In this document: positions 1-34,214 of the stretch, piece by piece
How the letters are laid out: each line of letters opens with the position of its first letter
How positions within the stretch are numbered: position 1 is the first letter of the stretch
Assembly: GCA_009694085.1 (NCBI GenBank)
Contig: SHVW01000018.1
Location: 1 to 34,214, forward strand
DNA: 34,214 bases
Direction of reading: 5' to 3'
Origin: Alphaproteobacteria bacterium
GTDB lineage: Bacteria > Pseudomonadota > Alphaproteobacteria > SHVW01
Notes under the pieces: generated by a model
Databases searched by the model: none
What the model saw: the letters and a program-made list of their open reading frames with translations, nothing else
What the model was told of the DNA's origin: nothing
Translations under genes and position numbers: made by a program

Positions 1-445
1 TGACGATGCGCCCGAAACGGCCGCCGTCAACAGCCTGGCGGAGAAACCGCATGGCCGGGTTATACCGGTTTTGTTTGACCACAGCGCAGATCACGCCATG
101 TTTCTTGGCCGCAGCGGCCAATTTTTCCGCATCCTCGAGAACGAGTGTAACCGGTTTCTCGACGACGACATTGACACCCTGTTCCACCAGGGCAAGCGCG
201 TGGGCTGCGTGGTTGCCCGATTCGGTCATGATGCAAACCAAATTCGGCTTAGCGCGAACCAGGCCATCGATGCCATCGACGATGTCGGCACCGAAAGCCT
301 GAGCGAACCGATCTGTACGCGCACCGACCAGATCGGCGACCGCCGTAACTTTGGCCACATCGCTCAGTTCATCGCGGAACACTTCCAGATAGCGTCCCGA
401 CACGCGCCCGCATCCGAGCAATCCGATGCGTACCAGATTGGTCAA
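1..445 (-). CDS. Gfo/Idh/MocA-family oxidoreductase, N-terminal part (cut by window edge)
   Basis: This ORF is absent from the supplied track because it runs off the left edge. I read it on the minus strand from a TTG at 443-445. The product begins LTNLVRIGLLGCGRVSGRYL, a Rossmann NAD(P)-binding loop (GLLGCGRVS). About 100 residues in comes VVVEKPVTL, the EKP motif typical of Gfo/Idh/MocA sugar dehydrogenases. About 148 residues are visible; the C-terminal substrate domain lies outside. The TTG is chosen because GGAG (454-457) sits 8 nt upstream, an in-frame TAG lies further upstream at 488-490, and no ATG or GTG fits. It is the last visible gene of the minus-strand run, 93 bp after the TPR-methyltransferase. 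The family oxidises or reduces a (nucleotide-)sugar at C3 or nearby; the substrate is unknown. Confidence 0.85.
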   Translation of the reverse strand, partial: MTNLVRIGLLGCGRVSGRYLEVFRDELSDVAKVTAVADLVGARTDRFAQAFGADIVDGIDGLVRAKPNLVCIMTESGNHAAHALALVEQGVNVVVEKPVTLVLEDAEKLAAAAKKHGVICAVVKQNRYNPAMRFLRQAVDGGRFGRIV

Positions 446-453
446 GACAAATA

Positions 454-457
454 CTCC
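454..457 (-). promoter_or_regulatory. ribosome binding site deciding the TTG start of the edge oxidoreductase
   Basis: On the minus strand the sequence reads GGAG, then TATTTGTC (8 nt), then TTG. It is the only good Shine-Dalgarno match near the Rossmann N-terminus and supports the TTG at 445. Confidence 0.6.
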
Positions 458-538
458 AACAGCCGCGATAGGGTTCAGTGGCGAGCGCTAGGCTTACCCT
501 CTCTAGCACGGAGGTCCAAGCGGAAACCGCAGTGAAAC

Positions 539-2575
539 TCAGGCCCGGTCTCGAGCGTAAACGTTGATTTGGCTCGCAACCCAATATTTGCGAGGCGCTA
601 CTAACGCAAGCGGACCTGCTGCGGCGATAGGATCGCCCGGCCGTAAACTCTCAATCAACCGGTAGCCCGCCCGTGCGAAATGATCGGGAGAGTTAGCGCG
701 CCCGTTCCATAAATCCCAGCTACTCGTCACCGTCGTCTCCAGAATACGGCGGGGTTCAAGCCGAGCCGCGATGGACAAACAGCGGTCGAGATCGGCATCG
801 TCAAAACAACCGGTCACCACGAACATAGTGAGCAGATCGATCGAGCCGTGGCGAGCGCGAAAACTCGCCACATCCCAATCGAGTGCATCGGCCTGAAAGA
901 ATTGCGCTGGCGCGCATCCTCCCACTACGGGAGTGGCTGTCGAGGACAGCATCATACGGGTCGCTTCGACTCTCGCATTATGAAAGTCGCACCCAAATAG
1001 ATCGGATGCCTTGATGCCACACTCGTCTCGAAGATAGCGTAGCCATTGTCCAAAGCCACAACCCAGGTCAAAAACACGAACGGGAGCAGGGCCAAGCTGC
1101 GCGACTTGCCTGCGCAGAACTTCGCGCGCCAGATTCGGCGTGGCGTGCCAATTTGCATAAAGGTCCGCGAGCGCCCGCGCTCCACGCGTCGCGGCAAAGA
1201 CCGGATCTTCACGCCACGACTCGTCCGGTCTCTTTTTTTTCTGACGCGCCGCGACCCAGAAGTGAAAAAACGGATTCATCACATGCCAAGCCGCGTGACC
1301 GGCATCGATTCCCGTTCCAACAACGCTGTCATACTTCGCGTCGATGGGGCGGCCTTCGGCGAGGTGCTTGCTGTAGCAGCGGAGCGCGTCGACCGGGCGC
1401 GATTGAAGCAAAAACTCGATGCCGCGATCCAGTTCGCTGCTAGGATCGGTAGCTAGGGTTGTGAGAAAGGCGTGGGTCTCCGGGCGATCGCACACTAGGT
1501 TCAACGGCGTCATCGACGCGGCGCTAGCCGTGCAGAGTTCGATCGTTCCGGAAAGTGCAGCCGCAATGCCATCGCGCGCGACCAGCGCGGTGAATAGCCG
1601 ATCCAATGGGTAGAAATTCGCCTTCCACCGAAATGTGGCTCCATCAATACGCGATGCACGACACCAGGCATCGAGCGACTCGATTGGGCGCTGTAATATC
1701 GCGAGACAATGAGCGCGCAAGACATGCGTATGGGCATGGTCAGGTCTTCGTTGGGCGGCCGCATCAAGGTGTACTAATGCTCGGTCTGCTCGGTCAATTC
1801 GCAGATGGGCCACGCCTAGCGTAAATTGCCTTTCTGCTTGGTCAGGTGCGAGTCGCAAGGCCGCTTCCAGAGGAAGCAGGGCATCGGCCGCCCGATTAAG
1901 GCGTATTAGAACCTGGCCGAGTGCGAATTGTACTTTGGCAGCACCCGGATTGGCCGTCGCAGCGGCCCGGAGTGGCTCCAGTGCCGCCTCATCTTTTCCA
2001 ATGCGAGCCAGCGCGGCGCCGAGCTGGGCCTGCACACGCCAACTATCTGGCTTGAGTCGTGCCGCCTCGGCGAGATGAGGAATCGCGTCTTCGATCCGGT
2101 CTAGCCGAAGCAGCGACTGGCCGCAGCCATACTGATAGGCCCAGTTGCCGGGCTCGCGCGCAATCGCCGCCGACCATGCCGCGCATGCCAGTTCATGCCG
2201 ATTGTCGGCCGCCAACGCCGCGCCGAGTCCGCTCCAAGATCGCGCCGCGCCGGGATCGAGTGCCGTGGCCCGACCATAAGCGCCAGCCGCGACAGCGGCG
2301 TCGATTCCAAGCAGAGCTTTGCCAAGGGCGGCATGGGCAGCGGCGCGCGAGGGATCGAGCGCCTGCGCATGCAACAGCGCATCCGATGCTTCCCTGGGTC
2401 GGCCGGCATCCGATAAGGCCTGGCCGAGCAGATGAAAGGCCCCTGCATGGGCCGGCCCGATCAAAGCAGCCTCGCGCGCCAGTTCGATAGCTCTCGCGTA
2501 GTCGGCTTGCTGGAGTGCCGCGACCGCGCGTCGGAGCGCGTCCCCAAGCTTGCTGATCGGCGCCGACGCACTCAA
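539..2575 (-). CDS. TPR-repeat protein with C-terminal SAM-dependent methyltransferase domain (paralogue 1)
   Basis: The protein has 678 residues. Roughly residues 8-300 are a run of about eight tetratricopeptide repeats (for example WAYQYGCGQSLLRLDRIEDAIPHLAEAARLKP). A linker follows, carrying GIDAGHAAWHVMNPF. From about residue 485 there is a class I methyltransferase fold: motif I VFDLGCGFGQWLRYL, then GCDFHNARVE. It starts at TTG 2575 in a TTGA overlap with the stop of its upstream paralogue. Domain order and several motifs match that neighbour, so the two are a tandem duplication. Such proteins in glycan loci may methylate a sugar or act with glycosyltransferases through the TPR scaffold; that role is inference. 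No signal peptide or membrane segment is seen, so it is probably cytoplasmic. Confidence 0.85.
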   Translation of the reverse strand: MSASAPISKLGDALRRAVAALQQADYARAIELAREAALIGPAHAGAFHLLGQALSDAGRPREASDALLHAQALDPSRAAAHAALGKALLGIDAAVAAGAYGRATALDPGAARSWSGLGAALAADNRHELACAAWSAAIAREPGNWAYQYGCGQSLLRLDRIEDAIPHLAEAARLKPDSWRVQAQLGAALARIGKDEAALEPLRAAATANPGAAKVQFALGQVLIRLNRAADALLPLEAALRLAPDQAERQFTLGVAHLRIDRADRALVHLDAAAQRRPDHAHTHVLRAHCLAILQRPIESLDAWCRASRIDGATFRWKANFYPLDRLFTALVARDGIAAALSGTIELCTASAASMTPLNLVCDRPETHAFLTTLATDPSSELDRGIEFLLQSRPVDALRCYSKHLAEGRPIDAKYDSVVGTGIDAGHAAWHVMNPFFHFWVAARQKKKRPDESWREDPVFAATRGARALADLYANWHATPNLAREVLRRQVAQLGPAPVRVFDLGCGFGQWLRYLRDECGIKASDLFGCDFHNARVEATRMMLSSTATPVVGGCAPAQFFQADALDWDVASFRARHGSIDLLTMFVVTGCFDDADLDRCLSIAARLEPRRILETTVTSSWDLWNGRANSPDHFARAGYRLIESLRPGDPIAAAGPLALVAPRKYWVASQINVYARDRA

Positions 2576-4194
2576 CCGCTCACCCGCTCATAGAGGTTAA
2601 GTTGGGCCGCCACCCAATACTTGTTGGGCAAAACTATATAAGGAGCGGTCTCCGCCGTCAGTGCCTCGCCAGGGTAAACGCGCTCGACCAAACGATACCC
2701 GGCACGGGCGAAATGTAATGCAGCATCTCGGCGGCCTCGGTTGGCACCCCAAACGTCAACCGGCGCCTGCTCAACAACATATGCCGGTCCAAGCTGTGCA
2801 ATGCGTGCCAAAACTCGATCCAGTTGAGAATCATCGAAAACACTGATGAAAGACATCATGAGGACAAGATTGGGGCGGCCATACGTGGCGACGAAAGCAT
2901 CGGGATCCCAGGATAATGCATCGCAGCCAAAAAAGTTGCCTGCTGAAACTTCAGCATGCCCCACATCCGGATCGGGTGACATTTCGACCAGCGCGCGCGC
3001 CATGTTGACCCTAGCATTATGAAAGTCGCATCCGAACAGATCGCGAATCGCCACACCGCAATCGTCGTGCAAATAGCGCAGCCAGTGACCGAAGCCGCAC
3101 CCCATGTCGAGCACGCGTAACGGCGCGGTCATTTTCGACACCCACTGCCTGACCTGCGCGCGCGCCAGGCTGGGTATCGTGATCCAGTCAAGATAGGCCT
3201 GCTCAAGCAGACGAGCGTTTTCCTGCTTGCCATAGGCATGCATCGTCCGCCAATGGTCTTGGACATCCACGGTACCGACAGGCATTGCCGCAGCTTGCTG
3301 CCAAGCGATGTAGAAGGGATTCATCGCATGCCAAAGCGGGTGGCCCGCATCGTTTCCCTGTTCGATGACGACTGCATACTTCTCAGCGGGTAATTGGCCG
3401 GCGATGACCAGGTCGGCAAAATAGCGAAGGGCGTCGAGCGGCCGGTCTTCCTCAAGCAGGCGCACGCCGGCATCGAAGGATGAAATGGGCTCGCTGCGAC
3501 AAGCGGCAGCTAGGGCCGCGCGCGTTTCGGCTGGCCGCCGGGGCACAATGCGGTCTGGCCAAGCCGGATTAATAGCCTGCCAAAACTGGATCGCAACCTC
3601 GCATGCCGCCCCTAGGCCGTCACGCTCGCGAATCGATTGCACAAGCTGCCGGGCGATGTAGAAATTGCCTTTCTCGCGCAGGAGGATGCCGGGGTCGAGT
3701 TCAAGCGCGCGACGCCAGGCTTCCACAGCGCCATCGTGGCGGTGGGCACGGCTAAATGCCAATGCAATGTTGTGGTGGGTTTGCCAAGTGTCGAGGCCGA
3801 GTTCAACAGCCTGCTCCAGAGATTTCGCAGCCTCAATCGGACGGCCGAGTTTGAGCTGAAGCAAGCCAAGATTATAGCGTAGGGTGGCATTGTCGGGTTC
3901 AAGCTCGACTGCGCGGCCGAACGCCGTTGCTGCCTCGGCCCGCCGTCCCATACGCGCGGCAGTCAGGCCGATCAACTTGTGGGTAAGCCAGCTTGCCGGT
4001 GCAAGCGCCGCCGACGCCAGCAACGGCAGCATGACCGTACCACTATCGCCCTTGAAAAATCGTGTCATTGCCAAATTGTAGCGGGCCGCACCGTTCGCCG
4101 GTTCGTTCATAATGTAATGCTGAAGCGTCGCCTCAGCCCGCGTCGCATCCTCGTTCAGAGTAGTGGCTCCCCCGACTGAAGCGATTGAAGCCAT
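2572..4194 (-). CDS. TPR-repeat protein with C-terminal SAM-dependent methyltransferase domain (paralogue 2)
   Basis: About 540 residues. Around five TPR units occupy the first 170 residues (for example NATLRYNLGLLQLKLGRPIEAAKSLEQAVEL). A middle region holds GNDAGHPLWHAMNPF, and the methyltransferase core is VLDMGCGFGHWLRYLHDDCGV followed by DLFGCDFHNARVN. It is shorter than its downstream paralogue, mainly through fewer TPRs. The start is uncertain. The track begins at GTG 4218, but ATG 4194 (MASIASVGG) gives less overlap with the end of the AsnB-like gene (40 nt rather than 64). Neither has an ideal ribosome site: GGAG lies only 2 nt before ATG 4194. Cytoplasmic and part of the glycan operon; the methyl acceptor is unknown. 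Confidence 0.83.
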   Translation of the reverse strand: MASIASVGGATTLNEDATRAEATLQHYIMNEPANGAARYNLAMTRFFKGDSGTVMLPLLASAALAPASWLTHKLIGLTAARMGRRAEAATAFGRAVELEPDNATLRYNLGLLQLKLGRPIEAAKSLEQAVELGLDTWQTHHNIALAFSRAHRHDGAVEAWRRALELDPGILLREKGNFYIARQLVQSIRERDGLGAACEVAIQFWQAINPAWPDRIVPRRPAETRAALAAACRSEPISSFDAGVRLLEEDRPLDALRYFADLVIAGQLPAEKYAVVIEQGNDAGHPLWHAMNPFYIAWQQAAAMPVGTVDVQDHWRTMHAYGKQENARLLEQAYLDWITIPSLARAQVRQWVSKMTAPLRVLDMGCGFGHWLRYLHDDCGVAIRDLFGCDFHNARVNMARALVEMSPDPDVGHAEVSAGNFFGCDALSWDPDAFVATYGRPNLVLMMSFISVFDDSQLDRVLARIAQLGPAYVVEQAPVDVWGANRGRRDAALHFARAGYRLVERVYPGEALTAETAPYIVLPNKYWVAAQLNLYERVSG

Positions 4195-5981
4195 AACTCC
4201 AAATTGACCAGTTGCCACAGGAACATCATGTGATTGTCCCGGGTCTCGCCGCCCAGCACGATGCGGCGGTGTTCCAGTGCCAGGCGTTCCGCCTCGGCTA
4301 CGTTATAGATACCGCGCTCTGCAAACCGCTGGGAGCGGATCATGTCCATCAGCGGTGCAAACGACGCCTCGGCGAACCAGCGATGGGCCGGTGCATTCCA
4401 GCCGGTTTTGGCCACGCGGGTGCGCGTCTTCTCCGGCAGCACGCCTTTCATGGCGATGCGCAGGAAAGATTTCGTCACCCCGTCACGGATTTTCCACGCG
4501 GTCGGCACGCGCAGCATGAAGGAGACGAGCCGGTGATCGAGAAAAGGAAAGAAATCGTCCAAACCGATCGCCGCACTGTTGCGATCGCTCGCACGCAGGC
4601 AACAGGGCATGGTGTTGCGCGTCAACTCGTTGAGCGTGTGGCATTTGAGATAGCTGCGCAGCGGCCGCTCGAAATCGGGCCGAATCGCGCCGTGATCGAA
4701 ATAACCGGGATCGAGCGCGTGCCGATAGCGGTCCAACAACGACAGATTCGGACGGCATTGGCCGGGGCGAGCGGGGTCAGTCAGTTCCGCCATCATGCGC
4801 CGCGCCAGATCGCCGCTCTTGCGGAACACGGGGTGGTCGTGATGGCCGATCCATCGTTCGATTTCACGCGCGAGACGATCATGGTCGCCGGCCGCCAGAA
4901 GATCGGCGAAGAAGTAGAAAAAATAATCATACTCGCCGGCATGCTGCTCGTCGCCGCCGAGTCCGCCGAACAGCGCGTCAAAGCCTTCGCCACGGACACG
5001 TTGAGTTAGAAGATAGTGGGTCATCCAGGTGACGGTCGCGACGGGCTCGTCGTGGAAATCGACCATTTCGGCGACCAGCGCGAACAGATCGGGTTCGTCC
5101 ACCCGCACCGGCATCCAATCGGCAATACCGGCGTCGATGACGTCGCGAATTTCCCGGGTTTCGTCGTAGTACTCGTCGGAATAAACCGTCGAGACGGCGC
5201 GCGGTCTAGTGCCGGATAGACGATAGGCGGCGGTCACGACCGAAGAACTGTCGAGTCCGCCCGATAACATGAAGGCCGGCTGTGTTGATCGTTTAAGTCG
5301 GCGTGCGACTGCATCGGCGAATAGCGCCCTGTACTCTTCGGCCACACGCTCGACCGGTTCGGCGAACTCCTCGACCTCGGCAAAGCGCGCATAGGGTGCG
5401 ATCGTCACGGCGCCAGACCGACGAGACAGCATGTGACCGGGCGATACTTGATCGATGTCGGCGAAGGGCGAGCGCTGGGGATCGACATCGAAGAAGCGAT
5501 AATGGCCGGCGGCTACAGTGGCGACATAGTCCGGCCGGACCTCAGTCGTGACACCCGTTGCCGCGAACAGCGCGCGCGGCCGAGAAGCAAAGGCGAAAGG
5601 CCTCCCGGCGCGGGTATAGTAGAGCGGTCGCACGCCAAATCGATCGCGTGCGAGCGTGAGGTCGCCGGATCGGCAATCCTGAATCGCCAGGGCGAAATCG
5701 CCATTGAGCCGTGCCAACGTCGCTTCGACGCCGTAGCGTTCGAGGGCGCTGGCGATGCGCGCCGCATCGTTCGACCCGTCCGGCAAGTCCTCTGGATTAT
5801 AGATGGTACCGTCGAGCAGCACGATCCAGCCGGCGCCCTTGTGCATAGCTGCACGCGCATCGCCCGCCAGGGTCAACCCGTCCGGGCCGACCGCTCGAAC
5901 CGCAACCGGAATGGCGATGCGCGCGAGCAGGTCATCCGCGCTAACCCCTGGCGGCCCAACCGATCCCGCTATGCGTGCCAT
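4155..5981 (-). CDS. AsnB-like amidotransferase/ligase with degenerate glutaminase domain
   Basis: The protein has 608 residues if started at ATG 5981. The track's 6041 start adds 20 residues inside the preceding methyltransferase gene. The sequence begins MARIAGSVG, which lines up with the MCGIAG start of asparagine synthetase B, but the nucleophilic Cys2 is Ala. The glutamine-binding motif NGEIYN reads DGTIYN (about residues 57-62) and no RGPDG is present. The C-terminal ATP-pyrophosphatase half looks intact: PP-loop MLSGGLDSSSV around residues 238-248 and DDFFPFLDHRLVSF later. It probably adenylates a carboxylate but cannot hydrolyse glutamine itself, so it would need free ammonia, an amine, or a partner. 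Beta-lactam synthetase is a known AsnB relative that lost the same Cys. It follows the methyltransferase gene by 13 bp. Confidence 0.88.
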   Translation of the reverse strand: MARIAGSVGPPGVSADDLLARIAIPVAVRAVGPDGLTLAGDARAAMHKGAGWIVLLDGTIYNPEDLPDGSNDAARIASALERYGVEATLARLNGDFALAIQDCRSGDLTLARDRFGVRPLYYTRAGRPFAFASRPRALFAATGVTTEVRPDYVATVAAGHYRFFDVDPQRSPFADIDQVSPGHMLSRRSGAVTIAPYARFAEVEEFAEPVERVAEEYRALFADAVARRLKRSTQPAFMLSGGLDSSSVVTAAYRLSGTRPRAVSTVYSDEYYDETREIRDVIDAGIADWMPVRVDEPDLFALVAEMVDFHDEPVATVTWMTHYLLTQRVRGEGFDALFGGLGGDEQHAGEYDYFFYFFADLLAAGDHDRLAREIERWIGHHDHPVFRKSGDLARRMMAELTDPARPGQCRPNLSLLDRYRHALDPGYFDHGAIRPDFERPLRSYLKCHTLNELTRNTMPCCLRASDRNSAAIGLDDFFPFLDHRLVSFMLRVPTAWKIRDGVTKSFLRIAMKGVLPEKTRTRVAKTGWNAPAHRWFAEASFAPLMDMIRSQRFAERGIYNVAEAERLALEHRRIVLGGETRDNHMMFLWQLVNLELWLQSLQSGEPLL

Positions 5982-5994
5982 CCCTGCCCGCCGT

Positions 5995-6783
5995 TCACTT
6001 GACTGCGTAAACGATCCACATGGCCTGCATATAGCGGGCATAGCCGCGGCGCTCGGATTCCACGCGCGGTAGCTCGTAGGTCAGCTCACAGGGATCGACG
6101 GTCGCGCAGCCGCGGAGCAGGTCGGCATATTCCTCACGCGCAAAAAAATGAGCGAGGCCGATGGTTTCCAGGTCGAACTTATTGGCGACTTTGTCGGACT
6201 TGAGCCGAACCGTGCCGGGATCGTCGGCGAGTTGATGGGCACGCTGAGCGACGAAAGTGGAATGCCGCTGATTCAGCATATGACCGACGAATACGCCGCC
6301 GGGCTTGAGCACACGCACCACTTCGGCGAAGGCAGCCGCGCGGTCGGCGCGCGCGAGATGCTGGAACACGCAGGATTCGAGCACGCCGTCGAAGCTGTTA
6401 TCGGGGAAGGGCAGTGCGGTGGCCGAGCCGTGCTCCAAACGGCGCAAGCGATCTTGCAAGCCGCGGCGAGCGAAGGCCTGGCGCGCCAGATCGAGCGCGG
6501 TCGGCGAGATGTCGACACCGGATACCGCAATGCCGCGCTCGGCGAGCCAGACCAGGTTCGGCGCCGCCCCGCAACCCACTTCCATGAAGCTGAGTCGGCC
6601 GTAGTCCTTGGGCTCGATCCGACCGCGCAAATGGTGAGACACGGTGCGCACCAACGCTTCCACCGGTGCGGTGTTGTAAGCCGCGGCAGTCACCTGATCC
6701 TGGAAGGAAGTGTCCCAAGTTTGCTGCATCGCCTGGGCGCGCGTGTGGGCGTCGCCGGCTGCGGTTTCTGGCGCCTGCGTCAC
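5995..6783 (-). CDS. class I SAM-dependent methyltransferase
   Basis: The protein has 262 residues from GTG 6783, whose GTGA overlaps the stop of the upstream 121-residue gene. The track's start at 6822 would overlap by 43 nt. Motif I is FMEVGCGAAPNLVWLAE, followed by the acidic GVDISPTALDLARQ. PFPDNSFDGVLESCVFQHL and EVVRVLKPGGVFVGHML are the usual Methyltransf_11-type motifs. No membrane segment is visible. Its place next to sugar-nucleotide genes suggests O-, N- or C-methylation of a sugar precursor; the acceptor cannot be read from the sequence. Confidence 0.88.
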   Translation of the reverse strand: MTQAPETAAGDAHTRAQAMQQTWDTSFQDQVTAAAYNTAPVEALVRTVSHHLRGRIEPKDYGRLSFMEVGCGAAPNLVWLAERGIAVSGVDISPTALDLARQAFARRGLQDRLRRLEHGSATALPFPDNSFDGVLESCVFQHLARADRAAAFAEVVRVLKPGGVFVGHMLNQRHSTFVAQRAHQLADDPGTVRLKSDKVANKFDLETIGLAHFFAREEYADLLRGCATVDPCELTYELPRVESERRGYARYMQAMWIVYAVK

Positions 6784-7145
6784 GATGCGTTCGTCAGATT
6801 GAGCGTATCGCCATCGAGCCAAGCGATCACGCGCATGGATTGGGCGGCGATGTAAGCCTCAAATTCGGCCATGCGATCCTCCTCGACCAGCAGCAGATAG
6901 CGCCGTTCGCCGCTGGCGACAAGGGCGGAACGCAACCCGAACTGCCGAAGCCGGCCGTTGAGCGAGGGTGTGGCGTAATAACCCCAGGATTTACGCACGA
7001 TGTCGTATTCGTGGCCGCCAGAGGCGGTCAGCGTGATCTGCTCATCCGCCGCAAGCTCGATATCGGCAACATGGGACAGGTGAATCTCGCGCCCTTTGTG
7101 GCCGACGGCGAAACGGCGGGGCGGGGTCCGCTCCTTCAGCTTCAT
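6780..7145 (-). CDS. conserved hypothetical protein of polysaccharide locus (121 aa)
   Basis: A small soluble-looking protein of 121 residues (MKLKERTPPRRFAVG...). I can place no named domain. The N-terminal half is predicted beta-rich (GREIHLSHVADIELAADEQITLTASGG). The middle has a distinctive WGYYATPSLNGRLRQFGLRSALV stretch. The C-terminus reads RMAEFEAYIAAQSMRVIAWLDGD. It has no signal peptide. It is locked between the cytidylyltransferase (ATGA overlap at its start) and the methyltransferase (GTGA overlap at its end), so it is clearly co-translated with sugar-activation genes. I recall similar short proteins beside cytidylyltransferases in alphaproteobacterial glycan loci, but know of no assigned function. 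The coding call rests on the clean overlaps and plausible composition. Confidence 0.8.
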   Translation of the reverse strand: MKLKERTPPRRFAVGHKGREIHLSHVADIELAADEQITLTASGGHEYDIVRKSWGYYATPSLNGRLRQFGLRSALVASGERRYLLLVEEDRMAEFEAYIAAQSMRVIAWLDGDTLNLTNAS

Positions 7146-7852
7146 CGCTGTCCCTCCTGCCAGGCGCGCGCCAACGCCACGATGCGGTCGAGGTTGGCGC
7201 TTGCCAGATCGGTGCCGAGCCGTCCGGCGATCCAGGCCGCCCGCGCCAAATCGTCTGGCGTATCGACGGTCAGACCGACCCCACTATAGCGATCATCCCC
7301 GACCGTCACATTAGCGATGCGGAACCGATCCGCGTGCGCGTAGATGTAGCGCGTAACGTGCTCCCGGTCCCCGCCATCGTCGGTCAACGCCAGCATGCGG
7401 TCGAGCGCTTCGGTCGCCAAGACCTCGACGCTGACTCCGGGCGGGTAGCTGCGCGGAAATACATTGGTCGCCAAATCTACATCACCTTGGCGAAAACGCG
7501 CGATGACAGCACCAATCACAGCGGGATCGATGAACGGGCTATCCGCGCTGATCCGCACGATCGCCTGGAGCCGGCGCGCGAGCGCACAATCATGGGCGCG
7601 CCGGGCGACATCGTCGAGGGCGCCACGAAATACGTCTACGCCCTCGGATTTTGCGAAAGCGGCGATCGGGTCGTCGAGCGTTCGGTCGGAGGTGGCAACC
7701 ACGATGGGCGGCGAGCCCACAACCCGGCGCAAGCGGTCGATGACCCGGCCCAAAATGGGGCAGCCGGCCAGAGGGGTCATGGTCTTGCCCGGAAGCCGGC
7801 GCGAATCCAGTCGCGCAAATACAAGTATGGCGAGGTTCGGGTCGGCGCTCAC
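7142..7852 (-). CDS. SpsF-like cytidylyltransferase (CMP-sugar synthase family)
   Basis: The true gene is 236 residues from GTG 7852. The 464-residue track ORF (to 8536) reads backwards into an overlapping frame of the epimerase gene. GTGA overlaps the epimerase stop. The product begins VSADPNLAILVFARLDSRRLPGKTMTPLAGCPIL, the nucleotide-binding loop (ARxxSxRLPGK) of SpsF/NeuA/KdsB-type cytidylyltransferases. ISADSPFIDP and the Asp-rich LTVDTPDDLARA follow. Known members couple CTP to 3-deoxy-2-ulosonic acids, releasing pyrophosphate. With the NeuB-like synthase in the same operon, it is the best candidate for making the CMP-activated nonulosonic acid. The SpsF assignment is by motif; no alignment was run. 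Confidence 0.88.
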   Translation of the reverse strand: MSADPNLAILVFARLDSRRLPGKTMTPLAGCPILGRVIDRLRRVVGSPPIVVATSDRTLDDPIAAFAKSEGVDVFRGALDDVARRAHDCALARRLQAIVRISADSPFIDPAVIGAVIARFRQGDVDLATNVFPRSYPPGVSVEVLATEALDRMLALTDDGGDREHVTRYIYAHADRFRIANVTVGDDRYSGVGLTVDTPDDLARAAWIAGRLGTDLASANLDRIVALARAWQEGQR

Positions 7853-8922
7853 GCGTTCTTGCCGACAACCCGCCGCCACTCCTCGACATACCACTCGCAG
7901 TATTTGCGATAGCCCTTTTCGAGCGGCCATTTCGGAATGAAGCCCAGCACGTCGCGGGCGCGGTCCATCGACAGCGTGCCGCGCACTGGCTTGTCGAGCG
8001 CGCGCGGACGCTCTTCCAAAATCGCGTTTGGCACGATGTCCTTCACGATGGCGGCAAGGTCCGCAATCGTGCGCGCATTGCCGAATGTCATGTTGAAAGT
8101 ATTCGACAAGCCCTGGCCATTTTGAAGCGCCAATGCGCGCACCATGCCCTCGACCAGATCGTCGATATAGGTGAAGTCGAGCCGCCCATCGCCGCCGCCT
8201 TCCAACAATAGCGGCCGTCCGGCCAGAGCGTTCTCCACGAAGGCCTGACTGACGCGGCGGCTGACGCAGCGCTCGCCGTAGAGCGCGCTCGGCCGGATGA
8301 TCGACACGCCAAGACCGTATTGGTGGCAGTAGTCGCGCAGCAAACGCTCGCCCATGTATTTGGCGTTCGCGTAGATACCGCGCGGGCTCGGACGCGTGTT
8401 CTCGTCGACGCTCGCCCCCTCGAAATCGCCATAGACCGTGCTCGACGACATGAACATGATCAGGTTGACCTGATCGTGAGTCAGCCGGCAAAGCTCGATG
8501 ACATTGCGCAACGTAACGAGTTGCAGATCGAAGCACAGACCCGGATCCTTGCGCGCATCGACCGCACTGGCGATAGCCGACATGTGGACCACCTTGGTCG
8601 GCTTGAACTCGTCGAAGGCACGGGCGAGATCGGAGAAATTGCGCGCATCGACATTTTTCAGCTTCACGCCGGCATCGCGCATCATCTCGACGCGGCTGCT
8701 GAGAAAATGCAGGTTGAGCCGGCGTTTCACCTGGTCGCCGCGATCGTGATAGGCGTTGTCGACCAGATGGTTGACCATCATGTTGTCGAGCACGCTGGTT
8801 TCCACGCCCAGCCGGCGCAGTTCGAGTGCCACATTATGGCCGATGAAACCGGCGCCGCCGACCAGCATGACGCGCTGGCCTTGAAGCTTGCGCGCAACGG
8901 TCTGATAGGGAATATCCGCCAT
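7849..8922 (-). CDS. NAD-dependent epimerase/dehydratase (extended SDR)
   Basis: The protein has 357 residues from ATG 8922 (MADIPYQTVARKLQGQRVMLVGGAGFIG). The track start at 9063 lies within the aminotransferase gene and is rejected. AGAGGA stands about 9 nt before the ATG. The Rossmann motif GGAGFIG is at about residues 21-27. SSSTVYGDF supplies the catalytic Ser/Thr, and IYANAKYMGE is the YxxxK active site. Family members are 4,6-dehydratases, 4-epimerases or reductases of nucleotide sugars; the exact reaction is not recognisable. It follows the DegT aminotransferase by 29 bp and overlaps the cytidylyltransferase by GTGA, so it likely acts early in making the same sugar. Confidence 0.9.
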   Translation of the reverse strand: MADIPYQTVARKLQGQRVMLVGGAGFIGHNVALELRRLGVETSVLDNMMVNHLVDNAYHDRGDQVKRRLNLHFLSSRVEMMRDAGVKLKNVDARNFSDLARAFDEFKPTKVVHMSAIASAVDARKDPGLCFDLQLVTLRNVIELCRLTHDQVNLIMFMSSSTVYGDFEGASVDENTRPSPRGIYANAKYMGERLLRDYCHQYGLGVSIIRPSALYGERCVSRRVSQAFVENALAGRPLLLEGGGDGRLDFTYIDDLVEGMVRALALQNGQGLSNTFNMTFGNARTIADLAAIVKDIVPNAILEERPRALDKPVRGTLSMDRARDVLGFIPKWPLEKGYRKYCEWYVEEWRRVVGKNA

Positions 8923-8951
8923 TACCTTCGGTCCTCTATTCTTCTGTTTGC

Positions 8952-10106
8952 CTAGCGACGGGCGCGGCGAACCGCGTCCTTCATGACCCGGCCGATGCGC
9001 GCGGCATCGCCCGGCTCGACATGGGGCCCCGTGGGCAATGAGATGGTTTGGGCGGCGAGCCATTCGGCAACCGGGAACTGGCCGGGCTTGTAGCCGTACT
9101 TCTCGCGATAGTAGGTCATCATCGGTATCGCCGCGGGATAGTGAACGCTGGTGCCGATGCCGGCCTTGTTGAGTTCGGCGACCGCCGCATCGCGGTCGAT
9201 GCTGCCATCTCTGGGCAGCACTGCGTTGAGGCAGTAATGGGTCGAGCGCGCCTTGCCCCGCTCGGGCGCGAAGACCGTAACTTCTTCGATATCGGCGAGC
9301 GCGGTTCGGAGATCGCGATAGTTCCGAGCGCGCTGCTCTTGAAAGCGGTCGAGTTTATCCAACTGAGCTAGGCCGACCGCGGCCTCGACCTCGTTCATGC
9401 GGTAATTGAAGCCGAGCGCGGTCACGTCATAAATGCCGGGTTTGGTACGGCGGTCGACCGTCTTGTCGTAGCCAAAGGATTTGCGCTGGGCGATGCGTTG
9501 GGCCAATACATCGTCGTTGGTCGTGGCCATGCCGCCTTCGATGGTTGTGATGTGCTTGACCGGATAGAAGGAAAAGCAACCCACGGCACCCAGCGTGCCG
9601 ACCTTGCGATTGCCGTAGGTCGCATCCATGGCGATCGCGCAATCCTCGACAATGAAGGCGCCAGCCTTCTCCGCGATCGGATTGATGCGGTCCATCTCAC
9701 AGGGCAGGCCCAGAAAATGCACGACCATGATCGCCCTTGTGTGCCCGTTGACCGCGGCCGACAACGCCCTCGAATCGACATTGCCGGTATCGGCTTCGAC
9801 ATCGACAAATACCGGTTTGGCCTGGCACAGTTCGGCAACGTGCGCGGTCGCCACATGGGTAAGTGCAGGCACGGCGACCTCGTCGCCCGGACCGACATCT
9901 TGGGCGAACAAAGCCAGATGGAGTGCAGCCGTGCATGATGAGACCGCGATCGCGTGCTTCGCCTCGACGCGCGCGGCAAAGCGAGCCTCGAATTCATGGG
10001 TCATGGGCCCATGCACCAGGGTCGTCCCCTGCAACACCTTGACCACCAGATCGATCTCGGCCTGGTCCAACATGGGCCGGCCGAAGGGTATGGCGCGCTC
10101 GTTCAT
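8952..10106 (-). CDS. DegT/DnrJ/EryC1/StrS-family PLP-dependent sugar aminotransferase
   Basis: The protein has 384 residues from ATG 10106 (MNERAIPFGRPMLDQAEIDLV), preceded by GAGGT and GAGGAC on the minus strand. The track start at 10211 extends into the neighbouring gene. Typical landmarks are AVSSCTAALHLAL, PALTHVATAHV, VEDCAIAMDATY, and the PLP-binding lysine in SFYPVKHITTIEGG. The C-terminal THYCLNAVLPRDG, HYPAAIPMM and PTGPHVEPGD are also family-typical. It would transfer an amino group from glutamate to a keto-sugar nucleotide, in the cytoplasm. Upstream are the Gfo/Idh oxidoreductase, which could make the ketone, and the GNAT acetyltransferase, which could acetylate the amine. The oxidoreductase-aminotransferase-acetyltransferase trio resembles WbpB/WbpE/WbpD logic. 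Substrate unknown. Confidence 0.93.
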   Translation of the reverse strand: MNERAIPFGRPMLDQAEIDLVVKVLQGTTLVHGPMTHEFEARFAARVEAKHAIAVSSCTAALHLALFAQDVGPGDEVAVPALTHVATAHVAELCQAKPVFVDVEADTGNVDSRALSAAVNGHTRAIMVVHFLGLPCEMDRINPIAEKAGAFIVEDCAIAMDATYGNRKVGTLGAVGCFSFYPVKHITTIEGGMATTNDDVLAQRIAQRKSFGYDKTVDRRTKPGIYDVTALGFNYRMNEVEAAVGLAQLDKLDRFQEQRARNYRDLRTALADIEEVTVFAPERGKARSTHYCLNAVLPRDGSIDRDAAVAELNKAGIGTSVHYPAAIPMMTYYREKYGYKPGQFPVAEWLAAQTISLPTGPHVEPGDAARIGRVMKDAVRRARR

Positions 10107-10147
10107 CGTCCTCGATACCTCAAAACCGCCAGCCCGCGAATTGCGGG

Positions 10148-11149
10148 TCAGATCGAATAACTGACGCGCACGGTACGCCCCGCCGCCACCGACTCCCATG
10201 CGGCGAAGCAAATATCCATGACGCGGAAGATGTCGCGGGCGCCGACCAGCGGCTCGCGGCCGGCCCGGATGCCCTCGACGAAACCGGGCAATAAATCGCC
10301 CTTTTCTATACCCGGATACGGCGTGGACACAACATGTTCGTTCCGCTCCTCGTCGCCGTCGAACCGCTTGGCCCGGGGCAGGTCGTTGACGAAGGTCTGC
10401 TTGGTTCCATAGACGTTGAGCGCGTGGAACTTCGTGCGCTGAGGTCCGAAGATCGACATGGTCTTGCCCACGGCGCCGCCCTCGAAACGCAGCAGGTTGA
10501 CGATCATGTCGTCGAATTTGTAGGCGCTGTCCCGGGTCAGGATTTTATTGCCCATCCCGCAGACTTCGACGACCTCGCGGTCGATCAGCCAGCGCATCAG
10601 GTCGATCAAGTGGATGCCGCCGCCATAGGTCACGCAGTAGAAGGCCATCCGCCCGCGCCAGCCCTGGGTGATCTTGCTCAAAATGTTGTGTACGTAGTCG
10701 CCTTCGATCGCCACGATCTCGCCGAATTCGCCCGATGCGATCTGGCGCTTGAGTTCCTGGAAGCGCGGGCTGCGGCGCAAGATCAGGTTGGAGGTGATAA
10801 ACCGGCCGCTGTCTTGCTGAGCACGCAGCAGCGCCGCCGCGTCGGCGCGTTCGAGCGCCACCGGCTTTTCCAGCATGACGTGCTTGCTCGCCCGAAAGGC
10901 GGCAATGGCCTGCTCGGCATGGGCATCGTCATGGGAGCAGATCGACACCACATCGATATCGGGATGCTCGACCACACGGCGATAGTCGGTGTGGCGATCG
11001 GCGATGCCGTGGCGATCGGCGACCTCGGCCAGTTTGGCCGGATCGATGTCGCACACGGCCTGAACGGTGACGCCAGGAATGGCCTGATAGCCGATCAAAT
11101 GCTGCTCGCCGATGCCGAGGCCGATCACGCCAGCCTTGATGGGCTTCAT
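10148..11149 (-). CDS. Gfo/Idh/MocA-family sugar oxidoreductase
   Basis: The protein has 333 residues from ATG 11149 (MKPIKAGVIGLGIGEQHL), in an ATGA overlap with the acetyltransferase stop and with GAGG 8-11 nt upstream. The track's 431-residue version is an upstream extension. It shows the N-terminal Rossmann loop GVIGLGIGEQ, SICSHDDAHAEQAI and HVMLEKPVAL (EKP motif with the catalytic Lys). The C-terminal domain contains YGGGIHLIDLMRWL, with the expected His/Asp pair. The family oxidises or reduces sugars with NAD(P). Sitting directly before the aminotransferase, it may create the keto group that DegT aminates; that is inference. It ends 41 bp before the aminotransferase ATG. Confidence 0.92.
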   Translation of the reverse strand: MKPIKAGVIGLGIGEQHLIGYQAIPGVTVQAVCDIDPAKLAEVADRHGIADRHTDYRRVVEHPDIDVVSICSHDDAHAEQAIAAFRASKHVMLEKPVALERADAAALLRAQQDSGRFITSNLILRRSPRFQELKRQIASGEFGEIVAIEGDYVHNILSKITQGWRGRMAFYCVTYGGGIHLIDLMRWLIDREVVEVCGMGNKILTRDSAYKFDDMIVNLLRFEGGAVGKTMSIFGPQRTKFHALNVYGTKQTFVNDLPRAKRFDGDEERNEHVVSTPYPGIEKGDLLPGFVEGIRAGREPLVGARDIFRVMDICFAAWESVAAGRTVRVSYSI

Positions 11150-11862
11150 ATCCGCGCCCTCATGTTGTCTGGCATCCAATGATAGGTCATCGCCTCGGCA
11201 GCGACACGGAAACCGAGGCGTCGATAAAGCGCCACCGACGCCGCGTTGTTTGCCTGGGTCCCGGCCCGGTAGCTTCGCGCATGGCCGGCATAGTGCCGAG
11301 CGCCGGCCTCCGTCAAGCGCCGGCCGATACCGCGGCCCTGGTGGCCGGCCGCCACCGCAACCAGGTCGATGGTTGCGATATCGCCGGCGAGCAAACACAG
11401 GTTGAAGCCAACAACCGTCCCATCGGCAACTGCGACAAGACAAGCGTCGGCGCGGCCGGTCAGGTCGTTCAACACCCAGGCCTCCTTAATCCGATCCCCA
11501 ATGGCAGGATCGAGGCGGGTGTCGGCGTGATAACGGTCGAAGCAGAAGGCCGTGCGGCCGATGGTGGCGCAAACTGCATGGTCGGCCGGTTTCGCCAGTC
11601 GCACGTCCGCCGGCCAATTCGGCAATGCCGCCGCCAGATCCAGTTCAAACGTGAGCAAGCGCTCGATGGCACGAAATCCCGCGGCTTCAAGCCGGGCCGC
11701 TTCAGTCGCTGCGTCCGTCGCTATACGCGCGACGACCAAATGTGCGGTCGCGAATTCGGGGCTGGCGAGCGCCGCAGGCAAATCGGCGCCGGCAGCCAGA
11801 CGGAACACCGGGCCGCCCAGAATGCTCGAATCGAACGGTTGGGGAACCAATAGCGCGGTCAC
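11146..11862 (-). CDS. GNAT N-acetyltransferase, WecD-like two-domain type
   Basis: The protein has 238 residues from GTG 11862, whose GTGA overlaps the upstream methyltransferase stop. The N-terminal half (FDSSILGGPVFRL ... RLEAAGFRAIERLLTFELDL) resembles the accessory domain of WecD/RffC, the dTDP-4-amino-sugar acetyltransferase. The C-terminal half is a GNAT fold with the acetyl-CoA loop VAAGHQGRGIGRRLTEAG and the closing NNAASVALYRRLGFR. It probably N-acetylates the amine installed by the DegT enzyme, using acetyl-CoA in the cytoplasm. It is placed just before the Gfo/Idh gene with an ATGA overlap. A different acyl donor or a non-sugar amine cannot be excluded. Confidence 0.88.
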   Translation of the reverse strand: MTALLVPQPFDSSILGGPVFRLAAGADLPAALASPEFATAHLVVARIATDAATEAARLEAAGFRAIERLLTFELDLAAALPNWPADVRLAKPADHAVCATIGRTAFCFDRYHADTRLDPAIGDRIKEAWVLNDLTGRADACLVAVADGTVVGFNLCLLAGDIATIDLVAVAAGHQGRGIGRRLTEAGARHYAGHARSYRAGTQANNAASVALYRRLGFRVAAEAMTYHWMPDNMRARI

Positions 11863-12704
11863 GGCACTGGTCTGGCGAACAAGCGGATTGTGTATTTGCT
11901 CGACGGCTCGCGCACACGTTCGATCACGTCGACACTGAAACCGGACCGGCGCACCAACAAAGCGGCCGACGCCATGGAGAATGCGGCGTGGTGTTCGACG
12001 AAGAATTCCTCACGATCCGGACTGTCCAGGATCGCCGCCTCGCCATCGGGCAGTTCAACATAGGCAACACCACCCGGTGCCAACCAGGCCCGCGCGCGCG
12101 CCAGCATGGCGATCATGTCGCCGACATGCTCGATCACCTTGTTGAACGCGATCAGATCGAAACCAGGCGTGGGAGGCAGCGTCATGAAGTCGCCGCACAG
12201 GGTCGCGCTTCCTGCCAGTTCCGCGACCATGTCACAAGCGCGCGCATCGGGATCGAGGGCGGTGCATTCCCAGCCCGCCGCTGCCATGGCGGCGGGAAAT
12301 ACGCCGAGCCCGCTGCCGACATCGAGCAGACGGCGACCGGCCAAGCCGGTACCGCCCATGTATGCCTGGATGCGCGCGACCCGTTGGCGATTGTCGGACC
12401 GCTCCGGCAGCAGCGCCATGACGCGCGCGAAGGTTTCACGCAGGCGCGGACCGTAGGTGGCCTGGGTATAAGCGCCTTCATAAAGGGCGCGCGCCAAATC
12501 GAAACCGTAGCGATTGACGATGTGGCCGCAGGATTCGCATTGCCACATGGAGCGCGCATAGGGCGCGATGGCGAAATCGGTCTCCCCCTGCGGCGGCCGA
12601 TCGTAGTCGATCAGATGGCGATGGCGCACGCCCTCGCACAGCGCGCAACGATCCGGCGCGGCTACCAAGACCAATCCTCGATCAGGAAGCCGGGGAGTGT
12701 CCAC
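11859..12704 (-). CDS. class I SAM-dependent methyltransferase with N-terminal CxxC zinc-ribbon-like segment
   Basis: The protein has 281 residues from GTG 12704, which has AAGGGG 6 nt upstream but overlaps the previous gene by 43 nt. TTG 12668, with GAGG 7 nt upstream, is an alternative giving 269 residues. Two Cys pairs, CALC near residue 20 and CESC near residue 55, look like a small zinc-binding module. The core is LLDVGSGLGVFPAAMAAAGWECTALDPDA, then FDLIAFNKVIEHV and LAPGGVAYVELP. Methyltransferases with N-terminal zinc modules include sugar C-methyltransferases such as TylC3-type enzymes, but this one is too short to equate with them. Cytoplasmic, and flanked by amidotransferase and acetyltransferase genes. 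Confidence 0.88.
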   Translation of the reverse strand: MDTPRLPDRGLVLVAAPDRCALCEGVRHRHLIDYDRPPQGETDFAIAPYARSMWQCESCGHIVNRYGFDLARALYEGAYTQATYGPRLRETFARVMALLPERSDNRQRVARIQAYMGGTGLAGRRLLDVGSGLGVFPAAMAAAGWECTALDPDARACDMVAELAGSATLCGDFMTLPPTPGFDLIAFNKVIEHVGDMIAMLARARAWLAPGGVAYVELPDGEAAILDSPDREEFFVEHHAAFSMASAALLVRRSGFSVDVIERVREPSSKYTIRLFARPVP

Positions 12705-13786
12705 CGATCGCCCCTTCGCTTCCAGATATCAAGATTGCGAAAGCGCTCGGCCGCCTCCCAAAACCAGGTTTCCGGCTTACCCGCAAAAACACAGAAACGG
12801 CGGATGCCGTCCTCGGGCGTTTGCAAGCCGATGCGCCGGATCGTGTCGATCGCCTGCGCGCGCGTTACCGTGCCGTAGCGAATCTGTTGGGACAGGTTGT
12901 CGAAGGATCGGAGCATGCCGAATTTGTACCATTTGAGGAAATGGTGGAGCGCAATGAAGTGGCAATCGATGTCGGCAAACGACCACACCCCGGTTTTTAG
13001 GTGCTCTTCGCCGCTTTCGAACCCGCGCGAGGCGGCGGCCCGGGCATTGTCCTCCGAATTCCATTTGAAGAACGAGCCGAGGAAGATCGATTTGGGCTGG
13101 AAGCGCCGGAAGGCCGCCTCATCGGGCAGGCGATAGGCGGCAAAGTCGCGCTCGGCCAAGCCCTCGGCCCCGACCCAGTCGGGCCACTCCGTTTGGTTGG
13201 TGACGCCGTGTTTCTTGATCCAGGCGAGATCGAGGTCGGTCGCCAGGCGGTCGGCCTCGGGCCCGCCGAATTCGAGCTGAGGATTCTCGCCCCACACCAC
13301 GAGCGGAATGGCGAAATCGACGGCCATGCGAATTGGAATGGCGAACAGCGCCATATGCATGGGGATAGCGGTGGCGCCCTTGCGCTCATAGGCGGCAATC
13401 ATAAAACGCCGCTCGGTCTCGGGATCGATGGTGGTGTCGACGTGATCGATGCCGAGCCGGCGCACCATGGTCTCCAGATTGCGCTGACCGATCTCGGTGC
13501 GTCCCGGCGTGCGCCAGGTCACGCCGAGCACCTTCAGCCCATGCTCCTGACAGCGGATGACCTGATACCAGCTATCCTTGCCGCCCGAGACCGGCACGAT
13601 GCAGTCATAGCCGGTCGACCGGCCCCTGGCGTCGGCGACGATGCGCGCGAAATCCCGGGCGCGCGAGGCCCAATCGATGCGCGTGTTCTTGTCATCATGG
13701 CCGCGGCAACCGGAGCAGATGCCGTCGCCATCGAGCACGATGCCCGGCCTGGTGTCGGGCAGGATGCAGCGCCGGCAGTATTTCAC
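12662..13786 (-). CDS. N-acetyl sugar amidotransferase (WbpG/PseA/WbuX-type)
   Basis: The protein has 374 residues from GTG 13786 (VKYCRRCILPDTRPGI), whose GTGA overlaps the AsnB stop. The track uses TTG 13795. The N-terminal Cys residues (YCRRC ... CSGC) form a likely metal knuckle. The ATP-pyrophosphatase loop is CIVPVSGGKDSWYQV at about residues 62-76. GVTWRTPGRTEIGQRNLE and WGENPQLEFGG are typical of this family. Known members (WbpG, PseA) turn an N-acetyl sugar into an acetamidino sugar, and WbpG needs a HisH/HisF-like pair to supply ammonia. No such pair is in this window, but the next gene is an intact AsnB with a glutaminase domain. Function assigned by motif; the sugar substrate is unknown. 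Confidence 0.9.
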   Translation of the reverse strand: MKYCRRCILPDTRPGIVLDGDGICSGCRGHDDKNTRIDWASRARDFARIVADARGRSTGYDCIVPVSGGKDSWYQVIRCQEHGLKVLGVTWRTPGRTEIGQRNLETMVRRLGIDHVDTTIDPETERRFMIAAYERKGATAIPMHMALFAIPIRMAVDFAIPLVVWGENPQLEFGGPEADRLATDLDLAWIKKHGVTNQTEWPDWVGAEGLAERDFAAYRLPDEAAFRRFQPKSIFLGSFFKWNSEDNARAAASRGFESGEEHLKTGVWSFADIDCHFIALHHFLKWYKFGMLRSFDNLSQQIRYGTVTRAQAIDTIRRIGLQTPEDGIRRFCVFAGKPETWFWEAAERFRNLDIWKRRGDRWTLPGFLIEDWSW

Positions 13787-15615
13787 GGCCGCCAATCCCG
13801 ATGATGTTCCAGGAACGTCTGGGCCGAGATGAAACTAAACAGGAATTTTGAAAAGCTGTTGTCGGCCATGCTGCCATCCAGGAAAGATTCGATGGCGTCA
13901 CGCCGCACGATGTCGAAGATCGGGCCGTCCGCCAGCAGGCGCTCGCGGGTGGCGTTGTCGGTGCGGTCGACCAGACTGTCGATCGAGGCGTTGAAGCCGC
14001 GCTTGCGCTTGTCCAGCCGCACGCTGTCGGTCACCACGCCCTCGCCCGCCGCGCGCAACAGCCATTTGGCATAGCCGTCTTTGATCAAATGCTCGGCCGG
14101 GACGGTATAGAGGAATTCGGCTAGTCCACGATCGAGATAGGGCGAGCGGTTCTCCACTGAGTAGTACATGGAGTTGAGATCGTCTTCTTTAAGAATGACC
14201 GGTGTCGCCTCGTGGAATAGCTCGTTGAGCATGCGATTGCGCAGGAGATTGTCGGTGAATTTGGTTTCCTCGAACGGCTCGGCAAATGGCCGGACCAGCC
14301 ATTGCTGGAACAAATCGGCGTTGAGATAGATATGGCCCCGTTCGGCCGGATTGCGCGCGAACGCGAGCGGGTCCTTAAGCACGGGATTTTGAACATAGGC
14401 GCCGTAGCTGCCGCGCCAATCGGCGACCAGGCGATCGAAATCGGTCCTCCCGCTCATTTCGGCCAGCCACATGCTGTAGTGGTCGTAATAGCCAGTGAAC
14501 AGTTCGTCGGCCGCCGAACCGGAGATGGCGACACGATAGCCGCGGGCGTGGATCGCCTCGGACAGGAAGGCGTGGAGATAGTAAGTAATGGTCGCCACCG
14601 GCGCGTCGTGATAGGCGACCAGCGCGCGCATCCGATCGAAGAAGCCGTCGGTACTGGTGTGAACGCGAAAATTCTCGCAGCCTAGGAACTTGACCGTGGC
14701 CTCGATATTGTCGAGCTCGTGATAGCGCTCGTCGCTGTCGATAATCGAAAAGGTGTGCAGATTCTGGCCATAGCGTTTGGCGGCAATGCCGACCAACGTG
14801 GTCGAATCGATGCCGCCGCTGAGGCAGAAAGCAATGGGCACGTCGGCGCGCAGACATAGGCGCACGGCGTTGTCGAGCGCCGCCTTGGTACCCTCGACCG
14901 CCTCGCCCATGGACATGGCGCGTGGCTTGTAGTCGAGTTGCCAATAACGGATCGGCAGGATCGGCCCCGCATCTTCGATGACCGCGAAACTGGCGGCCGG
15001 CAGCTCCTTCACGTCGCAGTAGTAGCCGCGAGGCTGCTTGTAGAGCGATTTGTAGCCGGTCACCAAATAGCGCGCGACCTGCTCCGCATTGACCTCCGGT
15101 TTGGCGCCGGACAAAGCGGCCAGGAACTTTACCTCGGAGCCGAAATAGAGCGTGTCGTCCCGGCGCCAGAGTTGAAGCGGTTTTTCCCCGAAACGGTCGC
15201 GGCTGAGGATGACCTTACCGCGCGCGCGGTCGATCAGGGCCAGCGCCCACATGCCTTCCATCTTTTCGAAGGCGCGCTCGCCCCAATGGCGCCAGGCCTG
15301 CAACAAGACTTCGGTATCAGAGGTTGTGCGGAAGCGCTGGCCTTCGGCTTCCAGCTCGCGTTTGAGCTCGACGTAATTATAGATCTCGCCATTGGTGATC
15401 AGCACCAGATCGTCCTGGAAGAAGGGCTGCATGGCCCGTTCGTCCAGATCGACGATGGCGAGTCGGGCGAATAGCAGGGTCACCTGCAAGTCGCCAACCT
15501 GCTCCTGATGGAAGCGGGCGCCATCGGGCCCGCGCCGGCCCATAAGCTGGAGCGTGCGCTGGATGCGCTCGGGGCTGGGTCGGATGGCGCCGATGGCGCC
15601 GGCGATGCCGCACAT
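13783..15615 (-). CDS. asnB: asparagine synthetase B-like glutamine-hydrolysing amidotransferase
   Basis: The protein has 610 residues from ATG 15615. It starts MCGIAGAIG, with the Cys2 nucleophile. RRGPDGARF and NGEIYNYVEL of the Ntn-type glutaminase domain are intact, unlike the other AsnB-like protein in this window. The synthetase half has the PP-loop FCLSGGIDSTTLVG around residue 265 and SPYLDRGLAEFLYTVP near the C-terminus. It hydrolyses glutamine and transfers ammonia to an adenylated carboxylate. In a glycan locus the acceptor is more likely a sugar carboxylate than aspartate, but that is inference. It lies 11 bp after neuB and overlaps the sugar amidotransferase by GTGA, so the two may cooperate. 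Confidence 0.92.
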   Translation of the reverse strand: MCGIAGAIGAIRPSPERIQRTLQLMGRRGPDGARFHQEQVGDLQVTLLFARLAIVDLDERAMQPFFQDDLVLITNGEIYNYVELKRELEAEGQRFRTTSDTEVLLQAWRHWGERAFEKMEGMWALALIDRARGKVILSRDRFGEKPLQLWRRDDTLYFGSEVKFLAALSGAKPEVNAEQVARYLVTGYKSLYKQPRGYYCDVKELPAASFAVIEDAGPILPIRYWQLDYKPRAMSMGEAVEGTKAALDNAVRLCLRADVPIAFCLSGGIDSTTLVGIAAKRYGQNLHTFSIIDSDERYHELDNIEATVKFLGCENFRVHTSTDGFFDRMRALVAYHDAPVATITYYLHAFLSEAIHARGYRVAISGSAADELFTGYYDHYSMWLAEMSGRTDFDRLVADWRGSYGAYVQNPVLKDPLAFARNPAERGHIYLNADLFQQWLVRPFAEPFEETKFTDNLLRNRMLNELFHEATPVILKEDDLNSMYYSVENRSPYLDRGLAEFLYTVPAEHLIKDGYAKWLLRAAGEGVVTDSVRLDKRKRGFNASIDSLVDRTDNATRERLLADGPIFDIVRRDAIESFLDGSMADNSFSKFLFSFISAQTFLEHHRDWRP

Positions 15616-15626
15616 GCCGCTCTGCC

Positions 15627-16637
15627 CTATACCAAATGTTCCAGCCGGATGATCGCACCCGGCGCCAGATCGGTCACCAACCGGCGGCCCAGAACGCGCC
15701 GCTCATCGCCCGGCGGAATACCGTCGCCCGGCCGGAGCCAGGCAATGTCGCCCGGCCCGATCACGGTGCCGGCCGAGAGTGCGCGCGCCGCCGCGATCGA
15801 GCGGCGGATGGCGGTCATCGATTCCACCTCTTCGGGCTGCGGCACCTTCTCGCCCGAACCCACAATCGCCTCGACCTCGCGAATCTCCCGGATCATCCGC
15901 GTCAATGTGGGCGGATCGGCCGAGAGCTGGTGGTCGCGGAACGCGGAATAATCGTTGGCTAGGGTGAAATGCTTCTCCACGATGCGCGCGCCGGCCGCCA
16001 CGGCTAGCACGCAGGCTTGGGTGCCGATGGTATGGTCGGAATAGCCAATCGTAGCGTCGAAAGCGCGCGCCAAGGTGCGAATCGCCGCCAGGTTGGCGTG
16101 GGCGGGCGGTACGGGATAGGCGGTTACGCAGTGCAGCAGGGCGAGCGGTGGCGCCACGCCTCGATCACGCCAGATGCGCCGGATCAGCGCGCGGGCATGA
16201 TCGATCTGGGCCATATCGGCAAGACCAGTGGATAGAATGGTCGGCTTGCCCTTGGCCGCGACGGTCTCGATCAGGGGATAAAAGGTGTTGTCGCCCGAGG
16301 CGATTTTGAAGGCGTCGACGATGCCATCGAGGAACTCCGCGCTGGGCAGGTCGAGCGGCGTCGAGATGAAGGCAAGACCGGCGCGGCGCGCTTGTTGCGA
16401 CAGGCGCGTAAACTGGTCCTCGCTGAGCTCGAAACCCTTCATGCGCTGGAAGCGCTCGGCCTGAACCGGCGAGACGAACAGCTCGGTGCGAAAAGTCTGG
16501 AACTTGATCGCCTGGGCGCCCGCTTCGGCGGCGCGCCCGACCAGCTCCTCCGCCACGCCGAAGGAGCCTTCGTGGTTGTTGCCGACCTCGGCGATGACCA
16601 GCACTTGGCGATCCGAATCGAACGGCCCGATTTTCAT
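15627..16637 (-). CDS. neuB: NeuB-family nonulosonic acid synthase (sialic/legionaminic/pseudaminic type)
   Basis: The protein has 336 residues from ATG 16637 (MKIGPFDSDRQVLVIAEVGNNHEGSF), in an ATGA overlap with the glycosyltransferase stop and with GGGGAC just upstream. The track start at 16844 is an extension. It has a TIM barrel with AEVGNNHEGS, AIKFQTFRTEL, DAFKIASGDNTFYPLI, ATIGYSDHTIG and ARIVEKHFTL. A C-terminal SAF domain (about 275-336) reads ARALSAGTVIGPGDIAWLRPGDGIPP. The family condenses phosphoenolpyruvate with an N-acyl-hexosamine-type sugar to give a nine-carbon ulosonic acid. The nucleophilic step needs metal and occurs in the cytoplasm. The specific product cannot be told without phylogeny. 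No hydrolysing 2-epimerase (NeuC/LegG) or PseG-like gene is in the window. Confidence 0.93.
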   Translation of the reverse strand: MKIGPFDSDRQVLVIAEVGNNHEGSFGVAEELVGRAAEAGAQAIKFQTFRTELFVSPVQAERFQRMKGFELSEDQFTRLSQQARRAGLAFISTPLDLPSAEFLDGIVDAFKIASGDNTFYPLIETVAAKGKPTILSTGLADMAQIDHARALIRRIWRDRGVAPPLALLHCVTAYPVPPAHANLAAIRTLARAFDATIGYSDHTIGTQACVLAVAAGARIVEKHFTLANDYSAFRDHQLSADPPTLTRMIREIREVEAIVGSGEKVPQPEEVESMTAIRRSIAAARALSAGTVIGPGDIAWLRPGDGIPPGDERRVLGRRLVTDLAPGAIIRLEHLV

Positions 16638-17761
16638 GGTGTCCCCGGCCTCGTTTCGGGGCCTGTATAGAGGCCGGCCAGAGCCGATGCAATGGTCTCC
16701 GCCGCTGTTCGCGCCGCCGCGTCCCAGGAGAAACGGGACCGCACCCATTCGCCACCGGCAAGCCCGCGCGTGCGCGCCGCTTCGGGGTTCTCGTAGACCT
16801 GACGCATGAGGCGGCGCATATGGCCGATATCGGGCTCGGCCCACAGCCCGAAATCGCCGTCGGCGGCAATGAAAAAGGGCACGTCGACCGGCACCAGGCG
16901 ATAATCGATCGGATAGGCGTGGGGGCCCATGAACGCGGTTTGGCCGCTATAGCCGGTGACGATGGCGGGCAGGCCGCAGGCCATGGCCTCGATGATCGGC
17001 AGGCCCCAGCCCTCTGCGCGGGTCGGCGACACGAAGGCCTGGCAGGCGGTGTAGAGGCCGGCGATCCGCCCGTGGTCCTGAATCGGCGGGATTAGGAGTA
17101 GCCGCCCCGGCCGTTTCAATTTCAAGGCACGCAATTCGGCCCTAAAATCGATATCGGGATAATGGGGATTGTAGCAGGACAGCACGAGCCGGACATCTTC
17201 GCCCCGGGCGAATTCATCGTCGAACGCCTTGATCAGCCGCGCTGTGCCCTTGCGTTCCTCCCATTTGCCAATATTGATGAACTTGAAACCGGATCGGCGC
17301 GCCAGATCGGGCACGGGCGGCGCCTTCGGATTGAACAGATCGCCGTCGACGCCCTCGGGCACAACACGGATGCGGCTTCCGTCGAGACCGTTAGCGATAA
17401 AGATGTCGCGGTTCCACGCCGTCGGCACCCAGATCTGATCTGCACGAGCGAGCGGTGCGCGCCAATTGTCGGGCAATTTGGTCGCTTCCCAAACTGTATA
17501 AGCAATGCGCGGCCCTGGCGGCGCCCCGTCGAGCACATGCATCATTTGGCCATGGAGCAACGCGATCGAAGCCACGGGTCGGCCCGGCCAGATGCGTTGG
17601 ATGAGCGCTCGATCTTCGTCGAGCGGCCCGTCCAGGTCTTTGAGCGGCGTGGCGACCACCGGTATCAGCCGGGCGAGCCGGCCGAACAGATTGTCGGTAT
17701 GGACGTTGTAGCCAAGCCGCCCCCCGAACCAGCCGATGGCGTGAACCAGCGGCAGGGTCAT
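16634..17761 (-). CDS. GT4-type (GT-B) glycosyltransferase
   Basis: The protein has 375 residues from ATG 17761, which overlaps the previous stop by one base (TGATG). The track's start at 17995 is an extension. It begins MTLPLVHAIGWFGGRLGYNVHTDN. The C-terminal Rossmann half includes FKFINIGKWEERKGTARLIKAF, the standard start of the donor-binding domain. The retaining-enzyme E-x7-E motif is AEGWGLPIIEAMACGLPAIVTG at about residue 260. Such enzymes add sugars from nucleotide donors on the cytoplasmic face. No transmembrane helix is seen. It sits between the fusion glycosyltransferase and neuB, so it may transfer rhamnose or the nonulosonic acid; donor and acceptor are unknown. Confidence 0.92.
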   Translation of the reverse strand: MTLPLVHAIGWFGGRLGYNVHTDNLFGRLARLIPVVATPLKDLDGPLDEDRALIQRIWPGRPVASIALLHGQMMHVLDGAPPGPRIAYTVWEATKLPDNWRAPLARADQIWVPTAWNRDIFIANGLDGSRIRVVPEGVDGDLFNPKAPPVPDLARRSGFKFINIGKWEERKGTARLIKAFDDEFARGEDVRLVLSCYNPHYPDIDFRAELRALKLKRPGRLLLIPPIQDHGRIAGLYTACQAFVSPTRAEGWGLPIIEAMACGLPAIVTGYSGQTAFMGPHAYPIDYRLVPVDVPFFIAADGDFGLWAEPDIGHMRRLMRQVYENPEAARTRGLAGGEWVRSRFSWDAAARTAAETIASALAGLYTGPETRPGTP

Positions 17762-20700
17762 CAGCCCGTCGCCGCCTGCTTCCATGGCTTGACGACCCGC
17801 GGGGGGAAGGCGAGCGCAAAATCGGTTCGCGCCTGGGCCAAATTTGGGCTGTAACAAGGGTCCGCAGCGATTATGCGACCCCAGCGCTGGCAGAAAATCA
17901 GGCGCTCGCTCTCGAATTGGGATTTTCTCGGTGCGGCTTCGGGTTCTCCGAGAGTTGCGGATTCGTGATGATAGAGTTCCGCATAAGGCGTCCAAACTGT
18001 GCGATAGCCCCGTTCAGCCAGACGTAAACATAAGTCAACGTCGTTGTAGGCGATCGCAAGGTTTTTCGAATCGAAGCCGCCGACTGCCTCGAACACATCA
18101 CGCCTCACGACCATGCAGGCCGCCGTCACGGCAGAAAAACTTTGCTGCAAGATGGCGCGCCCGAAATAACCCGGCTGACCGCGTGGCAATCCCTTGTGGG
18201 CGTGCCAGGCAGTATAAGCCGGCGCCAATACGATGCCACCGTGTTGGATGGTGCCATCTGGGTAATAGAGTTTGGCGCCGACCGCGCCGACATCCGCCCT
18301 TGTGGTTAGCTCCACCATGACCCTTAGCCATTCCGCATTAATGGCCTCGACATCGTTATTCAGAAAACAAAGCACGTCACCGGTAGCTGAATTCGCCGCC
18401 TGATTGTTGATATCCGAGAAATTGTACTCCCCCTGATAGGACAGCACGCGTGCGCGGCCAGAAGCTGCCAATGCGGCCAAGTATTTGAGTGTGGCTGGCT
18501 CGCAGCTCATATGATCAACGATAATCAGCTCAAGATTGGAATAGTCCGTTTTCGCTATGACGCTTTCGATGCATTGCACGAGAAGATCGAGCTTATCGCG
18601 CGTTGGAATGATGACGCTCACGCGCGGTGGCGGGTCGGGCAAGGGATAGACGACGCGATGAACATTGCCGTTAAAGGTAGGAACAACTGTCGCATCGGGA
18701 TGGCTCGTACGCTTGAGATGGGCCTTGATCGCCTTCCGCGCGATGCCATGAGCATAGGTCTTTTGGTCACCTGCAAGCGCAACTGAACCGACGATGGCAC
18801 GCCAATGGTAAAGGATGAAGGGAATATGACGCACGCGTGCAATACCGCAGGCGTCGATGCAGCGCAGCGCTAGGTCATAGTCCTGGCTACCTTCGTAGCC
18901 GATACGAAACTTGCCGACCTGCTCGACCAGCGCGCGACGATAGACGCCGAGATGTGACACCATGTTGTGCGACAGCATAAGGTCCGGGTTATACTCGCTT
19001 TTGAAATACGGGTCGAAGCGCCGCCCTTCCTCGTCAATTTTGTCTTCATCGCTAAAGACAATGTCCGCATCGGGATGGGCTACGACTTCTTCGGCAACCA
19101 TGTAAAGCGCGTGCGATGGCAGCTCGTCATCATGGTCGAGCAAGACGACGTACTGGCCTGATGCCAACGACAGCGCGCTGTTGGATGCCTGCGAGATGTG
19201 GCCATTTTCGGCACGAAACGTCACCTTGATGCGAGAGTCGCGGCGAGCATAGTCGTCGAGCAAGGCCCGCACATGAGGCGCGGTTGACGCGTCGTCGGCG
19301 ATGCACAGCTCCCAATGGGGATACAGCTGCTCCCTCACCGAATCGATGGCACGGCGAATCCATCGTTCCGGAGAATTGTAGGTCGGCATTACGATTGAGA
19401 ACAGGGGTGCCGGCTCCATCGCCGAGATGCGCGTGGCTATTGCGGAACGGTCTGCCTCGGTCAACGTATCGTATGCCTCGATCCAATCTTGATAGCTATG
19501 GGCGTGCGCCGGTCGCGTCATACGATTGAAGATCGCCGCCAGCCCACCCGACTGCGACAGCGCGTAGCGGGTCTTGGCGATCAACTCGTGTCGTTTGCGG
19601 GAGTCGAACAGCGCCTGGCCGAGCCAGAGGCGCAGCCAATGCCACGCCAGTATCAGCGAGCCGACTTCGATAATCCGTAGATCGGACATCTGGAATGAGG
19701 ACGCGGGGCCGACAGGCTCGATACGAAGCGCGGAAAGATTCGCTGGCAAATCCACAACGGTGGTCACATCACCCTGCGCCAGAGGCAAGCGAACTGCCGA
19801 TCCCTCGTCATATGTCGGCCTGTCCCCCGCATACAGCCATGTTTGCAGTAGAGTTCTCGAGTTTGAGATCAGGCGGTAGCTGACAATGGCCCGACACGCC
19901 GGGATGCTTCCGGCGGTCGTCTCGAGACGAAAATGCCCAACCGGTCCCGTAAAGCGGAAATCGCTGCCGACCGCTTCCACGTTTTGCCACGGCGCCAAGC
20001 TCACGGGATGGCGGCGATAGCGGAGATAGGTTGCCGGGTAGCGCAGGAACCGAAAAAGTCCGCGAGCAAGCCGGCCGACGACGCGCAGTGGTGCTGCCAG
20101 CCTCCAAGATGTCGAACGGAAAATTTCCTGCCGGGCGATCTCCGCTTGGGCCAACATGCCGTTCAGCGCGGCCACATCGTGATCGCGCCGCTCCAGGCGA
20201 GATGATAGTTGCCTGTGCCCATGCCTAAGTTCGGACAGAGCCGTCCGTTGTGCATCAAGGCGCGCCTCACGCTCCGCAATGCGGCTATCCCGCTCGGTAA
20301 TGCGCGTGTCGCGTTCAGCCAAAGATTGTTCCAAGCCGTGAACACGGCGATAGAGTTCATCTATGAGGGGCGCAGTTGATTCGACGACTGGATCGTATAA
20401 CGAGCCTGCAGTTTCCATTTGCTCCGCGATGCTATCGAGCCGTCGGCGCGGTTCCTCGACATCCCGGGCTTGAAGTTCCAGGAAAGCGGCGTGGACCTCA
20501 CGCACCCAGCGCGACAGAGCGGGATCGGAAAGCACGGCATCATCGGTAAGACTGAAGGTTCGACGCCCGCTCTCAAGAAACGACGCGACGTTGCTCGTAA
20601 TGTCCGTTGTCGAATTCGGCCAGGATATCTCTAGTGCGTGGCCAACTTTACCCAGCGCCGTACTCCAATCAGAGATCAAGTCTCCATAGCTCAGGAATGC

Positions 20701-21240
20701 ACGCCGCGCGCCACGCGTGTCCCGCTCGGCTTCGAGCGCATGACGGAGCCACAAAAGAAGGCCTTTCCCCTCGCTGAATCCGTCGCGCCGGCTTAGCGAG
20801 CGCGCCACTTCCAAGGGATGGCGCAATACGATCAAGAACGCCGGTTCGACCGCGGCAGCGGTTAAAATGTCCCGCCATATCGGAACCAGTCGACATGTCC
20901 GCGGGTCCTTGACCGCCCAAAGCCCAACCCCGGAAAAATCTCGGGTGATGATGTCCGCCAAACGCTGGCGAAAAGGCGCCAGATCAGAACGCGCCGCAAG
21001 TGCGCCCGGCATGGCCCGCACATCGTCCCAGCGCCTTCCAAGAAACGCCAACACCTCCTCATGCACCTCGACCACGTCCTGGTGTTCCCAGAACCCGGTC
21101 TCGTTGTTGCCCTCCATAGCAGCCATCAAGTTACTGCCCAGCTCGGCGCCCATTAGGTTGATCAGGCGGGTCACCGCGGAGGTGCCGCTGCGGTGCATGC
21201 CGAGCACAACGATGGCGCGGGAGCGCGGCGTTTCAGACAT
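17761..21240 (-). CDS. sulfotransferase + coiled coil + two GT2 glycosyltransferase domains (fusion, 1159 aa)
   Basis: The start is ATG 21240 (MSETPRSRAIVVLGMHRSGTSAV), inside the preceding gene's last codons. The track's 21351 start adds 37 residues. Residues about 9-235 are a PAPS-type sulfotransferase: 5'-phosphosulfate loop GMHRSGTSA at 14-22 and 3'-phosphate motif IVLRHPLEVARSLSRR near 138. Residues about 300-375 are a heptad-rich coiled coil (ERDSRIAEREARLD), ending in STSWRLAAPLR, common in giant GT2 proteins. Residues about 420-525 form a beta-rich region. GT2 domain one (613-860) has SIVMPTYNSPERW and DHDDE. GT2 domain two (874-1140) has SVIIPTRDKLDLL and NNDVE. One polypeptide could therefore add two sugars and a sulfate. 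By eye it looks more AT-rich than its neighbours. Confidence 0.93.
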   Translation of the reverse strand: MSETPRSRAIVVLGMHRSGTSAVTRLINLMGAELGSNLMAAMEGNNETGFWEHQDVVEVHEEVLAFLGRRWDDVRAMPGALAARSDLAPFRQRLADIITRDFSGVGLWAVKDPRTCRLVPIWRDILTAAAVEPAFLIVLRHPLEVARSLSRRDGFSEGKGLLLWLRHALEAERDTRGARRAFLSYGDLISDWSTALGKVGHALEISWPNSTTDITSNVASFLESGRRTFSLTDDAVLSDPALSRWVREVHAAFLELQARDVEEPRRRLDSIAEQMETAGSLYDPVVESTAPLIDELYRRVHGLEQSLAERDTRITERDSRIAEREARLDAQRTALSELRHGHRQLSSRLERRDHDVAALNGMLAQAEIARQEIFRSTSWRLAAPLRVVGRLARGLFRFLRYPATYLRYRRHPVSLAPWQNVEAVGSDFRFTGPVGHFRLETTAGSIPACRAIVSYRLISNSRTLLQTWLYAGDRPTYDEGSAVRLPLAQGDVTTVVDLPANLSALRIEPVGPASSFQMSDLRIIEVGSLILAWHWLRLWLGQALFDSRKRHELIAKTRYALSQSGGLAAIFNRMTRPAHAHSYQDWIEAYDTLTEADRSAIATRISAMEPAPLFSIVMPTYNSPERWIRRAIDSVREQLYPHWELCIADDASTAPHVRALLDDYARRDSRIKVTFRAENGHISQASNSALSLASGQYVVLLDHDDELPSHALYMVAEEVVAHPDADIVFSDEDKIDEEGRRFDPYFKSEYNPDLMLSHNMVSHLGVYRRALVEQVGKFRIGYEGSQDYDLALRCIDACGIARVRHIPFILYHWRAIVGSVALAGDQKTYAHGIARKAIKAHLKRTSHPDATVVPTFNGNVHRVVYPLPDPPPRVSVIIPTRDKLDLLVQCIESVIAKTDYSNLELIIVDHMSCEPATLKYLAALAASGRARVLSYQGEYNFSDINNQAANSATGDVLCFLNNDVEAINAEWLRVMVELTTRADVGAVGAKLYYPDGTIQHGGIVLAPAYTAWHAHKGLPRGQPGYFGRAILQQSFSAVTAACMVVRRDVFEAVGGFDSKNLAIAYNDVDLCLRLAERGYRTVWTPYAELYHHESATLGEPEAAPRKSQFESERLIFCQRWGRIIAADPCYSPNLAQARTDFALAFPPRVVKPWKQAATG

Positions 21241-21988
21241 AGCCGAATGCCGCCAGTCCGTCGGCGCCGGCCTGGGCCATTTCCGCCACGCGCGGGCGCG
21301 GCAGATCGCGCCAGCGGCCCAGCGAGCTGGGGGGATGGATGGTCGCGGCAACGCCCGCGAGGTCGCCGGCCAAGCCGCTCCGGTCGAACAAATCGTGCAA
21401 CGTCGCCATCGGCTGCCGGCACAAATCTTCCATCCTCACCTGGATATAACGCTGACCCAGCCGGCGGCGGCCCCAGCCGGCAACGTCGCGATTGGCGCGC
21501 GCCCATAGCCGGATTGAGTCGGCGAATTGCGGCTCCGCCGGCGCGCGACCGAACAGCGCGGCGAAATGCTTGTTAAGCTGGTTCTGATTGTCCGACAGCG
21601 CCATGTCGCGACCGTCCCGGATGACGTGAATGAAGGTCAGATCGGGGTGGAGCGCCGCGATCAAGGGCAAGATATACATACTGCGCGGGTTCTTCCAACC
21701 CCAGCGTAAAGTAGCGGCGGGGGCGGCAGCGCGATAGGCGGCGATCGTCCCTTCGAGCCGTTCCAGCAGCGGCCGGCGCAACGCAACCGGCAAGGCCGAG
21801 GGCTCATAGTCGAGCGATCGCGCGACGCCGATCACCGTGTTGATGGCGTCGTCGAGCAATGGCTCGAAATCCATGGCGTCGCCGGCGCCATTCAAGTTGG
21901 CGCCCATATAGACTCCGGCAGCGGTGAGCACGCCATGGACAGCGCGCGTACCGGACCCGCCGGTGGCGCCCACCACGATGGGTGGCAT
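21233..21988 (-). CDS. PAPS-dependent sulfotransferase family protein
   Basis: The protein has 251 residues from ATG 21988 (MPPIVVGATGGSGTRAVHGVL). TTG 22012 in a TTGA overlap with the ABC ATPase stop is an equally possible start, adding 8 residues, and TTGA starts occur elsewhere here. The track ORF to 22765 is an extension. The 5'-phosphosulfate loop is VVGATGGSGTRAV. The 3'-phosphate motif is FIHVIRDGRDMALSDNQNQL. The C-terminus (HPPSSLGRWRDLPRP) resembles the cofactor-closing loop of the family. It overlaps the start of the sulfotransferase-GT2 fusion by 8 nt. Two sulfotransferase domains in a row suggest a sulfated glycan. PAPS supply genes are not in the window. Confidence 0.88.
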   Translation of the reverse strand: MPPIVVGATGGSGTRAVHGVLTAAGVYMGANLNGAGDAMDFEPLLDDAINTVIGVARSLDYEPSALPVALRRPLLERLEGTIAAYRAAAPAATLRWGWKNPRSMYILPLIAALHPDLTFIHVIRDGRDMALSDNQNQLNKHFAALFGRAPAEPQFADSIRLWARANRDVAGWGRRRLGQRYIQVRMEDLCRQPMATLHDLFDRSGLAGDLAGVAATIHPPSSLGRWRDLPRPRVAEMAQAGADGLAAFGYV

Positions 21989-22008
21989 GTGGGATGCAGC
22001 CAAGGCGG

Positions 22009-23319
22009 TCAATCCCGGGTCAGTTCGGAACGGATGCGGAAATCGACGACGCCGTCGATCAACAGCCCGGTTTCGGCGGCGACCCGAAACATGACGGCGT
22101 CGACGATACGATGCACGAACACGCGTTGGCCGTCGATCACCGCCGCCGCGCCCGCGTTGAGAAAATAGCTGCCGGGCAACAGCAGGCAGGTGAACACGAA
22201 GCGCGCGGTCACGACCTGACCCGGCTCGACCGAGTCCAAACCGTCCCACGGGCCGGCCGTGCCGCTGCCGCCGAGATCGTGGCCGATCACGGTGCGGATG
22301 AACATGCCGCAGCGTACCTTCTCGCGTTTGCGGTCGAAGCGCACGCGGAAGGTATAGACATAGTCGCGACCGCGCATGAGCACGTTGACCGGCTCGCCCG
22401 CCAAGGTGGTCACACGCGGCTCCAGGATTTCCGCACCCTGGCGGTCGTATTCCATGCGGCTCTTCGACACCATGTCGGGATCGAAGCGCTCGCCCTCGAC
22501 CGGTTGGGCCGCAGTGCTTGTGTCGGCACTGTCCGATGGTTGGCGCGCGCGGATATCGGCGATGAGACGCGCGGGATCGGCGGCCTTGTCGTAGAGCAGC
22601 CGGTGGTAGGCGGCGATCACCGCCTTTGGCGTGTCGATTAGGACCGCCGCGCCGCGCTCCATTAGGATGGCACGGTCGCACAACTCGATCACCGCATTGG
22701 CAGCGTGGGAGACGAACAGGATGGTGCTGCCGCGCTCCTGGACCTGGCGGATGCGCGCGAAGCATTTGCGCTGGAACGCCTCGTCGCCGACCGCCAGCGC
22801 TTCGTCCACGATCAGCACGTCGGGATCGACCGAGATGGCGACCGCGAAGGCCAGCCGCACATACATGCCGCTGGAATAGGTCTTCACGGGCTGGTCGATG
22901 AAGGGCGCGATTTCCGCGAAGGCGACAATGTCGTCGAAGCGCCGTTCGATCTCGGCTTGGCCCAAGCCGAGAACGCTGGCATTAAGGAAGACATTTTCGC
23001 GCCCGGTGAATTCGGGATTGAAGCCGGCACCCAGTTCGAGCAGGGCCGCAACCCGGCCATTGACCTCGACCGTGCCATGGGTGGGCGTCAGCGTACCGGC
23101 GACGATCTGCAACAAGGTGGATTTACCCGAGCCGTTGCGCCCGACGATGCCCACGGTTTCGCCGCGCGCAACCTCGAAGGACACGTCGCTGAGCGCCACG
23201 AATTCTTTGTAGAAGCGTCGGCGGCGCCAGATCGACTGCTTCAACCGGTCTTCCGGCCGGGCATAGACCTGGAACGATTTGGTCAGCCCGACCGCGCGGA
23301 TCGCCGGGTCAGACGACAT
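22009..23319 (-). CDS. wzt: ABC transporter ATP-binding protein for polysaccharide export, with Wzt-type C-terminal domain
   Basis: The protein has 436 residues from ATG 23319, overlapping the permease stop by 11 nt. The ATPase domain (about 1-245) has Walker A GIVGRNGSGKST, the polysaccharide-exporter signature YSSGMYVRLAFAVA and Walker B VLIVDEALAVGDE, followed by the switch His in LFVSHAANAV. After a linker, residues about 290-436 form a beta-sandwich like the Wzt carbohydrate-binding domain (YTFRVRFDRKREKVRCGMFIRTVIG, GSYFLNAGAAAVIDG). In Wzt proteins this domain recognises the capped end of the finished chain. It pairs with the permease next to it to move lipid-linked glycan across the inner membrane. 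Which cap this domain reads is unknown; methyl, sulfate or nonulosonate are candidates. Confidence 0.94.
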   Translation of the reverse strand: MSSDPAIRAVGLTKSFQVYARPEDRLKQSIWRRRRFYKEFVALSDVSFEVARGETVGIVGRNGSGKSTLLQIVAGTLTPTHGTVEVNGRVAALLELGAGFNPEFTGRENVFLNASVLGLGQAEIERRFDDIVAFAEIAPFIDQPVKTYSSGMYVRLAFAVAISVDPDVLIVDEALAVGDEAFQRKCFARIRQVQERGSTILFVSHAANAVIELCDRAILMERGAAVLIDTPKAVIAAYHRLLYDKAADPARLIADIRARQPSDSADTSTAAQPVEGERFDPDMVSKSRMEYDRQGAEILEPRVTTLAGEPVNVLMRGRDYVYTFRVRFDRKREKVRCGMFIRTVIGHDLGGSGTAGPWDGLDSVEPGQVVTARFVFTCLLLPGSYFLNAGAAAVIDGQRVFVHRIVDAVMFRVAAETGLLIDGVVDFRIRSELTRD

Positions 23320-24148
23320 CGGCGAAGCCCCGGCGCGTGCGCTCGAAGCCCCAATAGCCGAGCCAGGCGACCACCAGTCCGATGAGCGCGTAAAGCGCCA
23401 GGCCGGACCAATCGGGCAGCCGGCCCCAGAGGAGAACCGCCCGGGTTTCCTCGATGATCAGGGTCAACGGGTTAAGCCACAGCCAAGGCCGCATCGCCTC
23501 GGGCAGCGCCGTCAGCGGAAAGAAAACCGGGCTGAGGAAAAGGAGCACCGTGACCAAGGGCTGGGTGAGTTGGCCGATGTCGCGCAGATAGACGCCAAGC
23601 GCCGCCAGCCCCCAGGTCAGGCCCAGAAGGAGCAGCACGAACGGTGCCCACACCACCGGCAGCAGAAGCGCCGTTATCGGCGGTAGTCCGACGGTGATGA
23701 CGTAAAAGATGAACAAGATGACCAGGCTGACGGCCGCGTGGAACAAGGCGGCGATCAGCGTCACATAGGGCAGGATGTCGAGCGGGAAGACGATGCGTTT
23801 AACATAGCTGGGGTTGCCCACCACCAGCCCGGTCGCGCGCATGACGCATTCGCTGAACAGGCCATGCACGATCAAGCCGGCGAACAGGATCGCAGCGAAG
23901 CCGATCGGCGCGTCGCCCACCCGCACGCCCCAGCGCACTTCGAAAACGAAACCGAAGACGAAGGTATAAACGGCGAGCATAAGTAGCGGGTTGGCGAACG
24001 ACCAGAGCAGGCCGAGCAACGAGCCGCGATAGCGCCCCTCGACCTCGCGCGCCGCAAGCTGCCGGATCAGGAAGCCATGGACAAAAGCGATGCCGAACAG
24101 GCGCGGCAGGGCGGCGGAAAAACTGAGCGAGGTGACAGGCTGGGCCAT
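23309..24148 (-). CDS. wzm: ABC-2 type polysaccharide export permease
   Basis: The protein has 279 residues from ATG 24148 with GGAG just upstream. It opens with a short soluble part and the family signature LIRQLAAREVEGRYRGSLLGLLWSFANPLLMLAVYTFVFGFVF. Six hydrophobic helices can be picked out, for example AAILFAGLIVHGLFSECVM, AVSLVILFIFYVITV, TALLLPVVWAPFVLLLLGL, PLVTVLLFLSPVFFPLTAL and LALYALIGLVVAWLGYWGF. It is the membrane half of the Wzm/Wzt exporter. This means the locus assembles its chain in the cytoplasm and exports it whole, not by Wzx/Wzy. It starts 101 bp after the ankyrin gene. Confidence 0.94.
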   Translation of the reverse strand: MAQPVTSLSFSAALPRLFGIAFVHGFLIRQLAAREVEGRYRGSLLGLLWSFANPLLMLAVYTFVFGFVFEVRWGVRVGDAPIGFAAILFAGLIVHGLFSECVMRATGLVVGNPSYVKRIVFPLDILPYVTLIAALFHAAVSLVILFIFYVITVGLPPITALLLPVVWAPFVLLLLGLTWGLAALGVYLRDIGQLTQPLVTVLLFLSPVFFPLTALPEAMRPWLWLNPLTLIIEETRAVLLWGRLPDWSGLALYALIGLVVAWLGYWGFERTRRGFADVV

Positions 24149-24249
24149 GGCTCCTGATCCCCGGCGCCATCAGGGGGACGGGGTCGATTCAGGGTCTTAG
24201 TGCATCGGCCCAGCCGGCGCAAGGCCAAGCTGCGAATCTGCCTTTTGCC

Positions 24250-24822
24250 TCAAGGCTTTGCCCCTGCCGCCGTGAGTATCGTTTCGATCGCGCCATAGCC
24301 GCGCCGGCGGGCATGGGCGAGCGGTGTCGCGCCATCGCGGTCGGCCAGATCGACCTTGGCGCCCGATGCCACCAGCAGGCGCGCGATCTCGGTATGAGCC
24401 GGGCCGCCATCGCCCAGGATGATCGCCTCGAGCAGCGCGGTCCAACCGAGCCGGTTGACGTGATCGAGGGGCGAGCCCGCTGCAATCAGCATGCCCACAA
24501 CCTCGACATGGCCATGGTGGGCGGCGGGAATGATCGGGATGCCGCCATAGCGGTTAAGCACGGTGAGCGCAGCGCCCGCGTCGATCACCAGTTTCACGAT
24601 CGCCGCATGGCCCGCCACGGCGGCAACGGCCAGGAGATCGTCGCCCTGAGCGTCGCGCCCATGAATGTTTGCCCCGGCAACAAGCGCGCGCCGTACCGCC
24701 GCGACATCGCCGCGCAGTGCCGCTGCCAGCAGTGCCGGATCGGCGGTTTGGGCGCCCGCGCTCACGCCCGTCATCCCGGCGAGCATGCCGGCCGACGCCG
24801 CGAGAACGTCACGGCGCCGCAT
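24250..24822 (-). CDS. small ankyrin-repeat protein with Tat-type signal peptide
   Basis: The protein has 190 residues from ATG 24822 ([25 protein letters not shown]). The N-terminus fits a twin-arginine signal (RRDVL plus hydrophobic stretch, likely cleavage after AGA), so a periplasmic product is inferred. About five ankyrin repeats follow (for example [26 protein letters not shown] and [25 protein letters not shown]). The track start at 25029 is an out-of-frame extension into rfbA. The gene overlaps the end of rfbA by 14 nt and lies before the exporter permease, so it is co-transcribed. Ankyrin repeats bind proteins; the partner is unknown. No clear ribosome site is seen upstream, which suggests coupling to rfbA. 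Confidence 0.85.
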
Positions 24823-25687
24823 TGCCGACGATACGCAACAGATATTCGCCATAGCCGCTTTTGGCGAGCGGGGCGGCGAGAAGGCGCAGCTGAGCGTCGT
24901 CGATGAATCCCATATGGTGCGCGACCTCTTCGACGCAGGCGATCTTGAGGCCCTGGCGATCTTCAACCGTGCGCACGAATTCCGAGGCCTGGAGCAGGGA
25001 TTCATGGGTGCCGGCGTCGAGCCAGGCATAGCCGCGTCCCATGCGCTCGACCTGGAGCTGGCCGCGTTCGAGATAGACGCGGTTGACGTCGGTGATCTCT
25101 AGCTCGCCGCGCGGCGAGGGCTTGATGCCTTCGGCCACACGCACGACATCGTTGTCGTAGAAATACAGGCCCGTGACCGCCCAGTTCGATTTCGGCTTGG
25201 CCGGCTTTTCCTCGATCGAGACGGCACGGTTATCGTCATCGAAGGCGACCACGCCATAGCGCTCGGGATCGCGCACGAGATAGCCGAACACGGTCGCCCC
25301 CTTGGCGGCCTGCTTGACCGCGCGCTGCAACATCTCGGTCAGGCCGTGGCCGTAGAAAATGTTATCGCCCAGCACCAGTGCGCAGGAATCCCGGCCGATA
25401 AAATCGCGGCCGATCAGAAAGGCCTGGACCAACCCCTCCGGCTTGGGCTGGGCCGCATAGGAAATGCGCACGCCCCATTGGGTACCATCGCCCAGCAGCA
25501 TGCGAAACTGATCCCGATCTTGCGGCGTGGTGATAACGAGTATGTCGCGAATGCCGGCCAGCATCAGGGTCGACAAGGGATAATAGATCATGGGCTTGTC
25601 GTAGACCGGCAAGAGCTGCTTGCTGGTCACCCGTGTCAACGGGTAGAGCCGCGTGCCCGAACCGCCGGCCAGAACAATACCCTTCAT
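24809..25687 (-). CDS. rfbA: glucose-1-phosphate thymidylyltransferase
   Basis: The protein has 292 residues from ATG 25687, in an ATGA overlap with rfbD and with AAGGGG 5 nt upstream. It begins [46 protein letters not shown], the diagnostic nucleotide-binding loop and PKQLLP-type motif of Rml[27 protein letters not shown] and [14 protein letters not shown] are also family hallmarks. It makes dTDP-glucose from dTTP and glucose-1-phosphate, the first step to dTDP-L-rhamnose. The length is normal and all key motifs are present. Confidence 0.97.
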
Positions 25688-26598
25688 GACGACCCCTTCG
25701 GCGCCTGCAATTGATCCAGAACCTCGCTCAGCCCATCCTGCCATGGCCGGCGCGGCGGCGCGAAGGCTTGCTCGACGCGCGCGCAATCGAGCACGGAATT
25801 GGCCGGGCGGCGCGCCGGTGTGGGAAATTCGGCCGTCGAGATCGCCGTGACCTTGGGCTGGCGGCCGGTGCGCGCGGCCGCACGCTCCACGATGGCGCGG
25901 GCGAAGCCGCACCAGGTGGTCGGACCGGTTGCCGCATAGTGATAGGTGCCCCAGGGGATATAGCGGCTCTCGGACCGTGCCGCGTCGAGCTTGACGGCGA
26001 TCGCCAGGATCGCGCGCGCGATGTCGCCGGCCGAGGTCGGGATGCCGTGCTGGTCGTCAACCACGCGCAGCTCGTCGCGCTCGCCAGCCAGCCGCAGCAT
26101 GGTGCGCACGAAATTCGCGCCATGGCCGGCATAAACCCAGGAGGTGCGCAGGATCAGGTGTTGATTGAGCCGGCCGCGCACGGCGCGCTCGCCCGCTTCC
26201 TTGCTGGTGCCATAAACGCCGAGCGGAGCGACCGGATCGGTTTCGACATAGGCGCCCGCTTTCGAACCGTCGAACACATAGTCGGTCGATACATGGATCA
26301 ACGGCAGGTCGAGCCGCGCGCAAGCCTCGGCCAGATTTCCCGGCCCATCGCGATTGACCGCGAAGGCGTGCGCGGTATCCGTCTCGGCCTTGTCCACTGC
26401 GGTATACGCGGCAGCATTGACGACGACGGTGCAGCCCTCGGCCTTTGCCGCACTCAGTGCAGCTCCAACGGATTCGCGATCGGAAATATCGAGCCGGCCG
26501 CGCGCCAGTCCCAGCGCATCGGGTGCCCCGCCCACAAATGACTGGCGCATCAACTCGACGCCGAGCTGGCCGGCGCAGCCCGTGACCAGCAGCTTCAC
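25684..26598 (-). CDS. rfbD: dTDP-4-dehydrorhamnose reductase
   Basis: The protein has 304 residues from GTG 26598, 4 bp after the rfbB stop. The N-terminal [20 protein letters not shown] is the Rossmann loop. [14 protein letters not shown] is the RmlD signature, [36 protein letters not shown] contains the YxxxK site, and [18 protein letters not shown] follows. It reduces dTDP-4-keto-L-rhamnose to dTDP-L-rhamnose with NAD(P)H, the last step of the pathway. The ATGA overlap with rfbA indicates coupled translation. Confidence 0.97.
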
Positions 26599-26602
26599 GG
26601 CG

Positions 26603-27670
26603 TCACACGACCTTGCGGGCGCGGCCGAGGCGCTGGCCGGTGTAGACCGTGAACAGCGGCTCCCACCAGTCCCGGCGCTTCAAGTACCACTCGACCGTCT
26701 TGCGTAGGCCGCTCTCGAAGGTCTCGCGCGGCGCCCAACCCAATTCGCGCTTCAGCTTGGTCGCATCCATGGCGTAGCGCATATCGTGGCCCGGCCGGTC
26801 TTCCACAAAAGCGATCAGCTTTTCCCGCGGCTGATTGGCCGGCGCCAGCTCGTCAAGCAGCGTACAGATGCGCCGGACCACATCGATATTGGCGCGCTCG
26901 GCATCGCCGCCGATATTGTAGCTGTCGCCAGGCCGACCCTGTTCGAACACCAGCTTGAGCGCGCGCGCGTGGTCTTCGACATAAAGCCAATCCCGCACAT
27001 TATCGCCCTTGCCATAGACCGGCAGCGACTCGCCGCGCAGACCCTTGATGATCATCAGCGGGATCAGCTTTTCCGGGAAATGGTGGGGTCCATAATTGTT
27101 GGAGCAATTGGTCAGCACGGTGGGCAGGCCGTAGGTTTCGTGCCATGCGCGCAAGAGATGGTCGGAGCTGGCCTTGCTTGCCGAATAGGGCGAGTTCGGC
27201 TGGTAGGGCGAGGTTTCGCCGAACGCGCCCTCGGGCCCGAGCGAGCCGAAGACCTCGTCGGTCGAGATATGGTGGAAGCGGAAGTCACGCTTTACTACGC
27301 CCTCCAACTCCGCCCAATAGTGCCGGGCCTGGTCGAGCAGGGTGTAGGTGCCGACCACATTGGTGCGGATGAAAGCGTCGGGCCCGTCGATCGAGCGGTC
27401 GACATGGCTTTCCGCCGCCAAATGCATGATCCCGTCGGGCCGATGCTCGGCCAGGATGCGGCGCACCGCCTCAGCATCGCAGATATCGGCTTTCTCCAGG
27501 CGATAGCGCGGGTGGTTCGCAACGTCGGCGAGCGAGGCTAGGCTGGAGGCATAGGTCAGCTTGTCTAGATTGATAACCGACCAATCGGTTTCGCCGATCA
27601 GCAAGCGGATGACCGCCGAACCGATAAAGCCGGCGCCGCCGGTGACGATGATCTTACGCGCACGGGCCAT
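26603..27670 (-). CDS. rfbB: dTDP-glucose 4,6-dehydratase
   Basis: The protein has 355 residues. ATG 27670 follows the rfbC stop directly. It begins [19 protein letters not shown] (NAD loop). [16 protein letters not shown] is the RmlB hallmark, [13 protein letters not shown] supplies the Thr/Asp/Glu catalytic set, and [15 protein letters not shown] the YxxxK pair. [17 protein letters not shown] and [13 protein letters not shown] are further conserved blocks. It converts dTDP-glucose to dTDP-4-keto-6-deoxyglucose, step two to rhamnose. This keto sugar could also feed other deoxysugars made in this locus. Confidence 0.97.
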
Positions 27671-28234
27671 TCAGGGGCTCCAGGTGAAATGGGCGGGCAG
27701 ATCGGCCAACCCCGGCAGTTTGCGGTCCTTGTCCGAAAGAATTGCCTTATCGGGCACAACCGGCCAATCGATACCGACGGCTGGGTCGTTCCAGAGAAAG
27801 CCGCGCTCATGCTCGGGGGCGTAGTAATCGGTTACCTTGTAAACCACCTCGGTATCGGGCTCCAACGTGCAATAGCCGTGGGCGAAACCAGCGGGCACCA
27901 GGATCTGGTTCCACGCCTCGGCGCTGATGCGCGCGCCGACCCACTTGCCGAAACTCCGCGAGCCCCGGCGGATATCCACGGCGACGTCGAAGATGGCGCC
28001 GCGGGTGACCCGAACCAGCTTGGCCTGGGCCATGGGCGCGATCTGAAAATGCAGGCCGCGCACCGTGCCCGGCTCCGCCGAGGACGCGTGGTTATCCTGG
28101 ACGAAATCGAGATCGATTCCCGATGCCGCAAAGGCCTTGCGGCTATAGGTTTCGGAAAAGAAGCCGCGCCGGTCGCCGAACTTGGCAGGCGTGACAATCT
28201 TAACTTCAGGAATCTGGGTATCGACGACCTTCAT
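27671..28234 (-). CDS. rfbC: dTDP-4-dehydrorhamnose 3,5-epimerase
   Basis: The protein has 187 residues from ATG 28234. It shows the RmlC cupin pattern: GDRRGFFSETYSRKAF, FVQDNHASSAEPGTVRGLHFQ (with catalytic His), KLVRVTRGAIFDVAVDIRRGS, ILVPAGFAHGYCTLEPDTEVVYKVTDYYAPEHERG and the closing NDPAVGIDWPV. It epimerises C3 and C5 of dTDP-4-keto-6-deoxyglucose. It is the first gene of the minus-strand operon, after the divergent intergenic region. The ribosome site is weak: AGGGG lies 12 nt before the ATG. Confidence 0.97.
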   Translation of the reverse strand: MKVVDTQIPEVKIVTPAKFGDRRGFFSETYSRKAFAASGIDLDFVQDNHASSAEPGTVRGLHFQIAPMAQAKLVRVTRGAIFDVAVDIRRGSRSFGKWVGARISAEAWNQILVPAGFAHGYCTLEPDTEVVYKVTDYYAPEHERGFLWNDPAVGIDWPVVPDKAILSDKDRKLPGLADLPAHFTWSP

Positions 28235-28266
28235 TCCGAGCGGTTTCCCCTGAGAAATGGCGCAGG

Positions 28267-28296
28267 CCTATAACATGGCCGCTACCGGCCCGGCAA
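28267..28296 (-). promoter_or_regulatory. candidate promoter of the rfbC-led operon
   Basis: On the minus strand, TTGCCG (28291-28296) is followed after 18 nt by TATAGG (28267-28272), or after 17 nt by TTATAG. Each box matches the sigma-70 consensus at about four of six positions. It lies 33 bp before the rfbC ATG, and its -35 box falls inside a 12-bp dyad. Alphaproteobacterial promoters are often this loose, so it is only a candidate. Confidence 0.35.
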
Positions 28297-28301
28297 CTTC
28301 C

Positions 28302-28311
28302 GGGCAATTGA
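28302..28311. repeat. 10-bp direct repeat, left copy (candidate target-site duplication)
   Basis: GGGCAATTGA abuts the left terminal inverted repeat of the candidate MITE. An identical copy is at 28457-28466. Confidence 0.7.
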
Positions 28312-28456
28312 TAGGGGAATCGCTTGAAGACTCGGGAAACTAGATTGTTCGGCTGGGGTGACAATCCGAGGTAGGTAAACGGGGCACCGCAACAGGCTCG
28401 GACGTAAAGACCTCACATCGCAGATCACGTATTGAGCCGTTCAAGCGATTGCCCTG
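28312..28456. mobile_element. candidate 145-bp MITE-like insertion (non-coding)
   Basis: The left end TAGGGGAATCGCTTGAA (28312-28328) matches the reverse complement of the right end, CAGGGCAATCGCTTGAA (28440-28456), at 15 of 17 positions, including 11 contiguous bases. Both ends touch perfect 10-bp direct repeats, as expected of a target-site duplication. The interior has no ORF. It has two small adjacent hairpins: GATTGT/ACAATC (28343-28348/28361-28366) and TCCGAG/CTCGGA (28365-28370/28397-28402). There is no transposase, so it would move only in trans. I cannot assign a parent IS family; a 10-bp duplication would fit IS4-like elements among others. The alternative is a long structured RNA, but that does not explain the flanking direct repeats. 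Confidence 0.65.
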
Positions 28457-28466
28457 GGGCAATTGA
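28457..28466. repeat. 10-bp direct repeat, right copy (candidate target-site duplication)
   Basis: GGGCAATTGA follows directly after the right terminal inverted repeat and is identical to 28302-28311. The downstream TTGACA box begins within this copy. Confidence 0.7.
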
Positions 28467-28492
28467 CACCAAGGGTTGCCGGGCCGATGCTT
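28463..28492 (+). promoter_or_regulatory. candidate promoter of the kinase/regulator genes
   Basis: A perfect TTGACA (28463-28468) lies about 100 bp before the kinase ATG. The -10 is poor: GATGCT at 17 nt spacing or ATGCTT at 18 nt. The -35 spans the right end of the direct repeat, so before the insertion it would have had a different upstream context. Confidence 0.35.
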
Positions 28493-28570
28493 TGTACTTA
28501 CGGCACTGTATCCTCCCGAAGCAGTCGCCGAACGGTCTCGCGCAACGAGCTCGCAGGCAAAGGCATCGCC

Positions 28571-31213
28571 ATGTCGCGCTTTGGCAAGATTTCGGTCAAG
28601 TTGCCGCTCGCGGTCGCAGCCTCGGCGCTCGTGATCGGTGTGGCAATTGCTGCCATCCTCATTCCGATCACCCGAACGGCCATTCATGCCGCCGCCCGCG
28701 AAGAACTACAAGCGACCCAGGCAAGGAACCGCGCGCAGGTCGCGGAGTTCGCACGCCAGCTGGAGATCGAGGTAATCGATGGCGCGCGTCGACCCGCCGT
28801 CAGGTCGATGTTGGTTTCGTTGAGCGATCTCTGGTCCCGCATGTCCGGCGAGGAGCGCCGGGCGACGGCGACGCGCTACACCGATCACAACCCATTACCC
28901 CCTAACGCGCGTGCCGGTCTTGCCGATGCCGGCGATGGCGGGGGCTACAGCTCGCTGCACCGCCTCAACCACCCTGCGATCGCGAGTTGGGCGCAGCTTC
29001 ACGGCTTCGATGACGCCATGCTGGTGACCCCGGAAGGCGACGTCGTCTATTCCGTGGCCAAGGAGGCGGATTTTTTCGGCAATTTGTTGCTCGGTCGATT
29101 TCGCGAAGAAGGAGCGGCCATGGCATTCGCCGAAGCCATGGCGCGCTACACGGCGGGGAAGGTAACATACGTCGATTTCACCAAATACGAGCCCATTGGG
29201 TTCAAACCGGCGGCGTTCCTGGCCGTCCCCATCGCCGGTGACAACGAAGGCGTTATGGCTGGCGTTCTGGTCATCCGCGTGCCGATCGACCGCCTGAATG
29301 CCGTTATGACGAGCACCATCGGCATGGGCATGACGGGCGAGGCCTATCTCGTCGGTCCCGACCGGCGTTTGCGTACCGATTCGCGCTTTCAGCGCGGACA
29401 GATCCTGAACGCGACGGCCATGTCCGCCGGCATCATCGCGATCTTGGTCGGCTTGCTGGCCGTGCTTTATGCACGGACCATCACGCGACCGTTGGATGCC
29501 ATAATCGAGGCGATGGCCGCCCTCAGCACCGGCGACCGCGCGGTCGCCGTGCCCCATCTCCGCCGTAAGGACGAGATCGGCGCCATGGCCGGCGCGCTCC
29601 AGGTGTTCCGCGGCGCGCTGATCGAAGCCGACCAACTGGCCCAGCAGACCCGCGACAACGAGGCGTGGTTGCGCGCGATCCTGGATTCGAGCCCGGTCGG
29701 CATCCTGGTCGCGCGCGAGGGCGGCAGATTCGTATACGCCAATGCCGGGTTGGCCGGCATGCTGGGCATGTCGCGCGACCAGCTTCTCCAATCCCACGCG
29801 GCGGACATCTACCTCAACCCCGCCGACCGCGCCATCTTCCTCAAGCGCATTCGCGCCGACGGCAGCGTGCGCGACTGGTCGTTCGCGTTCCGCCGCGCCG
29901 ATGGCTCGACCGGCTGGGCGTTGTTGAACTCGCAGGTCGGCCAGTTCGAAGGCGAATCCGTCTATTTCTCCTGGTTGTTCGACGTGACCCGAAGCAAGGG
30001 CGCGGAAGACGAATTGCGACGCATCACCTTCGCCATGGAGAACGCGCCGCAAGGCGTCGTCTGGTTCGATCCCGAGGGCCGTATCGTCGAAGCCAACGCC
30101 AAGGCGCATGCGATGCTTGAGTACCGGCCCGGCGATATCGCCGGTCGGCCCGTGGGCGCCATCGGTCAGGGGCTTGACGATCGTGTGTATCTCTTGATTT
30201 GGGACGCCGTGAAGGGGCGTACGGAGGACAAACCCAGCGAACAAATCTTCATCCGTGCCGATCGCAGCACGCTGCCGGTCGAGACATTGACCAAATTTAT
30301 CGCCTTCGGCGGGCAAGAATATCTGTGCACGTATTTCCAGGACATCACGAAGCGCAAGGAGGCGGAGATCAAGGCGGCAAAAGAAACGGCGGAGGAGGCG
30401 ACCAAGGCGAAATCGTCTTTCCTGGCGATGATGAGCCGCGAAATCCGCACGCCCATGAACGGCGTGATGTCGATGGCGGAGATGCTGGACCAGACGAAGC
30501 TGACGGCGGACCAGCGCTCGATGTCGTTGGTCATTCGCGCGTCGGCGCAGTCATTGCTGACGATCATCAACGACATCTTGGATTTTTCCAAGATCGAAGC
30601 GGGCAAGCTGGATATCGAGAGTGTGCCGTTCTCGCTGCTGGAAGTCGTCGAAGGCGCGGGCGAGTTGATGGCGGCGCGCGCAGAAGACAAAGGGATTGAG
30701 CTGATCGTGGACATCGATCCCACGATTCCCGACGGCTTGATCGGCGACCCCACCAGACTGCGGCAAATCATGCTCAACTTGACGGGCAACGCCGTCAAAT
30801 TCACCGAGACCGGCCATGTCGCCCTGCGGGTCGCGCCCTTGCGCGGCGATGCCGGGCGCCTTCGCTTCGAGGTGACCGACACCGGCATCGGCCTGACGGA
30901 AGAACAGCGCGCCAAGCTATTCCAGCCTTTTGTCCAGGCCGATACATCGACCGCGCGCAAATTCGGTGGCACTGGGCTCGGCCTATCGATTTGCCATCGG
31001 CTTGTGGAGATGATGGGGGGCAGATTGGTACCACCTCGATCGCCGGACAGGGTTCGACTTTCTGGTTCGAACTGCCATTCGGACGCGGCACCGCGACGCC
31101 GAACGGTCCGGAAATCCCGATGTCGGATGCCCGCATCGTCGCCGTGGGATTCGCCGGTGCGGCGCGCGGCGCGCTCGGCCATCACCTGGCCGGCGCCGGC
31201 ATCGAGGCGGTAA
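28571..31213 (+). CDS. N-terminal fragment of hybrid kinase: sensor, HAMP, PAS-PAS, HisKA, partial HATPase
   Basis: 880 residues as written, from ATG 28571 (MSRFGKISVKLPLAVAASALVIG) with AAGG 8 nt upstream; the track's TTG 28463 start has no such site. The first membrane helix is about residues 10-33. A periplasmic Cache-like sensor follows (FDDAMLVTPEGDVVYSVAKEADF, GMGMTGEAYLVGPDRRLRTDSRF). The second helix is about 284-304 and HAMP about 303-355. PAS one begins near 366 (WLRAILDSSPVGILV) and PAS two near 486 (ITFAMENAPQGVVWFDPEGRI). HisKA is about 612-680 with Arg623 in place of His. The ATPase part has N-box LRQIMLNLTGNAVKF, G1 EVTDTGIGL and G2 GGTGLGLSI. The last 66 or so residues are out-of-frame tail. 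Confidence 0.75.
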   Translation: MSRFGKISVKLPLAVAASALVIGVAIAAILIPITRTAIHAAAREELQATQARNRAQVAEFARQLEIEVIDGARRPAVRSMLVSLSDLWSRMSGEERRATATRYTDHNPLPPNARAGLADAGDGGGYSSLHRLNHPAIASWAQLHGFDDAMLVTPEGDVVYSVAKEADFFGNLLLGRFREEGAAMAFAEAMARYTAGKVTYVDFTKYEPIGFKPAAFLAVPIAGDNEGVMAGVLVIRVPIDRLNAVMTSTIGMGMTGEAYLVGPDRRLRTDSRFQRGQILNATAMSAGIIAILVGLLAVLYARTITRPLDAIIEAMAALSTGDRAVAVPHLRRKDEIGAMAGALQVFRGALIEADQLAQQTRDNEAWLRAILDSSPVGILVAREGGRFVYANAGLAGMLGMSRDQLLQSHAADIYLNPADRAIFLKRIRADGSVRDWSFAFRRADGSTGWALLNSQVGQFEGESVYFSWLFDVTRSKGAEDELRRITFAMENAPQGVVWFDPEGRIVEANAKAHAMLEYRPGDIAGRPVGAIGQGLDDRVYLLIWDAVKGRTEDKPSEQIFIRADRSTLPVETLTKFIAFGGQEYLCTYFQDITKRKEAEIKAAKETAEEATKAKSSFLAMMSREIRTPMNGVMSMAEMLDQTKLTADQRSMSLVIRASAQSLLTIINDILDFSKIEAGKLDIESVPFSLLEVVEGAGELMAARAEDKGIELIVDIDPTIPDGLIGDPTRLRQIMLNLTGNAVKFTETGHVALRVAPLRGDAGRLRFEVTDTGIGLTEEQRAKLFQPFVQADTSTARKFGGTGLGLSICHRLVEMMGGRLVPPRSPDRVRLSGSNCHSDAAPRRRTVRKSRCRMPASSPWDSPVRRAARSAITWPAPASRR

Positions 31214-32379
31214 CGTGGTTGAATCATGGTGTCGATGTCCCGCCATCGAGCACGCCGACCGTCGCGTTCATCCATGGCACGGAGAGCGGCGCGGGCATTG
31301 CGCTAGGCCAGAAACTCATGGCCGCGGATGGCGCGGCGAATTTTCGCGTCGTGTTGGCCGCGCCGCGCAAGTTGGCCTCCACGCTTGCCGAGGCCGACCG
31401 CGTCGGTCTGTTCGCCGCGCTGACCCTGCCGTTGCGCCGCCACCGGCTGTGGCATGTGATTGCGGCGGCGCTCGGCCGAGCGGAACTCGATGCCCGACAG
31501 GCCATCGCGGCGGACGTAGATATCGGCTGGGCGCCGCCATCGGTGGACGAGGCGCGCGCGGCCGGCGCGCTGATCCTGGTGGCCGAGGACAACCGCACCA
31601 ATCAGATCGCGATCAAGCGCCCGCTGGACCAGCGCGGCTATGCCCACGAGATGGCCGATAATGGCGCGATCGCGCTGTCGATGTATCGATCCGGATCATA
31701 TGGCCTGTTGCTGACCGATTTCCACATGCCTGAGATGGATGGCTTCCAGTTGACGGCGGCAATCCGCAAGCATGAAGAAGGCGGTGACCGCCGACTGCCG
31801 ATCGTGGCGTTAACAGCCGATGCATTGCCCGGCACGGAACAACAATGCCTGAGCGCCGGCATGGATGGCTATCTGACCAAGCCGATCGACTCCAAGGCGC
31901 TGACCGGGGCGCTGGCGAAGTGGCTGCCCCAAGCCCAGGCGCTGCGCCGGCCGGCAAGCGATGCGGCGGCGGACACGGCCGCGCCGGGGGCGCCAATAGC
32001 CGGCCGGCCGGCGGCGCCCAAACCGGCGGTGCCCGCTATCGACCCGCAGATATTGGACCTGGCGCGACTGAGCGAGACGTTCGGCGGACTGGACGGGGCG
32101 GCGCGGGAGTTCATCGCGGGCTTCGTCGCCGATGTGCCGCGCATGATCAGAGCGATCGAGACGGCGCTGACGGCCTCGAACTCGACGAAAGCGCGCGACG
32201 CGGCGCATGCGCTGAAGGGCGCCGCGCGCTCGACCGGCGCGGTTCGGCTGGGGCAGATCGCGTCCGACATCCAGGACTGCCTGGACAGCGACGACATGGA
32301 GACCGCCGCCATGCTGGCCAGTTTGCTCGCCCAGACCCACGCCGAGTTGCGCGATGCCACGCATCAACTAATTGCATAG
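30991..32379 (+). CDS. C-terminal fragment of hybrid kinase: end of HATPase, REC and HPt
   Basis: The family sequence starts at about 31021 (QIGTTSIAGQGSTFWFELPFGRG), the normal end of a histidine-kinase ATPase domain. The track's TTG at 30991 is only the nearest start codon. Next is a receiver-like segment without a recognisable phospho-Asp (DARIVAVGFAGAARGALGHHLAGAGIEAVTWL). A complete REC domain follows (LILVAEDNRTNQIAI, phospho-Asp in LLTDFHMPEMDG at 31717-31719, conserved Thr and Lys in VALTADA and LTKPID). Last is an HPt domain with AHALKGAARSTGA (His at 32206-32208). REC and HPt could still take part in a phosphorelay if this fragment is translated; no good ribosome site is evident. 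Confidence 0.75.
   Translation: MPSACGDDGGQIGTTSIAGQGSTFWFELPFGRGTATPNGPEIPMSDARIVAVGFAGAARGALGHHLAGAGIEAVTWLNHGVDVPPSSTPTVAFIHGTESGAGIALGQKLMAADGAANFRVVLAAPRKLASTLAEADRVGLFAALTLPLRRHRLWHVIAAALGRAELDARQAIAADVDIGWAPPSVDEARAAGALILVAEDNRTNQIAIKRPLDQRGYAHEMADNGAIALSMYRSGSYGLLLTDFHMPEMDGFQLTAAIRKHEEGGDRRLPIVALTADALPGTEQQCLSAGMDGYLTKPIDSKALTGALAKWLPQAQALRRPASDAAADTAAPGAPIAGRPAAPKPAVPAIDPQILDLARLSETFGGLDGAAREFIAGFVADVPRMIRAIETALTASNSTKARDAAHALKGAARSTGAVRLGQIASDIQDCLDSDDMETAAMLASLLAQTHAELRDATHQLIA
31015..31020 (+). other. G6 tract at the kinase frameshift
   Basis: ATGAT is followed by six G and then CAG. Seven G would read ATG ATG GGG GGG CAG, restoring MMGGQIG, the usual end of the HATPase G2 region. 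The tract is the precise point where homology changes frame. Confidence 0.8.
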
Positions 32380-32387
32380 GGGCGAAC

Positions 32388-32783
32388 ATGATTCCAGTCG
32401 CATACGATCAGTTGACGGTCCTCGTCGTCGAGGACGAGGAGCATACCCGCGTGATCATCAAGGCGCTGCTGCGCCAGATCGGCGTGCACTCGATCGTCGT
32501 GGCAGCCAACGGCAAGGAAGGCTTGAACGAGGTGCTGCGCACGCGCCCGCACATCGTGCTGTGCGACGTTCACATGGAGCCGGTCAACGGCCTGATGTTT
32601 CTGAAGACGCTGCGAGCGGTGAAGATGGAAGCCTTGAGGAACACGCCGGTGATCTTCCTGACCGCCGATGCCCAGAAAGACACCGTGATGTTCGCGCGCG
32701 AACACAAGGTGGACGGCTATCTGGTCAAGCCCGTGGCTCTCAGCGAGCTCAAGGCCAAAATCGATCACGTCATGAAGAGGTAG
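32388..32783 (+). CDS. single-domain CheY-like response regulator
   Basis: 131 residues from ATG 32388 with AGGGGCGAAC just before it; the track's longer ORF from 31845 reads through another frame of the kinase gene. It begins MIPVAYDQLTVLVVEDEEHTRVIIKALLRQIG, with the acidic pair EDE. The phospho-Asp is in HIVLCDVHMEPVNG, the Thr in VIFLTADAQ and the Lys in DGYLVKPVA. There is no output domain, so it works by protein contact or as a phosphorelay shuttle. It is 8 bp downstream of the broken hybrid kinase and probably co-transcribed. All receiver catalytic residues are intact, unlike those of its kinase. Confidence 0.93.
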   Translation: MIPVAYDQLTVLVVEDEEHTRVIIKALLRQIGVHSIVVAANGKEGLNEVLRTRPHIVLCDVHMEPVNGLMFLKTLRAVKMEALRNTPVIFLTADAQKDTVMFAREHKVDGYLVKPVALSELKAKIDHVMKR

Positions 32784-32805
32784 CGGGCTCACTTCTCCCG
32801 ACGCA

Positions 32806-32834
32806 TTGACAGGCCCACCGCCAGCCCCTAAACC
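32806..32834 (+). promoter_or_regulatory. candidate promoter of the epimerase/GtrA genes
   Basis: TTGACA (32806-32811) is followed after exactly 17 nt by TAAACC (32829-32834). It lies between the regulator stop and the epimerase start, leaving a very short leader. The -35 is perfect but the -10 is weak. Confidence 0.35.
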
Positions 32835-32851
32835 CCGAGCGGTTCTGCAGA

Positions 32852-33931
32852 ATGGATGCAACGATGCGGGTTCTGGTCAGCGGCGGCGCCGGTTTCGTCG
32901 GGTCGAACCTGGCGCTCGCCTGGAAGCGCGACAGGGCCGACGATACCGTTACCGCACTCGACAATCTGCGCCGTCGCGGCAGCGAATTGGCACTTACCCG
33001 CCTGATCGCGGGCGGCGTGGCGTTCTGCCACGGCGACATCCGGCTGGCCGGCGATCTGGCCGATACCGGCAAGTTCGATCTGCTGATCGAATGCTCGGCC
33101 GAACCGTCGGTGCAGGCGGGGTACGACGGCGCGCCGGCCTATGTGGTCGATACCAATTTGACCGGCACGATCAACTGCCTCAACGAGGCGCGCAAACATG
33201 GCGCCGCCGTGATTTTCCTGTCCACCAGCCGGGTTTATCCGATCGCCCGCCTGGCTGCCTTGCCGCTGGCGCCACGCGGCCAGCGACTGACCTTGGCGCC
33301 CGATGCCGGCGGACCGGGCTGGTCGGCCCAGGGCGTCGCCGAGGATTTCCCGCTCGATGGTGCACGCTCGCTCTATGGCGCGACCAAACTCGCCTCCGAG
33401 TTGATCATCGAGGAATACCGCGCCATGTACGGCTTGAAGGTCGTGATCGACCGCTGCGGCGTGATCGCGGGGCCCTGGCAGATGGGCAAGGTCGATCAAG
33501 GTTTCGTCGTGCTGTGGGCGGCGCGCCATCTCTATGGCGGTGCGCTCGCCTATATCGGCTATGGCGGCCATGGCCATCAAGTGCGCGACGTGTTGCATAT
33601 CGGCGATCTCTACGATCTCGTGCGCATCCAGGCCGGCGATCCGGCCGCCTTCGGTGCCGGCGTCTTCAATGTCGGCGGCGGCGCGGCGGTCAGCACATCG
33701 CTGGCCGAGTTGACCGAGCTATGCCGGACGGCGACCGGTCGACGCATCGCGATTGCAACCGAGCCCGCTACGCGCGCTGCCGACATACCGTTCTATGTCA
33801 GCGATCACCGCAGGATTACGGCTGCCACGGGCTGGCGGCCCCAACGCGACATGACCCGCATCGTTGGCGACGTGGTGGATTGGCTGAATGCCAATCGTGC
33901 CGTCCTCGAACCGATTCTGGGGGCGCCTTGA
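32852..33931 (+). CDS. extended SDR, CDP-paratose/tyvelose 2-epimerase-like NAD-dependent epimerase
   Basis: The protein has 359 residues from ATG 32852; ATG 32864 (MRVLVSGGAGFVGSN), with GGA 7 nt upstream, is an alternative giving 355. The NAD loop is SGGAGFVGSNLAL. ALDNLRRRGSELALTRL and FDLLIECSAEPSVQAGYDGAPAYVVDTNL strongly recall RfbE-type CDP-paratose 2-epimerases. The active site is in ARSLYGATKLASELI (YxxxK). RCGVIAGPWQMGKVDQGF and HQVRDVLHIGDLYDL are also RfbE-like. Such enzymes invert C2 through NAD-linked oxidation at C2. No CDP-hexose genes are visible here, so the actual nucleotide sugar is uncertain. It ends in a TTGA overlap with the GtrA gene. Confidence 0.88.
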   Translation: MDATMRVLVSGGAGFVGSNLALAWKRDRADDTVTALDNLRRRGSELALTRLIAGGVAFCHGDIRLAGDLADTGKFDLLIECSAEPSVQAGYDGAPAYVVDTNLTGTINCLNEARKHGAAVIFLSTSRVYPIARLAALPLAPRGQRLTLAPDAGGPGWSAQGVAEDFPLDGARSLYGATKLASELIIEEYRAMYGLKVVIDRCGVIAGPWQMGKVDQGFVVLWAARHLYGGALAYIGYGGHGHQVRDVLHIGDLYDLVRIQAGDPAAFGAGVFNVGGGAAVSTSLAELTELCRTATGRRIAIATEPATRAADIPFYVSDHRRITAATGWRPQRDMTRIVGDVVDWLNANRAVLEPILGAP

Positions 33932-34214
33932 TCCTCGCCCAATTCGGTTTCTATCTCGTCGTCGGCGGTCTCAGCTTTTTCGTCGATATCGGCGCCTTCA
34001 TGGGATTGCGCGCGGTTGGGATGCCGCTCTATCTCGCCTCCATCGCAAATTTCGTACTCGCCACCATCGCCAATTACTTCCTATCCTATGTCCTCGCCTT
34101 CAAACGCGGCCGCTTCGCGCGCGGCTCCGAAATTGCGCGCCTGTTCGCCGTCGCGGGAGTTGGGCTTGCGCTAAACACCGGCTTCGTCTGGCTGTTCCTG
34201 CGCTCCGATTTATT
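33928..34214 (+). CDS. GtrA-family membrane protein, N-terminal part (cut by window edge)
   Basis: This ORF is not in the track because it leaves the window. It starts at TTG 33928 in a TTGA overlap with the epimerase stop, with GGGGG 5 nt upstream. About 95 residues are visible: LILAQFGFYLVVGGLSFFVDIGAFMGLRAVG, then ASIANFVLATIANYFLSYVLAFKRGR, then LFAVAGVGLALNTGFVWLFL. These are three of the four helices of the GtrA/DPMS family, with the typical NY-x-LS and F-K/R pattern after helix two. Such proteins are thought to help flip or handle polyprenyl-phosphate-linked sugars in the inner membrane. It suggests that a lipid-linked sugar pathway continues to the right. Confidence 0.88.
   Translation, partial: MILAQFGFYLVVGGLSFFVDIGAFMGLRAVGMPLYLASIANFVLATIANYFLSYVLAFKRGRFARGSEIARLFAVAGVGLALNTGFVWLFLRSDL

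Follow-up and report, generated by a model that had tools for sequence, protein, structure and literature searches.

Non-coding insertion between rfbC and a sensor kinase gene

If a short non-coding segment between two divergent genes is mobile DNA, then it should recur at unrelated loci with its own target duplications. In contrast, if it is native to the locus as a structured RNA or a cis-regulatory leader, its repeats would be part of the structure. This question is raised by a 145 bp segment in the window (the whole 34,214-nucleotide stretch of DNA that was analyzed). On one side is rfbC (27671–28234, minus strand), the first gene of the rhamnose operon, which encodes dTDP-4-dehydrorhamnose 3,5-epimerase (Pfam PF00908, E = 3.4e-69). 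On the other is a gene for a HAMP/PAS sensor histidine kinase (28571–31213, plus strand; Pfam HATPase_c, HisKA, PAS, and HAMP). The genome G001 has an rfbC ortholog (77% identical) that adjoins the best match to the kinase, in the same divergent arrangement as in the window, and no element lies between them.

The segment occupies positions 28312–28456 (plus strand) and is too short to hold a transposase gene. As read directly from the sequence, both of its ends are abutted by an exact 10 bp duplication, GGGCAATTGA (28302–28311 and 28457–28466, plus strand). Its terminal inverted repeats, TAGGGGAATCGCTTGAA (28312–28328, plus strand) and reverse-complemented CAGGGCAATCGCTTGAA (28440–28456, minus strand), are identical at 15 of 17 positions. 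Further out lies a perfect 12 bp inverted repeat, with a left arm CGGCCCGGCAAC (28286–28297) and a right arm GTTGCCGGGCCG (28475–28486), both given on the plus strand. An earlier note on this DNA had reported these repeats, ends, and outer dyad and had proposed a MITE; when the sequence was reread, its coordinates were correct to the base.

Copies of the element in the same genome

The available assembly of this genome comprises 3.08 Mb in 141 contigs, is 71% complete, and is broken at repeats. A BLAST search of it with the 145 bp sequence found further copies, 97–100% identical, at approximately ten loci, which with the window copy makes approximately eleven. Their alignment defines a full-length element of 196 bp. 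Complete copies are present on contigs C135, C13, and C120, and a copy on C45 lacks its right end. Two insertions are each split across a contig break (C65 with C38, and C91 with C23), the left part of the element is found at the ends of C6, C87, and C93, and C31 carries a decayed right part. Many copies thus fall at contig breaks, as is expected of recent repeats.

Target duplications are present at four further insertions. Two are exact (10/10) and span the contig breaks C65/C38 (TCCATGGCCG) and C91/C23 (CGGGCCATTC), and two match at 9 of 10 positions (C135, GCCACAATGT/GCTACAATGT; C13, GTGCTCCCGC/GCGCTCCCGC). A duplication was also sought at the C120 copy, where none was found (4/10). The matching duplications on separate contigs are independent evidence for transposition with a 10 bp stagger. 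Because the element recurs at approximately ten other loci, several with their own 10 bp duplications, the direct repeats and ends in the window are not a chance arrangement. The multiple copies, the 10 bp duplications, and the absence of the element from the orthologous G001 locus all support the proposal of a MITE.

The window copy is an internal-deletion derivative of the 196 bp element. It equals the full-length consensus minus exactly 51 bp between two 9 bp repeats, CGCTTGAAG, and is otherwise identical to it; the full-length element has two copies of this repeat 51 bp apart, and the window has a single copy at the deletion junction (28321–28329, plus strand). Because exactly 51 bp are gone between the repeats and nothing else has changed, either the 51 bp were lost in place, by slippage or recombination, or the copy transposed as an already shortened form.

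Two minor features were seen near these copies. A solitary element end without a partner, TAGGGCAATCGCTTGAA, is located on contig C119 (14390–14405; L070) and is probably a remnant. A short dyad, CCTCATGGTTCGACAAGCTCACCATGAGG, lies just upstream of the C6 copy, approximately 11 bp from the insertion point (L028), and looks like a dispersed repeat.

In a sample of 384 further genomes of the class, among them G001 as the only one of the same genus, the element had no match, and none was found in plasmids. An exact 31-mer and a 22-mer of the interior had no match in GTDB genomes or viral contigs. In the G001 intergenic region, TCCGGGCGATCGACTC aligns with TCCGGGCAATTGACAC, which is the single target copy with its flanks (shuffle p = 0.006), and TCCGGGCGATCGAC is aligned with the single target copy itself; the region is too diverged to provide an exact empty site.

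Probable promoter and outer dyad at the insertion site

Alignment with G001 points to TTGCCG-17-TTATAG (28268–28296, minus strand) as the probable promoter of the rhamnose operon, with the -35 at 28296–28291 and the -10 at 28273–28268. The corresponding stretch of G001 reads TTGCCT-17-CTATAG, so that the pattern common to both is TTGCC(G/T)-17-(T/C)TATAG. A scan of the intergenic region for the sigma-70 consensus returned nothing above threshold, TTGCCG-17-TTATAG itself scoring below it, and no promoter was recognized for the kinase gene. The -35 is inside the left arm of the outer dyad. Because the conserved -35 and -10 are entirely outside the insertion, and 15 native bp are retained upstream, the rhamnose core promoter is probably intact and undisturbed. 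The earlier suggestion that the insertion moved promoter elements on the rhamnose side is therefore not borne out, and the effect on this promoter would be small. The element is new, but it is ordinary mobile DNA that inserted just upstream of a promoter.

The outer dyad is real: a perfect 12 bp inverted repeat arises anywhere in the 336 bp intergenic stretch in 0.45% of mononucleotide shuffles, and the element is situated in its loop. It was not found in the G001 intergenic region or elsewhere in its own genome. The view that it is an older symmetric operator is unproven, given its absence from G001 and the fact that the element's targets do not generally have such a dyad. A related explanation, which would add to the MITE reading rather than replace it, is that the MITE inserted because of the hairpin or dyad and now serves the two operons as a regulatory switch. 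The location of the element in the 22-nt loop of a perfect 12 bp dyad speaks in favor of this. However, a spanning dyad (shuffle p < 0.05) is present at only 5 of 28 insertion sites of this MITE, of similar MITEs, and of ISAs1 family elements, and among the other copies of this MITE only C135 has one, weakly (p = 0.04). With the rhamnose core promoter probably intact as well, a dyad-targeted switch is considered unlikely.

Assignment of the ends to the ISAs1 family

The earlier note recognized no parent insertion sequence for the MITE. Its ends and duplication length now place it with the ISAs1 family (NCBIfam NF033564). No intact copy of the exact driver turned up in its own genome. Five genomes of the class contain between them nine intact ISAs1 copies that are flanked by exact 10 bp duplications, the same length as those of the MITE, and have ends of the form CAGGG(C/G)(A/T)ATCG, the two ends of an element differing at base 6, where one has C and the other G. 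The MITE ends differ from each other likewise: TAGGGGAATCGCTTGAA has G at base 6, like one end (CAGGGGAATCG) of the intact ISAs1 elements, and CAGGGCAATCGCTTGAA has C, like the other. For instance, a 1222 bp ISAs1 element (L118), whose transposase scores 384 bits against NF033564 (cut-off 70), has CAGGGCAATCGCTTGAA at both ends, and is thus identical to one MITE end at 17 of 17 positions; no target duplication was seen at this copy. The other MITE end matches the L118 end at 15 of 17 positions, with T rather than C as its first base and the G at base 6 that most ISAs1 elements have at one of their ends.

Pieces of ISAs1 transposase genes are present in the window's own genome (C9, C40, C84, and C36), and most of them sit at the end of a contig. 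Beside them are the IS ends CAGGGTAATCGGGTAAA (C9), CAGGGGAATCGGGTGAA (C40), and CAGGTGAATCGCTTCAGG (C84 and C36). On C32 and C112, the IS end CAGGGCAATCGCTTCAGG is followed by the start of an ISAs1-like protein and has 14 of 14 terminal bases in common with the MITE. No intact ISAs1 element with exactly the MITE's ends was seen in this incomplete and repeat-broken assembly, only fragments.

ISAs1 family insertion sequences are approximately 1.2 kb and carry a transposase gene, whereas the MITE is 145–196 bp, carries none, and has an interior unrelated to the insertion sequences seen. Beyond the ends, this interior has no similarity to any ISAs1 element compared, subterminal DNA included. Therefore, the claim made here is restricted to ISAs1-type ends and does not include an origin of the interior in an ISAs1 element. 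A simple deletion derivative of any insertion sequence seen was ruled out, the interior being unlike ISAs1 beyond the ends.

The MITE could instead have been mobilized by a transposase from outside the ISAs1 family, one whose elements have similar ends. Transposases of other families of the DDE_Tnp_1 type (PF01609) are indeed present in the genome, and the failure to find the exact driver intact would fit with this. However, the sequences near the PF01609 matches have only a poor likeness to the MITE ends (approximately 4 mismatches in 16), and ISAs1 elements agree with the MITE in end sequence, in how one end differs from the other, and in duplication length. A driver from another family is thus regarded as quite improbable.

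Overall, it is very likely that the element is a non-autonomous MITE with ISAs1-type ends, present at approximately eleven loci and taken to be moved by an ISAs1 transposase from elsewhere in the genome. Such a transposase, encoded by an insertion sequence, would bind the 17 bp ends, move the 196 bp element in trans, and insert it at a 10 bp staggered cut, giving rise to the 10 bp duplications. The element spread in this lineage recently enough for its copies to be 97–100% identical still. The copy between the divergent rfbC and sensor kinase genes lost its 51 bp in place or before insertion. Both the action of ISAs1 in trans and the choice of any one insertion sequence as the source of the transposase are inferred. 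Counting against this explanation are the lack of an intact matching insertion sequence in the genome, the end that begins with T, the C120 copy without a duplication, and the unmatched interior.

A structured RNA or regulatory leader native to the locus is scarcely credible: the whole region does fold strongly (z = -5.9), but the source of this is the terminal repeats and outer dyad, the interior (28329–28439) folding no more stably than its shuffled versions (z = +0.2 on one strand and -0.3 on the other), and there was no match in an Rfam search, no element at the orthologous G001 locus, and, to the contrary, dispersed copies with target duplications beside unrelated genes. The proposal that interior hairpins add a small RNA or regulatory element is likewise not supported by the interior folding or the Rfam search.

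Small elements with the same ends in other bacteria

The 17-mer CAGGGCAATCGCTTGAA was found in many GTDB genomes among the matches listed; by our own arithmetic, approximately 30 chance matches would be expected in 257 Gb. The loci analyzed from these listed matches hold at least 21 convergent pairs of CAGGGCAATCGCTTGAA-like ends less than 400 bp apart, where an end could carry as many as two or three mismatches. Eleven of the 21 pairs are flanked by a 10 bp duplication (9/10 or 10/10) and two by a 9 bp duplication (9/9 and 8/9), and the remaining eight have none or could not be judged. The duplication-flanked pairs measure 117–263 bp, and their interiors form unrelated groups. Small elements of this kind, mostly with 10 bp duplications, are found in Azospirillum (L129, L133, L135, L149, L160, L166, and L197), Thiofilum flexile (L141), Deltaproteobacteria bacterium Smac51 (L128), a Chloroflexi bin (L130), and a Magnetospirillum bin (L172). 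Other, single CAGGGCAATCGCTTGAA-like ends adjoin ISAs1 transposase genes, and one ISAs1 element of 1230 bp (L154) is bounded by ends of this kind and flanked by an exact 10 bp duplication. In the five whole genomes counted, there are approximately 20–45 such ends per genome versus 0–1 for a reversed control pattern.

Because unrelated elements of 117–263 bp in other proteobacteria and in Chloroflexi share these ends, MITEs with such ends seem to have arisen repeatedly. We lean towards a broader reading, in which ISAs1 transposases repeatedly yield MITEs with unrelated interiors and a nearly invariant 17 bp end in several phyla, one transposase group driving a large and mostly unnoticed class. 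That small, otherwise unrelated elements of distant bacteria carry the same end is the main point of interest. At the locus itself, three features assign an unnamed MITE to one particular transposase family: its end sequence, the difference between its ends, and the duplication length.

A different end, CAGGGCAATCGGGTGAA, occurs in the genome of the Magnetospirillum bin (G389) as pairs 173–184 bp apart (C129, 2703–2886; C204, 5565–5737). These are probably a further MITE type that matches the other group of ISAs1 ends, which the window's genome has at C40.

Comparison with described elements

MITEPye1 of Paracoccus yeei is likewise small and non-coding, with terminal repeats and target duplications, is mostly intergenic, and was assigned to an insertion sequence family by its ends (PMC11578231). 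According to that paper, its ends are those of the IS1182 family, and the likeness to the present element is one of description. Another non-coding, multi-copy MITE with size variants (178–235 bp) is Chunjie of Geobacter uraniireducens, which is likened here by its description in a review (PMC10969869). No description of an ISAs1-type MITE was found in the literature searched, which lay outside ISfinder and most subscription journals. According to an oligonucleotide table (PMC3969353), a 77 bp inverted repeat upstream of the capsule locus of Porphyromonas gingivalis begins with CAGGGCAATCGCATTTGAA, which resembles some ISAs1 ends (for instance CAGGGGAATCGCATTTGAA of L101). Judging from these terminal bases, the 77 bp inverted repeat may be an ISAs1-type MITE.
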